From positions 1 through 64,000 of the forward strand of contig BQJC01000001.1 in assembly GCA_021604505.1 (NCBI GenBank): 64,000 bases of DNA, written 5' to 3'. The notes beneath the pieces were generated by a model. It did not search any database, was not told the origin of the DNA, and saw nothing but the letters and a program-made list of their open reading frames with translations. Source of the stretch: Nitrospinaceae bacterium. Its GTDB lineage: Bacteria; Nitrospinota; Nitrospinia; Nitrospinales; VA-1. Within the stretch, counting starts at the first letter, position 1, and the number at the start of each line of letters is the position of its first letter. This document shows, piece by piece, positions 1-64,000 of the stretch. The translations under genes and the position numbers were made by a program.

Positions 1-149
1 TCATCCACGACCGCGTGAAATGATCTTTCAACTTCCTCAACACTCTGGCCATCAAAGACCAAAATATCGCTGGTATTGATCACTTCACCGACGAAGGTCT
101 GGTCTTCGTCACTGTATTTGATAATAGCCTCATAGTCTTTATATTTCAT
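1..149 (-). CDS. hicB: HicB-family antitoxin (partial, cut by left edge)
   Basis: The reverse strand from the ATG at 149 encodes a protein beginning MKYKDYEAIIKYSDED, followed by FVGEV and a D-G-x-S-V-E-E-V-E-x-S-F-H segment. This is the standard N-terminal half of HicB antitoxins (partial RNase-H-like fold). Only 49 codons lie in the window; the C-terminal DNA-binding domain is beyond base 1. The start overlaps the hicA stop in an ATGA tetranucleotide, the usual toxin-first coupling. By family knowledge HicB neutralises HicA and represses its own promoter. Confidence 0.88.
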   Translation of the reverse strand, partial: MKYKDYEAIIKYSDEDQTFVGEVINTSDILVFDGQSVEEVERSFHAVVD

Positions 150-400
150 GGTGCAATCCCCTGGTCGCTTAATAGGTTTCTAATGGCCCGAATTTGATAC
201 GGTTTTAATTCCTTTTGAGGATGGGGTGTATGTATATTGAGCGATTGATTGCCAATCAAGATGCGCACTCTTGAGCCATCCCCTTGAGCTATTGTTCCAC
301 CAATGCCCTCGATTAAACTGGCGATATCATTCCAATCGATGTTTCTAAGAATTGGATTTTCAAACAGTTTTTTCAGGGTTTTCCTTTGTTTGCTGTTCAC
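146..400 (-). CDS. hicA: HicA-family mRNA interferase toxin
   Basis: This 84-residue protein opens MNSKQRKTLKKLFENP and carries D-W-N-D-I-A-S-L-I, then GDGSRV and HTPHPQKE, the layout of the HicA subfamily that starts MNSxxRKTL. HicA is a small double-stranded-RNA-binding-like ribonuclease that cleaves mRNA. In this subfamily the canonical catalytic G-S-H is G-S-R, as seen here, so activity cannot be assumed. The start codon is GTG (398-400). A sigma70-like promoter places transcription start at about base 400, so the message may be leaderless. It is followed directly by hicB with a 4-base overlap. Confidence 0.88.
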   Translation of the reverse strand: MNSKQRKTLKKLFENPILRNIDWNDIASLIEGIGGTIAQGDGSRVRILIGNQSLNIHTPHPQKELKPYQIRAIRNLLSDQGIAP

Positions 401-406
401 GAAAAA

Positions 407-435
407 ATGATACTATAATATAGTATCATTGTCAA
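407..435 (-). promoter_or_regulatory. hicAB promoter with perfect palindromic operator
   Basis: On the reverse strand a TTGACA -35 box (430-435) is followed after exactly 17 bases by TATCAT (407-412). The whole spacer and -10 form a perfect inverted repeat, arms ATGATACTATA and TATAGTATCAT around one central base (407-429). A palindrome covering the -10 is the expected site for an autorepressing antitoxin such as HicB. Binding is inferred. Confidence 0.75.
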
Positions 436-662
436 GCGGCACAAAAAGAGGGGACGCCTTGACTCGGATGCCTGAGGGCACAGCCTGGAATGACTGTGCT
501 AGCTACACAAGGCGCGTGCTGATTTTCTCAATCCTGTCCAATTTCTTCTTCAGGGGTTCGCCGCGCCCGTTGCGCCGTCACCCGCTGGCTGTTTCGGTAA
601 AACAAAATCCCCCGGTATTCCCTCATTAAGAGAGGTGTGTTGGTTCCCTAAAATCCCCCCAA

Positions 663-681
663 CCCCCTTTTGTAAAGGGGG
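663..681. repeat. REP-like hairpin, arms CCCCCTTT / AAAGGGGG
   Basis: Perfect 8-base inverted repeat with a 3-base loop (TGT). A similar right arm, AATAAAGGGGG, recurs near 835-846. Flanking C and G runs resemble the short dispersed intergenic elements common in many bacterial genomes. No coding content. Confidence 0.6.
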
Positions 682-719
682 AGAAGCTATCCCCAGCCCC
701 GGTGATATTTCACATTTAT

Positions 720-780
720 CTTCATGCCCGGTACGGGTATGTGGTATCCCCCTCCAAAGCCTTCATGCCCGGTACGGGTA
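720..780. repeat. 20-base direct repeat (two copies, 41-base period)
   Basis: Bases 720-739 and 761-780 are identical over 20 positions and contain CCCGGTACGGG. The 21 bases between them are unrelated. Directly after the second copy lies another hairpin (CCCCT-TGG-AGGGG, 783-795). Two copies are too few for a CRISPR call. Confidence 0.65.
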
Positions 781-1042
781 CTCCCCTTGGAGGGGCGAGG
801 GATTCATCCAATCGATCCCGTCTAATTCCTTCCTCAATAAAGGGGGCAAGTCTTGACTTAGGACAACCGGAATCATTAATGACTTGTTCTCACTCTCCTT
901 CGAATTTCCCACCGCGATATGACCCGCCATTCATAACAGCAACCACTCTCGACACCTGGGTTGCATTGATTTATTAGCTGCCAAAACAGGCGCCCTGCTT
1001 TTAAAATATTTCGGCCCAGCTATATTTTTGGATTTTAAATAT

Positions 1043-1071
1043 TTGATTTTTATAGGTAAATTGTATATATT
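1043..1071 (+). promoter_or_regulatory. Putative sigma70-type promoter for lipoprotein at 1108
   Basis: TTGATT (1043-1048), a 17-base spacer and TATATT (1066-1071). The -10 lies in AATTGTATATAT, a 12-mer also present in the promoter at 8409-8420. Confidence 0.5.
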
Positions 1072-1107
1072 GGGTTTTTGAAAAATTTGCCTGACTGGGA
1101 ATGTAAG

Positions 1108-1452
1108 ATGAAAATTAAATATTTAGGGTTAATAGTTTTACTCCTTGTGGGTTGCGCGCAATCCAGTGGTGTGTTGAAGATAGGACCGGACACTTATACG
1201 GTTTCCGTGGATGTCCATCCAGCCAGGGGTGGGGAGCCGGAAGCCAGGCGCCGGGCACTGACAGAAGCCAATCAATACTGTTCCGGGATCAAAAAAGAAA
1301 TTCTTGTTTCGGACATCGCTTCCAGCCAATCCATACACTCTTCGGGCGGCATCGTGCAGGTTATGTTTGCCTGCCTGAATCAAGGGGATAAAGCCTTGCA
1401 ACGCCCCGAATACAAAAAAAATGCCAGCGGAATAACCAACCTCAAAAACTGA
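1108..1452 (+). CDS. Small putative lipoprotein, function unknown
   Basis: From the ATG at 1108 the 114-residue product starts MKIKYLGLIVLLLVGCAQ, a type II signal peptide with lipobox L-V-G-C. An in-frame TTG 30 bases upstream is less likely because it would put extra polar residues before the signal. The mature part contains an EARRRALTEANQYC segment, then SSGGIVQVMFAC, so two further cysteines could pair in the periplasm. The A-x-x-E-A-N-x-x-C pattern resembles small bacterial lipoproteins of unknown role. No operon partner is evident. Confidence 0.7.
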   Translation: MKIKYLGLIVLLLVGCAQSSGVLKIGPDTYTVSVDVHPARGGEPEARRRALTEANQYCSGIKKEILVSDIASSQSIHSSGGIVQVMFACLNQGDKALQRPEYKKNASGITNLKN

Positions 1453-1800
1453 CCTCTAAAAAATCCTGTCTGTTCCTCTACCATCCGCAGGTCATACACG
1501 GCCTTTCATTTCTGAACCATCAGCAGTCGGCTAACTGTTTTTAGTTCATGGTGTTCTCCGAATCATTTTGTTGAGAATAGGGCAAAAATACCAGCCAGAT
1601 TACAGAATTCTGTGATTTGGGTTTTTGATTTTCGAAGAACCTGATTTATGATGTTCCTTCAGTCCTGTTTTTTAGCGTGGTTCGAATTTTGGAAGCCAAT
1701 GCAATTGGTATCGGGATGATTTGTTGGTCAACAACGGATTGACTTCATCCATTTCCCCCTTTCCCATATCATGGGAAACTTTTTGAGAGGCAGGTAAACC
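1453..1800. other. 348-base intergenic stretch
   Basis: No coding potential seen. It is AT-rich and ends with a perfect inverted repeat at 1760-1778 just ahead of the next gene. No clear -35/-10 pair could be placed with confidence. Confidence 0.5.
1760..1778 (+). promoter_or_regulatory. Inverted repeat upstream of lipoprotein gene (operator or attenuator)
   Basis: Arms TTTCCCAT and ATGGGAAA around ATC, followed by CTTTTTG and then the ribosome site GAGAGGCAGG of the gene at 1801. The position, 22 bases before the start codon, fits a repressor site or a weak attenuator hairpin. Confidence 0.4.
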
Positions 1801-2043
1801 ATGAAAAAAGTATTGCTGCTAAGTTCTTTGTTGCTGTTTTTAATCGGTTCGGGTTGCTCCAGCAAGGCGGGAAACGTAGGTCTTGGAGCCGGAATCGGGG
1901 CCGTGGCTGGCGCTGGCGGCTATGAATACCACTTAAAGCGTCAAAAGGAAAAAGTCGCCGAGGAACTAAAAAACGGTACGATCGATCAAAAAGAGCACGA
2001 CATCCGCATGGATCAAATCAAGCGGGATTCGCTTTTGCAATAA
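1801..2043 (+). CDS. Small glycine-zipper lipoprotein
   Basis: This 80-residue protein begins MKKVLLLSSLLLFLIGSGC, a clear lipoprotein signal (lipobox G-S-G-C). A short glycine/alanine-rich stretch GLGAGIGAVAGAGG follows, like glycine-zipper membrane-inserting segments. The rest is a charged helical tail rich in K, E and D. A ribosome site GAGAGGCAGG precedes the ATG. Short glycine-zipper lipoproteins sit at the inner face of the outer membrane in other bacteria; the exact role is unknown. Confidence 0.72.
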   Translation: MKKVLLLSSLLLFLIGSGCSSKAGNVGLGAGIGAVAGAGGYEYHLKRQKEKVAEELKNGTIDQKEHDIRMDQIKRDSLLQ

Positions 2044-2359
2044 GAAACCTGGAAATTTCAAGTGGATTCCGGCCAGGGGGTTTGTTTTTGATTTCTGGAA
2101 GCGGATTTCAACCCCGGGCCAATCTTGTTTTCAGCCGATGAAAACCGGGCGCGTTCCTGAAACTTGGGAACCGTCCGGCTTTTTGTTCCCGCCTTCGAAA
2201 GCCCTCCGGCGGCTGGTTTTCTTCTGGACGACTCGTTTTTAAGTGAATTACCCCTTTATAATCAAAATCTTATTGAATTTTTGTGTGATTAGTGTGACCA
2301 TAATAATATAGGAACAGCAAATGACCCGCGACTAATCATTCTCTGTTAGGAGACAGAAA
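2044..2359. other. 316-base intergenic stretch with terminator-like hairpin
   Basis: No coding sequence seen. An imperfect GC-rich hairpin followed by five T lies at 2145-2184. The rest is AT-rich leader for the CBS-domain gene. Confidence 0.5.
2145..2184 (+). terminator. Putative intrinsic terminator
   Basis: CCGGGCGCGTTCC (2145-2157) pairs imperfectly with GGGAACCGTCCGG (2166-2178) and is followed by CTTTTTG. It lies about 100 bases after the glycine-zipper lipoprotein stop. Confidence 0.45.
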
Positions 2360-2737
2360 TTGGGTGAAATCGGCCATTTAGTACGCTCTCCGGTGATAAG
2401 TATCGGCACCGAATGCACCATTTCAGAGGCCATCCTGTTTTTCCACACTCAGAAGGTCGAGGCCTTGTTTGTTGAGGAATCCGGCCGGTACGTGGGTATG
2501 GTGATCAAATCCGAACTGATTCACCGGGTCAACGAGGTGGGGGTAGCCCCTGAGACGACATTGGTTGGAGAAGGGATGAACCGGCCGATACCCTGCCTGG
2601 ATTGCAATATCTCGGTCCAGGAGGCGAACGATTTCATGAGTGTCCATCACCTCGGGTATGTCGCTGTCACCGAAGACCGCCAGATCATCGGAATTCTATC
2701 CCATCAGGATTTAAAGGCCGGTTCCAACAATAGCTGA
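2360..2737 (+). CDS. Stand-alone tandem CBS-domain protein
   Basis: The 125-residue product consists of two CBS repeats: V-R-S-P-V-I-S-I ... VGMVIKSEL (residues about 8-53) and GEGMNRPIPCLD ... IIGILSHQDL (about 70-118). CBS pairs bind adenosine nucleotides and act as energy sensors; with no attached output domain it may act in trans. The start is TTG with AGGAGA seven bases upstream; no better start exists. No neighbour points to a partner. Confidence 0.78.
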   Translation: MGEIGHLVRSPVISIGTECTISEAILFFHTQKVEALFVEESGRYVGMVIKSELIHRVNEVGVAPETTLVGEGMNRPIPCLDCNISVQEANDFMSVHHLGYVAVTEDRQIIGILSHQDLKAGSNNS

Positions 2738-3010
2738 AACCCGTCTCACAATCTCTTAAAGACGCAACCTTCCCCAGCCGGGACTTTAGAAAAAAGCCTT
2801 CCTCCTTCTCAAATATAGCCAAAACTTCGTATCGATTCCTCGGCAATACCCGGTTTTTCAATATTTTTTAACCTGCACGCCAATCCTGCCGTCAATTCGC
2901 AGGTGTTTTACACGATTGTAACTCCGGATTAACCCTCCCGTAATACCAGATTTCTATACTTCCAACATCAACCCATTAATTTCGACACCATTCTCACCGG
3001 AAGGATAGAA

Positions 3011-3748
3011 ATGATCATTCAATCGATAAGCCGAAAGTTTGTTTTCTTTTTGATTTGCTTGTTGTCTGGTTTGCTTTTTGGGGCCTCTCCGGTTCTCGGG
3101 TATGGAAATATTGTCGATGCGCACGGTTGCCCGTCAAAACAACGGTTGTCTTGTCAGGATGCGGAACCTGGCGAATTGCTTCCGGTCCGCTCGGCGAGTC
3201 TGGAAAAAAACATCGATGCTCCCGAAGCGGAACTTCCCGCAGAAGCCGTTCGCTTGAAAAATATGGCTGAGGTGTATGAAGGGAATGGAGAGTTCCTGAA
3301 AGCGGAAACTTTGTACCTGCAGTCGCTTGAAGTGATCAATCAAACTCTGGGTATGAATCACCCCATCGGCGCCTTTGCCCTGATCAATCTTGCGGATTTA
3401 TACATACAGACAGAGGACTATCTCAAAGCGGAGCCATTGTACCTGCAGTCGTTGGAAGTGATCACCAAATCGCTGGGTCCGGATCACTTTTTTGCCGCTC
3501 TTGCTCTCAACAACATCGGCGGAATGTATAAAAATATGGGAGAGTACTCTAAAGCGGAAATGATGTATTTACGTTCCCTGAACATTCATGAAAAATCGCT
3601 GGGAAACTCCCACCCGAATGTTGCCATTCCCTTGAACAACCTGGCGGAACTGTATCGTTTGATGGGAGATGAAGGAAAGGCTGAGCCCTACTACCTTCGA
3701 GCCAGGAAAATCTTCAAAGACGCGATGGAAAATGATCTGGTGGAGTGA
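3011..3748 (+). CDS. Exported tetratricopeptide-repeat protein (kinesin-light-chain type TPRs)
   Basis: A 245-residue protein with a signal peptide (MIIQSISRKFVFFLICLLSG, cleavage probably after SPVLG or nearby). Residues about 80-240 hold four TPR units of the long 42-residue class: each has L-A-x-x-Y-x-x-x-G-x-Y-x-K-A-E-x-L-Y-x-x-S-L followed by a LG-x-x-H-P linker. This is the kinesin-light-chain/TPR_12 pattern and implies protein binding in the periplasm. AAGGATAGAA precedes the ATG. It lacks the Y-x-Y-x-PED C-terminal cap of the other exported TPR proteins in this window. Confidence 0.75.
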   Translation: MIIQSISRKFVFFLICLLSGLLFGASPVLGYGNIVDAHGCPSKQRLSCQDAEPGELLPVRSASLEKNIDAPEAELPAEAVRLKNMAEVYEGNGEFLKAETLYLQSLEVINQTLGMNHPIGAFALINLADLYIQTEDYLKAEPLYLQSLEVITKSLGPDHFFAALALNNIGGMYKNMGEYSKAEMMYLRSLNIHEKSLGNSHPNVAIPLNNLAELYRLMGDEGKAEPYYLRARKIFKDAMENDLVE

Positions 3749-3841
3749 ACCGGAAAGAGTTTTTAGATCTTTCTAATCGAGAGCGAGGGAACAGATTGTC
3801 GCGCTGCCCCCCCGGCCTCCGTTCTGGAACAATTTTTCTGA

Positions 3842-4195
3842 TCATGTCGTCCGGTAAATGTATTTGACGCTCTCTACGGCAGGATAGTCGTTACGGAGTT
3901 TATCGAGGATAAGAGTCAAGGCGATAGATTGTTCATCCGTCATGCCGTCCCTTTCCGCGGCGACACATATCCCAACGCTGACCTCATCGAATTCTGAGTT
4001 ATAGGAACCCACCTGGCTTTGATGCCTTCCCATCAAGAGCGTTCCATCCCCTTCAATGATGTAATGAAACCCGATCTCTAAGATACCTTCCCGCAAGGCG
4101 TCTTTTTTTATTTGGTGGTAGTCGGTTTCGCGATTTCCGGTAAAATGAACCAAAACCGTTTTGGTTGCTTTCCTAAGTTTTTGTTCGTTTTTCAT
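3842..4195 (-). CDS. T7-lysozyme-like N-acetylmuramoyl-L-alanine amidase, apparently truncated
   Basis: The 117-residue product matches the amidase_2/PGRP fold: VLVHFTGN (first zinc His), IGFHYIIEGDGTLLMGR, VGSYNSE and SVGICVAAE line up with T7 lysozyme. The family ends with a second zinc His and a Cys, both absent here because the frame stops at VKYIYRTT. In another frame, starting at 3852, the DNA reads G-R-H-D-Q-K-N-C, which would restore such ligands, so a frameshift is possible. As written it should not bind zinc normally. It stands alone, without holin or phage genes. Confidence 0.65.
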   Translation of the reverse strand: MKNEQKLRKATKTVLVHFTGNRETDYHQIKKDALREGILEIGFHYIIEGDGTLLMGRHQSQVGSYNSEFDEVSVGICVAAERDGMTDEQSIALTLILDKLRNDYPAVESVKYIYRTT

Positions 4196-4319
4196 TGTTG
4201 GAGCCTGTGCATGCGCGCAGAGGTAAAAAGATTTGTTGAGGTGTCATTTTACTCGAAAAAAGTTTAGTGTAGAAGCAATCGGAAAAAAAGATGGAAATAT
4301 GCGGGTTAAATAGAAAAAT

Positions 4320-4348
4320 TTGACAGGTTCGGCTCCCTGAAATAAATT
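4320..4348 (+). promoter_or_regulatory. Putative promoter of ankyrin lipoprotein gene
   Basis: TTGACA (4320-4325), 17-base spacer, TAAATT (4343-4348). The predicted start of transcription leaves a leader of about 30 bases before the ATG at 4385. Confidence 0.5.
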
Positions 4349-4384
4349 GAAATCAATCGAAGTTACAAATGAAAGGCAGTCTTG

Positions 4385-5827
4385 ATGATTGGGAAAATTT
4401 GTGAGGGCGGGTACAAAAGCACATGCGCGGTTCTTACCTTACTTTTGGTTTCATGCGCCACGGTAACGACGCCACCCATCGACGATGCGGCCAAGGTGGG
4501 AGACCTGACCAAGGTGAACCAGTTAATCCAGCAGGGAAACGACGTCAATGCAGAGACAGCGGACGGCAGTACAGCCCTCCATTCTTCCTCTGAGAAAGGC
4601 TATTTGGAGGTGGCCGAATCCCTCCTGGCCAATGGCGCCAGAGTCAATGCCAGAAATCGAAAAGGCGTCACACCGTTATACCTCGCGGCGTTGAATGGGC
4701 ACAGCGACCTTGCCGGGTTCTTGTTGTCCAAGGGCGCCGACATCAATACAAAAAATCTCTCAGGCGACACACCCTTGCACGTTGCCAGCCGCAATGGAAA
4801 GATGGATGTCGTCCGGCTCCTGGTCTTCAAGGGAGCGGATGTCAATCTTCTGAATAAGGACGGAGTGGCCCCGCTGCACTTTGCCGCCGGGCAAGGACGC
4901 ATGGCAGTCGTTAAGTTTCTTTTAAGCCAGGGGGCGAAGTTGGATGCTCTGGACAAAAATAAAAAACAACCGCTTCATTGGGCTTCCTGGAAGGGACATG
5001 CCGAAGTGGTCGACGTATTTTTACAAAAAGGGGCGAAGGTGGATGCGCCGGATAAATACGGTCTGACGCCGTTGAACCTGGCGGTACTTAACAACCACCT
5101 GGAAGTCGCAAAAGTGGTCGTCGCCAATGGGGCGAAGGTCAACCCCAAAGGAAGCGTTCCTTTGTTTTCAGCCGCTCGCAAGGGGTATTTCCCGATCGCA
5201 AAATTATTGGTCGAAAATGGCGCCAAGGTGAATGCCCGGGAAAAGGAAGGACCCACGCCCCTGCATTTTGCCGCCGAGGGGGGCCACCTGAAGGTGGTGA
5301 AACTCTTGTTGGACCATCGCGCCGAAGTCAATGCCAAAGACCTGGTGGATAACACACCGCTGCACAGCGCCGCCTCCGGAGGGCACACAGAAGTGATGGA
5401 GGTTCTCATTGCCAAAGGCGCGGATATCGGTGCGAAGGAAAAGGATGGGACAACCACCCTGCATCTGGCGGCCAAGGGAGGCCACAAAGCGGCCGTCAAG
5501 TTTTTGGTCGCTAAAAAAGTGAGTATCGAAGAGAAAGATCAGAAGGGCTTAACCCCTCTGCACCGGGCCGCCCAAAACGGACGGGAAGGGGTGGTCGAGA
5601 TATTGCTCGATGAAGGCGCCGCCATTGAATCAAAGGACAACGAAGGCTCCACGCCGCTCCACTTGGCAGCTGAGTGGGGCAGAAAATCGACGACGGAGCT
5701 TTTAATTAAAAAAGGCGCCAACTTGCAGGTAAAAAATAAAGCAGGAAAAACACCTGCCAATTTAGCCGCAAAAATGAACCACAAGAAGGTTGCGGAGTTG
5801 CTGGATTGGTACGCGAATAAAAAATAA
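4385..5827 (+). CDS. Ankyrin-repeat lipoprotein
   Basis: A 480-residue protein with an N-terminal lipoprotein signal ending L-L-V-S-C-A, then an almost uninterrupted solenoid of about 14 ankyrin units of 32-33 residues (D-G-x-T-P-L-H-x-A-A-x-x-G-H-x-x-V-V-x-x-L-L-x-x-G-A-x-V-N). The first unit is degenerate and the unit around residues 255-285 is short. Ankyrin arrays bind proteins; lipidation puts this one at the periplasmic face of a membrane. ATG at 4385 is preferred over the adjacent TTG at 4382. The repeat DNA is diverged between units. Confidence 0.85.
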   Translation: MIGKICEGGYKSTCAVLTLLLVSCATVTTPPIDDAAKVGDLTKVNQLIQQGNDVNAETADGSTALHSSSEKGYLEVAESLLANGARVNARNRKGVTPLYLAALNGHSDLAGFLLSKGADINTKNLSGDTPLHVASRNGKMDVVRLLVFKGADVNLLNKDGVAPLHFAAGQGRMAVVKFLLSQGAKLDALDKNKKQPLHWASWKGHAEVVDVFLQKGAKVDAPDKYGLTPLNLAVLNNHLEVAKVVVANGAKVNPKGSVPLFSAARKGYFPIAKLLVENGAKVNAREKEGPTPLHFAAEGGHLKVVKLLLDHRAEVNAKDLVDNTPLHSAASGGHTEVMEVLIAKGADIGAKEKDGTTTLHLAAKGGHKAAVKFLVAKKVSIEEKDQKGLTPLHRAAQNGREGVVEILLDEGAAIESKDNEGSTPLHLAAEWGRKSTTELLIKKGANLQVKNKAGKTPANLAAKMNHKKVAELLDWYANKK

Positions 5828-5927
5828 AAGCAGCTTTTCGTTTCCTTACACCTCTTTTTCCGACCATCATGGAAAAATAACGAGTCTTTAGAATTTGTTA
5901 CGCGTTAAGGCGCTCGTTTATGAAAAA

Positions 5928-6263
5928 TTAGAAATTTGACAGGCACTCCTCTTCGATCTTTTTGCTGCCGATCAAGTCGCATTTAGTTTTATTGGAATCC
6001 ACTAATGCGAGACACAGGTTTTGCAGGTCCCTTTTTTTAATCAGAGAACAGTAATACCAGCTGTGGTCCTTGTTGGTGAACCGGTTCACATCCTTTTTGC
6101 CGTGAGACGGGTCGCCAGTGGCGCGACAGAGGTTTTGTCGGTCGACATCGGCGATTTTGTCGCATTCAGGATACTCCAGAGTTTTCTCCTCAGCCCATGC
6201 TTGGGAAACTGAGAATAGGACCAAAAAGGACGCAATCAGTCCGATCGTTTTAAGGTGCCTCAT
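5928..6263 (-). CDS. Small secreted cysteine-containing protein, unknown function
   Basis: Starting at the ATG at 6263, which has the strong ribosome site AAGGAGCGG, the product is 111 residues. MRHLKTIGLIASFLVLFSVSQ then AWAEE is a Sec signal cut after A-W-A. The mature part has six cysteines in short repeated settings (YPECDKIA, QNLCRA, YYCSLI, QNLCLA, KCDLIG, EECLSN), suggesting three disulphides; the spacing hints at an internal duplication of a D-x-x-N-L-C-x-A unit. No family recognised. Confidence 0.7.
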   Translation of the reverse strand: MRHLKTIGLIASFLVLFSVSQAWAEEKTLEYPECDKIADVDRQNLCRATGDPSHGKKDVNRFTNKDHSWYYCSLIKKRDLQNLCLALVDSNKTKCDLIGSKKIEEECLSNF

Positions 6264-6709
6264 TTTCCGCTCCTTTCCTAAGATGATGATTTTCCGCGAG
6301 GGTTCGTTTAACGGTTTCTTAGAGAATCTTTCAGGGCGGGAGTTTTTGCAAGGAAAAAATACCACTTCAATGTTTAAGCATCGATAGTTCAATGTATTAT
6401 AGGTTGGTTCGGGAAGGCGAAAGATGCCCGGTTTCAACCCGGCGGGCGCCGGGTGGTACCGCTCAGGGGTTTTAATTCCTGATAAATGTGATGCATCTCA
6501 CTTTAATTTCGTTCCAGTTATTGTAATCTTTTAAAGGTGATGAAAGGAGAAAGGGAAGGAGCGCTTTCCTGGAGTTGGAAACGGTGCACAGCAAGATGGA
6601 TTTTCACATTATTGCAGAGTCATAGACACGAATAAAAATTTCGGCATTTTCGGAAATTGATTTTGTCCCATGGTGTCAGTTATTTCCGATATAAAAAAAT
6701 GAGAATTTC
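6264..6709. other. 446-base intergenic stretch
   Basis: Divergent control region between the Cys-rich protein and the first Y-x-Y-x-PED TPR protein. It contains a very GC-rich perfect hairpin at 6438-6455, unlike the AT-rich DNA on both sides. No convincing coding frame. Confidence 0.5.
6438..6455. repeat. GC-rich inverted repeat ACCCGGCG-GG-CGCCGGGT
   Basis: Perfect 8-base arms with a 2-base centre, without a following T-run. Could be an operator, a small-RNA stem or an insertion remnant. Confidence 0.45.
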
Positions 6710-7201
6710 ATGAAAGCAATTTTCTTTTTCACGCTAACGGTTTTCTTTTGTTTTTTGGCAGCCATCCGGGTGCCGCAGGCGATGGCTTCCGAAGCGAGAG
6801 CCGTCAACATTCTTGAAGAAAAAAATATAGAGCAAAAAATCAAGGCGCTGAGTGATGAGTGGCAAAAGCAGTTTGTCGAGGCGGTCAACGACTTTTTGGA
6901 GCAGGAGTTGAATCGGTTGCAGGACAAAGAGACCGAACCCGGGGAAAGCCTCAGCCGTCAAATTACAAAATACGAAGAGGAAATAAAACGCGGAGCCGGC
7001 AATGTCGATGCCTATGTTTCCCTGGGAAAATTATATGATCAAAAAGGGGATGGAGCCAATGCCATCATTTATACGAAAAAAGCTGAGGAAATCTTTGTGA
7101 AAAATGAAGATATAAAAGGTGTCGCTGAGGCCAGAAGGAAGTTGCGTATTTATTTTGAGAAATATGACTACAAGCCGGAAGATTTTGAATTGGCCAAATA
7201 A
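6710..7201 (+). CDS. Exported TPR-like protein with Y-x-Y-x-PED-F C-terminal cap (paralogue 1)
   Basis: 163 residues. The signal peptide (MKAIFFFTLTVFFCFLAAIR) probably ends near A-M-A-S-E. A charged helical region (residues 35-80) is followed by one TPR-like unit (DAYVSLGKLYDQKGDGANAI) and a conserved tail: KKAEEIF, then GVAEARRKLR, FEKYDYKPEDF. The same tail occurs in the next gene and at 17235. Exported TPR proteins usually scaffold envelope complexes; nothing here fixes the partner. It is 43 bases upstream of the next paralogue, so the two are probably one transcript. Confidence 0.75.
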   Translation: MKAIFFFTLTVFFCFLAAIRVPQAMASEARAVNILEEKNIEQKIKALSDEWQKQFVEAVNDFLEQELNRLQDKETEPGESLSRQITKYEEEIKRGAGNVDAYVSLGKLYDQKGDGANAIIYTKKAEEIFVKNEDIKGVAEARRKLRIYFEKYDYKPEDFELAK

Positions 7202-7244
7202 CCAGAGCTCAGGGTTCGGGCTCCAAAAAACATTGAGGTTAAAA

Positions 7245-7781
7245 ATGAAAAAAATGCTTTACCTGTTGTTTGTTTCGTTAATGGTTTCCCTGCTTGGGGG
7301 AAATGTCGCAGTGGCCGAAGAGAAGAACGGTGCGGAGGAAAAACTTGAGGTCTTAAACAGACAAATATCTTTTTTTAATGAAAGGTTGGAGACGGAGCCG
7401 GACAATCCAAATTGGCATTTTCAGTTGGGAACAAAATATTATGAGTTGGGGCGCTTTTATGAAGAGAGAGCCGATCGTATTTTTTTATCCGGTGAGAATA
7501 AATCCGATATCAATAAAGCCCGCAGGTTATACGAGAGTTCCGTTGAGCACTTGGAGCATTCTTTGAGAATCCAGCCCGACAACGCCGGTGCGCATTTCAA
7601 TCTCAGCCTCACACATTTTGTGGATGGGGACGCAGAAAACGCGATTGTTCATATGAGAAAATCGGAACAGCTTTTTATGGCCTATCAGGATAAGAGAGGG
7701 GTGGCAAAAGCAAGAAAAGCGTTACGGGAATGGTTTGACCGTTATGGCTATCGCCCTGAGGATTTCCCACCGCGAAATTGA
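7245..7781 (+). CDS. Exported TPR protein with YGYRPEDF C-terminal cap (paralogue 2)
   Basis: Start chosen at 7245 because the ATG opens a signal peptide (MKKMLYLLFVSLMVSLLGG, cut near A-V-A-E) and has GAGG upstream; a longer frame from 7119 would overlap the previous gene. The 178-residue product has two TPR units (PNWHFQLGTKYYELGRFYEE and AGAHFNLSLTHFVDGDAENA) and the shared tail KSEQLF, RGVAKARKALR, YGYRPEDF. Same family as 6710 and 17235, probably by duplication. Confidence 0.78.
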   Translation: MKKMLYLLFVSLMVSLLGGNVAVAEEKNGAEEKLEVLNRQISFFNERLETEPDNPNWHFQLGTKYYELGRFYEERADRIFLSGENKSDINKARRLYESSVEHLEHSLRIQPDNAGAHFNLSLTHFVDGDAENAIVHMRKSEQLFMAYQDKRGVAKARKALREWFDRYGYRPEDFPPRN

Positions 7782-7828
7782 GTGTTTTCTTTCCCTGGCG
7801 TTCTGAATAAATAACTGAGCAGGATTTT

Positions 7829-8179
7829 ATGGCACTGGGACTGGCGCTGACTGGATTGGCAAAAAAGAAGGAGGGTGAAAAACTGTGGACTCTCGACACC
7901 GTTTCCTGGTGGGACGAGTTGGAGTTGATCAAAGACCCCCGGTTTGAAAAACTCGATCTTGGGCCGGATAAAATGGTTTACGAAGCCGTGTTGGCAGTCA
8001 AAGCCATTCTGGAATTGCATGAAAAATACGGAAAAAAATTTCTTGAAGTGTTTGATAAAGATCCCATGACGAAGCCTTATTATATAAAACGAAAAAAAAT
8101 GGTCGAGGATTTGGGAAACAAACTCAACGACCCAGAGCTTCACCTGGTAAGAGCCTGGGTGTTCGATTGGGATTATTAG
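7829..8179 (+). CDS. Hypothetical protein of 116 residues
   Basis: No family recognised. The protein starts MALGLALTGLAKKKEGEK and is rich in K, E, D and W, with DTVSWWDELELIKDP near the middle and a C-terminus of RAWVFDWDY. No signal peptide. GAGCAGG lies upstream of the ATG and the gene begins 47 bases after paralogue 2, so it probably belongs to the same transcript. Composition and reading-frame length support a real gene, but function is unknown. Confidence 0.6.
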   Translation: MALGLALTGLAKKKEGEKLWTLDTVSWWDELELIKDPRFEKLDLGPDKMVYEAVLAVKAILELHEKYGKKFLEVFDKDPMTKPYYIKRKKMVEDLGNKLNDPELHLVRAWVFDWDY

Positions 8180-8389
8180 AAAAGGATACCCGTTTCCCTC
8201 GACTGAAAAAGCCCTTATAAATTCCAGGGTTCCACAAAATCCCTGCCTTAACTTGCAATCCCGTACAGATTACAAAATCAGATTTCAAACCGCCTGCGGA
8301 TTGACGTCAGGGTTTTTAACATTTAACTAACATATTATTAACAAAAGAATCTGGATCAACTTATTGAAATCAAGTGTGAAAACTTGTGA

Positions 8390-8418
8390 TTGATAAATTT
8401 GAAAAATAATTGTATATA
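8390..8418 (+). promoter_or_regulatory. Putative sigma70-type promoter of TPR gene at 8452
   Basis: TTGATA (8390-8395), 17-base spacer, TATATA (8413-8418). The leader would be about 27 bases. The -10 lies within AATTGTATATAT, identical to the -10 region at 1060-1071. Confidence 0.55.
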
Positions 8419-8451
8419 TGGGCATCCCACAAACTGTTTTGAGTGAGACGC

Positions 8452-9150
8452 ATGGAAAAAACATTGCCCATGATTTTTATCGCATTTCTGTGTTTCGCTG
8501 GAATTTCCTATGCGCAGAATGACTTGTCCACAGGGGAAGTGAATGCGGAAGGTGAAGTTATTGAGGTTGATGAACCGGGTGAATTGGATAAGATTGACCA
8601 GTTGGAGCAGAATGTCAGCAATATGCTCAAGTTATTGGAGGATTTGGAAAAAGGCGAAGGCTTGAAGGAAAAATTAAAAGCCGTTGATCGGAAGAAAAAA
8701 GAATTGCCCGACCCCATGGATCAATTCGTCAAACCGGAAAAGAAGCCTGACAAAACGGTCACATCATCGCAAAAAAGAAACTCCAGAAAAAGTAAAGGGA
8801 AACAAAACATTGAAACCTCTAATGAGGTCGTCAAACTTCCTCCAGAAGGTCCCGGCAGTCATTTTCGTCTGGCGTTGGATTTTTGGCGTGCCCGAAAACT
8901 GGATAAAGCGATCCAGCATTTTAAAGAAGTGGTTCGGAGGGATCATGAAAACGCCCATGCTTATTGGAACCTTGGACTGATTTATGAAGAAAAAAAGGAC
9001 CATCTGCAGGCTATGGAAAACATAAAAAAAGCCGAAACCATTTACTTGAAATATGATTATACCTTGTACGCCCAGCAAGCCAGAAAGCGACTTGAAAAGT
9101 TGTCCAGGGAAAAAAATGCTCCATCAGAGAGCTCGCTTCTTTCAAATTAA
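8452..9150 (+). CDS. Exported protein with coiled-coil/charged linker and C-terminal TPRs
   Basis: From the ATG at 8452 (an in-frame GTG three codons earlier is less likely) the product is 232 residues. It has a signal peptide cut at S-Y-A/Q-N. Residues about 30-90 form a probable coiled coil (DKIDQLEQNVSNML), then a K/P/E-rich linker, then two TPR units (residues about 140-205: HFRLALDFWRARKLDKAI; AHAYWNLGLIYEEKKDHLQA). The tail KKAETIY is followed by QQARKRLEKL, recalling the Y-x-Y-x-PED group but lacking the PED cap. It may be a diverged member. Preceded by its own promoter. Confidence 0.75.
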   Translation: MEKTLPMIFIAFLCFAGISYAQNDLSTGEVNAEGEVIEVDEPGELDKIDQLEQNVSNMLKLLEDLEKGEGLKEKLKAVDRKKKELPDPMDQFVKPEKKPDKTVTSSQKRNSRKSKGKQNIETSNEVVKLPPEGPGSHFRLALDFWRARKLDKAIQHFKEVVRRDHENAHAYWNLGLIYEEKKDHLQAMENIKKAETIYLKYDYTLYAQQARKRLEKLSREKNAPSESSLLSN

Positions 9151-9193
9151 TGCCTAAACGGACCTGAGTCTGCCTTTGCAGCAGGATCCCCGC

Positions 9194-10435
9194 TCACCTT
9201 AAATTTTGCAAATTTTCGATCTTGCAACTCTGGTGATTGAGAACCGGATGCAGAGTAAAAAGAGGCGTGTTAAAGGGAACAAAGGCGGTGTCCACTCCAG
9301 GGCTCAATTGCAAATGTATGTTGACATAATTGAAGCTAAGCCCTTCCCGCCAAGCCCCCTGAGCCGATTGCACATAATTTTCCACCTTGTCGGAGGCGTG
9401 GCTTCGGGTCATCAGGCCGGACCCTCCTTGTAACCCGTATTCATAAAGATCCGGCGCTCCCTCAATCAAAAGGGAAACCACGGAAGCGTCGAACCAGACT
9501 TTGAAATGAGTGACGATTTGAAAAAAGGGACCGAGCGTTCCTGAACGCTCCATGACGGCAACTGGATAGACGAACCCGGGGGGAACCTCCGCTGAAGTTT
9601 CCATCATTGGATTTTTAAATTCCCGTTCCTTGACTTCCGACGCGGATACAAATAAAAGATGGGGATCGTCCATGGAGATATCCAAAACCTGCCCGTCCTG
9701 ATGGCTGATCAGCTTTCCCATTTCATAAGCCAGGGGAAACGAATAGCCTTTTTTTGCATAAAAAATTCGGATGATGGCGTCCAGGGCGTTATCCGGCTTG
9801 CGGCTAATTTTTAGGTCAAACGGCAGCATCAGATGAAACGCATTGGTCCTGGAGTTCATGAAGGGGGCACAGGCGCCTTCAAATTCTTTTTGCACTGCGG
9901 GGTTGCCCGGTTCAAATTTTCGCGGTGAACCGGAAAAATGTTGGGCGTTTTTTGCTTTCCGGGTCATGCCGAACTTCTCCTGGTAATAGGTCGTCGCCCG
10001 TTTTTGAGCGATGTCCAGGAAGTATTCGGGAACGTCCGTTTCCACGATCAGGCGTTGTTTGGCCAACTCCGGTGGGGAAGACCTTTTTCCCGGAGAAGGG
10101 CGCATGGCCTTGCCGTATATCTCCAATTCCGCCTGGGTCTTTTGTATGTCTTGATCCAGATGTCGGTCCAATTCAGAATTGAAATAATCAGATCTGCAGA
10201 AAACCTGTTTGGCTTTTAGTAATAACTCGAGCTTTTGGTGATAGCGCTTGGGTTCCGGGGCCAACGCCTGAATGGTTGCCATATAAAGGCTGAACTGTTC
10301 ATCGGGAGACAGGCCGATGGCATCCAGATCCTGCTCTTTGATAAAATTGAGTGCCAGGGGGCCGAAAGCCTCCTCGCGGCGAATGTTCAGAGTCAAAAGA
10401 TAATTGAGATGGGCGCGGCCTTCCTTTAAATCCAT
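9194..10435 (-). CDS. Hypothetical protein of 413 residues
   Basis: A long frame with good codon structure but no domain I recognise. No signal peptide or membrane segments; probably cytoplasmic. The first 130 residues are helical and charged (MDLKEGRAHLNYLL). The C-terminal half looks like a mixed alpha/beta domain (NAFHLMLPFDLKIS, YSFPLAYEMGKLI, PGFVYPVAVMERSGTLGPFF, YEYGLQGGSGL). The gene stands alone, divergent from the FAH-family gene. Cysteines are few, so a metal cluster is unlikely. Confidence 0.7.
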   Translation of the reverse strand: MDLKEGRAHLNYLLTLNIRREEAFGPLALNFIKEQDLDAIGLSPDEQFSLYMATIQALAPEPKRYHQKLELLLKAKQVFCRSDYFNSELDRHLDQDIQKTQAELEIYGKAMRPSPGKRSSPPELAKQRLIVETDVPEYFLDIAQKRATTYYQEKFGMTRKAKNAQHFSGSPRKFEPGNPAVQKEFEGACAPFMNSRTNAFHLMLPFDLKISRKPDNALDAIIRIFYAKKGYSFPLAYEMGKLISHQDGQVLDISMDDPHLLFVSASEVKEREFKNPMMETSAEVPPGFVYPVAVMERSGTLGPFFQIVTHFKVWFDASVVSLLIEGAPDLYEYGLQGGSGLMTRSHASDKVENYVQSAQGAWREGLSFNYVNIHLQLSPGVDTAFVPFNTPLFTLHPVLNHQSCKIENLQNLR

Positions 10436-10681
10436 TGTTGCCGGGTACTTTTTCAGGTTAAAAATGGCACAATATACCGCAATATCCCAGGCGGATAAAT
10501 AGTTTTCTTACACAAGGTAGGATATTTCCTATATCTAGAATTGACCGCTATTTATCGACAGAGGGATAATTAATTTCAGGTTAAAATGAGGGTGTCCTGA
10601 TGATGAAGGTCCCTTCTATTCGGTTGGCTGACGGTGTCCCAGGGTTCCCTGCCGACGCAATAACAATTTGCAAGGAAAATC

Positions 10682-11335
10682 ATGTCTCCGGTTATTCAGA
10701 TTGCAGGTCAAAGGGTCGAGCCTGCACGGGTTTTTTGCGTCGGCAAAAATTACCGCAAACACATTCAGGAGCTTGACAGTGAAGTTCCGGATCAGCCGGT
10801 CATTTTTATGAAACCGGTTTCCAGCCTTGTTGCGCCGCAAGAAAAAATACGCCTTCCCACGCACGGCGCCTGCCTGCATCATGAGGTCGAGCTGGTGGTA
10901 CTGGTCGGACGGGTCGGGAAAAATATCAGCGAATCCGATGCCCCAACCCACATTGCCGGACTCTCCGTGGGCGTCGATCTCACCTTGAGAGATGTGCAAT
11001 CGTCCTTAAAGAAAAAAGGTCTGCCCTGGGAGATGGCCAAAGCCTTCGATCAGAGCGCGCCTTTAGGGTCGTTCGTTCCACTCGATGATTCGATGGATCT
11101 AAATAACATTTCTTTTTTCTGTGAAGTCAACGGAGTGCGTCGTCAGCAGGGAAATTCGGGGCAGATGATTTATTCCATTTCAAATATCATTCAATTTTTA
11201 AGTGGTATCTGGGAATTACTTCCGGGGGATTTGATTTATACAGGCACACCGTCAGGGGTCGGCCCCGTTGGTTCAGGGGATACCTTGAGGATTGCTGGCG
11301 AAGGAATGGGAGACTTCAGTTGGGAATTTTTATAA
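10682..11335 (+). CDS. Fumarylacetoacetate-hydrolase (FAH) family protein, FAHD1-like
   Basis: 217 residues, the short single-domain FAH class. The motifs CVGKNYRKHIQE, FMKPVSSL, HHEVELVVLVG (metal-binding Glu pair), GVDLTLRDVQ (metal Asp), KAFDQSAPLG and PGDLIYTGTPSGVGPV are all present. FAHD1-type proteins are Mg2+-dependent acylpyruvate hydrolases or oxaloacetate decarboxylases; exact substrate cannot be told. AAGGAAA precedes the ATG. Oxaloacetate would fit the carbon metabolism encoded elsewhere in the window, but this is inference. Confidence 0.88.
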   Translation: MSPVIQIAGQRVEPARVFCVGKNYRKHIQELDSEVPDQPVIFMKPVSSLVAPQEKIRLPTHGACLHHEVELVVLVGRVGKNISESDAPTHIAGLSVGVDLTLRDVQSSLKKKGLPWEMAKAFDQSAPLGSFVPLDDSMDLNNISFFCEVNGVRRQQGNSGQMIYSISNIIQFLSGIWELLPGDLIYTGTPSGVGPVGSGDTLRIAGEGMGDFSWEFL

Positions 11336-11360
11336 ATTCCCAACTGAAGTTTTATAAAAT

Positions 11361-11975
11361 TTAAAGGGAAGTGGTGATCACTTGAATCTCCTGTTTCAGA
11401 TAGCTTCTTAAGATATTTTCAATGGCGCGAAGCGTCCCCGTCGCAGAGCTTGGGCAACTGCCGCACGCCCCTTGATAACGAATCTTGAGTGTGTTGTCTT
11501 CAAAATCCAGAACCGTGACCCCCCCGCCGTCGTTGGCCAACGCCGGTCGTACCGTTTCATCAAATAGAGCGTCGATAATTTCCGCTTTTTCCGGATCGGA
11601 CAGATTAGGGAAATCGATCTTGTCCAGGTTTTCCAAAATGGAGGATTCGTCCTTTTCCACCGTTTTAGGATCCTGCCCGTCATAAAAGGTCAAGTATTCT
11701 TCAATGATATCTTCTACGGCTTCAACGAGAACATCCAGATTATGCGAGGGCAGAAAGGAGACCGTGACAAAATTTTCCGATAAATAAATGCTCTGCACGT
11801 TTCCGAGAGCAAACACCGCCCGGATAAAATTATCCCCTGGAGCGTCTTCTTCGGAAGTGATGGACTTGGCTCCCGCAGCGATGACCGGGGCGTTCATTAT
11901 ATATTTGAAGGCATTCGGATTGGGCGTCATTTCCGTGTCCAATACCTCAAAACTTTTCTCTAAATTTTCATTCAT
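11361..11975 (-). CDS. nfu: NfuA/Nfu1-type iron-sulfur cluster carrier
   Basis: 204 residues from the ATG at 11975 (chosen because AAGGA lies six bases upstream; the ATG two codons earlier has no spacing to it). The N-terminal Nfu_N domain starts TEMTPNPNAFKYIMNAPV; the C-terminal NifU-like domain contains ALANDGGGVTVLDFED and CGSCPSS, whose two cysteines bind a bridging 4Fe-4S cluster in a dimer. This is the Nfu1 layout that hands Fe-S clusters to client proteins. It lies downstream of an Rrf2 regulator on the same strand, which suggests Fe-S homeostasis as a common theme. Confidence 0.92.
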   Translation of the reverse strand: MNENLEKSFEVLDTEMTPNPNAFKYIMNAPVIAAGAKSITSEEDAPGDNFIRAVFALGNVQSIYLSENFVTVSFLPSHNLDVLVEAVEDIIEEYLTFYDGQDPKTVEKDESSILENLDKIDFPNLSDPEKAEIIDALFDETVRPALANDGGGVTVLDFEDNTLKIRYQGACGSCPSSATGTLRAIENILRSYLKQEIQVITTSL

Positions 11976-12102
11976 GACCATTCCTTTTAACGAGAGGGGT
12001 TTTTCATTGCCTAGTCTTGGATGGAATCAGCCGGGTTTCGGTTCAGGAAAAAAACTTCTCTCCTCTCAACGCTCTTGAACCATCGCCCTTGGTTTCCTTC
12101 CG

Positions 12103-12537
12103 CTACATATGTTGCGCCGCTTCGCAGAGGGGTTTGCTCAGCGTCGTTTCTTTCAACAGATCTCCAATAGAGGATTCTTGATACGCTTTTTCAATCATAT
12201 GGATGGAATCGTTGAGCCGCTTATGAAGCGGGCATAAATTGTGGCCGTGTTGTTTGAGGCCCAGCGGACAACTGTCTATATGTTGAAGCGGGTCCACCGC
12301 GTTGATGACCTCCAAAAGCGACAATTCCCCTGCCGGTTTGCGAAGGGAAAACCCGCCGTGCAGTCCGCGGCGTGAGTGCACGATTTTGGCCCTGCCAAGG
12401 GCCTGTAGCACCTTAGAGAGGTAACTGCCGGGAACTTTAGTGATTTCGGCTATTCTCCCCGTGGTCAATGCGGTTTGCGGATAACTTGCCAGGCAAACCA
12501 CCGATCGAAGCGCATATTCTGCTGTCTGGGATATCAT
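12103..12537 (-). CDS. Rrf2-family transcriptional regulator (NsrR/IscR-like)
   Basis: 144 residues: winged-helix start MISQTAEYALRSVVCLA, GRIAEITKVPGSYLSKVLQALG recognition region, SRRGLHGGFSLRKPA wing, and a cysteine set in SCPLGLKQHGHNLCPLH typical of Rrf2 members that bind an Fe-S cluster. NsrR senses NO and IscR senses Fe-S status. It is divergent from a RIC/YtfE di-iron gene, a classic NsrR target, so an NO or oxidative-stress sensor is the best reading. The shared intergenic region carries inverted repeats. Confidence 0.88.
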   Translation of the reverse strand: MISQTAEYALRSVVCLASYPQTALTTGRIAEITKVPGSYLSKVLQALGRAKIVHSRRGLHGGFSLRKPAGELSLLEVINAVDPLQHIDSCPLGLKQHGHNLCPLHKRLNDSIHMIEKAYQESSIGDLLKETTLSKPLCEAAQHM

Positions 12538-12554
12538 TTTGTCATTTCTTCTTT

Positions 12555-12637
12555 AATTGGATATCAATATCTTGACATCCAATTATAACACAGCTATATT
12601 AAAAGTAAATAGGATAAAAAGGTCTAGTTATCCAATT
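12555..12637. promoter_or_regulatory. Candidate Rrf2 operator cluster (AATTGGAT boxes)
   Basis: Three copies of the octamer ATCCAATT or its complement: 12555-12562 (reverse), 12577-12584 and 12630-12637 (forward). The first two form an inverted repeat, and the second lies in the -35/spacer of the RIC promoter, where binding would block transcription. Second and third are 53 bases apart, about five helical turns. Binding is inferred. Confidence 0.5.
12572..12600 (+). promoter_or_regulatory. Promoter of RIC gene
   Basis: TTGACA (12572-12577), 17-base spacer, TATATT (12595-12600): near-consensus. The leader to the ATG at 12701 is about 95 bases. Confidence 0.65.
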
Positions 12638-12700
12638 ATTGAGAATGGCTCATTATGTTGGGGAAAAGCCAATATCGAAAAAATTTTACAGGAGGCCGTC

Positions 12701-13429
12701 ATGATCATGACAAATTTGGACATTCATTCCCGGATCAACGATTTCACCGCGGAGGACATGGCTCGGGCAAAAGTGTTGGAAGAGTTGGGAATCGACGCCT
12801 GTTGCGGTGGAAACAAATCCTTGGCCGAGGCCTGCGGCGAGAAAGGTCTCGACCCGGAGGTTGTCTTGAAAACACTGGTTCAGGTTAGGGAGCGAGCGGA
12901 TTCCGAAAAGGAGGAGGAAGTCGATTGGTCGGAAGAAAATTTGACCGACCTTGTGACCCACATCGAAGAGACTCACCATGCTTATTTGAAGAAGGTTTTC
13001 CCGCAATTGTCCTCTCTGATTGAGAAGGTGGTGAAAGCGCATGGTGCGCGGCATACTGAACTGTCGGATTTAAAGAGAGTGTTTGCGCTTCTGAGGGCCG
13101 ATCTGGAACAACACATGATGAAGGAGGAGCGAGTGCTGTTTCCCATGGTCCGCAAACTCGAATCCGGGGCGGGGTCCCAGGAATTTCATTGCGGTACGTT
13201 ACAGGGCCCCATTGGCGTTATGCAGGCAGAGCACCAGAGGGCCGATGCCTTGCAGGATGAACTACGCAAAATCTCAAATAACTTCACCCCGCCTGAGGAC
13301 GGATGCAAAACCTACCGTCTTTTGATGGAGGGGTTGGAAAATCTGGACGCCGACCTCAATGTTCATATTTATAAGGAAAACGAGGTCTTGTTTCCCCGCG
13401 TTCTCGATGCGGAAACTCATCTCCAATAA
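12701..13429 (+). CDS. RIC (YtfE/ScdA) di-iron protein for iron-sulfur cluster repair
   Basis: 242 residues from the ATG at 12701, which has AGGAGG five bases upstream; a 48-residue upstream extension has no support. The ScdA_N domain includes LGIDACCGGNKSLAEAC (residues about 24-40), followed by a hemerythrin-like four-helix bundle with iron ligands in EETHHAY, LEQHMMKEERVLFP, QAEHQRAD and VHIYKENEVLFP. RIC proteins restore Fe-S clusters damaged by nitric oxide or peroxide. Divergent Rrf2 gene and operator boxes point to derepression by such stress. Confidence 0.92.
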   Translation: MIMTNLDIHSRINDFTAEDMARAKVLEELGIDACCGGNKSLAEACGEKGLDPEVVLKTLVQVRERADSEKEEEVDWSEENLTDLVTHIEETHHAYLKKVFPQLSSLIEKVVKAHGARHTELSDLKRVFALLRADLEQHMMKEERVLFPMVRKLESGAGSQEFHCGTLQGPIGVMQAEHQRADALQDELRKISNNFTPPEDGCKTYRLLMEGLENLDADLNVHIYKENEVLFPRVLDAETHLQ

Positions 13430-13516
13430 TCCCTGAGAAGTAAGCCGTTTTTCATTGTGCAGATAGCACTGCTAGGACGGGACCAATAGAACCTGGGTAT
13501 TTTAAGGAACGGCTCC

Positions 13517-14269
13517 TCAGTCAAACTCGCAACCGAATCCATGAAAATAAGTCAGGTTGGGGTCGTTGCATTGGCAGTTTAATGTCTCGAAATTGAAGAA
13601 AGCGTCTCCAATGCACACGGGCGCTACTATTGGGATAATATTAACAAAATCCAATGTGTCACCCAGAATTTTTTCCTGGCTGTTGCTATTGGCGTCCATA
13701 TAAGATTCGAGGAACTTGTGTCCTGATAAATCACCGATCGACACATTGGCCGTATTGGCAGGTAACGGCTCTGGCAAGTTGAGAAAATTTTTGAACTGTC
13801 GAACCGCAAGAATAACCAGATCCAGAGTCAACGTTGTATGGGGACCCTCTCCTGCAACAAAATTGTCGGGATTGGCGACCGATACAATTTTAAAATTGCT
13901 GGCGTCGTTGAGATTAGCATGTATTGCGTTGGAAAAAAGGTTGCCTTGGGAATGAGAAATCTGGATGAATTTTATATCGGCATTCACCAGCCCATTATTA
14001 TAAGCCGCAACAAGGTTTGTCACTGCCGGATTGGTTGTCAAGGCTAATTCGTCAATTTCAGCGGCGATTTCTTGAAACTTTTCCCGGAAGGCGTCGGACA
14101 TTATAGTGAGACCGAATAAAGTCTTCCAAAACTCGGACGCGTCGGTCACCACATCCTGAATCAGCGCTTCGAACAAATCATTCAGGGGACCTTCCGTGGG
14201 ATTATACTGAACGCCAAAGGAAAGACCTTTACATTGCGAATCTGGAATAGATTGATTAATGAAGCCCAC
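13517..14269 (-). CDS. Exported alpha/beta-hydrolase, catalytic part (separated from its signal peptide by an in-frame stop)
   Basis: 250 residues from a GTG at 14269. IQISHSQGN (nucleophile Ser107), VANPDN (Asp135) and LSGHKF (His184) form a plausible lipase/esterase triad in the right order. Four C-terminal cysteines (PVCIGD, LNCQCND, FGCEFD) suit an exported, disulphide-bonded enzyme, yet this part has no signal. The reading frame upstream is open, except for one TAA at 14300-14302, to a signal peptide at 14491. The two pieces are therefore probably one gene broken by a nonsense change. No good ribosome site precedes the GTG. Confidence 0.6.
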   Translation of the reverse strand: MGFINQSIPDSQCKGLSFGVQYNPTEGPLNDLFEALIQDVVTDASEFWKTLFGLTIMSDAFREKFQEIAAEIDELALTTNPAVTNLVAAYNNGLVNADIKFIQISHSQGNLFSNAIHANLNDASNFKIVSVANPDNFVAGEGPHTTLTLDLVILAVRQFKNFLNLPEPLPANTANVSIGDLSGHKFLESYMDANSNSQEKILGDTLDFVNIIPIVAPVCIGDAFFNFETLNCQCNDPNLTYFHGFGCEFD

Positions 14270-14299
14270 ATCGAGTTCGATATTTCTGCTCGAAAGTTC

Positions 14300-14491
14300 T
14301 TAGCGAACCAGTCTTCGTATTTCGATTTTAGCATTTTGAGCCTCTAACTCAGTAGTATCGATGCCATTTCCAAAGTTGATTTGAGTTAGTGTGCCGAGGC
14401 ATTCAGTTCCCACAGGGGCTTGTGCAAAAGCCGATACACAAGAGGCGGACAGGAAAATGAAAAACAATAGAAGAGGTTTTAGCAATTTCAT
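14300..14491 (-). CDS. N-terminal signal-peptide piece of the interrupted hydrolase
   Basis: 63 residues. MKLLKPLLLFFIFLSASC then VSAFAQAP is a signal peptide with cleavage likely after A-F-A, followed by a short mature part with one Cys and ending EIRRLVR at TAA (14300-14302). The frame continues after the stop directly into the hydrolase at 14269. If read through, the joined gene would span 14491-13517, 325 codons. It sits 42 bases downstream of the Ca-loop protein and is probably in the same transcript. Confidence 0.6.
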   Translation of the reverse strand: MKLLKPLLLFFIFLSASCVSAFAQAPVGTECLGTLTQINFGNGIDTTELEAQNAKIEIRRLVR

Positions 14492-14533
14492 ATTTATACG
14501 TCCTCTGTAGATTTAATTTGCAAGGATTGTGGA

Positions 14534-15355
14534 TTAGTTCGGAAGACTGTCAGGATCAAAGTCACAATTGACTTTGAGATGCGATTGGTCTTTTCGCTCG
14601 ATACCAAAGTCAACAAGTCGCCCCGCCAGTTGGCCGTTGTATTTTATATAAGCACGGCTTCTCTCGATGGTATTCATCGTTTCTGCAACGAGACCTAATG
14701 AGGGGTCCCTTAGCCTGATATTTAGAACCCATTCTAGAAAATCTCTGCATTTATATGCTCGATTTTTCTCAAGGCTATGCTGAATAGAAAGATTTTTATC
14801 ATCTGCATCGATCAAGGATTGTTGCAAAATTTTTACGTGTTGGTTCAGCAAGGCCCGGACTTTGGCCGAATCGGTGTAGGTCAAGGCGATGTAGCGCTGA
14901 AGGTCGTCCCGCACTCCGTCGTTGTCTGAATCGATTCCCTCTAAGGTGGCTTTTCCCGCTTCGCCCGGATCGGGCGGCAATCCCATATTGTTCTCCATGA
15001 TGAGAATCAGATTCCGGGCCTCGGCGGTCAATAAGTCCGCGGAGGCTTGGGTGATATTTTCTGGAGTGTGCTTCCCGGTGGTTTTGATGAATTTATTGAG
15101 CTTTTTGATAGCCTTCGACCATTTACCTTTGTTGACTTCTTTTTCACTTTTAAATACATTGCGGCAAAGCTTCTTTTGCGGAGGGTGGCCGGCATGATCG
15201 AGAACCAATTGCCCCAGGTGTTGGAAAAAGGGCGTCAGGTTTTCACATTTTTCCGTTGGGTCCGCTTGCGCCGCTATCGGCAACAGAAGTGGAAACATCA
15301 AAAATACAATCGGCAGTAACCGCAACGGAATCCATTTCTTCGTGTGATTTTCCAT
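14534..15355 (-). CDS. Exported protein with one D-rich calcium loop, unknown function
   Basis: 273 residues. Signal peptide cut near A-A-Q-A-D (residue about 31). Residues 142-151 read D-S-D-N-D-G-V-R-D-D, a thrombospondin-type-3/dockerin-like Ca2+-binding loop. The rest is mainly helical, with a pair of K-rich helices (about 70-95) and cysteines at about 37, 64, 209 and 267 that may form disulphides. Same-strand neighbour of the interrupted hydrolase, which may act with it outside the cytoplasm. No named family recognised. Confidence 0.7.
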   Translation of the reverse strand: MENHTKKWIPLRLLPIVFLMFPLLLPIAAQADPTEKCENLTPFFQHLGQLVLDHAGHPPQKKLCRNVFKSEKEVNKGKWSKAIKKLNKFIKTTGKHTPENITQASADLLTAEARNLILIMENNMGLPPDPGEAGKATLEGIDSDNDGVRDDLQRYIALTYTDSAKVRALLNQHVKILQQSLIDADDKNLSIQHSLEKNRAYKCRDFLEWVLNIRLRDPSLGLVAETMNTIERSRAYIKYNGQLAGRLVDFGIERKDQSHLKVNCDFDPDSLPN

Positions 15356-15614
15356 GGTATTTCCTCCAATGGTTGGTAAAGGTCCTTCAAGTGTGAAGAA
15401 AGTGTTGGGATGATTTGCCGTGAAGCGCTTAAAAGTTTAAGCAGCAAAAAACGGTTTGTGCAAAATCAAGAGGAACCTCAGGAAGCTTCCCTAATATTTT
15501 ATCCAATCGTCCGGTGATTTAAAAACTATAATAATGTGTCGTGAATCCATGTGTATAATGAGTGATATTTTTAAAGTCTACCGTTGATTTTTCATAGATT
15601 AATTCATTCGGCCC

Positions 15615-16082
15615 ATGAGCGAAGTTGAAACATTTGCAGAGGGGGTTCGTAAAGACCCTAAGAACCCGGAAGCGCATTTCCAGCTTGGGAAGGCGTATTA
15701 TCAGACGGGGAAAAACACCGAAGCGTTGGAAGCGTTGCAGGCATCCATTCGCCTGAAACCGGACCATGCAAAAGCGCATTTTTATCTGGCCAAGGTTTTC
15801 GATATGTTGAAACGGTACGAAGAAATGATCGATGCGTTTCAGGAAGCGGCCTACCTTGCCCCCGAATGGGAGGAAACGCATTACAACCTGGGGCTGGCCT
15901 TCCTTGTTCTGGGACGGGCCGAGGATGGGATCGCTCCATTTGCGGAGGCCATCCGTCTAAAGCCCGATTATGCCGAAGCCCATAACGGGTTGAGCCTGGT
16001 TTACGGAATGACTGGCCAGCAGGAAAAATCAGAAATACATTATAAAAAAGCCGGTGAACTGGACCCTAGATTTAAGAAATAG
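15615..16082 (+). CDS. Cytoplasmic TPR protein
   Basis: 155 residues and almost entirely four classic 34-residue TPR units: P-E-A-H-F-Q-L-G-K-A-Y-Y-Q-T-G-K-x-x-E-A-L, K-A-H-F-Y-L-A, E-T-H-Y-N-L-G-L-A-F, and A-E-A-H-N-G-L-S, each ending I-R-L-K-P-D or similar. No signal peptide, so an adaptor in the cytoplasm. No neighbour suggests its partner. The C-terminus (KKAGELDPRFKK) is an ordinary TPR end without the PED cap. Confidence 0.8.
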   Translation: MSEVETFAEGVRKDPKNPEAHFQLGKAYYQTGKNTEALEALQASIRLKPDHAKAHFYLAKVFDMLKRYEEMIDAFQEAAYLAPEWEETHYNLGLAFLVLGRAEDGIAPFAEAIRLKPDYAEAHNGLSLVYGMTGQQEKSEIHYKKAGELDPRFKK

Positions 16083-16131
16083 AAGCCCCTGGGTGATGCC
16101 GGTTTCCGCTGATTAATTCATCTTCCAATGC

Positions 16132-17115
16132 TCAATATTTTCCGCGAATGAGAGGCGCCGAACGGTTTTCATAGAATTCCTTGAGTTTGCGGTGAAGCTC
16201 TTCTGAAAGAGGAGCAAGGTCGCTGGCTGAACAGTTGGTCTCAACCTGCTCTGGAGTCGTGGCTCCCGGAATCACCACGGTCACGGCATCGAAATCCAGA
16301 ATCCAGCGCATGGCCATTTGCGCCAGAGTGATTCCTTCAGGAACCAGGGATTTGAGATCGTCCGACAATTCGACCCCTTTGGAAAAGGGAATTCCTGAAA
16401 AGGTTTCCCCGACATTGAACTGTTCGCCGTTGCGGTTGTAGTTGCGATGATCGTTTTCTGGAAAAATGGCGTTGGCCAGAAACTTCCCCGACAACAGGCC
16501 GGATGCCAGAGGCAGGCGGATGATTAAAGAAACGTTCTGGGCCTTGGCCCGGTCGAACAGGGCCGTGATCGGTTTTTGCCGAAAAATGTTGAAAATGATC
16601 TGCAACGAGGAGACCCCTTCCTGCTCAAGGCAGATCAGTGCTTCTTCCATGGACTCCACACTCAGGCCAAAATTTTTTATTTTCCCTTCTTTCTTGAGTA
16701 GACGCAGCCATTCAAACAGGTCTCCCTGTTTTAACACCTCCGTGGGCAGGCAGTGAACCTGAGTCAGGTCGAGAGCCTCCACACCCAGTCGTTTAAGTGA
16801 GTTTTCCGTGTGCAGGCGAAACTGCGTGAGAGAAACGTTTTCCGCTCCACCGGGTTCGGGAAAACGGCCGAGTTTCGTGGCCACAAATAGGTTTCCGGCA
16901 TATGCCTTGATAAACCGGCGGATTCTGGTTTCACTCAAGCCTTTCCCATAGACATCTGCGGTGTCGAAAAAATTCACTCCGCAATCCACCGCCTGACCGA
17001 GAATACGTTCCGCCGTTTTATCATCCACGTCTCCCCAGTCAGCACCCAACTGCCAGGTCCCAAGACCGACCTCCGAGACCGATGGTTCCCCGTCGGCAAA
17101 TGTTCTATATTTCAT
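16132..17115 (-). CDS. Aldo/keto reductase
   Basis: 327 residues, usual family length. The catalytic tetrad is visible: Asp and Tyr in FFDTADVYGKG, Lys in VATKLGRF, and His in LTQVHCLP. The C-terminal NADPH-binding region has VVIPGATTPEQVETN. The N-terminus VSEVGLGTWQLG is typical of the YajO/AKR11-14-like bacterial group. Substrate unknown; family members reduce aldehydes and ketones with NADPH. Monocistronic, convergent with the TPR gene. Confidence 0.9.
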   Translation of the reverse strand: MKYRTFADGEPSVSEVGLGTWQLGADWGDVDDKTAERILGQAVDCGVNFFDTADVYGKGLSETRIRRFIKAYAGNLFVATKLGRFPEPGGAENVSLTQFRLHTENSLKRLGVEALDLTQVHCLPTEVLKQGDLFEWLRLLKKEGKIKNFGLSVESMEEALICLEQEGVSSLQIIFNIFRQKPITALFDRAKAQNVSLIIRLPLASGLLSGKFLANAIFPENDHRNYNRNGEQFNVGETFSGIPFSKGVELSDDLKSLVPEGITLAQMAMRWILDFDAVTVVIPGATTPEQVETNCSASDLAPLSEELHRKLKEFYENRSAPLIRGKY

Positions 17116-17234
17116 ATTTTCTCCTTACAGGCCAGCGATTCGCCGCCCTTGAAAGCGTGTCGAGACTTGACCTGCGTCAGTGATTCATTAAATAATATTA
17201 TTTATAAATAACCTGTAACGTTTTATTGCATTCA

Positions 17235-17735
17235 ATGAGTAATCGCAAAAGTTTTTTGAATAACTTGAGAATGGACCGGCGGCTCATCCTGTTTTGGGTT
17301 TTGTCTTTCTTGACGGGCTGGTATGGATTTTCAACGAAGTCGCATGCGAATGAGGTGGGGTTTAAACAATACCGTGAAAACGTTTTAAACCAGATTGAAG
17401 AATATGAGAAAGCTCTGGAAACGGATCCCTCGGACCCTCAAATTCATTTTCAACTGGGGTTGTCTTACATGGCTCTGGGAAGGCATGAGAAAGAGATCGA
17501 TGAATATCTGGAAGCGATTCGGCTGAAGCCCGACTTTGCAGAGGCGCACTTCAATCTGGCCCAGGCCTATGATCTTCTGAAAGACGGGGTTCATTCGATC
17601 CGGCACATGCTTCGGGCCCGGCAGATTTATTCGGCTCACAGGAACCACCGGGGAATACGGACCAGCCAAAGACAATTGAGAGCGCTGTATGATAAATATG
17701 GTTTCCAGCCCGAAGATGTGATCGGGCCAAAATAA
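17235..17735 (+). CDS. Exported TPR protein with YGFQPED C-terminal cap (paralogue 3)
   Basis: 166 residues from the ATG at 17235; an ATG at 17271 (MDRRLILFWVLSFLTGW) is a fair alternative start that gives a shorter signal peptide, cut near S-H-A-N-E. Two TPRs follow (PQIHFQLGLSYMALGRHEKE, AEAHFNLAQAYDLLKDG) and then the family tail: RARQIY, RGIRTSQRQLR, YDKYGFQPEDV. This is 10 kb from paralogues 1 and 2. A 66-residue gene lies 27 bases downstream. Confidence 0.75.
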   Translation: MSNRKSFLNNLRMDRRLILFWVLSFLTGWYGFSTKSHANEVGFKQYRENVLNQIEEYEKALETDPSDPQIHFQLGLSYMALGRHEKEIDEYLEAIRLKPDFAEAHFNLAQAYDLLKDGVHSIRHMLRARQIYSAHRNHRGIRTSQRQLRALYDKYGFQPEDVIGPK

Positions 17736-17762
17736 ATTTCTTAATAACTGGAGTGCGATGGG

Positions 17763-17963
17763 ATGAAAAGAAGATTCCGGTTTCTGCTTGCATTCGACTC
17801 AGCCGATGGATCTAAAACCGTGGCGGAGTTCGATTCCAATGAAGAGTATTTGTTATTCAAGAAAGATTTGGACGAACAAGGAAGAAACAATAAACTCGTC
17901 AATGAACGTGAATTTGAAACATTGAAATACAAGGGGGCAAACTATATGGACCTTAGAAACTAA
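17763..17963 (+). CDS. Small hypothetical protein (66 residues)
   Basis: Reads MKRRFRFLLAFDSADGSKTV and then a highly charged stretch (FDSNEEYLLFKKDLDEQG) ending YKGANYMDLRN. GGAG lies about ten bases before the ATG. It starts just after paralogue 3 and is likely co-transcribed. No family recognised; no signal peptide. Confidence 0.55.
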   Translation: MKRRFRFLLAFDSADGSKTVAEFDSNEEYLLFKKDLDEQGRNNKLVNEREFETLKYKGANYMDLRN

Positions 17964-18019
17964 AGGCGCCCAACTAAAGTGGATTCAACTCATCGCCGGC
18001 GCCGGCGGGTCCCCACGCA

Positions 18020-18580
18020 TCAGCTTTTTTCATGTTCTATGGCAGAGTTTCTCAACTGCTCTTCCAGTTCTTCCCGCCGGTTAATTTCTTTTTGAAGTTT
18101 TAACTTTGTTGCCGCCAATTCGAGAATCGTCTTCTCATATTTATCGTGCAAAGAACTGTTGGAGTTTTGAGATTGGCTCTGTAATAAACTTATTTCCAGC
18201 ATATTTTGAATGCGAAGCGACACCTCCAGTATATCGAAAGGCTTGGTCAGAAAATCCCGTGCGCCCGCATCCAGAGCGCGCAGCCGCGTGCCCTGATCAA
18301 CCTGGGCGGTCAGTATCATGATAGGTACATTGCCTTTGGAGTTTGCTTTCTGGATTTGATCCATCACTTGAAACCCATTAAAGTGAGGCATGTTCAGATC
18401 CAGCAATACTAAATCCGGCTGAAAAGATTGATAGTATTCAAGAGCATTCCTTGGGTCGCTGACGGTTTGTATGCTTGTATGTCCTTTTTGCTTGAGGGTT
18501 TCTTCCAACACCATAATATTTGCCGGTTCATCATCGACGACAAGGATCTTGGCATTCATAATTTGTTCCGTGGTGATCAT
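18020..18580 (-). CDS. Response regulator, receiver domain plus coiled-coil tail
   Basis: 186 residues from the ATG at 18580, which has GGAGAAA upstream; this overlaps the end of the kinase less than longer alternatives. The receiver (residues about 8-125) has ILVVDDEPAN, phospho-acceptor Asp61 in LVLLDLNMP, the Thr switch in MILTAQ and Lys in FLTKPF. The tail (about 140-186) is a coiled coil (KLKLQKEINRREELEEQL) with no DNA-binding or enzymatic domain. It follows the hybrid kinase by 13 bases and is probably its partner, signalling through protein contacts. Confidence 0.88.
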   Translation of the reverse strand: MITTEQIMNAKILVVDDEPANIMVLEETLKQKGHTSIQTVSDPRNALEYYQSFQPDLVLLDLNMPHFNGFQVMDQIQKANSKGNVPIMILTAQVDQGTRLRALDAGARDFLTKPFDILEVSLRIQNMLEISLLQSQSQNSNSSLHDKYEKTILELAATKLKLQKEINRREELEEQLRNSAIEHEKS

Positions 18581-18593
18581 AGGGTTTCTCCGA

Positions 18594-20876
18594 TCATTTA
18601 ATTGACTCAACAACAGTGGGTTTTCGGAGTTGCAAATGCGCTTCGATTTTTGCAAAGAACTCCTTAATATTTAACGGTTTCGTAATATAAGCGTCAAATC
18701 CGTCTTTTAAACTTTTTTCGATGTCAGATTTCATCGCATTGGCGCTGACGGCTATGATGGGGATGTCCCGGGTTTCTTCATAACCTTTTAGTTTTTTCAT
18801 AGCCGTGATGCCATCCATTTCCGGCATATGAATATCCATGAGAATCAGGTCGGGCTTGTGGCTGCAGGCCAGATCGATTCCCAACTGGGACCGGGATGCT
18901 GAAAGCAAGGTAATATCCGGTCTGCATTCAAGAATCTGTTCCACAAGATTTAGATTGGCTGGATTGTCTTCCACATAAAGCAATGTGTATCGTTGTCCTG
19001 AGTCGGGTTGAAGCTCTTTTGCTTTTTGACAGGAATCGAGTCCGTCCGGCTGAATCTCCTTTCCTTCCGGCAGTTCAATTATAAAACAGCTGCCTTTCTC
19101 AGGTTGGCTCTTAAGCAGGATCGATCCTTCCATCGTTTCAAGCAGACGTTTGGTAATGGTCAAGCCGATCCCCGTGCCCTCGATGTCGGTTTTGTCTGCA
19201 TCCAGGCGGTTGAAAGGTTCAAAAATATGCTTTTGCTGTTCCATGGAGAGACCGGGTCCTGTGTCCGTAATGTTTACCCGGATTTTATTTGCGGGACCCC
19301 GCTCGCAATCCAGGATCACCGATCCTTTTTTGCAATTATATTTAACTGCGTTAGATATTAAATTTAATAAAACCTGTTTGAGTTTGGTGCGGTCGGCACG
19401 GACGAAAACCGAATTTGAGGCGTCCGGTATTTTGTTCTCAATCTGAATATCGTACTGTTGAGCGAGGGGCACGACAAGAAAAATGGTTTCTTCCACCAAT
19501 GCGTGTAAGTTCACATTTTCGATGGATAACGTTAATTCCCCGGATTCGATGCGGGAAAGATCAAGAACTTCATTGATCAACTCTAGAAGATGATTTCCTG
19601 CTTTTAGAATTTCACTCACTTTGGGTTTTTGGGATTCCGTCAACGGCTCCTTGGTGTCGTATTCCAGAAGCTGGCCAAAGCCCAAAATAGCATTCATGGG
19701 CGTTCTGAGTTCATGGCTCATTCGGGATAAAAACTCCGATTTGGCGCTATTGGCTTTTTCCGCCAGTTCCTTGGATTGGCGTAATTCATGCTCTTCCTGC
19801 TTTTTAAGCGAAATGTCCTGAATTCTGCCGACAAATTTGTGTTTTTGTTCCAGAACCATTTCATTGATTGCCAGAGCGAGAGGAAAACGAGACCCGTCGT
19901 TGCGTAATCCCTCAAGTTCCAGGTTTAATCCGAGCAGCTCGGCTGCCCTGGATTCTCTGAATTTTTTAAGACCATTTAAATGCTTTTGGCGATAGTCTTC
20001 AGGCATGAGACAGGTGACATTTTGACCTGCAAGTTCTCCAGGGGAGTAACCAAATATTTTTTCGGTGGCGGGATTGACCAATTCAATAATGCCATATTCA
20101 TTGATGGTGACAATTCCGTCAACGACACTATGCATGATGGCGCGAAGGTGCGTTTCGTTTTCATTAAGCTCGTTGTCTCTCAACTGTATTTGGTCCAGCA
20201 TTTCATTGAACTGGTCTATTAGAAGACCGACTTGGTCTTCACTTTTCTTGATGGCCCGAATGGAATAATTTTTTTCCGAAGAAACTTTTTTGGCTGTGAG
20301 AGTCAATTGCCGGATGGGTCTGGTGAATATCTGACTGAACAGGAGCGATACGATGATTCCCAGGAAAATAATTCCAAGGGAAATATAAAGACTTCCCAAT
20401 CTGTTATCCAAAATGCTGGCATAAAGTTCGTCCAATGAAAATGCTAACAAAAGAGTCCCTTGGCGTTTTTCAAAGTACACAATGGGTTTCGCGATGAACA
20501 ATCTTTCGTTCAGGACAAAGGGGTTCTCCCTGTGCCGCATTTCAGGAATGTCCAATGCCAGCCCATTGGGGTTAAAGACGGAAAGCTCTCGATCCCTTTC
20601 ATCAAAAATACCCAGGTAGTCCAGCCTTGTATCTTTTTTGGCCCATTGTATGGCCGATACGATACTTTCAAAATCTTTTAGCTTCAGACTGGTTGCGGCA
20701 TTTAAGGCCAGCATGTCACTGAAACTACTGGCGTACTCATTCAGCTTTTTAAGAGCTTGTTTCTCATGGATCTTTGGATAATAGGTGAAGTTAAACGTCG
20801 AAATCAGCAGCGGGACGAAGGAAATGAAGAGGAACAGTTTGGCTTGTATGGGTAATTTCGAAAATAACTTAGACAT
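18594..20876 (-). CDS. Membrane hybrid sensor histidine kinase (HAMP-PAS-HisKA-HATPase-REC)
   Basis: 760 residues. One membrane segment at about 10-30 and a second at about 175-200 (LYISLGIIFLGIIVSLLFS) enclose a periplasmic sensor. HAMP, then a PAS domain (about 240-360: GIVTINEYGIIELVNPATEKIFGY), HisKA with phospho-acceptor His388 in MSHELRTPMNAI, HATPase (NAVKYN, DTGPGLS, GTGIGLTI) and a C-terminal receiver with Asp681 in LILMDIHMP. It autophosphorylates and relays phosphate to its own receiver, probably also to the next gene. Signal unknown. Confidence 0.93.
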   Translation of the reverse strand: MSKLFSKLPIQAKLFLFISFVPLLISTFNFTYYPKIHEKQALKKLNEYASSFSDMLALNAATSLKLKDFESIVSAIQWAKKDTRLDYLGIFDERDRELSVFNPNGLALDIPEMRHRENPFVLNERLFIAKPIVYFEKRQGTLLLAFSLDELYASILDNRLGSLYISLGIIFLGIIVSLLFSQIFTRPIRQLTLTAKKVSSEKNYSIRAIKKSEDQVGLLIDQFNEMLDQIQLRDNELNENETHLRAIMHSVVDGIVTINEYGIIELVNPATEKIFGYSPGELAGQNVTCLMPEDYRQKHLNGLKKFRESRAAELLGLNLELEGLRNDGSRFPLALAINEMVLEQKHKFVGRIQDISLKKQEEHELRQSKELAEKANSAKSEFLSRMSHELRTPMNAILGFGQLLEYDTKEPLTESQKPKVSEILKAGNHLLELINEVLDLSRIESGELTLSIENVNLHALVEETIFLVVPLAQQYDIQIENKIPDASNSVFVRADRTKLKQVLLNLISNAVKYNCKKGSVILDCERGPANKIRVNITDTGPGLSMEQQKHIFEPFNRLDADKTDIEGTGIGLTITKRLLETMEGSILLKSQPEKGSCFIIELPEGKEIQPDGLDSCQKAKELQPDSGQRYTLLYVEDNPANLNLVEQILECRPDITLLSASRSQLGIDLACSHKPDLILMDIHMPEMDGITAMKKLKGYEETRDIPIIAVSANAMKSDIEKSLKDGFDAYITKPLNIKEFFAKIEAHLQLRKPTVVESIK

Positions 20877-20939
20877 CGAGAAACCTGAATAGTAGGGGTG
20901 GTATTTTTGGGTGCCGAATCCCTGAACCCGCTCTGGAGA

Positions 20940-21347
20940 TTAATGGGTCACTCTGACAAAAATGACATCAGTAACATAAGGTTGATAGGGAATATGGTTT
21001 CCGTCCGCAAAAAGGGCGCGAATCGAATGTATTCCCGTTGACAGCTCGATGGTTCGGCACGAGGATCCATCCCCCATGTGAATGACATTGTTTTTACCCA
21101 ATGGCTTGCTTAAATCCGTCGGCAAAGAGGAAAATAACAGGTGATGATGCCCTTTTCCCTGCGAGACCCCATTTTTTGCCGGTTCAACGATTAAGTTTTC
21201 GGATTTCAGGCAAACTTTAAAAGGACTGGTGACTTCCGCATTATTGGCGGGTTCAATAATCGTCACCTTATACTCCCCAGCATGAGCAATCTGTGCCCAA
21301 ACCAAAATCACCAGAATAATAAAACTATTTGCAATGAACCTGGTCAT
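20940..21347 (-). CDS. Exported DUF4399-family protein
   Basis: 135 residues from the ATG at 21347, which has GGAGAAACCCGT upstream, nearly the same as the ribosome site of the response regulator. Signal peptide ends near A-H-A-G-E. The mature part has IIEPANNAEVTSPFKVCL, GKGHHHLLF and VIHMGDGSS, the marks of DUF4399, a periplasmic domain with conserved histidines that could bind metal. It is upstream of the kinase on the same strand with a 63-base gap and may be a ligand-binding accessory or a coincidental neighbour. Confidence 0.8.
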   Translation of the reverse strand: MTRFIANSFIILVILVWAQIAHAGEYKVTIIEPANNAEVTSPFKVCLKSENLIVEPAKNGVSQGKGHHHLLFSSLPTDLSKPLGKNNVIHMGDGSSCRTIELSTGIHSIRALFADGNHIPYQPYVTDVIFVRVTH

Positions 21348-21835
21348 ACGGGTTTCTCCAATCACTAAGTTTTTTGATTAAGCAGGTCAATAACTTCGAG
21401 GAAAAATCCATTTAAAGCTGACTCGGGATGCTTTTCTTAATTCTCAGGGTTTATTTTTTTAACCCTTCAAAAAATCTGAAAGCCTTATAAAGTCCGTTTT
21501 GGTGCTCTAACCCTCTAAAATATATTGGATATCCGATAATTTAGTGTAAGCGGCCCAGGCATTATTTGCAATATTTTCTGGGAAATAAATTGATATTAAT
21601 TATTGTTTTATATTGAGTTAGGTGATTTTTGCCGAAGGAAAGCGGTTTTTGAAAGAGGATTTAAGCGAAAATGATTGAAAAACCGTTTTTTCCAAATAAT
21701 TGGCGTTTTTAAGACCAAATGTAGGGGATATGCGTGTTCTTTTTGTTTTCATCAATAACAGAGGACGGTTTGGGCGCCTCTCTAACAGATTGCAGACTTG
21801 AAAAGAATTGCCGGGAAGGCTAGTATGGCTGAGAT
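21348..21835. other. 488-base divergent intergenic region
   Basis: AT-rich, no coding frame supported. It separates the DUF4399/kinase block from the forward genes at 21836. It contains a near-perfect 16-base palindrome at 21523-21538. Confidence 0.5.
21523..21538. promoter_or_regulatory. Palindrome TATTGGATATCCGATA (candidate operator)
   Basis: Symmetric except for one base pair. Its core TTGGATATC also occurs in the Rrf2/RIC operator cluster (12558-12566), so the same regulator could bind here. Lies about 175 bases upstream of the DUF4399 gene. Confidence 0.35.
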
Positions 21836-22072
21836 ATGGAGAAAGATTTTGAACCTCTGAAAATTCGTCTGCGTGTCATATGTGATCGGCTCGATCCCGA
21901 CGAACAGTCCTATTTCCGCCCCCTGATAGAGAATTTTTCCGGAGCCACCTCGGAGTTTCAGCGCATCATGCGGGATCTGGGTAAATTCGGCGCGAAAATC
22001 AGTGACGGGTCAAAATTTGCCGTCTACCGGGAAGTCCAGCATCTCTTCGAGCAACCGAAACACAAAAAATAA
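21836..22072 (+). CDS. Small hypothetical protein (78 residues)
   Basis: The product starts MEKDFEPLKIRLRVICDRLD and contains DPDEQSYFRPLIENFSG and RIMRDLGKFGAKIS. It is predicted to be helical and soluble. No family recognised. It stops 10 bases before the acylphosphatase start and is probably in one operon with it and the ABC ATPase. Confidence 0.6.
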   Translation: MEKDFEPLKIRLRVICDRLDPDEQSYFRPLIENFSGATSEFQRIMRDLGKFGAKISDGSKFAVYREVQHLFEQPKHKK

Positions 22073-22082
22073 TTCCTGTTTT

Positions 22083-22355
22083 ATGGATGTTGCGGCAGTT
22101 CATATCGTGGTTCGAGGGCGGGTCCAGGGAGTGTGGTATCGCGGCAGCGCACAAGCCCGAGCTTCGGAATTGAATCTCACAGGTTGGGCGCGAAACTGCC
22201 CGGACGGTACCGTGGAAATTCATGCCGAAGGAGGAAGGGAGCAACTCGATCAATTTATCGAATGGTGCCGGAATGGGCCTCCTGCGGCGGAAGTAGCGGG
22301 CCTCGACACGACTACGGTCCCGCCGGAAGGAATGGAAACGTTTCTCATTCGATAA
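22083..22355 (+). CDS. acyP: Acylphosphatase
   Basis: 90 residues, standard length. RGRVQGVWYRGS carries the phosphate-binding loop and catalytic Arg20; GWARNCPDGTVEIHAEG carries catalytic Asn38. It hydrolyses acyl phosphates such as acetyl or carbamoyl phosphate. The ATG at 22083 is the only start that gives normal length; an upstream in-frame extension overlaps the previous gene. 20 bases separate it from the ABC ATPase. Confidence 0.92.
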   Translation: MDVAAVHIVVRGRVQGVWYRGSAQARASELNLTGWARNCPDGTVEIHAEGGREQLDQFIEWCRNGPPAAEVAGLDTTTVPPEGMETFLIR

Positions 22356-22375
22356 TTCCAAAAGAGAACAGTAAA

Positions 22376-23140
22376 ATGATCCAGGTTCAAAACTTAGTGA
22401 AAACGTATCAATCCGTTCTGGCGGTGGATCACCTGAACCTGGAAATCCCAGAAGGCCAGTTGTTTGGCTTTTTAGGTCCCAACGGAGCGGGAAAAACCAC
22501 GACCATCAAACTGTTGATGGGCCTTTTAAAGCCCACCAGCGGTTCCATCACCATCGGCGGCGTGAATATACATGAAGATCCTGTCAAGGCGAAAGCCATG
22601 GTGGGCTACATTCCCGACCGACCCTACATTTACGAAAAACTGACCGGCATGGAGTATCTGGAATTCATCGCCGATTTGTACTCGGTTGATAAAACCCTGG
22701 TCCCCTCCCGTGCCATGAAGTTTCTCGAGTTTTTTGACCTGAAAGATTTTGCCCATGAATTGATCGAAGGTTACTCCCACGGAATGAAACAGAAATTGAT
22801 CATCTCCGGGGCTTTGATCCACACGCCTAAAGTGGTCGTGGTGGACGAACCGATGGTGGGGCTCGACCCCCGCGGAGCCCGGCAGGTGAAGGATCTTTTC
22901 CGGGATTTATGCCGGGAGGGCACCACCTTGTTTATGTCCACGCATTCACTGGGAATCGCCGAAGCCATGTGTCATCGGGTAGGGATCATTCTTAAAGGAC
23001 GCATGATGGCGGTGGGATCAATGGAGGATTTAAGGAAACAGGCGCAACAGGAACACGGTGATCTGGAGGAAATTTTCCTGAAACTCACCGGCGATCACGA
23101 CATGCAATCTTTGATCGAATCTCTTAAAGTTCCGGGTTGA
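22376..23140 (+). CDS. ABC-2-type transporter ATP-binding protein
   Basis: 254 residues from the ATG at 22376. Walker A GPNGAGKTT, Q-loop region GYIPDRPYIYE, signature YSHGMKQK (the S-x-G-M variant common in ABC-2 exporters), Walker B VVVVDEPMVGLDP and switch His in MSTHSLGIAE are all present. The permease is missing: the next gene is on the other strand. It must pair with a permease encoded elsewhere. Substrate unknown. Confidence 0.9.
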   Translation: MIQVQNLVKTYQSVLAVDHLNLEIPEGQLFGFLGPNGAGKTTTIKLLMGLLKPTSGSITIGGVNIHEDPVKAKAMVGYIPDRPYIYEKLTGMEYLEFIADLYSVDKTLVPSRAMKFLEFFDLKDFAHELIEGYSHGMKQKLIISGALIHTPKVVVVDEPMVGLDPRGARQVKDLFRDLCREGTTLFMSTHSLGIAEAMCHRVGIILKGRMMAVGSMEDLRKQAQQEHGDLEEIFLKLTGDHDMQSLIESLKVPG

Positions 23141-23143
23141 TTT

Positions 23144-24370
23144 TCAGGGGTTGGATTCCTTCAGCAAAATATCGATCTCCAGTTCTTCTGTTTTACGCCG
23201 AAGAAGAACCACCGCCCGGTCGCCAGGGGCGAAGGTTTGCAGGTGTTCGACCAGGTCGTCGACTCCCCCCAAGGTTTCTCCGTTCACAGCCAATAGCACA
23301 TCGCCTGCCAGGATTCCCGCCCGTTGGGCGTTTGAATTGTCCCCGACATGGACGACGCCGACTCCTGCTTCTTTTTCCTGAAGTCGAACTCCCAGTTTGA
23401 TTCTGCTTCCAGGCTGAACCTTGTACTCCAGTCTCCAGGCAAAATCACCCGAGTAAAGCGGAATGGCTACCGGCTCCACCTTCATCTCCCGGTCTTTGAG
23501 TTCCTCCGGCAGTTCGGTCACGGTGGGCAGGATGATGGAATAGGTGTGAGGAATCCGGCGAAACGCGCGTTTTGGAATTCCGAATCCGTATTGCACATGA
23601 AATCCCCCGGCGAGGACGACCAGTTTCCAGTTCTGTGTGGCCTCATTTTTTAAAAACTCAGATACCGTTTGGGCCATGGCCTCCTCCCAGAGGAGAAGCA
23701 TTCGGTAGGGCTTTATCAGGGCTTCCGCATGGTCATCATGACTTCCAAAGATGGCCATCGAAAAAGCCCTGTGGTAGTCGTCGCTTTCATCCAACTCGGG
23801 AAAACTTCCAGAGTTGAGGGTTGAATCCTCATTTCGGAACAGGGCTTCCGTTTCTCTTGAAGATTTCAGTCCGATGATGGGGATGGCGTTTTTCCTGGCA
23901 AAGTCGAAAATCGGCCGATAAAGCGGGTATCCCGGTCCCCAGTTGTTCCGAAACAACTTTTTAAAATCCGATTGCGGCAGATCGCCCCGGTTCCAGCGGT
24001 CGAGGTCCGCTTGCGCCGAGCGGCGGAACATTTCCATTCCCACGGCGATTTTGCCCGGAAACATTATTGCCAGCTGTTCAAGAACTTCCAGTTGAGCGCG
24101 GTGCGCTTCCAGATTGTCGTGGGTTTCACCGATATAAATGACCCGCGACTTAGAGACCATTTCCACCATCTGTCCCTGGGTCACTCGGATTCCGGTCGGA
24201 ATATGCAGGATCTGGCCAATCTCCAACTGGTTCAGATCCAGATAAGGAGATCCTGAATGGGGCACAGCATATTCTTCGGCTTTCGCACGTTGGGCGTAGG
24301 ACAACAACCAAATGAGAAGCAGGGCGCCCAGGGTGATTTTTATCGCAAGACTGACAGGAGTCCGGTTCAT
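23144..24370 (-). CDS. ChaN-like haem-binding-type domain fused to PDZ domain, exported
   Basis: 408 residues. An N-terminal signal or anchor (ITLGALLLIWLLSYAQRAKAEE) is followed by a ChaN/Cofac_haem_bdg domain (residues about 70-290): VIYIGETHDN, KIAVGMEMFRR, IPIIGLKSS, MLLLWEEAMAQTV and VVLAGGFHVQYG. A PDZ domain (about 320-405: GVRLQEKEAGVGVV, AQRAGILAGDVLLAVNGE) ends the protein. ChaN binds haem and is linked to iron uptake; PDZ could recruit C-terminal peptides. Divergent from rpsU. Confidence 0.85.
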   Translation of the reverse strand: MNRTPVSLAIKITLGALLLIWLLSYAQRAKAEEYAVPHSGSPYLDLNQLEIGQILHIPTGIRVTQGQMVEMVSKSRVIYIGETHDNLEAHRAQLEVLEQLAIMFPGKIAVGMEMFRRSAQADLDRWNRGDLPQSDFKKLFRNNWGPGYPLYRPIFDFARKNAIPIIGLKSSRETEALFRNEDSTLNSGSFPELDESDDYHRAFSMAIFGSHDDHAEALIKPYRMLLLWEEAMAQTVSEFLKNEATQNWKLVVLAGGFHVQYGFGIPKRAFRRIPHTYSIILPTVTELPEELKDREMKVEPVAIPLYSGDFAWRLEYKVQPGSRIKLGVRLQEKEAGVGVVHVGDNSNAQRAGILAGDVLLAVNGETLGGVDDLVEHLQTFAPGDRAVVLLRRKTEELEIDILLKESNP

Positions 24371-24673
24371 GAAATCCTTAGAGTTTCATTTTGTGGATTT
24401 TAACTGTATAAGACCAATATACATCTTCTTTGAAGCCAGTCAAACCGCCCGGTTTAGAGATTTTCCAGCGAGCGATCGATTTTCAGGCATTTAAGTATTG
24501 ACATCATAAAAAAATCAATTCATAATCCAAAATTTGCTAAAAATAGAATGTTTTCTGCAGGTTTTCCACTGCGTGGGCATCTTTTTTCTCATTCAGGGGA
24601 GTCCGGTAATTCAGGATAGGTAGTGAATGTTTATGCAGGTCAAATCAAAAAAATAGGAGGGGGGTAATACTTT
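24371..24673. other. 303-base divergent region between chaN-like gene and rpsU
   Basis: Holds the rpsU promoter (24498-24526) and an unusually long rpsU leader of about 140 bases with no open frame. The leader ends in a strong AGGAGGGGGG ribosome site. No riboswitch motif recognised. Confidence 0.5.
24498..24526 (+). promoter_or_regulatory. rpsU promoter
   Basis: TTGACA (24498-24503), 17-base spacer, CATAAT (24521-24526): one mismatch from consensus. Confidence 0.65.
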
Positions 24674-24874
24674 TTGGAAGTAACAGTCTATCAAAACCAG
24701 GTTGAAAAAGCCTTGAAAGTTCTTAAGCGGCAGATGACGAAGGAAGGACTGCTGAAAGAATTGAAGCGCAGGCGGTTTTATGAAAAGCCATCGGTAAAAA
24801 AGAAGCGAAAACAGAAAGAGGCGAAAAAGAAAAGAAAAGCGGCTTTGAAAAGAAGGCGGTCTTTTTCGATGTAG
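24674..24874 (+). CDS. rpsU: 30S ribosomal protein S21
   Basis: 66 residues: EVTVYQNQVEKALKVLKRQM, KEGLLKELKRRRFYEKPSVK and a Lys/Arg-rich tail, as in S21. S21 sits near the anti-Shine-Dalgarno end of 16S rRNA. The start codon is TTG, confirmed by the family N-terminus; AGGAGGGGGG precedes it. Followed by a strong terminator. Non-ATG starts limit initiation, which may matter for a protein that itself affects initiation. Confidence 0.93.
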   Translation: MEVTVYQNQVEKALKVLKRQMTKEGLLKELKRRRFYEKPSVKKKRKQKEAKKKRKAALKRRRSFSM

Positions 24875-24900
24875 GAGTCAGGTTTAAAATAGTTCTCAAG

Positions 24901-24937
24901 CGGTGAAAAACCTAAAGGTTTCTCACCGTTTTTTTTT
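24901..24937. terminator. Intrinsic terminator of rpsU, overlapping the end of the opposing gene
   Basis: CGGTGAAAAACCT (24901-24913) pairs with AGGTTTCTCACCG (24916-24928) with one mismatch and a 2-base gap, then nine T. The stop codon of the reverse-strand methyltransferase (24923-24925) lies inside the right arm. Confidence 0.85.
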
Positions 24938-25726
24938 GCCCGAAACCTGTCCTTCAGGGTTTTTGGTTCGGGATGATCCCGTTTGTTTTTGCCGGGAAAT
25001 TTCATAAAAAATCACCGCACTGGCCGCCGCAGCATTTAGAGAATCCAGTTTTCCCTGCATGGGAATAGAAACGGTAAAATCGCATTTTTTCCGCAACAGC
25101 GGACGGATGCCTTTTTCCTCCCCGCCTATAATCAACGCAACCGGGAAATCGAACTGCAATTCATGGCAGGGAGTTTTTCCGTCCGCATCCACACCGACGG
25201 TCCAAAATCCTTCTTTTTTCAGAAGGTCCAGCGTTTGGCCCAGGTTTGTAACCGTTGTTACCGGTAAAATTTCAATAGCGCCAGCCGAGCATTTAGCCAC
25301 CGTTTCTGAAAGCGGGGCACTACGCCGCTCGGGAAGAATGACTCCCTGGACTCCAAGAGCCTCTGCTGACCGGATAAGGGCTCCCAGGTTTTGCGGATCC
25401 TGAATTCCATCGACCAGGACCAGAGTGGGCATTGGAGTCGCCTGAAAGGCCAGCCGGATTAAATCCGTTATTTTCAGCGGTTCCTTTGAGGAAAAATACC
25501 CTATAATATTTTGGTGAGAGTAAGCATTGAATTTTTTCTGAAACTTCTTAGAGGAGACCTCCTCAACCTCAACCTTGAGTGATCGGGCCTGGGCCAACAA
25601 CGCATGAATCCTGGGGTTCAAGGTTCCTTCTTTGACGACGATTTTGTGGCACTGCCGTTTAGAAGCTTTCAAAGCTTCCAGGATGGGGTTGATTCCATAT
25701 AGAATCGAGGGTTTTTTGTCGTCCAT
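24923..25726 (-). CDS. rlmB: SpoU/TrmH-family 23S rRNA 2'-O-ribose methyltransferase (RlmB-type)
   Basis: Family N-terminus SILYGINPILEALKA begins just after the ATG at 25726, so that start is used (267 residues); in-frame ATG at 25759 or GTG at 25819 would add up to 31 residues with no good ribosome site. The substrate-binding domain is followed by the knotted SPOUT domain: LVLVDGIQDPQNLGALIRSAE, LIIGGEEKGI and VSIPMQGKLDSLNAAAA motifs. RlmB methylates G2251 in 23S rRNA. A K/R-rich tail (SGKKKR) ends inside the rpsU terminator. Confidence 0.9.
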   Translation of the reverse strand: MDDKKPSILYGINPILEALKASKRQCHKIVVKEGTLNPRIHALLAQARSLKVEVEEVSSKKFQKKFNAYSHQNIIGYFSSKEPLKITDLIRLAFQATPMPTLVLVDGIQDPQNLGALIRSAEALGVQGVILPERRSAPLSETVAKCSAGAIEILPVTTVTNLGQTLDLLKKEGFWTVGVDADGKTPCHELQFDFPVALIIGGEEKGIRPLLRKKCDFTVSIPMQGKLDSLNAAAASAVIFYEISRQKQTGSSRTKNPEGQVSGKKKR

Positions 25727-25929
25727 AAAATTTTCGGGTGCGTGTCGGCCTGTCTGCATTGAATATTCTATAACTTCATGATATATATATAGTTTACCTG
25801 CCAAACGCTGCCGACGCACCTCTTAAAATGATAATGATTATTCCTGAAATTATGACTGTTTAGATCCTCGGCCAGGGAAAGTATTTTGTGAACCATTTTA
25901 ACGTTTTCCGCACCTTCTGAAATTTTTAA

Positions 25930-28900
25930 ATGGTTGTTTCTAAAAAAAAGATTGCCCTTTATAGTTTCGGCGTTCTCGTTCTAGTATTTTTCATCGTTCT
26001 AGGGGTGGTTTACCATCAATTTAGCGATTTGGAAAAATTCAAGAAAATGGCGGTGGAGCGGCTGGAAGACCTCACCGGGAAAAAAGTTTCCATTGGATCG
26101 GCGGAGATGGATTTTATCAAGGGGCTGAGCGTCAAACTCAAGGAAGTGACCATTGGCGGAAATTATGAGGAGAAACCGAAATTTCACGCCAACAGCTTGT
26201 GGATGGTGATTAAACTGCTCCCTCTGCTGGACAAGCGGATTGAGGTCAAAAAAATAGAGGTCGAAGGCGTTTTTCTACAATTGATCCGTGATGTTAAAGG
26301 CGGATTGAATGTAGAGCGCCTCCAGTACTTGGTTTCCCAGCCGGCGTCGGAGGACGGATTTTTAGAAGCTCTCAAGGGCAGTCTGGTCAATAAGCTGGAA
26401 ATTAAAGGCGGGGAAATTCGTTTTATTGATTTGAAGACGTTTGCAGGCGACTCCAAGCCGGCCATATTGCAGATAAAAGAAGTCCATGTTTTGATCCAGA
26501 AAAAATTACTCCAAATCCCTTTTGATTTCCTGATTCAGGGGAAAATACCCAATCCTGGCCATCCCACTAAAATTAAAGTTGCAGGCACCTTTGACAATCC
26601 CACGATGACCTGGGATCTTGCCGGATTTTCTATAGACGGCCAGATTGAAGTCGAGGACCTTCCCGTCGCATGGCTTCACCCCTATTATAAAAAGGTGGTG
26701 CCTTCCGTGCCGGGTGAAGGGCGGATCACCCTCGATTCAAAACTTTCAGGAAGCCTGGGAGGCAACCTGCAATCCACCGGGAAATTGAAGTTCATTGCGC
26801 AACAGGAAATTTCAGGACCGGTCCTCCGCGACCCTTCGGTTCCTCACCGCGGCACACTGGACTATGAAATCCTCTACAACAAGGACACCATCCGGTTTAC
26901 TAAAATCAAGATGGATTCCCCATCTTTCAACTTCACAGCCAAAGGAGCCCTGGGTCAATACAGCTCCCAGGACCCGGCAATTTCGTTTGATATTAAAACC
27001 GGGGAGTTTCAAATCAACAAAAGTGAAAGCTACCTGCCTTTGCAGGTTTTGCCGAAAGAATACCACCAACAGGTGCACCAGCGTTTCAAAAATGGAACCA
27101 TTGAATTTGAATCCTTTAAATTCCAGGGAACCCTGTCCCAGCTTCAAAATCTGTCTTTAAAGGAGAACCATCGACTCCTGTCAGGAAAAGTTCGGATGAG
27201 GCAGGTGGATTGGCTGGCCCCACTGCCCAGGTTGCAGAATGTGAGCGGGTCGCTTCAACTGGAGTCCGGGAACAGCGCCTTAAATATTAAGAAGGCCCGT
27301 TTTCAGAATCACCCCATTATAAATGTAAAAGGAACCATCAAAGATTTGCTCTACAAACCCGTTGCTGACCTGTCTTTAGAAAATAAAGTCGAAATAGGCA
27401 GATTTCATCAAACCCTGATGAAAGGCCTGGAGGGTCATTCTTTCCAGGATTTTGTCAGCATATACAGGGACATGAAAGGACCGGGCCGTGTTCGAATTCA
27501 TCTCAAGGGGCCCCTGATGGATCCCGACAAAATCTCCCTCACAGGAGCTATTTTTCTGGACGGAGTTTCCTTGTACCAGGAGGGCATTGGGCCCAGGATC
27601 AAAAATTTAAACGGCAAGATCGACTATAACCTGGTCCCTTCCGGTTCCGCAAAAGGGAAAAAATCCGAGATTCCTCTTTTGAAATTCGATAATTTTTCCG
27701 GCAGGTTTGGAAAGAGCACGTTCTGGAACGTGTTTGGCAAAGTGGTCTTGAAAGACGGTGTCCCCACCAAGGAGATGGCCGGAAAGTATGAACTGGATGT
27801 GCAGGAGTTGCCTCAGGTCATCACGGATCTGGCGCTTGAATACCCGTTCGATGTGTTGCATGAAAATGCAAAATACACCAGCGGCAGTGTGCAGGTCGAT
27901 TATCGCTCATTGGGCAATGCCATGAACCTTGAGGAGATTGAGGAGTGGGGAGAAATACAGCTTAAGGATTTATCTCTGCGGTATGAAAAAGGGTTTTTGC
28001 CCATATCGAATCTTTCTGGAAAGATTTCTTTTGGGGATCATCCCCTCCACCTTGTGGATGTGAAGGGATGGTACGGGAACTCTCCGATTTATTTAGAAGG
28101 CGATCTCACGCCTTATACCCCTAACGGTCCTGAGTTTGCCCTCATGGGCAAATCCTCAAAATTTCTTCCCACCAGTTTAAAGGATATCCCCTTTCTGGAG
28201 AAGCTGAAATACACCGGTTATTTGGAAACGGAGTTCACCATCAAAGGGACCCTTCACGATCTTGAGTTCGACAACACGATCGATTTTTCTCAGGCTTCGT
28301 ATCAATATAAAGATTTATTCATCAAGCCCACCAGCGCCTTCAACAAATTACAATTCAAAGGCCATTTTGATTCCAAAAAAGGAATGATCATAAAAGACCT
28401 GACCTATAATTTGGGAGTCAATAAAATCACGGGAAAAGCCAATCTCGACAGTTTCGACACCCCTGAATTCGAGATCCATCTCAACTCGAAAAACTTTAGA
28501 ACGAATGTGCTGGCGGCATCTCTCAAACCCTTTAAAAATAACCATAACGGATTGGCGGATTTTCAAATCAAAGGTCAGGGAAACTTTAATAAACTGGCCG
28601 ATGCCAAATTTGGAGGGCAGGTTGTCCTGACCAACTTGGAATTCCTTCCTAAGGATCATGCCCATTTGATCACATTGAATTCAGAGATCAAATTTTCTGA
28701 GAAAACAGTTCTGTTTGAAAGCGGAAGTCTGGCTTCCGACAAATCCGGTGTTCTGTTCGACGGCATATTTGAGTGGGGAGACCGGCCCACAGTAGATTTA
28801 AAAATATCCGGAAAACGGCTGGTGCTGGAAGAATTATTGCCTGCAAAAACCGCAGACGGGGGGGACCTTGGCAAGTATCTCAATGAATCGCCGCTGTTTT

Positions 28901-29766
28901 CCAAAGGGTCGTCACGAATTTCTTTCGAACTCGACGAGTTGGGCTATAAACTTCTGACCCTGAAAACGGTTGCAGGGGCTGTTTCCGTGGAAAAAAAGAA
29001 ATTTAAAATCAATAAACTGGAAATTGGAAAAGACAGCCGTTTGCGGGGCCGGGGAATGTTCGAACTGGAGGGAGACGAGTCTTTACGGTTCAAAGGGCTG
29101 ATCCAGGCGGAACAAATACCCGCACAAGATTTCTTTGCTCTATTTGGCGATACATTTCGCAATGGAATGACGGGTCAGTTGAAAACTTTAGATGTCCGGG
29201 TGAAAGGGCAGGGGAAAGGGTTGCAGGAGATCGGAAAATCGCTGATGGTTAAGTCCTCCTTCGATTTTCGATCCGGGCAGATCGACCACGAAAGATTGAA
29301 AGTAGGAACTCTGCGCTTGTTTGGATTTCAGGAAGAAATCGATGAGCAGAATGAAAGCTCCTTAAAGGATAATTTTTCTAAATACGAGCAGATTGCGGGA
29401 AATTTCATGCTTGTCAACGGAATTGGTGAAACGGAAAACTTTATTTACGAAAACGACAAGCGAAGAAGTTCGCTGGTGGGGACCTTTGATTTAAACAAAT
29501 ACGAAATGGACACCGTGCTGGGTGTTGCGCCGATGGCGGCTCTTGATAAGATTTTAACGAAGATTCCGGTATTCGGGAAAATCATCACCGGCGGCGATGA
29601 AGAAAGTCTGGTGAAAACCTACTTTACGGTAAAGGGAAAGTTCGACAAACCCGAGATCAAGTCCATTCCGTTCACCTCACTGACTAAAAAAGTTGTCGGT
29701 ATTTTCCAGGGAATACTGCAAACGCCGGAATTTATTTTGAACCCTGCCGGGGAAGAAACCAATTAG
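25930..29766 (+). CDS. Giant AsmA-like envelope protein 1 (1278 residues)
   Basis: One N-terminal membrane anchor (IALYSFGVLVLVFFIVLGVVY) followed by the AsmA N-terminal pattern: LEKFKKMAVERLEDLTGKKVSIG, LSVKLKEVTIGG, LLDKRIEVKKIEVEG. The remainder is repetitive beta-rich sequence with many G-x-I/L-x-G-x-L units, and ends with an AsmA-like C-terminal part (GTFDLNKYEMDTVLGVAP, ILTKIPVFGKIITGGDEESLVKTYFTVKG). AsmA/YhdP/TamB proteins form periplasm-spanning grooves that move phospholipids to the outer membrane. It stands alone and is followed by a convergent slipin gene. Confidence 0.85.
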   Translation: MVVSKKKIALYSFGVLVLVFFIVLGVVYHQFSDLEKFKKMAVERLEDLTGKKVSIGSAEMDFIKGLSVKLKEVTIGGNYEEKPKFHANSLWMVIKLLPLLDKRIEVKKIEVEGVFLQLIRDVKGGLNVERLQYLVSQPASEDGFLEALKGSLVNKLEIKGGEIRFIDLKTFAGDSKPAILQIKEVHVLIQKKLLQIPFDFLIQGKIPNPGHPTKIKVAGTFDNPTMTWDLAGFSIDGQIEVEDLPVAWLHPYYKKVVPSVPGEGRITLDSKLSGSLGGNLQSTGKLKFIAQQEISGPVLRDPSVPHRGTLDYEILYNKDTIRFTKIKMDSPSFNFTAKGALGQYSSQDPAISFDIKTGEFQINKSESYLPLQVLPKEYHQQVHQRFKNGTIEFESFKFQGTLSQLQNLSLKENHRLLSGKVRMRQVDWLAPLPRLQNVSGSLQLESGNSALNIKKARFQNHPIINVKGTIKDLLYKPVADLSLENKVEIGRFHQTLMKGLEGHSFQDFVSIYRDMKGPGRVRIHLKGPLMDPDKISLTGAIFLDGVSLYQEGIGPRIKNLNGKIDYNLVPSGSAKGKKSEIPLLKFDNFSGRFGKSTFWNVFGKVVLKDGVPTKEMAGKYELDVQELPQVITDLALEYPFDVLHENAKYTSGSVQVDYRSLGNAMNLEEIEEWGEIQLKDLSLRYEKGFLPISNLSGKISFGDHPLHLVDVKGWYGNSPIYLEGDLTPYTPNGPEFALMGKSSKFLPTSLKDIPFLEKLKYTGYLETEFTIKGTLHDLEFDNTIDFSQASYQYKDLFIKPTSAFNKLQFKGHFDSKKGMIIKDLTYNLGVNKITGKANLDSFDTPEFEIHLNSKNFRTNVLAASLKPFKNNHNGLADFQIKGQGNFNKLADAKFGGQVVLTNLEFLPKDHAHLITLNSEIKFSEKTVLFESGSLASDKSGVLFDGIFEWGDRPTVDLKISGKRLVLEELLPAKTADGGDLGKYLNESPLFSKGSSRISFELDELGYKLLTLKTVAGAVSVEKKKFKINKLEIGKDSRLRGRGMFELEGDESLRFKGLIQAEQIPAQDFFALFGDTFRNGMTGQLKTLDVRVKGQGKGLQEIGKSLMVKSSFDFRSGQIDHERLKVGTLRLFGFQEEIDEQNESSLKDNFSKYEQIAGNFMLVNGIGETENFIYENDKRRSSLVGTFDLNKYEMDTVLGVAPMAALDKILTKIPVFGKIITGGDEESLVKTYFTVKGKFDKPEIKSIPFTSLTKKVVGIFQGILQTPEFILNPAGEETN

Positions 29767-29840
29767 CCTCAAATGTAGACAATGTCTGTAGGTCCGGTAG
29801 GCTAAACCGGCTAAAAAATTGATAGGGAGAGAAACCCTCT

Positions 29841-30788
29841 TTAGGAATTTTTAATTTCGCCGGGAGAGGTCTGGTTTTGAATTTTGTTGAATACAGCTAA
29901 GGCCTGGGCCACCATAGACCCTATATCGCCGGTTTTTTCAGGCAGTAAGACAGTGTTCGTTTCCTTGGCCAGGTTTGAAAATGCGTCGATATACTGCTCA
30001 GCCAATCGAAGTGCCACGGCTTTTTCCCCGCCGGATTTTTGAATGGCGGAAGCGACGAGTTCGATACCTTCAGCCGTTGCTCTGGCCACGGCCAATATGG
30101 CCTCAGCTTCTCCCTTGGCCCGATTGACCTGATCCGTCATGGCCGCTTCCGATTGCAAAACCACATCTCTTTTCCCGCCTTCCGCAATATTGATTTGCGA
30201 TTGGCGCTTTCCTTCAGAATCTAGAATCTCCGCCCGTTTCTGTCTCTCTGCCGCCACCTGAAGTTCCATTGCGTGCCTGACATTATCAGGCGGAGTGATA
30301 TCCTTAATTTCATAACGCAAACATTGGATACCCCATGCATTGGACGCATCGTTAATAGATTGGACAATATTGGTATTTAAGGATTCCCTTTCTTCGAAGG
30401 TTTTGTCTAAAGTCATCTTGCCCAATTCAGATCGCATGGTTGTTTGCGCCAATTGACTAACAGCATATTTGGGATCACGCGCCCCGTAAGAAGCTTGCTT
30501 GGGGTCAGTAATTTTCAAATACAGAATCCCGTCAATAATCAAAGTCACATTGTCTCTGGTAATGGCCGTTTGACTGGGGATATCGACGGCGTTTTCTTTT
30601 AAAGAATGACGGTAAGCTACTTTGTCAACGAAAGGGATTATGAAATGAAGACCCGCAGTCAATGTTTGATTGAATCGACCCAGGCGCTCTATAACCCAGG
30701 CGTTCTGTTGAGGAACCAGCTTAATGCCATTCCAGGCCGTCAGGAAAATTATAAAAGCGATTGCAAGTGTGATTTCTATGGATTCCAT
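29841..30788 (-). CDS. Stomatin/slipin-type SPFH protein
   Basis: 315 residues from the ATG at 30788 (CAGGGA upstream). A membrane segment at about 5-22 is followed by the band-7 domain: VPQQNAWVIERLGRF, GLHFIIPFVDKV, AITRDNVTLIIDGILYLKI, and a long coiled-coil (KRAEILDSEGKRQSQINIAEG). This is the paraslipin/QmcA group. It follows an NfeD gene by 34 bases, the standard slipin-NfeD pair that forms membrane microdomains. A C-terminal region rich in alanine completes the oligomer core. Confidence 0.9.
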   Translation of the reverse strand: MESIEITLAIAFIIFLTAWNGIKLVPQQNAWVIERLGRFNQTLTAGLHFIIPFVDKVAYRHSLKENAVDIPSQTAITRDNVTLIIDGILYLKITDPKQASYGARDPKYAVSQLAQTTMRSELGKMTLDKTFEERESLNTNIVQSINDASNAWGIQCLRYEIKDITPPDNVRHAMELQVAAERQKRAEILDSEGKRQSQINIAEGGKRDVVLQSEAAMTDQVNRAKGEAEAILAVARATAEGIELVASAIQKSGGEKAVALRLAEQYIDAFSNLAKETNTVLLPEKTGDIGSMVAQALAVFNKIQNQTSPGEIKNS

Positions 30789-30822
30789 AAATGTCCCTGA
30801 AGCAGTAGGGTTTGAAACAAGT

Positions 30823-31296
30823 CTATCGGTCCGGTTTTGCCTGGACAATCAATATTCCTTTAGAAACTCCTGTGATGATCACTTCTGTTTCAGGGGCAAT
30901 CCTATCCAACCCTTTGGCTTCCTGATCCAGTTGACATTTCATAATGGTTCCGGACCATTTAACCTGCCCTAACTTTCCTTTTTCGATAGTTTGACCAAAG
31001 ACAACAGCCGTGCTTCCAATCATATCGTTGAAGCCCGATTCTTTTCCCGAAATAAAATTTTTCAAGGGTTTCCATAGTATAGCTGTCCAAAAAGCCGTGG
31101 AGAGGAAAAATAAAATAAATTGACCGGACAGGCTGTCTACCCAACCTGCAATAAGACCCGCGCCCACGCTAATAGCTCCCAAACCAGCAAAAAGAAAACC
31201 GATTCCCGGGGCTAAAGCCAATTCAAGAATAATCAGAATCACGCCGACAGCCAACCAAATGGAGCCCGGATTCAAGGTGGATAGAAATTCATTCAT
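30823..31296 (-). CDS. NfeD-like membrane protein
   Basis: 157 residues. Four membrane segments within residues about 10-80 (IWLAVGVILIILELALAPG, IGFLFAGLGAISVGAGLIAG) precede a C-terminal OB-fold domain (GSTAVVFGQTIEKGKLGQVK, GLDRIAPETEVIITGVSKGI). This is the short NfeD1b form without the protease domain. NfeD partners the adjacent SPFH protein. Confidence 0.88.
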   Translation of the reverse strand: MNEFLSTLNPGSIWLAVGVILIILELALAPGIGFLFAGLGAISVGAGLIAGWVDSLSGQFILFFLSTAFWTAILWKPLKNFISGKESGFNDMIGSTAVVFGQTIEKGKLGQVKWSGTIMKCQLDQEAKGLDRIAPETEVIITGVSKGILIVQAKPDR

Positions 31297-31433
31297 GAAA
31301 GTGGGGTTTTATGTTGACGGTTCAGGAGTTCGGGAAAGCCAGCAAGCTGAGTCTATTATAAATACCCAGACGATGCAAATTACCAGGACCCAATGAATGG
31401 GGTCTCTTGGGCAACTTTGGGAAAACGGATTTG

Positions 31434-31709
31434 TTAGCGCGATTGAATATTGACGACCTGAAAATTTCCCGGAATTTGGCTGAGGTGAGAGGTCATGACC
31501 GATGTGATGACGGCGATGTCTTCATCCGCTTCTGCCGCGGGTTGCGAGGTCGCTGCCGGTTGCGCTTTAGGAGCGGGTTTGGGTGGTTCGACGTAAGGGA
31601 TGAAGTGGACCAGCAGCTTGATCGAAAAAATAAGAATGGTCAGGACAAGAAAAATGACACATATGGCTATTCCTGAAACCGTGAGGGATGTCATGATAAG
31701 ATCGTTCAT
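31434..31709 (-). CDS. oadG: Na+-pump oxaloacetate decarboxylase gamma subunit-like protein
   Basis: 91 residues with one membrane helix (ISGIAICVIFLVLTILIFSIK region), a P/A-rich linker (PPKPAPKAQPAATSQPAAEA) and a short C-terminal helix EDIAVITSVMTSHL. This is the OadG layout: the gamma subunit anchors the alpha subunit to the beta pump. Located ten bases after oadB on the same strand, completing oadABG. Confidence 0.85.
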   Translation of the reverse strand: MNDLIMTSLTVSGIAICVIFLVLTILIFSIKLLVHFIPYVEPPKPAPKAQPAATSQPAAEADEDIAVITSVMTSHLSQIPGNFQVVNIQSR

Positions 31710-31718
31710 CGTAATTCC

Positions 31719-32912
31719 CTAGGGTTGAGACAGTGGCAAAGTGATCGCTTCGATCGCCGCATGGGGTTCAGGCCCCGGTATTCCGCCAAACAGAGAAAGA
31801 AAGACGCCCGCCGCCACGGCACTGCCAATGACTCCCGCCACATTGGGCCCCATCGCGTGCATCAACAGAAAATTGGTGTGGTCTTCTTCGGACCCTACCT
31901 TTTGAGAAACACGCGCCGCCATCGGAACCGCAGAAACGCCGGCCGAACCGATCAAAGGATTCACCCTTCCGCCGGTGGCCTTGCACATGATTTTCCCGAA
32001 AAGCACGCCCCCGGCAGTGGCCATGCAAAAAGCCAGCAAGCCCAGAACAATGATTTTGATGGTTTCCAATTGCAGGAAGGATTCCGCGGTCATAGACGAC
32101 CCTACCGCTAACGCTAACAGGATAGTCACAATGTTAATCAGGTGCGTTTCCGAGGTTTCGTGCAGTCTGGCGGTGACCCCGCTTTCCCGGAACAGATTTC
32201 CAAGCATCAACATCCCTAAAAGAGGGGCGACACCGGGCAACATTAAACAGATGACAATGGTGGTCACAACGGGGAACAGGATTTTAACCGTTTGAGAAAT
32301 CGGCTTCAACTGTTCCATTTTGATCTTTCGCTCTTTCTCGGTGGTCAACCATCGCATGATGGGGGGTTGAATCAATGGAACCAGAGACATATAAGAATAG
32401 GCCGCGACCGCAATGGGAGCTAAAAGATGAGGAGCGAGTTTGCTGGCGATAAAAATGGATGTGGGTCCGTCGGCACCGCCGATGATACCGATGGCGCTGG
32501 CTTCTTTCAGATCAAACCCCAGATACACCGCTCCCACCAGGGTGGTATAAACTCCAATTTGTGCCGCCGCTCCCAACAATAACGTCGATGGGTTGGCCAG
32601 CAGGGGGCCAAAGTCCGTGAGTGCGCCGACGCCAAGAAAAATCAGAGGCGGCAGGATTTCGTATTTCACCCCTTGATAGAAAAAATTGAGCAAGCCGCCG
32701 TCATCGGTGCTCATCATCATGCTGAGCGGCAGATTAGCCAGCAGGCATCCAAAGCCGATGGGCAGGAGCAGAAGAGGTTCAAATTTTTTCCAGATGGCGA
32801 GGTAGATCAATACGCAGGCAACGACCAGCATCACCACCTGGCCAGGCACGATGGCCGTGAACCCGGTCGAATTCAGAATTTGGGTTGCCGCCCCTTCGAA
32901 GCTGAGGTCCAT
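31719..32912 (-). CDS. oadB: Sodium ion-translocating decarboxylase beta subunit
   Basis: 397 residues and about ten membrane segments. The conserved family segment [20 protein letters not shown] (ion-binding Asp) and a second half with [16 protein letters not shown] are present. The beta subunit couples decarboxylation of the biotin-bound carboxyl to outward Na+ transport. Its ATG overlaps the oadA stop by one base (TAATG), so the two are translationally coupled. Confidence 0.93.
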
Positions 32913-34729
32913 TATCCTATAATGAGGAGTTCGTCGCCGGTTTTAATGCCGTCCCCCTCCCTGACAGAGATTGACTGAACGGTTCCGCTGACGTTGGACT
33001 TTACATCCGTTTCCATCTTCATGGATTCCAGAACAATCAACACATCTCCAGGGTTGACCGGATCACCCACCTTGCATTTGATGGAAAAAACCGAACCTGG
33101 AAGCGGAGAGGTGAGAACCTCTTTTGCGGCCCCGCTTGCGGCAGGCGGCGGTGCGGCCTGAGAAGCGGGAGCAGGCTGAGGTGCCGTTGGAGCCGTGGGT
33201 GCCTGGGACGCTGCGGCGGAGCCAGCCGGTGCGACTTCCACCTGGTAACTGCGGCCATTGACGTTTACGTTGTACATCGCATGAACTGCGGGGGCCTGCG
33301 ATTGTGCCGCCGGGGCGGAGGCCGGCGCGGACGCCGCCGGAGCTGGTTTTGGTGGAGGTGCAGAAGCCTTGGGCACAGCGGCATTCGGATTGTTGCGCGT
33401 TTCAAAAAAATTGAGAGCCACCTTGGGAAATAAAGCGTAAGTGAGGCGGTCGTCCTCCGAGGTGTGCTTGTTCCCAAGCTCTGTCGTCACCGTTTTCCAT
33501 TCCGGTTCCAAAAGATCGGCCGGTCGGCAGTCTATGACTTTTTCATTCTGCGAAACCTTAGCCAGTAATTCCTCGTTCAGGGGCCCAGGGAGTTTTCCGT
33601 ATTTCCCCAGAACACAGCCGCGGGTTTCCTTGGTGATAATTTTATAACGTTCGCCGGTGAGCACGTTCAGCGTTGCCTGGGAACCGACAATCTGACTGGT
33701 CGGGGTCACCAGAGGCGGGTATCCCATGTCCTTGCGGACGCGCGGAACTTCTGCCAAAACCTCATCCAGCTTGTCCAGGGCATTTTGTTCCCTCAGTTGA
33801 TTTTCCATGTTGGAAATCATTCCGCCCGGAATCTGGGATTTCAGGATATTGATATCAACACCTTTAAAATCGCTTTCAAACTCAGCGTAGTTTTTTCGAA
33901 CCTCTTCGAAATAATCCGAAATTTCCTCAAGTAAGTTAAGGTCAAGACCCGAGTCATATGAGGTTCCCTGAAGGGCGGCCACCAGACTTTCTGTCGGGTA
34001 GTGAGAGGTTCCCATCGACAGGCTGGAGATGGCGGTGTCCACCATATCGACACCGGCGTCGATGGCACACTGAATGTTCATTCCGGCGAGACCAGTCGTT
34101 GAATGAGAATGCAAATGGACCGGCAGTTTAGTGTTCTTTTTGATTTCTGAAATCAAATCAAACGTTACTTTAGGGGCTAGAAGTCCCGCCATATCTTTGA
34201 TGCACAAAATGTCCGACCCCATATCCTCCAGCTGTTTGGCCATTTTGATATAAAGCTCCAGGCTATGGACCGGGCTGACGGTGTAACTGATGGTTCCTTC
34301 GACAACCTTGTTGCATTTTTTGACCGTATCGACCGCCGTTTTAATATTGCGGAAATCATTCAACGCGTCAAAAATTCGGAAGATGTCCATCCCTTCATCG
34401 GCGGAATGTTTGACAAAACGTTCGACGATATCATCCGCATAATGCCGGTAACCGACGCAGTTTTGGCCGCGAAGCAACATTTGAAAGGGAGTATTGGGGA
34501 TCTTCTGTTTGAGTTTCCTGAGCCGGTCCCAGGGGTCCTCATTGAGAAAGCGGATGCAGGAGTCAAAGGTGGCTCCACCCCACATTTCCAGGGAAAAAAA
34601 TCCGACCTGGTCGAGTTTCTCAGCGATGGGGAGCATGTCTTCTGTACGCATTCTGGTGGCGAGCAGAGATTGATGCGCGTCCCGCAAAACAACTTCCGTG
34701 ATTTTTATTGGACGAGGTGGCACTCCCAT
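32912..34729 (-). CDS. oadA: Oxaloacetate decarboxylase alpha subunit / pyruvate carboxylase subunit B-type biotin enzyme
   Basis: 605 residues from the ATG at 34729; a TTG three codons upstream touches the AAGGA ribosome site and is rejected. The carboxyltransferase TIM barrel (residues about 1-290: [49 protein letters not shown]) holds the metal and catalytic residues. A PYC/OADA domain follows, then an A/P-rich hinge, then a biotinyl domain with Lys571 in ESMKMETD. With OadB and OadG it should form the Na+ pump; without them such proteins act in pyruvate carboxylase. Confidence 0.93.
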
Positions 34730-34983
34730 AAAACGCAATCCTTATATTTTTTAATATTGATTCTATTCAGCAAACGGGAATTTTGTTGGTCTTGCTTGTC
34801 CTATCCTTAAAAAACCGATTTGGACGAATCTTTCCCGCAAACCTTTGAATTACATGCAGAGGCTATTTAGGAATCATCGGATGTTAAATTATTGGATGGG
34901 CAAAATCAAATGTTATTTCCGTCCGAACAACAAGAAAGTCGAGAGAAGGGATCGGCGTCCGCGGTGCGGGCAGTCAGGGGATT

Positions 34984-36456
34984 TTATTTGTTCCAGTTGG
35001 TGGGCATGAAAATCAGTATGACGCCAAAAATTTCCAACCGTCCCATCAACATCCATGTGATGGAGATGACCTTTCCCAGGGTGGGAAGGTCGGCGTAATT
35101 GCCCATAGGGCCGACCATGCCAAGACCGGGGCCGATATTAAAGAGGGTTGCGACCGACGCGGACAAAGAAGTGGTTAAATCCATCCCCATGAAGGAAAGC
35201 AGGATGCAGCTCAGGCCGGAGAGCCCTAAAAACAGAAACGTCAATGCAACGACGTTGGTCAGGTGATCCGGTTCTATGGTTTTTCCTCCCACCTTGACGT
35301 GGAATATGGCTCTCGGGTGCATCAGTTTTTGAAATTCCCTCAAGATCACTTTAAACAAAATGATGAAGCGGATGACTTTCAACGATCCGCTGGTGGACCC
35401 TGAGCATCCGCCAACGATCATGATGCCAAGGATCAGAACCTGAAGAAAATCCGGCCACAGGCTGAAATCGTCGGTGACGAACCCAGTCGTTGAGTTGATG
35501 GAAACCACCGTGAACGCGGCTTTTTGTAATGCCTTTCCGGCATCCGGTTCGGTGGCGGTTTCTATCAATCCCCAGGTAGCGAACAGGATGCAAATGATGA
35601 TCATTGAGCAATACCCGCGAAACTCCGGATTGTTCACGACAGCGCTGAAATTCTGCGTCACCAGCTGGTAATGCAGCGCAAAATTGATTCCCCCCAGAAA
35701 CATGAAAAGAATGATGACCGATTGGACGTAACTGCTCTCGAAGTATCCGACGCTTTCATTGTGCGGGGAGAACCCTCCGGTTGCGACCGTGGAAAACGTA
35801 TGGCAGACGGCATCGAATAGACTGACCCCTCCCAGCAGGAGAAACATGATTTCCAGCAGGGTGAGTACGATATAAGTTTTCCACAGCATCTTCGCTGTTT
35901 CTGCCAATCGCGGTTGCATCCTTTCAACCGTGCTCCCCCCTGGAATCTCGGCTTTGAACAGATGGGAACTGCCGATGCCCAACATGGGAAATATGGCGAG
36001 GGACAGCATGATGATTCCCATGCCGCCGACCCATTGCGTCAAATTCCTCCAAAACAGAATTTCCTTGGGAGCGGTGTCGATGTCAGTCAGTACCGAAGCG
36101 CCGGTTGTCGTGAAGCCGCTCATGCTTTCAAAAAAAGCGTCAATGAACTCAGGACAGACTCCGGTCAGGACAAAGGGTAGAGAGCCAAAAAAAGAAATCC
36201 CCACCCAGGAAAACGTGACAATGGCAAAGCCTTCCCGGTCTCTTAGTTTTTCAACGCCAGAGGGAAGAAATTTCCATAAGGCAAGTCCTGTCAAAAGAGA
36301 AGCGGCCAGCGTCAACGAAAACGCCTGCAGGGGGTCTAGATAATTTGGAAGAGCGGGGGTTTTATAATGCAGTGAGATTGCGATAGGAATCAACAGCAGG
36401 CCGGAGAGCAGGACCAGCAGGGCGCCGACAACGTTGAATATCGCTTTGATGTTCAT
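34984..36456 (-). CDS. trkH: Trk-type K+ uptake protein TrkH
   Basis: 490 residues with about ten membrane segments and the four K+ pore loops of the TrkH/KtrB fold: SGFTTTGASVLTD, HTFSTVATGGFSPHN, STTGFVTDDFSLWP and FNIGPGLGMVGPMGNYADLP. Its start overlaps the trkA stop by one base, so TrkA and TrkH are coupled. The pair takes up K+ against the gradient, gated by nucleotides on TrkA. Confidence 0.93.
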   Translation of the reverse strand: MNIKAIFNVVGALLVLLSGLLLIPIAISLHYKTPALPNYLDPLQAFSLTLAASLLTGLALWKFLPSGVEKLRDREGFAIVTFSWVGISFFGSLPFVLTGVCPEFIDAFFESMSGFTTTGASVLTDIDTAPKEILFWRNLTQWVGGMGIIMLSLAIFPMLGIGSSHLFKAEIPGGSTVERMQPRLAETAKMLWKTYIVLTLLEIMFLLLGGVSLFDAVCHTFSTVATGGFSPHNESVGYFESSYVQSVIILFMFLGGINFALHYQLVTQNFSAVVNNPEFRGYCSMIIICILFATWGLIETATEPDAGKALQKAAFTVVSINSTTGFVTDDFSLWPDFLQVLILGIMIVGGCSGSTSGSLKVIRFIILFKVILREFQKLMHPRAIFHVKVGGKTIEPDHLTNVVALTFLFLGLSGLSCILLSFMGMDLTTSLSASVATLFNIGPGLGMVGPMGNYADLPTLGKVISITWMLMGRLEIFGVILIFMPTNWNK

Positions 36457-37826
36457 CAGAATGGGAGAAAGTTTCTTTTGCTTCTACTTCCGAACAGTTT
36501 TTCGATTTTTTCGATGGCTTGCGGCAGAGCGACGACGATGACCGCATCACCGGCCTTGATTTCGATATCATCGGTGGGCACCATCATCTCTCCTTTTCTT
36601 AACAGAGCGCCGATCATGGCGTTTTCAGGGAATTTTACTTTCGCAATTTTCTTATTGACGATGGAAGAATTCGCATCGACTCCGATTTCCATGACCTCCG
36701 CATCTTCGATCAGTTTGAAAACCGACATGACCCGGCCTTTGCGCAGGTGCTTGAGAATGGCGCTGACCGTGATCAACCGCGGGTTGATCGTGATGTCCAT
36801 GCCAATCGTATCGAGGATGGGCAAATATTCCGGATCGTTGGTGATGACCAGAGCCCTCTTGGCGCCGTGTTTTTTTGCCAGCAGTGCGGAAAGTATGTTG
36901 GGTTCATCGTCTTCCGAGAGCGACAGGAAAAAATCAGCTTCGTTCATATTGATATCATTGAACAGGTTCAGGTCCGTACCGCTTCCGTGATGGACGACGC
37001 ACTTGGAAAGAACCTCCGCCGCCTGGTTGGCCTTTTCACGCGAAGGTTCGATGATCGATAAATCGCGGATACTTCCCTCCAGCGTTTTTGCCAAGTTAAT
37101 GGATACTTCGTTAGCGCCAAAAATGACAACCTTGTTGACCTCCTCCACCGTTTTATTCAACATAGGAAGAAGAAAGGGTAAAAATCCTTTATCGACAATC
37201 GTGTAAATTTTGTCCCCCGGCTGAATCATGTCCTCAGAGCGAGGAATGATCAGTTTTCCTTCCCGGACAAGGGCAACGATGAGAAAAGAATCCATGGTGG
37301 AGACGCTGCTGAGCTCGTGGATTTTTTTGCCCGCAATGGGGGCGTCTTCAGGGATGTCGAACTCGCGCAGGAGAATTTCTCCTTCAGCAAATTCGGCGAC
37401 GTTGACCACACCGGGCGTGCTGATGATCTTAAGGATGGTGTCGATAATAATGTTGCCGGGATTGATGGCCTGGTCGATACAAAGCTCTTCCGGTGAGAAG
37501 ATGCGTCCGGCTTCCGTAAACTCTTCGTTGCGGATTCGTGCAAATCGTTTATCGATATTGAATCGAGAGGCAAGAAAGCACACCAGAATATTGATTTCAT
37601 CCTTATCCGTGACCGCAATCACCATCTCCATGTCCTTGATGCCTGCCTTTACTAAAACCGTAGGCAGGCAGGCGTTGCCGATGACGCTCAAGACATCCAG
37701 CGTGTCAGAAATACGGCGCATTTTTTCCGGGTCCTGGTCCACGATCGAGATGTCATGACCTTCCTTGGAAAGTTCCTGAGCCAGATTGAAGCCGACGACT
37801 CCCGCTCCAACAATGAGGATTTTCAT
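36456..37826 (-). CDS. trkA: Trk K+ uptake regulatory subunit TrkA
   Basis: 456 residues arranged as two RCK modules. The first starts MKILIVGAGVVGFNLAQELSK, a Rossmann G-x-G-x-x-G for NAD(H); the second begins KVVIFGANEVSINLAKTL, where the glycines are less well kept. Each is followed by a TrkA_C domain (GKKIHELSSVSTMDSFLIVAL; NKKIAKVKFPENAMIGALLR). TrkA forms the cytoplasmic gating ring of TrkH. First gene of the trkA-trkH unit. Confidence 0.93.
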   Translation of the reverse strand: MKILIVGAGVVGFNLAQELSKEGHDISIVDQDPEKMRRISDTLDVLSVIGNACLPTVLVKAGIKDMEMVIAVTDKDEINILVCFLASRFNIDKRFARIRNEEFTEAGRIFSPEELCIDQAINPGNIIIDTILKIISTPGVVNVAEFAEGEILLREFDIPEDAPIAGKKIHELSSVSTMDSFLIVALVREGKLIIPRSEDMIQPGDKIYTIVDKGFLPFLLPMLNKTVEEVNKVVIFGANEVSINLAKTLEGSIRDLSIIEPSREKANQAAEVLSKCVVHHGSGTDLNLFNDINMNEADFFLSLSEDDEPNILSALLAKKHGAKRALVITNDPEYLPILDTIGMDITINPRLITVSAILKHLRKGRVMSVFKLIEDAEVMEIGVDANSSIVNKKIAKVKFPENAMIGALLRKGEMMVPTDDIEIKAGDAVIVVALPQAIEKIEKLFGSRSKRNFLPF

Positions 37827-37920
37827 ATTCGTTATTTCTGTCTTTTGAAGGAGATCAAAAGACCGGGGTGTGATCTGTCATTTTGAAGTTCCACAACGGA
37901 TTTGTGAAAGGCCGCAAGGT

Positions 37921-38772
37921 TTATTTTGGATTATTCAAAAATTCCAGAAAATTGGAATCGTCCGAAAGGAGAAGGGTGGTATCTGTTTTAAGAGAATTTT
38001 TATACGCTTCCATGGAGCGCATGAATGCGTAAAATTTAGGATCTTTTTGAAACGCTTCCGCATAAATTTTGGTCGAAAGACCGTCCCCTTCACCACGGGT
38101 TTCCTGTTCTTGTTTGTAAGCGTCTGCAATCAGGATGGTTTTTTCCTTATCGGTTTCCGCCCGGATTTTCGTGGCTTCTTCTCGCCCCTCGGACCGGTAC
38201 TCCTTGGCGATTCGTTCCCGCTCGGTCCGCATGCGGTTGAAAATGGAATTGGCGATTTCCGGAGGCAGGTCGGTTCTCTTGATTCGTACCGCGACAACTT
38301 CGATCCCATATTCCGAGGCTTTATTATTAGCTTCTTTTGAAACTTTATCCATGATGACTTCGCGGGTTTCCGTGACGATATCGATGAGTTGATGCGTGCC
38401 GATCTCAACACGGAGCTCGGAAAACAGAATATCGTCCAGACGCGATTCTGCGCCTCTGACGTCACGAACCGTTTCCAGAAACTTCAAGGGATCGACGATT
38501 TTCCAGACCGTGAAATTATCGATCAACAGATTTTTCTTGTCCTTGGTGATGACTTCGGTTGGCGACGAGTCGTTGTCGAGGAGTTGTTTGGAAAAATAGC
38601 GAACCTTCTGGATGAATGGAATTTTAAAATACAGTCCCGGTTCGGTGACAATCTGTTTTGGCTTTTGAAGTTCCAGAATGATGGCGGTTTGCGTCATATG
38701 CACTGTAAACATCGAGGAAGAAGCTAGAACGATGGCTAAAATGCCGACAATGATCAGAGTGTTTTGTTTCAT
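37921..38772 (-). CDS. hflC: HflC-type SPFH membrane protein
   Basis: 283 residues: an N-terminal membrane segment (TLIIVGILAIVLASSSMF), FTVHMTQTAIILELQKPKQI, PGLYFKIPFIQKV and DGLSTKIYAEAFQKDPKFYAF, the HflC C-terminal signature. HflC with HflK encloses the FtsH protease in the inner membrane. It starts nine bases after hflK. Confidence 0.92.
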   Translation of the reverse strand: MKQNTLIIVGILAIVLASSSMFTVHMTQTAIILELQKPKQIVTEPGLYFKIPFIQKVRYFSKQLLDNDSSPTEVITKDKKNLLIDNFTVWKIVDPLKFLETVRDVRGAESRLDDILFSELRVEIGTHQLIDIVTETREVIMDKVSKEANNKASEYGIEVVAVRIKRTDLPPEIANSIFNRMRTERERIAKEYRSEGREEATKIRAETDKEKTILIADAYKQEQETRGEGDGLSTKIYAEAFQKDPKFYAFMRSMEAYKNSLKTDTTLLLSDDSNFLEFLNNPK

Positions 38773-38781
38773 AAGTTTATT

Positions 38782-39828
38782 TTATTTTTTTGAATCCGGT
38801 AAAATCGAATTTTTAGATAACGGTAGAATGGGAAGGACCCCTTGCTTTTGGTCGCCCATCACGAATTTCCCGACGGTCGGCAAAATCTCTTCCATCGTTT
38901 CAAGGTAAATCCGCTTGCGGGTGATGTCAGGGGCTTTTTTGTATTCTTCGTATTGCGAGAGAAAACGTTTCGCGTCACCTTCCGATCGCTTGATTTTTTC
39001 TTCGCGGTAGGCTTCGGCTTCCCTGAGAATCTGTGCCGCCCGGCCACGGGCTTCCGGGATCACCGCATTTCGGTAACCTTGCGCTTCATTGATCATTCGC
39101 TCCTTATCTTCGCGGGCGCTGACCACGTCTTTAAAAGCGCCGGCCACCTGCTCGGGAGGATTTACACCCTGCAACTGCAGGGTGATTATTTGGATTCCGG
39201 CCTGAAACTGGTCGAGGAGGCCCTGAATCTGTGCTCCGGCAAGGATCTGGATTTCCGCCTTTCCTGTGGTCAGGGCTTCATCGATATTACGACTGCCGAT
39301 GATTCCGCGAATCACGGTTTCCGCGGCATCGCGGACCAGTTTGTGCGGCCGCCTGACATTAAACAGATAAGCCACCGAGTCGGAAATCCGGTATTGAACC
39401 ACCAGGTTGATGTCGATGATATTTTGATCGCCGGTGAGCATCAGAGATTCCGCAGGGACTTTTTGCAATTGCCCCGAGGCGGTCTGGCGAAACCCAATCT
39501 CTGCACGGCGAACCTGGCGAATTTTTGGGGTGGACGCATGCTCGATGGGTGACGGAAACTTGAAGTGCAGCCCGGGAGAAGTGGTGCGGGTGAATTTCCC
39601 GAAGGTGGTGACCACGCCCTCTTCATCCGGTTCGACAAAATAAAAGGTTCCGGGCAGAATCCAGACCAATAATAAAAGGATGATAATTCCCAGAAACATC
39701 GAAGGTTTGAATTTTGGGATTTTCAGTTGCGGAATATCAAAAGGGGGTTTTCCCCCTGGAGGACCGCCGCCTCCCCCCTTGAATCGATCTTCGGGGCCTC
39801 TCTGTTCGTGCAGGTCGTCCCAAGCCAT
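38782..39828 (-). CDS. hflK: HflK-type SPFH membrane protein
   Basis: 348 residues. A G/P-rich cytoplasmic N-terminus (EDRFKGGGGGPPGGKPPF) and a membrane segment (MFLGIIILLLLVWILPGTFY) precede a band-7 domain (VEPDEEGVVTTFGKFTRT, PGLHFKFPSPIEH) and a coiled coil (ARGRAAQILREAEAYREEK). Typical HflK. Operon with hflC. No ftsH gene is in the window. Confidence 0.92.
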   Translation of the reverse strand: MAWDDLHEQRGPEDRFKGGGGGPPGGKPPFDIPQLKIPKFKPSMFLGIIILLLLVWILPGTFYFVEPDEEGVVTTFGKFTRTTSPGLHFKFPSPIEHASTPKIRQVRRAEIGFRQTASGQLQKVPAESLMLTGDQNIIDINLVVQYRISDSVAYLFNVRRPHKLVRDAAETVIRGIIGSRNIDEALTTGKAEIQILAGAQIQGLLDQFQAGIQIITLQLQGVNPPEQVAGAFKDVVSAREDKERMINEAQGYRNAVIPEARGRAAQILREAEAYREEKIKRSEGDAKRFLSQYEEYKKAPDITRKRIYLETMEEILPTVGKFVMGDQKQGVLPILPLSKNSILPDSKK

Positions 39829-39948
39829 ATAGTTCTTTTCTTTCCAAAAAATGATTGAAAGTTAAAACGGTTACCAATCGGATTACGCTAGCAAACTCAA
39901 ATCGCAAAGTCAATAACGGGACTTTGCGCAAAAAGCGCGGGAAATGGT

Positions 39949-42900
39949 TCAATAAAGGAGGATTTTCCCTTCCTCATCGAATTCAATTCCGCGGGCGGCA
40001 AGGTATTTCAGGGCGTCTCTCAACCCGGTGAGGTTTTCCAGTTGGCCAGTCACATCCTTAAACTGTTTGAGACTGGTTACCGGAACCCGTTTCAATTCAG
40101 GAGCCTTGATAATATCCCCGAGGACTTTATTTTTTAACCACGCTTCGACGTTCAAGTTGCCGTTTTCAACGGTCACGAGAATCCGGTGCGGCGACGCCAG
40201 TTTCAGTTTTGCCCGGGTGTCGACGATGGCGGGCCTGCTTTCTTCCGGGTCCAGAAATAAAAGAAACCGGTCCAAAGTTTTTGCGCCAATGCGGGTGATG
40301 GCAAACCTGGTAACAATCTGATCGATGGAAATCGGTTCCGATTCCTGCCCCTGTTTTAACTTGAGTCCCAGTTGCATATTGCCGTCGATTTCCGATTCGG
40401 ATTTTTCTGCTTCTTTGGAGAATCCCACCAACCCGCCAAAATTCAATCCTGCAAATTCCGTGGAAAAACTCAACTCCGGGCCTTCTGGAGTCGGGATGAC
40501 AAACAGGTTTCCCGCGACCGATCCATCCAGTATGTCGAACAGAAATTTCTCCACCAGTAAACGGTTATTTTTAAATAGAACATCCAGACCGATATGGGAC
40601 ACTTTCTGACCGGCGGCCTCAATCTCTTGAATTGTAAAATTATTTTTATGTTTGGAAAAATCCCTGAGCTGAGTGAAAAACCCTTTCCGGGATGCCAGAA
40701 AAGATTCAGGCAGGGTCTTGACCAGGACGCGTTCGAAAAACAGGGTTTTATTAAAAGGAAACTTTCCGTTGAGACGAGTCACCTTGAGCACGTCGGGAAT
40801 TTGAGCGTTGAATTCCTCGAACTCCACCCTGCCGTCGACGGCAACCCGTTCTCCAGAGACCATTTTAAGCCCCAGGGTAGCGAGTAAAGCGCCATGCGCC
40901 TGGATGCCTTGAAGAAACTGTTGCGTCCCTTCGCTGATGGCCTTTTTAAATTGCAGTTGATTGTTTGTGGTCAAAGAGATGTCCAGACGGCGTGACATTT
41001 CCTTTGGCTTTAAGGGAATTTTTCCCGTGAGAAAAGGTTTCAAACCATCCACACTGCCGGCCATCGAATGCAGGACCCCATATTTTTTGATCGAAAACTC
41101 ATGCGTATCAAGCGTGAATTTGTTGAAATCGGCAAGAGAGTATTTGAAATCAAATTTTGGGTCGAGCCAGTCTTCACCGAGAATATTTTTAAGGAATAAT
41201 TTCGCAAGTGAAACGTTTCCTGAGACGGTTCCGTTTCCATCCTGGAAGTTTACCAGGGTGGATGTATTCATGTCCTCAACGGCAATGCTCTGGCTCGGCC
41301 AGGAAAGAGAGGCGCCTCCCAATTGAAAGCCGGCCTTCGCCACGATGGGAAGAGACGTTTTCTTCAATTCAAATTTTTCGGGAATTTCTCCTTTGGCGTC
41401 GAGGGAAAGATCCACCGATCCCGCCACCTCGAGGTCCTCCATGCCTTCTTTAAATGCTTTTGGAACGTTCTTCCAAATGGCGGCGAGTTCGGTTTCGGTG
41501 ACCGTGGAGTCAACGTCAAAGGTTTTCCCCCAGTTTTTGAGTTCGGCTTTGACGTCAAGATTCACCAGCGAAGGGGCGATGAGCGAGACTTTGTCGATGT
41601 CAAACTCGCCGGTTTTCAGATTTTGCGTCGACGAACTGGTAAATGTGATCGGCCCCACAGGAATTTTTCCGTCCAGCTTTTCAGGAGAAGGTGGATCGAT
41701 CTTAAGGTCGACTGCGGTTTTGGTTTGTGTCAACGAAAGGTCGTTGACGTCGACCGCAAAGGAGGTCTGGATTTTTCCGGTTTTAATTTCCTGCACGCCC
41801 TCGACATCGAGAATCGAAACCGTTCCCTTCAAAACCGCATTTTTAAAATCCTTTGCATAAAGGTCGCTCTTCAACGAAGTGTCTATCGCCAGACCGGTTA
41901 CCACCAATTCCGGGTCGAGTGACTGAACGCGGTCCAGTTGAATCGAGGTTTTATTTGTGATCGGAATTTTGCCCGGCTCGCCGGTCAACGGGTAGTATCC
42001 GCTCATGGTCAGGTCGGTTTTTAGGATCATGGGTCCGAGTTCTACTTTGTCCAGAGCCTTGACTTGGTCGATTCGAGTTTCAACCTCCAGACGGGGGATT
42101 TTAACGCCCTTGGCGGGAATGTAATCGACGGGAAAAGTAATTGTTGAGGAAACCTGTTTGACCTCGACCGGGGGATTTTTTAACTGGCTATCAATCCCTT
42201 GCAATTTTATCTCGGTGTTTAGCAATGCCTGAATGGGTTGAAAGTTTTCATCCAGCCGTCCTTGCACAACGGCGTGTACTTTGGTCGTGCCGGCGCTTGG
42301 AAAGCCGTCGATTTTTTGCAATAGATTTTGAGGCACGAGGGAACGCAGGGGTTTCAGTTGGATGTCGATGTCCTGCTCCACCTTAAAGGAAGCCTTGCCG
42401 AAATTTTTTGCACGTCCCTGCACTTTCCCGCCAACGGCGGAACCCAAAGAATAATCCACATTGAAAAAGTGAATGTCCCCCGACTGCCAGTTGGCTTTCG
42501 CGGAACCTTTAAGGTCGACGCCGGTTTTTACCCGGTCCATTTCAGGAGGGATGACTTCAAGGTTTTTGATAGCGGTGGAAAAAGTCAGGGCCACCTCCGA
42601 CAGATTGGAACCTTTGGCCTGGATTTTAAGGTTTTGGCTGAGATCGTTGACGGTCAGGTTTTGCGCCTGACCCCGATTGATTTTGAGTTGGATTTTGCCG
42701 TCGAGGTTTTCGGGAACGCCGTTCACTAATTTCGCGTTTGTTAAATCGATTTCAGCATCGACCCCTTTAAGTTTGGCGGAGAGCGGCGGATGGTTGGCAA
42801 AAAAATCTTTGACGGAAATTTTCCCGCCCAGGGTTTCAATATCCCCAGGCTTAAAACCCGGCAAACTGCCTTTGATTTCAAGACCGCTGACCCGGACGTT

Positions 42901-44034
42901 TCCCCCGGCTTCAAGCGGTGGAATCAGGGTTCCCGCCCACTCAATCAACTCCTCAATATTGAAAGCCGCTTCGTTGAGCCGGATATTGAAACGGGGGTTC
43001 GATGTCAATCGATCGGCTTGCACGGAAAGGTCGACGCGGGTTTTTTCCGAAAGATGGAATGCCATTTTTTGGATTTTCAGACTTTCTTCTTTAACACCCG
43101 CTTCAAGCCCTATTTCGGCGGAAAAATCAGGAGCGGGAAGCGGATCTCCGATTTGAATCTGATTTTTTTTGAAACCGATATCACCCGTTAACCGAATATC
43201 ATTGAGATCCTGGGTGCTGACCTCCACGTTCATGAGGGCAAGCGTTTTAACCTCAATGCCTTCCCCCTGGCTGGAAGAAAATTCCAGATTGTGCTGCCCC
43301 TTTTGAGGAGCGACCCAAGTGGTTTGTAGCCAGATATCGATTTCCTCGGGTTCGAGTTTGCCGCGGGCGTTTACATTCAACCCCTCAAGCCGGCTTTTTG
43401 TTTCCCCATCCATGTCGAGGTTTACCCGGACGTTGCGGATGGAAAACTCGCTTAAATTTATAGCAATGGGGAGAGGCGGGAGACCGGCGGGTTTTTCTTC
43501 CGCAGGGGCGGGTTTCGAGCGTTGCTTGGGCCCGCCCAACTCCAGGAGCGGTTGAAAATTCCAAACGCCGTTGACCGATATCAGGTTCAATTCAGGTTGG
43601 TCGACGCTCACCTCGTTGATGGTGAACCGTCCCTTAATGAGTTGTGTCAGGTCGTAATCCAAAACGACATTTTGAATACTCAAAATTGACGGTTCCTGCC
43701 CGAGTTTCAGCTGGGAAATTTTTAAGCCGGAAAGAAGACTGATATCCAAAGAGTCGATGGACACCGGAATTTTTAAAATCCGGCTCAGTTCTTTTTCGGC
43801 GATGGGCGTGAGCCGCTCCGAGGGAAAATAATAAGATATAACGATGCCGGCTATGAGCAGAAGGAGAATGAAACATAGAACTCCGTAACCGAAAAAAGTG
43901 AGCAGGCGCTTTAGCCAGGATTTCTTTTTTTTGTCTTTTGGATCTTGTTTTTCAGGAGTCAGTTCTTCAGGCGGGGCAAGTTCTTCCACATCCTGGGGCA
44001 TCGATGTTTTGTCGGGAGGAATGATATCGTTCAT
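39949..44034 (-). CDS. Giant AsmA-like envelope protein 2 (1361 residues)
   Basis: A charged N-terminus (EELTPEKQDPKDKKKKSWLK), one membrane anchor (LTFFGYGVLCFILLLLIAG) and the AsmA domain start: PSERLTPIAEKELSRILKIP, SIDSLDISLLSGLKISQLKLG, LTQLIKGRFTINEVSVDQPE. The long remainder is beta-rich. The whole is a plausible lipid-transfer groove of the AsmA/DUF748/TamB superfamily. Paralogue of the 25930 protein, with low identity by eye. It starts four bases after the M28 peptidase stop and lies upstream of hflKC; all are same-strand, so probably one envelope operon. Confidence 0.83.
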   Translation of the reverse strand: MNDIIPPDKTSMPQDVEELAPPEELTPEKQDPKDKKKKSWLKRLLTFFGYGVLCFILLLLIAGIVISYYFPSERLTPIAEKELSRILKIPVSIDSLDISLLSGLKISQLKLGQEPSILSIQNVVLDYDLTQLIKGRFTINEVSVDQPELNLISVNGVWNFQPLLELGGPKQRSKPAPAEEKPAGLPPLPIAINLSEFSIRNVRVNLDMDGETKSRLEGLNVNARGKLEPEEIDIWLQTTWVAPQKGQHNLEFSSSQGEGIEVKTLALMNVEVSTQDLNDIRLTGDIGFKKNQIQIGDPLPAPDFSAEIGLEAGVKEESLKIQKMAFHLSEKTRVDLSVQADRLTSNPRFNIRLNEAAFNIEELIEWAGTLIPPLEAGGNVRVSGLEIKGSLPGFKPGDIETLGGKISVKDFFANHPPLSAKLKGVDAEIDLTNAKLVNGVPENLDGKIQLKINRGQAQNLTVNDLSQNLKIQAKGSNLSEVALTFSTAIKNLEVIPPEMDRVKTGVDLKGSAKANWQSGDIHFFNVDYSLGSAVGGKVQGRAKNFGKASFKVEQDIDIQLKPLRSLVPQNLLQKIDGFPSAGTTKVHAVVQGRLDENFQPIQALLNTEIKLQGIDSQLKNPPVEVKQVSSTITFPVDYIPAKGVKIPRLEVETRIDQVKALDKVELGPMILKTDLTMSGYYPLTGEPGKIPITNKTSIQLDRVQSLDPELVVTGLAIDTSLKSDLYAKDFKNAVLKGTVSILDVEGVQEIKTGKIQTSFAVDVNDLSLTQTKTAVDLKIDPPSPEKLDGKIPVGPITFTSSSTQNLKTGEFDIDKVSLIAPSLVNLDVKAELKNWGKTFDVDSTVTETELAAIWKNVPKAFKEGMEDLEVAGSVDLSLDAKGEIPEKFELKKTSLPIVAKAGFQLGGASLSWPSQSIAVEDMNTSTLVNFQDGNGTVSGNVSLAKLFLKNILGEDWLDPKFDFKYSLADFNKFTLDTHEFSIKKYGVLHSMAGSVDGLKPFLTGKIPLKPKEMSRRLDISLTTNNQLQFKKAISEGTQQFLQGIQAHGALLATLGLKMVSGERVAVDGRVEFEEFNAQIPDVLKVTRLNGKFPFNKTLFFERVLVKTLPESFLASRKGFFTQLRDFSKHKNNFTIQEIEAAGQKVSHIGLDVLFKNNRLLVEKFLFDILDGSVAGNLFVIPTPEGPELSFSTEFAGLNFGGLVGFSKEAEKSESEIDGNMQLGLKLKQGQESEPISIDQIVTRFAITRIGAKTLDRFLLFLDPEESRPAIVDTRAKLKLASPHRILVTVENGNLNVEAWLKNKVLGDIIKAPELKRVPVTSLKQFKDVTGQLENLTGLRDALKYLAARGIEFDEEGKILLY

Positions 44035-44038
44035 TTAT

Positions 44039-44893
44039 TTATGCCAGATGGTGTTCCAGGAACCTGGAGGTTGCCTTAACGATATCGCCCATGAACTCTA
44101 AATTGAGCGTGTCCAATGTGTCCGTGGGTTGGTGATAATTGGGGTTTCTCAAAAAAGCCGTGTCGGTGATCATCACTGCGGGAATATCATTTTCCCAGAA
44201 CGGAGAATGGTCGCTGAGGGTCACCTCGCGAAACTGGTTGCCCTTGCCTGGAACCACCAGTCTTTCTACAGACAGATCCGGAACCGACTGTTTCATGAGG
44301 TCCGCTACAGAATGAGTCAATGCCGCCGATGGTTCATTGCCCACTACGGCGATAAAGTCTCCGGTGTCCGGGTATTTGGCGGCGTCCAAATAGGGGGGGT
44401 AGGTTTGCGACCCCGGCTCCGGATTAAAAAAGCCCACCATTTCCAGAGAAATCATTCCGATGAACCGTTCATTTTTAGACTGATCTAGAAAGTAATGGCT
44501 TCCCAGGAAACCATATTCTTCCAAAGTGAATCCAGCGAACAGGAGGGATTTTTTGAGTTGCGTTCTGTCCAGGCAACGCGCGATTTCCAATAGAGCCGCG
44601 ACGGCGCTGGCGTTATCATCGGCGCCGGGAGTGCCCTCCACGCCGTCGTAATGCGCGCCCAGCACGAAAGTCCCGGAAGAAGGGTCGGAACCCTTTTTCA
44701 GACCCAGGATATTTAAAGAATGCATGCCGTCAAACGGGACTTTTTCGTCCCGGACGGTCAGGTTGCAGCTCTTCAATTCTTTGCGAATGTATTCTCCCGA
44801 CCATGCGAGTCGTTCCGGCGCCGTGTAAGGGTTGCGTTCATGAGCCAGAGCGGCTAGATCGGATTCTATATTATTTAGATTCGGTTCTTGCAT
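44039..44893 (-). CDS. M28-family zinc aminopeptidase
   Basis: 284 residues. Co-catalytic zinc ligands of M28 are in order: His81 and Asp83 in LGAHYDGVEGTPG, bridging Asp92 in GADDNASAV, catalytic Glu and metal Glu in FTLEEYGFLG, E151 in SLEMVGFF, and the last His in PNYHQPTDT. No signal peptide, so probably cytoplasmic. Substrate unknown; relatives cleave N-terminal amino acids or act as glutaminyl cyclase-like enzymes. First gene of the run with AsmA-like protein 2. Confidence 0.9.
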   Translation of the reverse strand: MQEPNLNNIESDLAALAHERNPYTAPERLAWSGEYIRKELKSCNLTVRDEKVPFDGMHSLNILGLKKGSDPSSGTFVLGAHYDGVEGTPGADDNASAVAALLEIARCLDRTQLKKSLLFAGFTLEEYGFLGSHYFLDQSKNERFIGMISLEMVGFFNPEPGSQTYPPYLDAAKYPDTGDFIAVVGNEPSAALTHSVADLMKQSVPDLSVERLVVPGKGNQFREVTLSDHSPFWENDIPAVMITDTAFLRNPNYHQPTDTLDTLNLEFMGDIVKATSRFLEHHLA

Positions 44894-45001
44894 CTACCTT
44901 CAAATGTTGAGATACACCCCTCCCGGCCAGGAAGGGTTTTCAATTTTTGGTTTTGTCAAAAAACAGTTTACTTTTTTCAGGGTTCGTCATACCATATCCG
45001 C

Positions 45002-45319
45002 ATGCTTAAGGTGGAATGCTTTTCAGGCTATAAGCTCAACGAGAGGCCGGTTGCCTTCAGCCTCATGGATCGGCGTTTCGAGGTTCAAGACATCGTCGAC
45101 CGCTGGTATGGCGAGGGGACCAGTTATTTTAAAGTGAAGGCCGACGATGATAATATCTACCTTTTAAAGTACGATGAGTGGGAGGACTGCTGGGAGTTTG
45201 TTTTTTATCAGAATCCCAAAAAACTAAATTCATTGCCTGAGTCCACAATGGGGCTCAATGCCATTTCCAGACCCGCTCACGGTGTACCGAATTCCAGAAG
45301 TTTCACCCCCCTGCATTGA
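45002..45319 (+). CDS. Hypothetical protein of 105 residues
   Basis: Start at the ATG at 45002; an earlier in-frame extension crosses into the M28 gene. The product reads MLKVECFSGYKLNERPVAFS, then IVDRWYGEGTSYFKVKADD and IYLLKYDEWEDCWEFVFY, a compact beta-rich pattern found in small conserved proteins of unknown function. Ends with a poorly structured S/P-rich tail. No operon partner apparent. Confidence 0.65.
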   Translation: MLKVECFSGYKLNERPVAFSLMDRRFEVQDIVDRWYGEGTSYFKVKADDDNIYLLKYDEWEDCWEFVFYQNPKKLNSLPESTMGLNAISRPAHGVPNSRSFTPLH

Positions 45320-45575
45320 AAGCTCCACAAGCCGTGTTCCGCTCGTCGATCGGAAATCCGGTAAGATAACCTGCCCTCCTGATTTCAATAAATGAATCAT
45401 TTGGAGTACATAAAAACGCCCGATTGGTTTATGATCCATCGGTCTGGTTACGATAGGCCTGGAATTTTCCCCTGGCTTTTTTAACTGACGACTAATAATA
45501 AGTGATGGCCTCATTTGTATCATTGTTGATAAAAAAAGTCCAAAGAAATTAGATGTTTATGGGAGGGGTGCGGGC

Positions 45576-46268
45576 ATGAGTCTGACAGATCGAGCGGTTC
45601 AATCCTTTGCCGGGCAAAGGCGAAAAATGGTGGAGGAACAGCTCGTCAACCGGGAGATAAAGGATTTGCAGATCATGGAGGCGATGAGCCGCATTCCCCG
45701 CCATCTTTTTGTTCATGAATCTCTTCAGCACAAGGCTTATGGGGACTTCCCGCTGCCCATCGGCGACAACCAGACGATCTCCCAACCGTATGTCGTAGCC
45801 GCCATGACCGAGGTTTTAAATCTGAAGAAAACCGACCGGGTGTTGGAAATCGGAAGCGGTTCGGGGTACCAAACGGCTCTGCTCGCGGAACTGGCCGGGC
45901 AGGTGTTCACCATCGAGCGGATTCGGTCGCTTGGCAGGAAAGCGCAAGCGCTTTTGGAGCGTTTGAAATATATGAACATTGTGTTCAAAGTGTTCGACGG
46001 AACTTATGGCTGGCCCGATCAGGCGCCGTTCGATGCGATTCTCATCACCGCTTCGACTCAGGAAATCCCCAAAATGCTGGTGGACCAATTGGGCGAAAAT
46101 GGCAGGTTGGTCGCGCCGGTGGGCGGTTTGGAAAAACAAAACCTCACCGTTTTAGTAAAAGAAAACGGGCGGATCAATTCTCATGAAATTGGCTACTGCA
46201 AATTCGTGCCTCTTGTGGGAAAATACGGCTGGCCGGAGAGCAAAGCGCCGTCGGGAAATTCGCCGTGA
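45576..46268 (+). CDS. pcm: Protein-L-isoaspartate O-methyltransferase
   Basis: 230 residues. The PCMT N-terminus (EAMSRIPRHLFVHESLQHKAY, PLPIGDNQTISQPYVVAAM) and SAM motif I VLEIGSGSGYQTALLAEL, then DAILITAST and GRLVAPVG are all present. It repairs isoaspartyl damage in ageing proteins using S-adenosylmethionine. GGGAGGGG lies upstream of the ATG. An extended C-terminus (YGWPESKAPSG) is ordinary variation. Confidence 0.95.
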   Translation: MSLTDRAVQSFAGQRRKMVEEQLVNREIKDLQIMEAMSRIPRHLFVHESLQHKAYGDFPLPIGDNQTISQPYVVAAMTEVLNLKKTDRVLEIGSGSGYQTALLAELAGQVFTIERIRSLGRKAQALLERLKYMNIVFKVFDGTYGWPDQAPFDAILITASTQEIPKMLVDQLGENGRLVAPVGGLEKQNLTVLVKENGRINSHEIGYCKFVPLVGKYGWPESKAPSGNSP

Positions 46269-46348
46269 ACGGGTGGTTTTTTCTTTAGGGTTTTAAGGCA
46301 AAGTCATGAGTTAGAAAAGATTTCGATTGTCGTGAAGGAGGGGTTCCA

Positions 46349-46894
46349 GTGTTTTCCAGAATTATTCAAAAAGGACATTTCGTATTGAGCAACGGTGTGA
46401 AGGCGGACTACACCTATGAATATAGTTTATTGTCCGATACCATGAATCGCGCTTACTGTGAGATGCTGAACAACAAGTTGAAATTATGGCAGGCCGAGCA
46501 CGGGAAATTCAACGTGGTCATTGGGGCGGAAACGGAGGGGATTCGCATCGGATATCAATTGGCCCGGTTGATGGATCTGCCTTTTCACATCATGCCGAAA
46601 AAGAGAATCGATTTTGCCCAGCTGGAGATTCCCAGCTACCCGCCAGAGACGCACTGGCTGATCATCGACGACATCGTGACCACCGGCTCGACGTTCATTC
46701 GTGCTGTGGATTATCTGGAAATCGAAGAGAAACCGGAAACCATTACCTTCGCAAGTATGATACGGAGGAACCCGGCCAACATGGATTATTCGGCGGTCAG
46801 CGGTGACCCCGAAAAAGAACAGTTCTATGTGCGAAAAGAAAGGTTTGATTTTATCGACAAGCGGCTGGTATCGCTTTACAGCGAACCGATGTGA
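46349..46894 (+). CDS. Orotate phosphoribosyltransferase-like PRTase
   Basis: 181 residues, GTG start preceded by GAAGGAGGGG. The PRPP-binding loop LIIDDIVTTGSTFIRAV and an upstream VVIGAETEGIRIGYQLARL identify the type I PRTase fold. The segment order resembles PyrE, but the usual orotate-specific motifs are not clear, so orotate, another base or a regulatory ligand remain possible. It is convergent with mltA. Confidence 0.78.
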   Translation: MFSRIIQKGHFVLSNGVKADYTYEYSLLSDTMNRAYCEMLNNKLKLWQAEHGKFNVVIGAETEGIRIGYQLARLMDLPFHIMPKKRIDFAQLEIPSYPPETHWLIIDDIVTTGSTFIRAVDYLEIEEKPETITFASMIRRNPANMDYSAVSGDPEKEQFYVRKERFDFIDKRLVSLYSEPM

Positions 46895-48166
46895 TCAGTT
46901 CCTTTTTAGCAGGTAATAAACTTCCCCCCATTCCTTAAAATTTCCCGCCATGACCCCGGGACGCTCGCCAATCCCAAAAAATAAATCACCGCGTCCCGGT
47001 CCCTTGATGTCGCTACCGGTATCCTGATCGACGACGAAACGAAAGCTGCGTTCCCAGCGAACGATTTCATCGTCTTCATTGAGGATGGGTTTTCTGAGCA
47101 AAGTGAGCGCCAGGCCTCCCGCCGGGTAGATGGACTTATCCGTGGCGATGGAGCGTCCGCCGACCAGTTCACCGCCACCAGATCCCCTGGGTCCATCATC
47201 GCTGTAGGCAAAAAAGATGTACCGCTTGTTTTGATAAAGGTACTTTGGAATTTCAGCGGGGTTGTTGCGGAGATAATGTTTAATTCCCTGCATGGATCGT
47301 TCGCCTTTTCCGGTAAGTAACCCGTCTTTCACCATCAATTTCCCGATTCCCCGGTAACCGTAATTGTTTGCTCCGGCAAACCGCACACCCTGCCGGGTGC
47401 CGTTCGGAAACGCCAACACGCCCGATCCCTGGATATGCAGGAAGAAGCGTTCCAGGTCGTCCTTCAACCAGGCGATTTCCAGATTGCGATTCTTTAGAAC
47501 CCCGAGATGATCGATTTGTCTGCGAGTGTAGTTTTTCCAATCGTGGAGAGGTTTTGCCGGATGGCCCACGAAATTGAGAGCCACTGTAGCATCGGGCAGG
47601 GTATAAATGGGATAAATGTACTCGTCGGTTTCGACCGGGCTGGCTTGGATGATCGGGGTGTAATAACCTGTGAACAGGAATTTTTTGTTTTTTCGCTGGC
47701 CGGCTTTGTAGAAAACAAACTCATCCCTCAACCTGCGATTGAATTCTTCCAGGGAAAGATTTTGGTCCAGCAGGTTCGAAAACGCTTTGAGAACATCTTT
47801 TAAGTCTCCTTTGGTTAAAATCCGTTCCTCAAGCCGGACCTGTTCCGATTCATCGACCGCCGTCATGGAATGGAGCTGGTTCTGGATAACTTTTTTTAAA
47901 CTCTCGCGGTCAAGGTCATCCTGAAAAACAATCGGCAGATCCAGAGGAATCGATGGAGATTGGACAGGCGCTCTTGCCAGGGTTGGCGATTGGTGGCGGC
48001 CTGAATTTCCAGAGGATGAAAGAAGTCCGTTGGATTGGTCGAAAAGGGAGTAGGTGCTACAGGAACCAAGAAAAAAAATCCCCGCGCTGAAGAGCAGGAA
48101 ACGGAGAGTCGACACGATTCGCTTGCCGCCAAGAGACTGTAGATTATTTTTTAGGAGAAAAAGCAT
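46895..48166 (-). CDS. mltA: Membrane-bound lytic murein transglycosylase A (MltA)
   Basis: 423 residues. A lipoprotein signal with G-S-C lipobox follows position about 30; a GTG at about residue 18 would give a signal of more usual length. MltA domain (FLFTGYYTPIIQASP, HIQGSGVLAFPNG) and C-terminal 3D domain: FVVDQDTGSDIKGPGRGDLFFG, whose Asp residues include the catalytic acid. It cleaves peptidoglycan to 1,6-anhydro muropeptides at the outer membrane. 14 bases after rnhA. Confidence 0.93.
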   Translation of the reverse strand: MLFLLKNNLQSLGGKRIVSTLRFLLFSAGIFFLGSCSTYSLFDQSNGLLSSSGNSGRHQSPTLARAPVQSPSIPLDLPIVFQDDLDRESLKKVIQNQLHSMTAVDESEQVRLEERILTKGDLKDVLKAFSNLLDQNLSLEEFNRRLRDEFVFYKAGQRKNKKFLFTGYYTPIIQASPVETDEYIYPIYTLPDATVALNFVGHPAKPLHDWKNYTRRQIDHLGVLKNRNLEIAWLKDDLERFFLHIQGSGVLAFPNGTRQGVRFAGANNYGYRGIGKLMVKDGLLTGKGERSMQGIKHYLRNNPAEIPKYLYQNKRYIFFAYSDDGPRGSGGGELVGGRSIATDKSIYPAGGLALTLLRKPILNEDDEIVRWERSFRFVVDQDTGSDIKGPGRGDLFFGIGERPGVMAGNFKEWGEVYYLLKRN

Positions 48167-48180
48167 TTCCCGGAATTTGA

Positions 48181-48618
48181 TCAGGTGGATGAATGGTTCA
48201 GGCCTTCGTTGGCCAATGCATCGGCTCTTTCGTTTTCGGGATGTCCGTTATGCGCTTTGACCCATTTCCAGGTGATGTTATGCACCTTGCTCAACCGGTG
48301 GAGTTCCTGCCAGAGATCTTTATTTTTTACCGGTTGGCGGGATGCATTGACCCACCCTTTTCGGATCCATCCTTCGATCCATTCGGTCATTCCTTTTTTC
48401 AAATATTGCGAATCCGTAGTCAATTCCACTTCGCAAGGTTCCTTGAGATCCTTAAGGGCGACAATGGCGGCAGTGAGTTCCATGATGTTGTTGGTGGTGG
48501 TTTTTTCTCCGCCCTTCAGCTCTTTAATTTTACCATTGTACTTGATAAGAGCCCCATACCCTCCCGGACCGGGATTTCCTTTGCAACAGCCATCGGTAAA
48601 AATTTTCACAATTTTCAT
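48181..48618 (-). CDS. rnhA: Ribonuclease HI
   Basis: 145 residues. All catalytic residues are visible: Asp9 in [14 protein letters not shown], Glu47 in NIMELTAA, Asp69 in TTDSQYLK, His123 in VKAHNGH and Asp133 in ERADALAN. It degrades RNA in RNA-DNA hybrids. The basic protrusion ([11 protein letters not shown]) is present. Upstream of mltA on the same strand. Confidence 0.95.
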
Positions 48619-48928
48619 AACGTTCTTATTATAATCCCTGCAATATTATCTGATGGAAGAACCCTTTAAGGGAAAGGCCCTTTTGTCACTCCGGATTTGT
48701 GTGTGTTAAGGCGATATGCAGGAGAAAAGGGTTAGAATGGCAATCGTTCCTGGGCTGAGAACCCGGGCCGGACATTTATTGGAATCACTATATCATAAAT
48801 AATTTGAATATTTTCAATTGCTTTGAAACTTTTCATCAATATTGCGCTCAAAATAGATAGGCATTGCTGAAGCAACGGACCGTTTTTTTTATGTCGCCGA
48901 GGGGCCTTCTTTTGCGGATGAATAAGCC
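48619..48928. other. 310-base divergent region between rnhA and rubrerythrin-like gene
   Basis: No coding frame supported. It includes a small palindrome (CCCTTTAAGGG, 48662-48672) and AT-rich DNA near 48785-48860 that must hold the promoter of the forward gene; no confident -35/-10 pair. Confidence 0.45.
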
Positions 48929-49456
48929 ATGGGGATGAAACCAAAAGATACCACTGAAAACCCAACCGTCAGTTTTCATTGCATTGATGCGATTGAAGTG
49001 AGTTTGTTTATTGAAAAGCAAGGGCTGATATTTTACGAAAGGGTTGCTAAAAAAGCCCGCAATCCCAAGGTGAAAGAAATGTTTCAGCGTTTGGCCGATG
49101 AAGAAAAAGAGCACATCCAATCTTTGCAAGCCAAGGCCAAGTTTCTGCAGCCGGCGCTGTTAAATAAAGCCGGATCGAGAAAGCATGTCGACAAATTCAT
49201 ATCGGAACAGTTAAAAGGAAAAGTGTTCCCGGATATTAAGGCAGGCGCGGAAGAAACAATCCCAGAATTTCAAAGTGATTTAGAAGCTCTGACTTTGGGG
49301 ATACAATCAGAACAGCGGTCCATTGATGTATTGAGCGAATTGATGATGAAAGAAAAAAAAATGGACGTGCGCAGTATTTTTTCCCATCTATTAGTGGAGG
49401 AAAAGAAGCATTTGGCCAGTTTGGAGGAATTGAAAAAATCCCTTGAATGCACCTGA
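48929..49456 (+). CDS. Ferritin-like/rubrerythrin-family di-iron protein
   Basis: 175 residues. Two halves each carry the di-iron pattern: IEKQGLIFYE with ADEEKEHIQSL, and GIQSEQRSIDVLSEL with LLVEEKKHLASLEEL (two E-E-x-x-H motifs). This is a four-helix ferritin-like bundle of the rubrerythrin class without a rubredoxin domain (no C-x-x-C). Such proteins handle peroxide or oxygen stress or store metal. Fits a bacterium with oxygen-sensitive ferredoxin oxidoreductase genes just downstream. Confidence 0.85.
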   Translation: MGMKPKDTTENPTVSFHCIDAIEVSLFIEKQGLIFYERVAKKARNPKVKEMFQRLADEEKEHIQSLQAKAKFLQPALLNKAGSRKHVDKFISEQLKGKVFPDIKAGAEETIPEFQSDLEALTLGIQSEQRSIDVLSELMMKEKKMDVRSIFSHLLVEEKKHLASLEELKKSLECT

Positions 49457-49650
49457 ATTTTCAATAAATCCACCATTTTGATGCAGGAAAGCCTGCAGGA
49501 ATGATGTCCCCTTTTTCTGGTAAATGCTTCTGGGTCGGGACATGGCAGTCGGCTTATTTGGTGAAAACGGCGGCTTCGTACAACCGATAAAACTCCAAAC
49601 CTCAATTCATCAAGGATTTTGAAGCGTCGTATTGAATTGGAAAAAAGCAG

Positions 49651-49680
49651 TGCGGCCTGAGGTTATAACCTCAGGCCGCA
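49651..49680. repeat. Perfect 30-base palindrome, arm TGCGGCCTGAGGTTA
   Basis: The two 15-base arms are exact reverse complements with no spacer. No T-run follows on either side, so it is not a standard terminator. It could be an operator for a large dimeric regulator, a transcript-stabilising hairpin or a mobile-element scar. Confidence 0.65.
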
Positions 49681-49813
49681 TCGGCGAACCAGGGGCAGGA
49701 AAAATTCTCCAGCGGAAAGCGGTTTTATTGGTTGGTCCAATCCGTTTCAAAACGTATACTGAATGGTGCAAATGACGCGGAAAACAGGGCTAACCTGTTT
49801 TAAGTGAAAAGGT

Positions 49814-49843
49814 TTGACAACCTTGTAAATAGTGGTTTATAGT
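49814..49843 (+). promoter_or_regulatory. Promoter of the oxidoreductase operon
   Basis: TTGACA (49814-49819), 18-base spacer, TATAGT (49838-49843), leaving a leader of about 35 bases to the ATG at 49886. Strong promoter as expected for central metabolism. Confidence 0.6.
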
Positions 49844-49885
49844 AGCACTCTTTCAAACCTAGTAACCCGAAAAGGATTAATTAGA

Positions 49886-50533
49886 ATGAGCCAATATCAG
49901 GTCAAAGCTGGGCCAGAGGCATTTCTCCCTCCCGCCGCAGCTTCAATGGGGGTTGTGTTGCCCGACCCGGGAGAATGTCATATAGAAGGAAGAATTGCTC
50001 CAGAGGAAGAAGGCTACGAAGTTGCAGCGCGTAAGTTTCTCGAAGCCAAAGTGCCGACCATTTTTCCAGGGCCTCTGGTTCTTTGGAAATGGAATGAAAA
50101 AGCCGCCCAAAAAGCTAAGGTTATCCGGGCTTTGGCTGACTCGCTCCCTGCCCGACTGATTCCTATGGCGGATTATCGTCCCAAATATCCGAAGATCATC
50201 CCGGAATTGGAGATCAACCCCAATCATCCCAACCTGACCATTTGGCATAATAAAATAGATGTGTGTATATTTATCGGTGTACACTGTCACCAGGCAAATC
50301 TGGCGCTTAAAATCATTCGTGGGGGAACCGATTGTTACACCATGGCAATGTGTGCGCAGGCCGGTCATGAGGATGCGTGCCTGTCCTTTCGCGATGCGAC
50401 CGTGGAAAAGATCACAAAACTGATCGACGCGATCAATAAATTGAAAAAAGAAGGCGTAAAAAGTCAGGCGATACCGTTTGAACAGTTTAAAACGACCCGT
50501 TCCGGGCAAGTCAGCCAGGACGGAAAAATTTAA
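49886..50533 (+). CDS. porE: Fifth (epsilon-type) subunit of 2-oxoacid:ferredoxin oxidoreductase; CO-dehydrogenase subunit-like
   Basis: 215 residues from the ATG at 49886 (AAAGGATTAATTAGA upstream). It resembles the small CO dehydrogenase/acetyl-CoA synthase epsilon-like fold: LVLWKWNEKAAQKAKVIRAL, TIWHNKIDVCIFIGVHCHQA, and GGTDCYTMAMCAQAGHEDAC. In Hydrogenobacter-type five-subunit pyruvate oxidoreductase operons a subunit of this kind accompanies porDABG. Its catalytic contribution is unclear. Several Cys and His could bind metal. First gene of the operon. Confidence 0.75.
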   Translation: MSQYQVKAGPEAFLPPAAASMGVVLPDPGECHIEGRIAPEEEGYEVAARKFLEAKVPTIFPGPLVLWKWNEKAAQKAKVIRALADSLPARLIPMADYRPKYPKIIPELEINPNHPNLTIWHNKIDVCIFIGVHCHQANLALKIIRGGTDCYTMAMCAQAGHEDACLSFRDATVEKITKLIDAINKLKKEGVKSQAIPFEQFKTTRSGQVSQDGKI

Positions 50534-50586
50534 TAACGCGAGCGCTTTTAAGCTCAGTCTCATGTCATTTCCGAGGGAGTGATTTT

Positions 50587-51831
50587 ATGAATAAGCCGGT
50601 TGAAAGCCCAAATAGAGTAATAAGATCTCAGCATGTGAAGTTGGGGACCAAGAATAAAATGGACCAAACCTTCACTGACATCAATACGATGTTTTACGAA
50701 GCCGAACGCACTCCCAGCTTTATGACGGGCAGTGAAGTGATTCGAGCCGCGATCAAAGTAGCCAGCGTCGGAACCTCCGTTGCTTATCCGATCACCCCGC
50801 AAAGTGAGGCGGCGGCTTTGATCGGCGAGTTGTATGCCGAAGGTTACCTGGATGAATATTTCCGTGGAGAAAGCGAATTTGCGGTCATGGGTCAGTGTGC
50901 GGGAGCCGCATTTGGCGGTCATCGTGTTTTTACCACCACGGCGGGTCCTGGAACGCTACGCGCCATGGAAAATTTTCCCATGTGGGCCGGATCGCGTTTG
51001 CCGATTCAGGTTTGTGTGACCATGCGCGGCGTAAACTCTCCTTTGAGCATTCAGCCCGACACTCTGGAGGCGCATTACCTTCTGGAGTCCGGGATGCTGA
51101 TGTGGCATGCGGAAACCGCTCAAGATTTATATGATTTTATCCTCAAAGGCTTCATTGTTGCGGAACAGCCCGATGTGCATGTCCCCATCGCGACCATGTG
51201 CGATGGCTTCTTCGTGACTCATACAAAAGATACCGTGATGTTGCCTCCGGACAACCTTTGTCTGACGCCTTACGATCCTTATAAATCCCCGGTGCCGTGT
51301 ATGGATATGGAATGTCCCCCGGTTCGGATGATGCGGGATCCTTTCGTTATGAAATCCAATTACATCAGTTATTCAACTCACGCGTCCTGGCAGCAAGAGG
51401 TTCGCGCGGCTGTTGAGCGGTCTCGCAAGCATACCATTCCATTGTTGGATGGTTTGATCGACGTTGAAAACATAGACCGTGAAATTCTGATGGTGTCCTC
51501 CGGAACCGCTGTTTCGCAGGGCCGTGAAGCCATTCGATTGCTTGAAGAAGAGGGTATCAAAGTCGGATTGGTGAAAATCAAAACCATTCGGCCTTTCCCG
51601 CATGCGGAAATCAGGGAAGCGACCAAGCGTGCCAAACATATCTTTGTGCCTGAATTTAATATGGCCGGTTGGTTGGCTCGCGAAATCAAAGCCATTCTTC
51701 CTGACAACGAGCGGGTCATTGCAGGTCCCCATGTTGCGGGCGGCATGACCATGCCTTCTGAAGTTATTGTTGAGGAAATTAAAAAATATCTCGGAATGGA
51801 AGTTGCCAGTATCAGCAATCGCGGAAGTTAA
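50587..51831 (+). CDS. porA: Pyruvate/2-oxoacid:ferredoxin oxidoreductase alpha subunit
   Basis: 414 residues. The TPP-pyrimidine domain is shown by SVAYPITPQSEAAALIGE and SEFAVMGQCAGAAFGGHRVFTTTAGPG; the transketolase C-terminal domain by ILMVSSGTAVSQGREAIRLLEEEGIKVGLVKIKTIRPFP. Catalyses reversible oxidation/reductive carboxylation of a 2-oxoacid with CoA and ferredoxin; in autotrophs it runs as acetyl-CoA + CO2 to pyruvate (or succinyl-CoA to 2-oxoglutarate). GAGGGAG precedes the ATG. Which 2-oxoacid cannot be told from sequence alone. Confidence 0.92.
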   Translation: MNKPVESPNRVIRSQHVKLGTKNKMDQTFTDINTMFYEAERTPSFMTGSEVIRAAIKVASVGTSVAYPITPQSEAAALIGELYAEGYLDEYFRGESEFAVMGQCAGAAFGGHRVFTTTAGPGTLRAMENFPMWAGSRLPIQVCVTMRGVNSPLSIQPDTLEAHYLLESGMLMWHAETAQDLYDFILKGFIVAEQPDVHVPIATMCDGFFVTHTKDTVMLPPDNLCLTPYDPYKSPVPCMDMECPPVRMMRDPFVMKSNYISYSTHASWQQEVRAAVERSRKHTIPLLDGLIDVENIDREILMVSSGTAVSQGREAIRLLEEEGIKVGLVKIKTIRPFPHAEIREATKRAKHIFVPEFNMAGWLAREIKAILPDNERVIAGPHVAGGMTMPSEVIVEEIKKYLGMEVASISNRGS

Positions 51832-51899
51832 TGGAAAAATCTGTAAATACCTAATCGTAAATTTTCCTATGGGAAAATCAAAATAAAAGGGGAAACCTA

Positions 51900-52808
51900 A
51901 TGAGTAAAGAAAAAATATCTCTTTGTGATGATCTGGCAGACATCATGCCTCCGGAGTACCATGAGTTGGTTGAGACCGCGACATATGGCAAGGAAGGCCG
52001 GGGCTGGAAAGACATTGGTTCTTCCAAGGAATTGATTGAACAGCATTCTTTATGTGCGGGTTGTCCGGAGTCGATTGCTTTTCGTTATATTCTGGCAAGT
52101 CTGCCTGCTCCTGAGGACACGGTTTTCGTCGGTTCCACAGGGTGCACCAGTTTGGTATTTCCACATGTTGCCGTTCAAAATATCCATTCTTTGTTTGGCA
52201 ATCAGAATGCCATTGCATCCGGTCTGAAACGTTCCCTCAAATGCCGTTTTCCCGATGTCGAAAAGGACGTGGTTGTGTTGGCAGGGGATGGGGCCACCGT
52301 TGACATCGGACTGGATATGACCATGCAGTCCTGGTTTCGCCAGGAAAAATTTACCACCATCTGTTTCGACAACGAGCTGTATGCCAATACAGGCGGTCAG
52401 GAAAGTGGACTGATGCAAAAAGGCTTTGTGGCAAAAATGGCACCTGAGGGCAAACACTTTGAAAAAGTCCGTTTGCCGGAAATCGCTCGTGAAGCGGGAT
52501 GTCATTATGTCGCCCTGCTCACCGTGAGCAAGCCCAACCGGGTTGAGAAAGCCATTAAAAATGCCATCATGGTGGCCAGGGAAATCGGGCCGACTTATGT
52601 TCAGCTTTATACCCCCTGCATTCTTGAAATCGGCAAACAGAGCATGGAAGGTTTGGATGAGATGAAAGAATCCGAAGCCATTGGCGGTCGGTTTGTAATG
52701 AAAGAGTATATTTCTGACGAAGCTCAACAGTTGCTCGATGATATAGCGGCTGAAGAAAAAGCTAAAAAGAAAGCGGCGAAGGAAGCTAAAAAAGTAGCGT
52801 CCGCTTAA
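51900..52808 (+). CDS. porB: Pyruvate/2-oxoacid:ferredoxin oxidoreductase beta subunit
   Basis: 302 residues. Cys pair in HSLCAGCPESIAFRY for the proximal 4Fe-4S cluster, TPP/Mg2+ motif GDGATVDIGLDMTMQ and DNELYANTGGQESG, which matches the family's D-N-E-x-Y-x-N-T-G. K/A-rich C-terminal tail. AAGGGG ribosome site. Third gene of the operon. Confidence 0.93.
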   Translation: MSKEKISLCDDLADIMPPEYHELVETATYGKEGRGWKDIGSSKELIEQHSLCAGCPESIAFRYILASLPAPEDTVFVGSTGCTSLVFPHVAVQNIHSLFGNQNAIASGLKRSLKCRFPDVEKDVVVLAGDGATVDIGLDMTMQSWFRQEKFTTICFDNELYANTGGQESGLMQKGFVAKMAPEGKHFEKVRLPEIAREAGCHYVALLTVSKPNRVEKAIKNAIMVAREIGPTYVQLYTPCILEIGKQSMEGLDEMKESEAIGGRFVMKEYISDEAQQLLDDIAAEEKAKKKAAKEAKKVASA

Positions 52809-52830
52809 TTGATTTGAGAGAGGATTAATT

Positions 52831-53541
52831 ATGTTTAAAAGGATCAATATACGAATTTCTGGTTTAGGCGGGCAGGGTGCTGTAACAGCCGCGCATCTTT
52901 TAGCAATGGCCGCTAACAATGCCGGATTGTACTCCATCTCGAATCCTTTTTTCGGAGCGGAAAAACGGATGGCGCCGGCTGAAAGTTATGTTCGCATCGG
53001 AGTGGAGCGCATTTATGACCGGGGAGAATTGGTATACCCGGATGTTATTATGGTGTTTCATCCCCAGGTCATCACCATGCAGAAAAGCTATACGGCACCT
53101 TTTTATTCAGGGGTCAAAGAAAACGGTCTGGTCATTATTAATACCAGTGCTGACCTTTTGAGCAAAGAAGATCACAAACGCCTGGAAGACCTCAACGTTT
53201 CGGTATTCAATCATGACGCCACCAAGTTGGCTTTGGAGATCGGTAAAACTGAGCTTTCCACCAACATGGCGATGCTGGGTGCTTGTGCCGGAGTGACCAA
53301 GGTAGTTGGATTGGAAGCTCTGGATGTTGCTTTGCAGGACCGATTCGGAAAGCGCTATGTAGCTTCTGGCGGCACCGCAACCTTGGATCAGGCGATCACC
53401 AAGAAATATGCTAAAAAAGCACAGTTACTCAAAGCCAATATGGACACCATCACTAAATCTTTTGAGCTGGCGGATGAATGGTCTGAAAAGGCTAAACCCG
53501 CTTTGGCTAATATTGCGGCCGGGGTTGCTAAATCATTTTAG
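52831..53541 (+). CDS. porG: Pyruvate/2-oxoacid:ferredoxin oxidoreductase gamma subunit
   Basis: 236 residues. GLGGQGAVTAAHLLAMAA is the gamma-domain start, followed by FFGAEKRMAPAESYVRIG and NMAMLGACAGV. The usual F-G-P-E-x-R is F-G-A-E-K-R. AGAGAGGA lies before the ATG. The gamma subunit contributes to CoA binding. An extended C-terminus (KAKPALANIAAGVAKSF) is helical. Confidence 0.92.
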   Translation: MFKRINIRISGLGGQGAVTAAHLLAMAANNAGLYSISNPFFGAEKRMAPAESYVRIGVERIYDRGELVYPDVIMVFHPQVITMQKSYTAPFYSGVKENGLVIINTSADLLSKEDHKRLEDLNVSVFNHDATKLALEIGKTELSTNMAMLGACAGVTKVVGLEALDVALQDRFGKRYVASGGTATLDQAITKKYAKKAQLLKANMDTITKSFELADEWSEKAKPALANIAAGVAKSF

Positions 53542-53620
53542 TTTTGAGAGTTTGCCCGAAAGCATTGGGACGGTAGATTGGGTAGCCTTTTTCAAACATT
53601 AAATTATCAAGGAGAAGTTT

Positions 53621-53899
53621 GTGTATAACGTTGCATTGGTGGATGAAGGAAAATGTATTGCAGAAAAAGGTTGCCGGCTTTGCATCATGTATTGTCCTGA
53701 AGCAGACTGCATCATGATGAATGACAATAATAAGGCCTATGTTTTTGTCGATCGTTGTAAGGGGTGCGATTTGTGTAAAGTGGTTTGCAGTACCCACAAT
53801 GCGATCTCAATGCACCCGGTCGATCCTACTACGGGAAAAATCGTGTTAGAGGCAGAAGCCGGGGAGACTGCTGGTTTAGGTCAGGCTTACTCCGGTTAG
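53621..53899 (+). CDS. porD: Oxidoreductase delta subunit, 2[4Fe-4S] ferredoxin-like
   Basis: 92 residues, GTG start with GGAGAAG upstream. Cysteines for two clusters: KCIAEKGCRLCIMYCPEADC and RCKGCDLCKVVCSTHNA. The first motif has five residues rather than two between the first and second Cys, and the second ends C-S instead of C-P; both clusters still have four Cys. It passes electrons to external ferredoxin. Last gene before a strong terminator. Confidence 0.9.
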   Translation: MYNVALVDEGKCIAEKGCRLCIMYCPEADCIMMNDNNKAYVFVDRCKGCDLCKVVCSTHNAISMHPVDPTTGKIVLEAEAGETAGLGQAYSG

Positions 53900-53920
53900 C
53901 AGGAATTGATTCACACTATC

Positions 53921-53955
53921 AAAGCCCCATGGCCTTTAAGGTCATGGGGCTTTTT
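53921..53955 (+). terminator. Intrinsic terminator of the oxidoreductase operon
   Basis: AAAGCCCCATGGCCTT (53921-53936) pairs with AAGGTCATGGGGCTTT (53938-53953), one G-T wobble, followed by T-rich DNA. Strong Rho-independent hairpin. Confidence 0.85.
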
Positions 53956-54075
53956 ATCTTAGGCCGTAGCTTAGAATTGAATTAATCGCACCATAAAAAA
54001 TTTTGCACTCAAACCAATTCGTTTACATCTAAAGAACAAACACTGCCGACCAATAATTTTGGGAGCTAGCAAGTC

Positions 54076-54837
54076 ATGGTGGAACCAATTTCAAAAGAAA
54101 CCCAATGCGTTCTTTGCGCGGAACCCTATTTTCCAGCCATTGAACCGGAAGAAGATCGTTCCTCATATACACTTTATTGTTCTTTTTGCACGAACTGCTA
54201 TTCCATCAGTCGAGCAGAGCCCGTGCGTGTCACCTTACGGGAAGTCCTGGGGTTAAAGGGAGAAGCCTTGGCCTTGGCCCTGGAAACCGTTCTGGTGCCA
54301 TGCCCTTGCGGCCACAAATTCAGTCACGATGCCGGTAAAAGATGCCCTGCTTGCTTAAGAAAAATGGAACGGGAAAATAAACGCATAGGAAAACAACAAG
54401 CTATCGACTTTTATTGTCCCTGGAACCTCGATGAATTAGAAAAGTTAGAACCCAAAATCATCGATTACATCAGGGATAAAATGGATAGCAAAGGAGAGAC
54501 CCTCTCCGGCCTCATAGAAAAATATGAAGCGGGGGAAATCGATGCGGAAACCTATATGGAAGGCATAGAATCCCTGCAATTTAGCGAATCGTCGCAAGTC
54601 TGTGTCATCCAGACCTGGGCGATCTCATTGGGGCCGGAAATGGCGTTTCGCGCTGCAGAAGAGCATGGATTGGTAGAGAAATACGGGACGCGAATATTGG
54701 TGAGCATTGCCAAAGGGTTGGAAATGAGCACTGGACACCCTGTACTGACCACACTGACCCAGGAAAAGGCAAACTGGGATGGCGATGTTCAAAAGGAACT
54801 GAACACGTTCATCGCAAAAATAGGCGGCGGATTCTGA
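54076..54837 (+). CDS. Hypothetical protein with two four-Cys zinc-ribbon-like clusters
   Basis: 253 residues. Cys11/Cys14 with Cys35/38/41 (QCVLCAEPYF; LYCSFCTNCYSI), and Cys76/78 with Cys90/93 (VPCPCGHKF; RCPACLRKM), are the pattern of zinc ribbons. The C-terminal half is soluble and helical, with CPWNLDELEKLEP, GLIEKYEAGEIDAETYMEG and VEKYGTRILVSIAKGL. No catalytic family recognised. GGGAG before the ATG. It follows the oxidoreductase operon after a terminator and could be an accessory protein for it, which is untested. Confidence 0.68.
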   Translation: MVEPISKETQCVLCAEPYFPAIEPEEDRSSYTLYCSFCTNCYSISRAEPVRVTLREVLGLKGEALALALETVLVPCPCGHKFSHDAGKRCPACLRKMERENKRIGKQQAIDFYCPWNLDELEKLEPKIIDYIRDKMDSKGETLSGLIEKYEAGEIDAETYMEGIESLQFSESSQVCVIQTWAISLGPEMAFRAAEEHGLVEKYGTRILVSIAKGLEMSTGHPVLTTLTQEKANWDGDVQKELNTFIAKIGGGF

Positions 54838-54940
54838 CTTTTGGGGATATTTTATTCGTTCTGCGGAAAAAATATGAATCTTTTGGGTCCATCCTGGTAT
54901 CTAAATCAGCATTGAAGTAGCAGTCTCCCTTCTCGTTAGT

Positions 54941-54971
54941 GGGCGCCCCTTTAACCGGGGGCGCTTTTTTT
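54941..54971. terminator. Intrinsic terminator of the zinc-ribbon gene
   Basis: GCGCCCC (54943-54949) pairs with GGGGCGC (54958-54964) around TTTAACCG, then seven T. Lies between convergent genes and may serve both. Confidence 0.8.
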
Positions 54972-54979
54972 GTCTGAAC

Positions 54980-57900
54980 CTATTTTTGGCCCCGATCTTT
55001 CACAGTCACCCGAATTTCGGCTCCGTTGGCCCGGATCTCAGGAATATACATGGCATGACCCAATACGGGTAAAGCGTGGAACCGACCGGGAACCTCCGCC
55101 CGTTGCGAGGTGCGAATCTCCCAGACACCCTGCGGCAGCTTGTCGATGAAAAGGGCAATTTTCCTGTCGCGCAACTCCTGATAGACCCATTGCGTTCTAC
55201 CGGTATAATCGCTTTCTTCCGCGCCGCCAGGAGGCTTCGGGATCACGGCCCTGGAAGAAAATTCATCCGATGGACGTCCGGGCTTTTTAAGCTTTAAGTC
55301 CAAGGCCGCAGACTTCAGTTCCTTAGCATAAAGGCTCTCGCCGCTTTTTATTTGAACCGACTCAAACCCCGCTGGTTTCAGGTCCTCAATCACCAGGTAT
55401 TCGTAATTGTTTTTTGCCTCCAGCGTAATCAGGGTTTCAACGCGTTCTCCGCTGGCAATGGAATCCCCGTCGTTCAAAGGAATTTTGTCATAGACCAGTC
55501 CTTTGAGCAGGGTGGGCCGTCCCACCAGTTTGTAATATTGACGACGAAGAAACATCTCATTTCCCGCTGGAGGAACCGGTTCCTCCAGGCTGAAGTACTT
55601 TGCCCGCAGGGAAAAATATAGCGGTCCTTTGCCGTTTTTTCTTAAAATTTGCAGGGTATTTGCCCCGTCCCGAATCAGCTGTTTGTTGACGGTATAAAGG
55701 CTTGGAGCGCTCAGGACATCTTTCACTTTGGTCCGCGCGATGGATTGACCGTTCAGCAGGAGTTCATATTCAAGATCCGCTTGCAACTCACCCGATTCGA
55801 CCAGATAATCGTTGAGAGCCAGAACCGCGATCGCCGTGTTGCGCGTGTTGCTCCAGTGAGAGCCGCGCCGATTCTTCACCAGCCAGTTGGTCACCGGTTC
55901 GACCAGTTTATTATCGGGGTCGATGAGAACCAGTGCTCGTAACGCAAAGGCGGTTGCTTCCACTCCCCCCTCGGACCATCGCCAATAGATGCCGTCTTCG
56001 CCCCAGTGAGCGGTGGACAGGACATGCTTCCCGGAGGTTTGTTCTCCCCGCTGGACGATTGAAGTGTCCGGCGTTCGGTCTATCTTCACGCCGTTTTCTA
56101 GGTTTTCAATGAGAGTCCGGGCTTTTTTATCCACGCCAAAATAGTGTGCCGTTACAGCCAGTAACGACCGGGTGTAGGCATTGAGTTTGCTACGGTTGTT
56201 CCAAAGATTGTCAAACGCTTTGGACTGAAATTCGCTGATTTTGTGTTTCCGCGATAAATCATGGGCGGAGGCCAAAGCGTGCAGCATCCACGCCTGCTGA
56301 TCGAAACGCTCTTCTTCCTCCACCAGTTCACGGTTAAGAAAATCAGAAGCGCGGTTCATGACATCGCGGTCCACGTCGATGCCGGCGTTTTTTGCGAGCA
56401 CCAGACCCCAGAGAACATAGGCCGACATGAAGGGGTCGCTTTCACTTTTTTTCCACCAACCCCATCCGCCGTCACCGTGTTGAAAATCGTATAATCGCTC
56501 AAGTCCCTTGGCTACCATCTGATTGAGAGAGCGAAGGTCCTTTTTTCCTTTTGCGTGGGTTTTCTCAGTGGCCCCGGTTTCGATGCCGCCAAAGATTCTG
56601 CCCTCGATGGATTCAGGATCCAATCCCAAATCCTTAAGGGTTTTAGCGGTGATGACTGCGGGCAGGAACCGGCTCATGGTCTGCTCGGTGCATCCATAGG
56701 GAAAGTCGATGAGGTAGGGAAGAGAATCCAGCAGGGTGACCGCAAGGCTGGGCGCGGCCTGAATGGTCAACTGTGTGGATTTCTTTTTACGTTCTTTGGG
56801 AAGATCGATGGTGACGTCCACTGCATCGCCGTGCATTTTGCCCGACTTGGCCATAAATTTTTCAAGCCCGTGCTCAAAAACCGGAAAGGATTTTTCCATG
56901 CCGTCGCCATATTTTTTTGACTGGGCCGTCACCCTGATTTTTGCTGACCCGGGCCGGTCGATCACAACCTGCCAATCGATTCTTTTTTCGCCTCCCGCAG
57001 GCACTTCGAGGGCTTGAAATTTCCCTTCCTTTAGCGTCACGCCTTCTAAGGAGATCGACGGATCCACCTTCATGGTTTCATCCGTGTTGTTGTTGATGAT
57101 GGCGGAGATCGTCAGAGCGTCTCCGACCACGAAAAACCTCGGCGCCTGCAGGCGGACGATGAGGGGTTTCCGGGTGCGGGAATTGGTCGATCCGATGCCA
57201 AAGCGATTATTGTTTGCAACGGCCCGGGCCGTAGCCCGCCATTCTGTCAGGGAATCCGGAAACTTCACCCTGATTTCTGCTTTGCCCATTTTGTTGGTGA
57301 TGAGATTGGGTTGCCAGAAAGCGGTTGCCCTGAAATCGGCTCGTACCTGGACCGCAGGTTCCGCTCCGGCGCCGCCTCCTCTTGAGTCTTCTTCCATTTC
57401 CATTCGGGAAGAAGATTCCGCTACAGCCTGCGGAATCGAATCGTCGGAAAACTTTCCCCCTTCTCTTTTATACAGGGCCGATTTTGGTGCTTTCTGGACA
57501 AAATCTCTTCTCAACCCGCCTTCGCTCCTGCCCTTTAATTCATAAAAAGTAGAAGCCCCCGCCTTTTGCCTTCGCAGTTCTTTTTCATCCAGCAGATCGC
57601 CTCGTTCACCCTCGACCAGCTTCAGGTAGCGTTTGGATTGAAACGTGCTTTGGGTCCGCGGGCGTTGCACTCTTTTTTGCCCGAAGAAAAACTGCCGGGG
57701 GTCTGGAGCAAGGTCTTTCTGAATATAGAAGACCGATGCGTCCACAAGACCCAGTGCGACTTCCGCAGAAACCGGATTGCCGTCGCTGTCCCGAGTGGTG
57801 ACGGTCAGCGTTCCCTCCTCTTGCGGTTGATAGCTTTCCCGGTCCGATTCCACTTTGACTTCAAGAAAATTTTTGACGGGCGGAACGATCACCTGTTTGG

Positions 57901-60900
57901 AATCCTGAAACATTTGCCGGTCGCTCACCATGACCGCATTCAGAAACAGGTTGGGAATATGTTCTTCCGTGATGTCCAGCTCCAGGAGCTTGACCGGACC
58001 CTCCATGTGCACCAATTGGTGGTGGTAGAGGTCGTCGCCCTCCACACTGAATAAGACGTGCCGGTCATTGGTCGGAGCCATCAACATGACAGGAGCCTTT
58101 TGTCCGGCGCGAAAGGTGTCCTTGTCGACGATAATTTCCAGACCGCCATGACGAGTGTTGAGATCGGTCGTGGCTTGAGTCGCCACCCACACAGTGGTCG
58201 CACCCTTGACCGGATAGGTTCCTTTTTCCTGCCCCGTCCACTCTACCCGGTAGTGGCCTTCCCGTTCCGCAGTGTAAGTAAATTCGGCCTTGCCCTCGGC
58301 ATCGGTTTTGACCGAACGGGTCAGGATATCATCGTACTCGGTGCCACGGAACTTGAGCTCCCAGGAAGGTTTTCCAGGAGAAGGCGGTGGCGGGAAGATA
58401 GCGGTTTTCTCTCTGAGTTTCTTGAGCGCATCTCCCTTCACCTCCCGGCCCTCGGGGTCGAGCCATATCTCGAACCAGTACTCGCGAGTGACGCGGACAA
58501 TGCCATTTGCCTGAACGGGCTGACTGTTTGCATCTACGGAATGAATATTTATCTGGACCTTGTCTTGCGGACGGAAGATATTGTGTTCCGGGTTTAAAAA
58601 TATCGCATAAGGTTGCCGGGTCACGCGGATTTTATCGGTGGCGACAATTTCCCGCCTGGAGGCATCGATCACTCGGGCTTCGATGGAATATTCGAGATCC
58701 TGGCTGTTCCTGGGAGTGTCCAGAGTCAAAGTCGCAAAACCCATCGCGTCGGTTTTGAGCACTTCACGTTTGACCTGCTGGCCCCGGCCTCCCCAGAAAC
58801 GCGAAGGTTGCGGGTGCATATCGCCGTAGTACCAGGGGTACTCGGGAGGGGGGCGCCAATATTGCCGGAAAGGACGCTGATAAATCAATACTTCCACATC
58901 CGCATTGGCAACAGGACCGCCAAAATAATATTCTGCGGAAAGCTCGACTTCCACCTTATCGCCTAACTGAAAAGTTTTCTTTTTGCCGTCGACTTCCGGG
59001 GTCTTGAGGCTGACCTTGAATTCAGGAAGTTTATATTCCTCCAATCGGAACAGAGTGGAATGGCCGATGGATTTCTTTTTTCCTTTATCCCAGAAGGAAA
59101 CCTGATAGGCCCCAAGGGGCAGGGATTCCCCAAGGTCGAGAGAATCCCAGGCACTGCCGAACTCGTTCAATTTTAGAGTGCCTTCTTTTAATTTCGATCC
59201 TCGGGGATCGGTGATCCGGTATTCGATGGCTTCATTAGACGGCGTGCTGTAAACCGATCCGTCATATCCTCGGGCGATCACCTTCCAATGGGCGGTTTCC
59301 TTGGGCCGGTAAGCCGGTCGGTCGGTAAAGACGTAGACCTTCCAATCCGTATGCTGCCGATAAAATTTCTGGCTGTGGCCCAAACTATAAGCCTGCCGAT
59401 CGTTGGATGCGGCGCTGGCGAAGAGATCCCCATTGTGGCGCGAGTTCCTGAGTTTGAAGATGGCGAGTCCCTTTTCATCCGTTTCGGCGCGATGGTCTTT
59501 CCAGACCCATTTTCTGCCGGTATAATGACGTTCCCAAAGGGTGACCTCCGCTTTAGAGATGGGTGAGCCGTCCACGGCGTTGCAAAAGTAAACCAGAGCC
59601 TGAGTCCCGGAAGATTTTAGAACCAGCGAGCTGTCCGTCACCAGGATCAGGTCGCGGGCGCGTTTTCCGCCCCCCGTAGCCTCGATAAGATAGGCCCCCT
59701 TGGGCAGGCTCTTCTTCAGGCGGAGGATTTTTTGCCCCGGATGGTAGTCCCCTTGGCTTTCGGTGGTTTCGCTCCGCGACAGTAATTTATTCTTGAGCGG
59801 CAGGTTGATCTGCTGAATCCATTGACGAGCGTTCTTGCCGTCGGCAAATTCCACATCGCGGGTGAGGTCCACCGGATAAATGGAATACACGACGTTTTCG
59901 ATGTTCCGCCAGTTCAGATGAAACTGAATCTCCGAACCGGGCAGAAATATATTTCCAACGCCCAGTCCCAATACAGGCTGGGTGATGTCTTTGATTCTTT
60001 GTTTGGCGGGGTCGTAATGGCGTGTTTCCCCCTTCTTGAATTCTTTTAAAATGCGTCGATAAAGTTCCAGGGCCGCGACGTAATTTTTTTCGCGGCGCTG
60101 GTCCCCGTTTTTAAGGATGATGATCTCACCGTAGTTTGCCAGCCATTCAGCGTATTGAAAGAGAGCATCGTCGTACCATTCGAAAGATTTTCCCGCTTTC
60201 AAAACCGCTTGAAACTCTTCTGCGACGCGCTCCTGCTGGTTGCCTCCCTGATGGCGCAGGGTCATGGCGATGAGATAATGCGCCCGCGTCCGGTCTTTGG
60301 GTGTCTGCGAAATTTTCAGCGCGTTTTCAAGAGTTTCGAGAGGCACCCGGTTGCCGTAATAGCCATAATAGTAATAAGGCTCCCGCCACGGAGGGCTGGC
60401 GATCGTCCAGATGATGTTTAGATAACGGCTGCGGGCAAGCTCGATATCCCGGGCTCCCGCCCACCACTCCAAAGCTTCTCGGTAGTGTTTCCAGGAGGCG
60501 TGCCAGTTTTTTGAATCGCGCCGCTGCCACCAGAAATCGCCGAGAGATTCCTGAATCTCCGCCCACACCCGGTCTTTGTCTTCGTCGCGTTTCACATCGC
60601 GAATGAGAAATTCCAGTTGCTGCCGGGCTTTATCATAGGTGGATGAGTCGGAGGTTTTGCTTCCCGCCTGCGCCCGCCACAAGGTGTCGCCGATGCGGAA
60701 ATCGACCCAGCGTCTTTCTTTGGCATTTAGATTCAGCGCATTGGTTTCGGCATATGTTTTGTGGGCGCGGGAAAAAGAGCCCTTGGCGTAATATTTTTCC
60801 GCCTGGGTTTTTAACCGTTGATATTCCCCGGCTTCGGAAAGTTCCAGGGGGAGAAGCAAACCGATGGTTAGAATCAGCCACGGAAAAAATTTCAACTTCA

Positions 60901-60901
60901 T
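54980..60901 (-). CDS. Giant alpha-2-macroglobulin-like protein with N-terminal TPR-like region and thioester
   Basis: 1973 residues. Signal peptide cut at S-E-A/G-E; no lipobox. Residues about 25-310 are helical repeats (AEKYYAKGSFSRAHKTYAE, KHYREALEWWAGARD). Macroglobulin domains follow (FLPGSEIQFHLNWRN; YVFTDRPAYRPKETAHWKV). The A2M domain contains AFWQPNLITNKMGKAEIRV and SLTEWRATARA. The thioester CTEQ is Cys1404 to Gln1407, before a TED-like region (HGDGGWGWWKK). Bacterial A2Ms trap proteases in the periplasm. No pbpC partner. Last gene after the deglycation pair, 25 bases away. Confidence 0.92.
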   Translation of the reverse strand: MKLKFFPWLILTIGLLLPLELSEAGEYQRLKTQAEKYYAKGSFSRAHKTYAETNALNLNAKERRWVDFRIGDTLWRAQAGSKTSDSSTYDKARQQLEFLIRDVKRDEDKDRVWAEIQESLGDFWWQRRDSKNWHASWKHYREALEWWAGARDIELARSRYLNIIWTIASPPWREPYYYYGYYGNRVPLETLENALKISQTPKDRTRAHYLIAMTLRHQGGNQQERVAEEFQAVLKAGKSFEWYDDALFQYAEWLANYGEIIILKNGDQRREKNYVAALELYRRILKEFKKGETRHYDPAKQRIKDITQPVLGLGVGNIFLPGSEIQFHLNWRNIENVVYSIYPVDLTRDVEFADGKNARQWIQQINLPLKNKLLSRSETTESQGDYHPGQKILRLKKSLPKGAYLIEATGGGKRARDLILVTDSSLVLKSSGTQALVYFCNAVDGSPISKAEVTLWERHYTGRKWVWKDHRAETDEKGLAIFKLRNSRHNGDLFASAASNDRQAYSLGHSQKFYRQHTDWKVYVFTDRPAYRPKETAHWKVIARGYDGSVYSTPSNEAIEYRITDPRGSKLKEGTLKLNEFGSAWDSLDLGESLPLGAYQVSFWDKGKKKSIGHSTLFRLEEYKLPEFKVSLKTPEVDGKKKTFQLGDKVEVELSAEYYFGGPVANADVEVLIYQRPFRQYWRPPPEYPWYYGDMHPQPSRFWGGRGQQVKREVLKTDAMGFATLTLDTPRNSQDLEYSIEARVIDASRREIVATDKIRVTRQPYAIFLNPEHNIFRPQDKVQINIHSVDANSQPVQANGIVRVTREYWFEIWLDPEGREVKGDALKKLREKTAIFPPPPSPGKPSWELKFRGTEYDDILTRSVKTDAEGKAEFTYTAEREGHYRVEWTGQEKGTYPVKGATTVWVATQATTDLNTRHGGLEIIVDKDTFRAGQKAPVMLMAPTNDRHVLFSVEGDDLYHHQLVHMEGPVKLLELDITEEHIPNLFLNAVMVSDRQMFQDSKQVIVPPVKNFLEVKVESDRESYQPQEEGTLTVTTRDSDGNPVSAEVALGLVDASVFYIQKDLAPDPRQFFFGQKRVQRPRTQSTFQSKRYLKLVEGERGDLLDEKELRRQKAGASTFYELKGRSEGGLRRDFVQKAPKSALYKREGGKFSDDSIPQAVAESSSRMEMEEDSRGGGAGAEPAVQVRADFRATAFWQPNLITNKMGKAEIRVKFPDSLTEWRATARAVANNNRFGIGSTNSRTRKPLIVRLQAPRFFVVGDALTISAIINNNTDETMKVDPSISLEGVTLKEGKFQALEVPAGGEKRIDWQVVIDRPGSAKIRVTAQSKKYGDGMEKSFPVFEHGLEKFMAKSGKMHGDAVDVTIDLPKERKKKSTQLTIQAAPSLAVTLLDSLPYLIDFPYGCTEQTMSRFLPAVITAKTLKDLGLDPESIEGRIFGGIETGATEKTHAKGKKDLRSLNQMVAKGLERLYDFQHGDGGWGWWKKSESDPFMSAYVLWGLVLAKNAGIDVDRDVMNRASDFLNRELVEEEERFDQQAWMLHALASAHDLSRKHKISEFQSKAFDNLWNNRSKLNAYTRSLLAVTAHYFGVDKKARTLIENLENGVKIDRTPDTSIVQRGEQTSGKHVLSTAHWGEDGIYWRWSEGGVEATAFALRALVLIDPDNKLVEPVTNWLVKNRRGSHWSNTRNTAIAVLALNDYLVESGELQADLEYELLLNGQSIARTKVKDVLSAPSLYTVNKQLIRDGANTLQILRKNGKGPLYFSLRAKYFSLEEPVPPAGNEMFLRRQYYKLVGRPTLLKGLVYDKIPLNDGDSIASGERVETLITLEAKNNYEYLVIEDLKPAGFESVQIKSGESLYAKELKSAALDLKLKKPGRPSDEFSSRAVIPKPPGGAEESDYTGRTQWVYQELRDRKIALFIDKLPQGVWEIRTSQRAEVPGRFHALPVLGHAMYIPEIRANGAEIRVTVKDRGQK

Positions 60902-60926
60902 GATGGGGCCTCCAACCCGCAGGGGT

Positions 60927-61808
60927 TCAGCGGGTAAAACGGTTGACGATGGACTTGACCGACGAGAGGTATGAGCTTCCGAACAGGTTCAGGTGATTGA
61001 GCAGGTGATAAAGATTGTAAAGATCCTTTCGTTCTTCATAACCGGGATTTAAAGGAAAAGCCGCGTGGTACGCCTGATAGAAAGTTTCCGGCAGTCTTCC
61101 GAACAGTTCCGTCATCGCCAGATCGCTTTCCCTGAACCCGTAGTAAACGGCGGGATCGAAGATACAGGGTTGCTGGTTTTGACTGGCCTGAAAATAATTG
61201 CCCGACCACAAATCGCCGTGCAGAAGGGCGGGCTTTTCCCCGCTGGTATCTAAGAGAGTTTCCAGCTTACCCAAAAGTGCGTCCAGTTGCTTGTCGGTCT
61301 TCGACGGCAGTTTGCCCGCCTTGCGCGCCAGTTCCTGTTGAAATCCAAGACGATGCTTGCGAAAAAAGACCAGACCGTCTTTCTCCGGCGTATTTTTCTG
61401 TACGGTGGAACCGATGTAGTTGTCGTGGTCCAGTCCGTGCGACTCCTGCGTGACCCTGTGCATATGGGCCAGGGCTTCGGCAAAACGCACATGAAATCCA
61501 TTGGCCGGAGCGGAGTCTTCTATATATTCCAGTAGAAAGAACCGCGGGTTGGGTCCGGGTTCCATGCCGAGTGGCTTTGGAATTTTAGGGCCGCGCTTTG
61601 CCTGGCCCAAAAGCTCAAGGCCTTTGGCCTCCGCCAGGAAAAAGCTGGGCGGCGGATTGGAATTAGTTTTCAGGAAAACCTGTTCGCCGTTAGAAAGCGT
61701 CAGCGTTTGCGTCTGGTTGATGGAGCCGCCACCGACCGGCCGGGTGTTTTGAACGGTTAGCGGTTGACCGAAAACCGATTCCAACACCTGATGAAGGGTG
61801 TCCTTCAT
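60927..61808 (-). CDS. Fructosamine/ribulosamine-3-kinase family protein
   Basis: 293 residues. Family motifs: GGSINQTQTLTLSNGEQVF, FLKTNSN, AEAKGLELLGQA, catalytic HGDLWSGNYF and metal-binding IFDPAVYYGFRESDLAM. Kinases of this family phosphorylate sugar adducts on protein lysines so they fall off. The gene overlaps the low-MW phosphatase stop by 4 bases (ATGA), so they are translationally coupled. This pairing is known for ribulosamine repair in bacteria. Confidence 0.93.
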   Translation of the reverse strand: MKDTLHQVLESVFGQPLTVQNTRPVGGGSINQTQTLTLSNGEQVFLKTNSNPPPSFFLAEAKGLELLGQAKRGPKIPKPLGMEPGPNPRFFLLEYIEDSAPANGFHVRFAEALAHMHRVTQESHGLDHDNYIGSTVQKNTPEKDGLVFFRKHRLGFQQELARKAGKLPSKTDKQLDALLGKLETLLDTSGEKPALLHGDLWSGNYFQASQNQQPCIFDPAVYYGFRESDLAMTELFGRLPETFYQAYHAAFPLNPGYEERKDLYNLYHLLNHLNLFGSSYLSSVKSIVNRFTR

Positions 61809-62290
61809 GCGTTAAATGAGCCTTGCTTCTTGAGAAATTCCAGGATTATCGGGCAGGTGCGTTCGACGATCTGGTAGACGATTTCGAACCCCTTGCCGCC
61901 GCCGTAATAGGGGTCGGGAACGTCGAGGTCGCCATTGGCTTCCGGGTCAAACGAGCGAAACAGCCGCAATTTTTCCGTTTGTTTTGGATCAGGTGATATT
62001 TGTTCCAGAGCCATCAGGTTGCTGTGATCCATTGCCAGAATGAGATCGAGCTGCTTAAAATCCGAGGTTTGAAATTGCTGTCCGCGAGAGTTCAATTGCA
62101 CGTTATATTTGTTGGCGGTCTTTTGCATTCTTTCGTCCGGCGGCGACCCGATGTGCCAGTTTCCCGTGCCGGCGGAGGAGATGAGGATCTTGTCATCAAG
62201 CCCCTCTTTGGCGACCAGTTTTTCAAACACCCCCTGGGCGAGGGGCGAGCGGCAAATGTTTCCCAGACAAACAAAACAGACTTCGATCAT
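61805..62290 (-). CDS. Low-molecular-weight protein-tyrosine-phosphatase family protein
   Basis: 161 residues. P-loop C8-L-G-N-I-C-R14-S (C-x5-R) and the general-acid Asp in VPDPYYGGG are present. Relatives next to fructosamine-kinase genes act on ribulosamine 5-phosphate or related sugar phosphates (LMW-PTP-A) rather than on phosphotyrosine. Coupled to the kinase; same-strand with A2M. Confidence 0.93.
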   Translation of the reverse strand: MIEVCFVCLGNICRSPLAQGVFEKLVAKEGLDDKILISSAGTGNWHIGSPPDERMQKTANKYNVQLNSRGQQFQTSDFKQLDLILAMDHSNLMALEQISPDPKQTEKLRLFRSFDPEANGDLDVPDPYYGGGKGFEIVYQIVERTCPIILEFLKKQGSFNA

Positions 62291-62422
62291 CGTATAATCT
62301 CTTGATTGATTTAGAGTGCGATTGCGTTTAAGATTGGCGCGTCACCATCGATCCATCCATTTTATAAAACTGACCGGACCCCATCAACTTTATATCGGTT
62401 TAAAAAACGTGAGGAGATTGAT

Positions 62423-63715
62423 TTGATCGAACGCTACACGCTCCCGGAAATGGCCGCTATCTGGGAGCCAGAAAATAAATTCGATATCTGGCTGAAAATC
62501 GAAATTCTCGCCTGCGAAGCCCTGGCAAACCGCAAGGAAATCCCCAGATCCGCCGTCGAGGAAATCAAAAAGAAGGCCCGGTTCGATATTCCCCGCATCG
62601 ATGAGATCGAACGCGAAGTCAAGCACGACGTCATCGCCTTTTTAACCTGCGTATCCGAAAACGTCGGGGAATCCGCCCGTTACATGCATCTCGGGCTGAC
62701 CTCCTCCGACGTGCTGGACACGGCCTTCGCCGTGCAGTTGAAGCAGGCCGCAACACTGATCCTCAAGGGCGCTGTGGGGCTTCAGGAAGCGGTGAAAAAA
62801 CAAGCGCTTCTGCATAAAAACACGGCGATGATCGGGCGTTCACACGGGATTCACGGCGAGCCTATCACCTTCGGGTTCAAACTGGCCATCTGGTACGAGG
62901 AACTGGGGCGCAATATTGAGCGATTAAAACAGGCCAGGCGGAGGGTCGCGTACGGACAGATTTCCGGCGCTATGGGGACGTTTGCCAGCGTGGACCCGGA
63001 TGTGGAGGAATATGTCTGCAAGAAGCTGGGGTTGAAGCCGGCGCCCGTGTCCAGTCAGATCATCCAGCGCGACCGGCACGCCGAGTATTTCAGCACCCTG
63101 GCGATTCTGGCAGGCACGCTGGACAAGATCGCCGTGGAAATCCGTCATTTGCAACGGACGGAGGTTCTGGAAGCCGAGGAGTTTTTCTCGAGCGGGCAAA
63201 AAGGCTCCTCCGCCATGCCGCATAAGAGAAATCCCGTGGTGTCCGAGCAGATGTCCGGTCTCGCCCGGGTGATCCGCGCCAACGCCCAGGCGGCGCTGGA
63301 AAACATGGCCCTCTGGCACGAGCGCGACATCAGCCATTCGTCCGTCGAGCGGGTGATCGGACCGGACAGCACCATCCTTCTGCATTATATGTTGAACCGC
63401 ATGACCCGCATGATCGACCGCTTGATGGTCTACCCCAAAAACATGATGAAGAATCTGGAAATCACCCGAGGATTGGTGTTTTCGCAAAGCGTTCTCCTGG
63501 CGCTGGTGCAAAAAGGCGTGACCCGGGAAGATGCCTACCGCATGGTGCAGAAAAACGCCATGCAGGTCTGGGAAAAGGGCAAGGAGTTTCTTCCGCTTTT
63601 GAATAAAGATAAGGACATCAAGAAATTTCTGTCCGATAAGGAACTGGAAAAAGCGTTTCAATTGGAATCGCAATTCAAAAACATCGACCGGATTTATAAA
63701 CGGGTTTTTAAATAA
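62423..63715 (+). CDS. purB: Adenylosuccinate lyase
   Basis: 430 residues, TTG start with GAGGAG upstream; the N-terminus IERYTLPEMAAIWEPENKFD matches the family. Fumarase-type signature GSSAMPHKRNP, SRSHGIHGEPITFG-like GRSHGIHGEPITFG and TSSDVLDTAFAVQ are present. It catalyses two steps of purine synthesis (SAICAR to AICAR and adenylosuccinate to AMP). purC follows, as in the common purB-purC order. Confidence 0.95.
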   Translation: MIERYTLPEMAAIWEPENKFDIWLKIEILACEALANRKEIPRSAVEEIKKKARFDIPRIDEIEREVKHDVIAFLTCVSENVGESARYMHLGLTSSDVLDTAFAVQLKQAATLILKGAVGLQEAVKKQALLHKNTAMIGRSHGIHGEPITFGFKLAIWYEELGRNIERLKQARRRVAYGQISGAMGTFASVDPDVEEYVCKKLGLKPAPVSSQIIQRDRHAEYFSTLAILAGTLDKIAVEIRHLQRTEVLEAEEFFSSGQKGSSAMPHKRNPVVSEQMSGLARVIRANAQAALENMALWHERDISHSSVERVIGPDSTILLHYMLNRMTRMIDRLMVYPKNMMKNLEITRGLVFSQSVLLALVQKGVTREDAYRMVQKNAMQVWEKGKEFLPLLNKDKDIKKFLSDKELEKAFQLESQFKNIDRIYKRVFK

Positions 63716-63753
63716 AGTCATATGGTAAACCTCTCCCGGAGCATGAGAATTGT

Positions 63754-63777
63754 CCTCTCCCCCCGTGGGGGGCGAGG
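63754..63777. repeat. REP-like C/G hairpin between purB and purC
   Basis: CCTCTCCCCCC (63754-63764) pairs with GGGGGGCGAGG (63767-63777), one mismatch, GT loop; a further AGGTGAGGGGGGAG follows. Same style as the elements near 660-850, so it probably belongs to a genome-wide intergenic repeat family. Confidence 0.6.
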
Positions 63778-63829
63778 ATTCAGGTGAGGGGGGAGATTTC
63801 TTCTTTAAATTATTGAATCGGAAATATTC

Positions 63830-64000
63830 ATGAAACAACAAGAAAAATTATACGAAGGCAAAGCCAAGATTATTTATTCCACAGAGAATCCCGATCTTGT
63901 GATCCAGTATTTCAAAGACGACGCCACCGCATTTGACGGCATCAAAAAAGGCACGATTGTCGACAAGGGCGTTATCAACAATCACGTGTCCACCCGGATC
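63830..64000 (+). CDS. purC: SAICAR synthetase (partial, cut by right edge)
   Basis: 57 codons from the ATG at 63830. [17 protein letters not shown] and [15 protein letters not shown] are the SAICAR-synthetase N-terminus with the ATP-binding start; the sequence ends at HVSTRI. It adds aspartate to CAIR in purine synthesis, whose product is the substrate of the upstream purB enzyme. No strong ribosome site is seen. Confidence 0.93.

What the first reader, a model, noticed from the sequence alone, without database searches (positions are those of the whole stretch)
6710..17735. A dispersed family of exported TPR proteins with a shared Y-x-Y-x-PED C-terminal cap
The proteins at 6710, 7245 and 17235 are exported, have one or two TPR units and end with the same unusual tail: a helix of the kind K-A-E-x-I/L-F/Y, then G-V-A-x-A-R-x-x-L-R, then a Y-G/D-Y/F-x-PED end. 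A fourth protein at 8452 has a related tail without the PED. I know no named domain for this. Conservation in the C-terminus rather than the TPRs suggests a fixed docking signal, with variable N-terminal parts.
Basis: partly seen in the sequence, partly recalled or inferred. Interest (0 to 1): 0.72.

Follow-up and report, generated by a model that had tools for sequence, protein, structure and literature searches.

The report
Shared end cap on Nitrospinales TPR proteins
Three small exported proteins, and many relatives across one order of bacteria (Nitrospinales), end in the same conserved 50-residue piece, which is most likely a lineage-specific version of the familiar helix that closes off a TPR repeat stack rather than a docking tag.

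Summary
The proteins at 6710, 7245 and 17235 share a C-terminal ~50-residue unit (terminal TPR helix B, one further helix, then Y-x-Y/F-x-PEDF), and 8452 carries a weaker copy without PED. A profile from those three finds two more full copies in the genome (E 5e-27, 7e-23). No Pfam or NCBIfam model covers the unit. It is almost confined to the window's order (Nitrospinales): 63 of 64 genomes, against 1 of 13 from the rest of the class and 0 of 71 outside the phylum. The 'exported docking signal' reading does not hold in general. The unit also ends proteins without signal peptide (31 of 31 in one order-wide group), sits inside a TPR-trypsin lipoprotein, closes long TPR proteins, and loses PED in most orthologues of 17235 while the helices stay. 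AlphaFold2 gives a confident TPR hairpin, a third helix and a short PED turn: the architecture of a TPR C-terminal capping helix. I judge it a lineage-specific TPR end cap, inherited with duplicated TPR genes. In the other short exported proteins D-F (of PEDF) or a conservative change is kept in 34 of 34, so a binding role there is not excluded.

The parts
6710..7201 (+). Exported 163-aa protein (group A): signal sequence, helical segment, one TPR hairpin, cap
   Evidence: AF2; order-wide orthologues
7049..7198 (+). Cap unit of the 6710 protein (50 residues; PEDF at 7175-7186)
   Evidence: helices H115-131, H135-152, H156-159
7245..7781 (+). Exported 178-aa protein (group B): TPR-like long helices, TPR hairpin, cap
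   Evidence: AF2
7629..7778 (+). Cap unit of the 7245 protein (PEDF at 7755-7766)
   Evidence: H130-146, H150-167, 171-173
8452..9150 (+). Exported 232-aa TPR protein with divergent cap lacking PED
   Evidence: profile match 8905-9099 E 1.4e-9; likely orthologues with a PED-less cap in L069 and L070
17235..17735 (+). Exported 166-aa protein (group C): two TPRs and cap
17583..17732 (+). Cap unit of the 17235 protein (PEDV at 17709-17720); PED lost in most of its orthologues
7829..8179 (+). Conserved 116-aa ORF of unknown function between the tandem pair and 8452, same strand (probable operon member, no cap)
   Evidence: related ORFs (cluster c28) at the same place in G026, G027 and G028, kinship to the window ORF read by eye; no Pfam match for the G027 ORF

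Best explanation
The tail is a C-terminal capping unit of TPR stacks that is specific in sequence to the order Nitrospinales. It consists of helix B of the last TPR, a further helix that takes the place of helix A of a next repeat and covers the exposed face of the last hairpin, and a short Y-x-Y/F-x-PEDF turn that ends it where helix B of that next repeat would begin. It spread by duplication of whole genes or 3' ends of TPR genes, which is why it sits on several paralogous groups with different N-terminal parts, in the periplasm and in the cytoplasm. The 6710 and 7245 proteins are then small periplasmic TPR adaptors, whose variable N-terminal parts and TPR surface, rather than the cap, would carry partner specificity. 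Shown: sequence family, distribution, architectures, predicted helices. Inferred: packing as a cap, spread by duplication, adaptor role.
For: AF2 models with high local confidence: 6710 protein H99-112, H115-131, H135-152, H156-159 (block pLDDT 93-98 over residues 101-160); 7245 protein mean pLDDT 90.6, H114-126, H130-146, H150-167, then a turn at 171-173. The Foldseek PDB lists are dominated by TPR folds: designed CTPR, SrU_0103 (2kcl/3ma5), LGN, MamA. The tail profile's best PDB match is a helix pair of the designed helical protein 2n8i (E 0.0018). Weak profile-profile match of the cap to TPR_12-type repeats in the register of helix A (score 15.2, reached by about 1 of 60 column shuffles). 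Same unit on exported proteins (34/34 in the A/B/D-type set), on a group without hydrophobic N-terminus (31/31) and on long multi-TPR proteins; internal in a TPR-trypsin lipoprotein and near the end of a cytochrome c-TPR protein. PED is dispensable: exact PEDF in 1 of 7 group C and 11 of 31 group E proteins while the helices persist. Known precedent: the SGTA TPR domain ends in a capping helix that packs on the second helix of the last TPR and lines the concave face together with the A helices (PMC4683186).
Against: Y-x-PEDF is the best conserved segment (66% between paralogues), and D plus a hydrophobic residue at positions 45-46 holds in 34 of 34 short exported proteins of the A/B/D type, more than a plain cap seems to need. 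Conserved polar residues H8, R29, R33 and K38 are not obviously explained by burial. The profile match to TPR helix A is weak.
Confidence: 0.72

Rival explanations
1. The cap, and PEDF in particular, is a fixed docking surface for one conserved partner, with variable N-terminal parts as payload.
For: PEDF is the most conserved segment; D plus a hydrophobic residue kept in 34/34 short exported A/B/D-type proteins; conserved charged residues H8, R29, R33, K38.
Against: Same unit in cytosolic-looking and exported proteins; internal before a trypsin domain; PED lost in most 17235 orthologues and several group E orthologues with the helices unchanged; no neighbouring gene is shared by all capped genes.
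Confidence: 0.13
2. The shared tail only reflects recent duplication: all capped proteins are young paralogues and the tail has no special role.
For: 6710 and 7245 are adjacent on the same strand with a 43-base gap; the tandem pair is conserved in G026, G027 and G028.
Against: Groups A and E each have orthologues across families of the order, so the duplications are old; N-terminal parts have diverged beyond alignment while the cap stays recognisable.
Confidence: 0.1
3. The tail is a C-terminal sorting or processing signal for exported proteins, in the manner of PEP-CTERM or T9SS C-terminal domains.
For: It is C-terminal in nearly all copies, mostly with 0-12 residues after PEDF in the short groups.
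Against: Present on proteins without signal sequence (31/31 group E); retained internally; no NCBIfam sorting-signal match on the tail.
Confidence: 0.04

Closest known systems
TPR C-terminal capping helix (e.g. SGTA helix 7; end helix of designed CTPR proteins)
   Same: One extra helix after the last TPR hairpin, in the position of the next helix A (PMC4683186; predicted helices here)
   Different: Here the sequence is conserved between paralogues and ends in Y-x-Y/F-x-PEDF; in SGTA the capping helix is less conserved than the TPRs in fungi
SrU_0103 small TPR protein (PDB 2kcl, 3ma5)
   Same: First in the Foldseek list of the 6710 model: small TPR domain of about 90 residues
   Different: 21-22% identity, E 9e-3 only; whether it has a comparable turn after the last helix was not examined
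TPR_12 and LGN-type TPR repeats
   Same: Register D..vA.A...L..Y...G of the cap helix resembles helix A of TPR_12 repeats; LGN gives the highest query TM-scores in the 7245 list (0.57-0.62)
   Different: The unit is truncated after the start of helix B, and no Pfam TPR model matches it when scanned alone
NCBIfam NF047558 TPR end-of-group domain
   Same: A named C-terminal end of TPR proteins; weak hit on 17235 (17.3 bits against a cut-off of 32)
   Different: Below cut-off, matches only residues 104-136, not seen on the other three

Membership tests
TPR domain with C-terminal capping helix | At least one TPR hairpin directly before the unit | tested here: met
   Pfam TPR matches above cut-off in 7245, 8452 and 17235; in 6710 below cut-off (17.9 against 25.7 bits) but with a predicted helical hairpin
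TPR domain with C-terminal capping helix | An extra helix after helix B of the last TPR | tested here: met
   H135-152 and H150-167 in the AF2 models
TPR domain with C-terminal capping helix | The extra helix packs on helix B of the last repeat | not testable with these tools
   Model coordinates were not returned; only secondary structure, pLDDT and Foldseek matches
   0 of 31 group E proteins have a hydrophobic N-terminus
   D plus hydrophobic residue at 45-46: 34/34 in A/B/D-type, 21/31 in E, 2/7 in C
NCBIfam NF047558 TPR end-of-group domain | Score above the curated cut-off | tested here: not met
   17.3 against 32 bits, and only for 17235
PEP-CTERM/T9SS-type sorting tails | On exported proteins only, with the tail at the very end | tested here: not met
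   Members without signal sequence and one internal copy

The most novel reading that the evidence does not exclude
In the exported groups the strictly kept PEDF end is a recognition element for a periplasmic partner shared by several Nitrospinales TPR adaptors, while the cytosolic copies with decaying PED use the cap only structurally.
Probability: 0.13. Interest if true: 0.55.

Novelty: new variant of a known kind. Interest (0 to 1): 0.33.

Why it matters
It gives a family definition for many otherwise unnamed TPR proteins of the order Nitrospinales and a sequence trait nearly confined to that order. It is a case of a TPR end cap kept recognisable as a lineage trait while the rest of the protein diverges. 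It also replaces a tempting docking-signal reading with one that fits all the architectures found.

Tried and rejected
Pfam scan of 25 isolated tails: no TPR or other consistent family. Solved-structure search with the tail: only designed proteins, weak. tblastn of the 7245 protein against plasmids: weak hits only, E 0.1 or worse. Apparent in-frame stops inside the tail match in several loci were followed up as possible readthrough: the ones read are ordinary ends, proteins finishing at or just after PEDF with the match running past the stop. A paper search for Nitrospina with tetratricopeptide listed nothing that appeared to concern this family (titles and abstracts only).

Full report
What is there. 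The 6710, 7245 and 17235 proteins align without gaps over their last 81 residues; 8452 is a more distant relative without PED. All four begin with a plausible signal sequence. Pfam sees generic TPRs in 7245, 8452 and 17235 and only a sub-threshold TPR in 6710; no specific model covers the tail. A profile of the three tails finds two further complete copies in the same genome: C3:142288 (exported, KYEYQPEDFEARKGFLWRIFN) and C2:717445 (126 aa, no signal sequence, KFGFQPEDF). It also finds weaker copies at the ends of longer TPR proteins.

How far it reaches. In the phylum search with a five-row tail profile, 64 of 77 genomes match. With a 25-row profile and 71 genomes from outside the phylum added, my count from the table is 63 of 64 genomes of the window's order, 1 of 13 from the rest of the class (weak, E 1.9e-5) and 0 of 71 outside the phylum. 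A degenerate-pattern scan of one genome for each of 84,980 species returned 160 stretches, of which 14 encode relatives, all titled Nitrospinota, Nitrospinia, Nitrospinaceae or Nitrospina; that scan uses one strict pattern and can miss divergent copies.

Groups. From the fetched loci I collected 86 tail-bearing frames and clustered them. Group A (6710-like): exported, a helical N-terminal segment, one TPR, cap; found in all four families of the order. Group B (7245-like): the genus of the window and a neighbouring genus, next to A in the loci seen. Group C (17235-like). Group D (C3:142288-like), with an extra end of about 8 residues. Group E: short, no signal sequence in 31 of 31, spread across families, in many genomes beside a small DUF4325 (STAS-like) gene and near genes that look like TrmL, HflX and UvrD (the last three named by eye). 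A further cytosolic-looking group of about 160 aa ends ...SPEDFE. Long proteins include a cytochrome c-TPR-cap protein and a lipoprotein with TPR-cap-trypsin order, where the cap with intact PEDF is internal.

Anatomy. Column conservation over 81 tails: G2, A5, I6, H8, A12, L15, F16, D/N21, A28, R29, L32, R33, aromatic 35, 36 and 39, K38, P43, E44, D45, F46. AF2 models are confident through the unit: TPR helix A, TPR helix B, a third helix of 18 residues, then a short turn at PED. Foldseek lists are dominated by TPR folds. By inspection, L32, Y36 and G40 fall where TPR helix A has L7, Y11 and G15, and PEDF falls near where helix B would start. A profile comparison with TPR_12 repeats agrees with that register but is weak. 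This is the arrangement of a TPR C-terminal capping helix, as described for SGTA (PMC4683186).

Docking signal or cap. The cap explanation accounts for use on both sides of the membrane, use in long solenoids, internal use, and retention of the helices where PED is lost. In group C exact PEDF is kept in 1 of 7, while the preceding helices are little changed; in group E in 11 of 31. What it does not explain is why D plus a hydrophobic residue holds in 34 of 34 of the other short exported proteins, and why Y-x-PEDF is the best conserved stretch between paralogues (66% against 24-40% elsewhere in the aligned part). I therefore leave a partner-binding role in those groups open at low probability.

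Limits. Signal sequences were judged by hydropathy, not by a trained predictor. Counts are of fetched sequences, not of independent events, and the fetched set was chosen from the best profile matches. Model coordinates could not be inspected. No tree was built. The outgroup sample with the full profile is 71 genomes.

Noticed in passing
L140:10445-10822 and neighbours (G000:C2 near 717445): The cytosolic capped 125-aa protein follows a small DUF4325 (STAS-like) gene on the same strand in about ten of the loci read, beside genes that look like TrmL, HflX and UvrD; the pair could be a small signalling module.
   Followed up: partly
L058 (G038:C21): Lipoprotein with TPRs, the cap, and then a trypsin-like peptidase domain (Trypsin_2 E 9e-31).
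   Followed up: partly
L117 (G004:C42): Secreted cytochrome c domain fused to TPRs ending near the cap.
   Followed up: partly
window 7829-8179: Conserved 116-aa ORF between the tandem pair and 8452, with related ORFs at the same place in three related genomes and no Pfam match.
   Followed up: partly
window 4382-5827: Probable lipoprotein of about 12 ankyrin repeats in the same conserved gene block.
   Followed up: no
window 3842-4195: Amidase_2-like protein just below the Pfam cut-off, without an obvious signal sequence, conserved in the same block.
   Followed up: no
window 12103-13429: Rrf2-like regulator (named by eye) divergent from a ScdA-type protein with a hemerythrin domain, next to a NifU-like protein.
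   Followed up: no
L139:10635-13481: 948-aa protein made almost wholly of TPR_12-like repeats, directly upstream of the group D capped gene on the same strand, conserved in three genomes.
   Followed up: no
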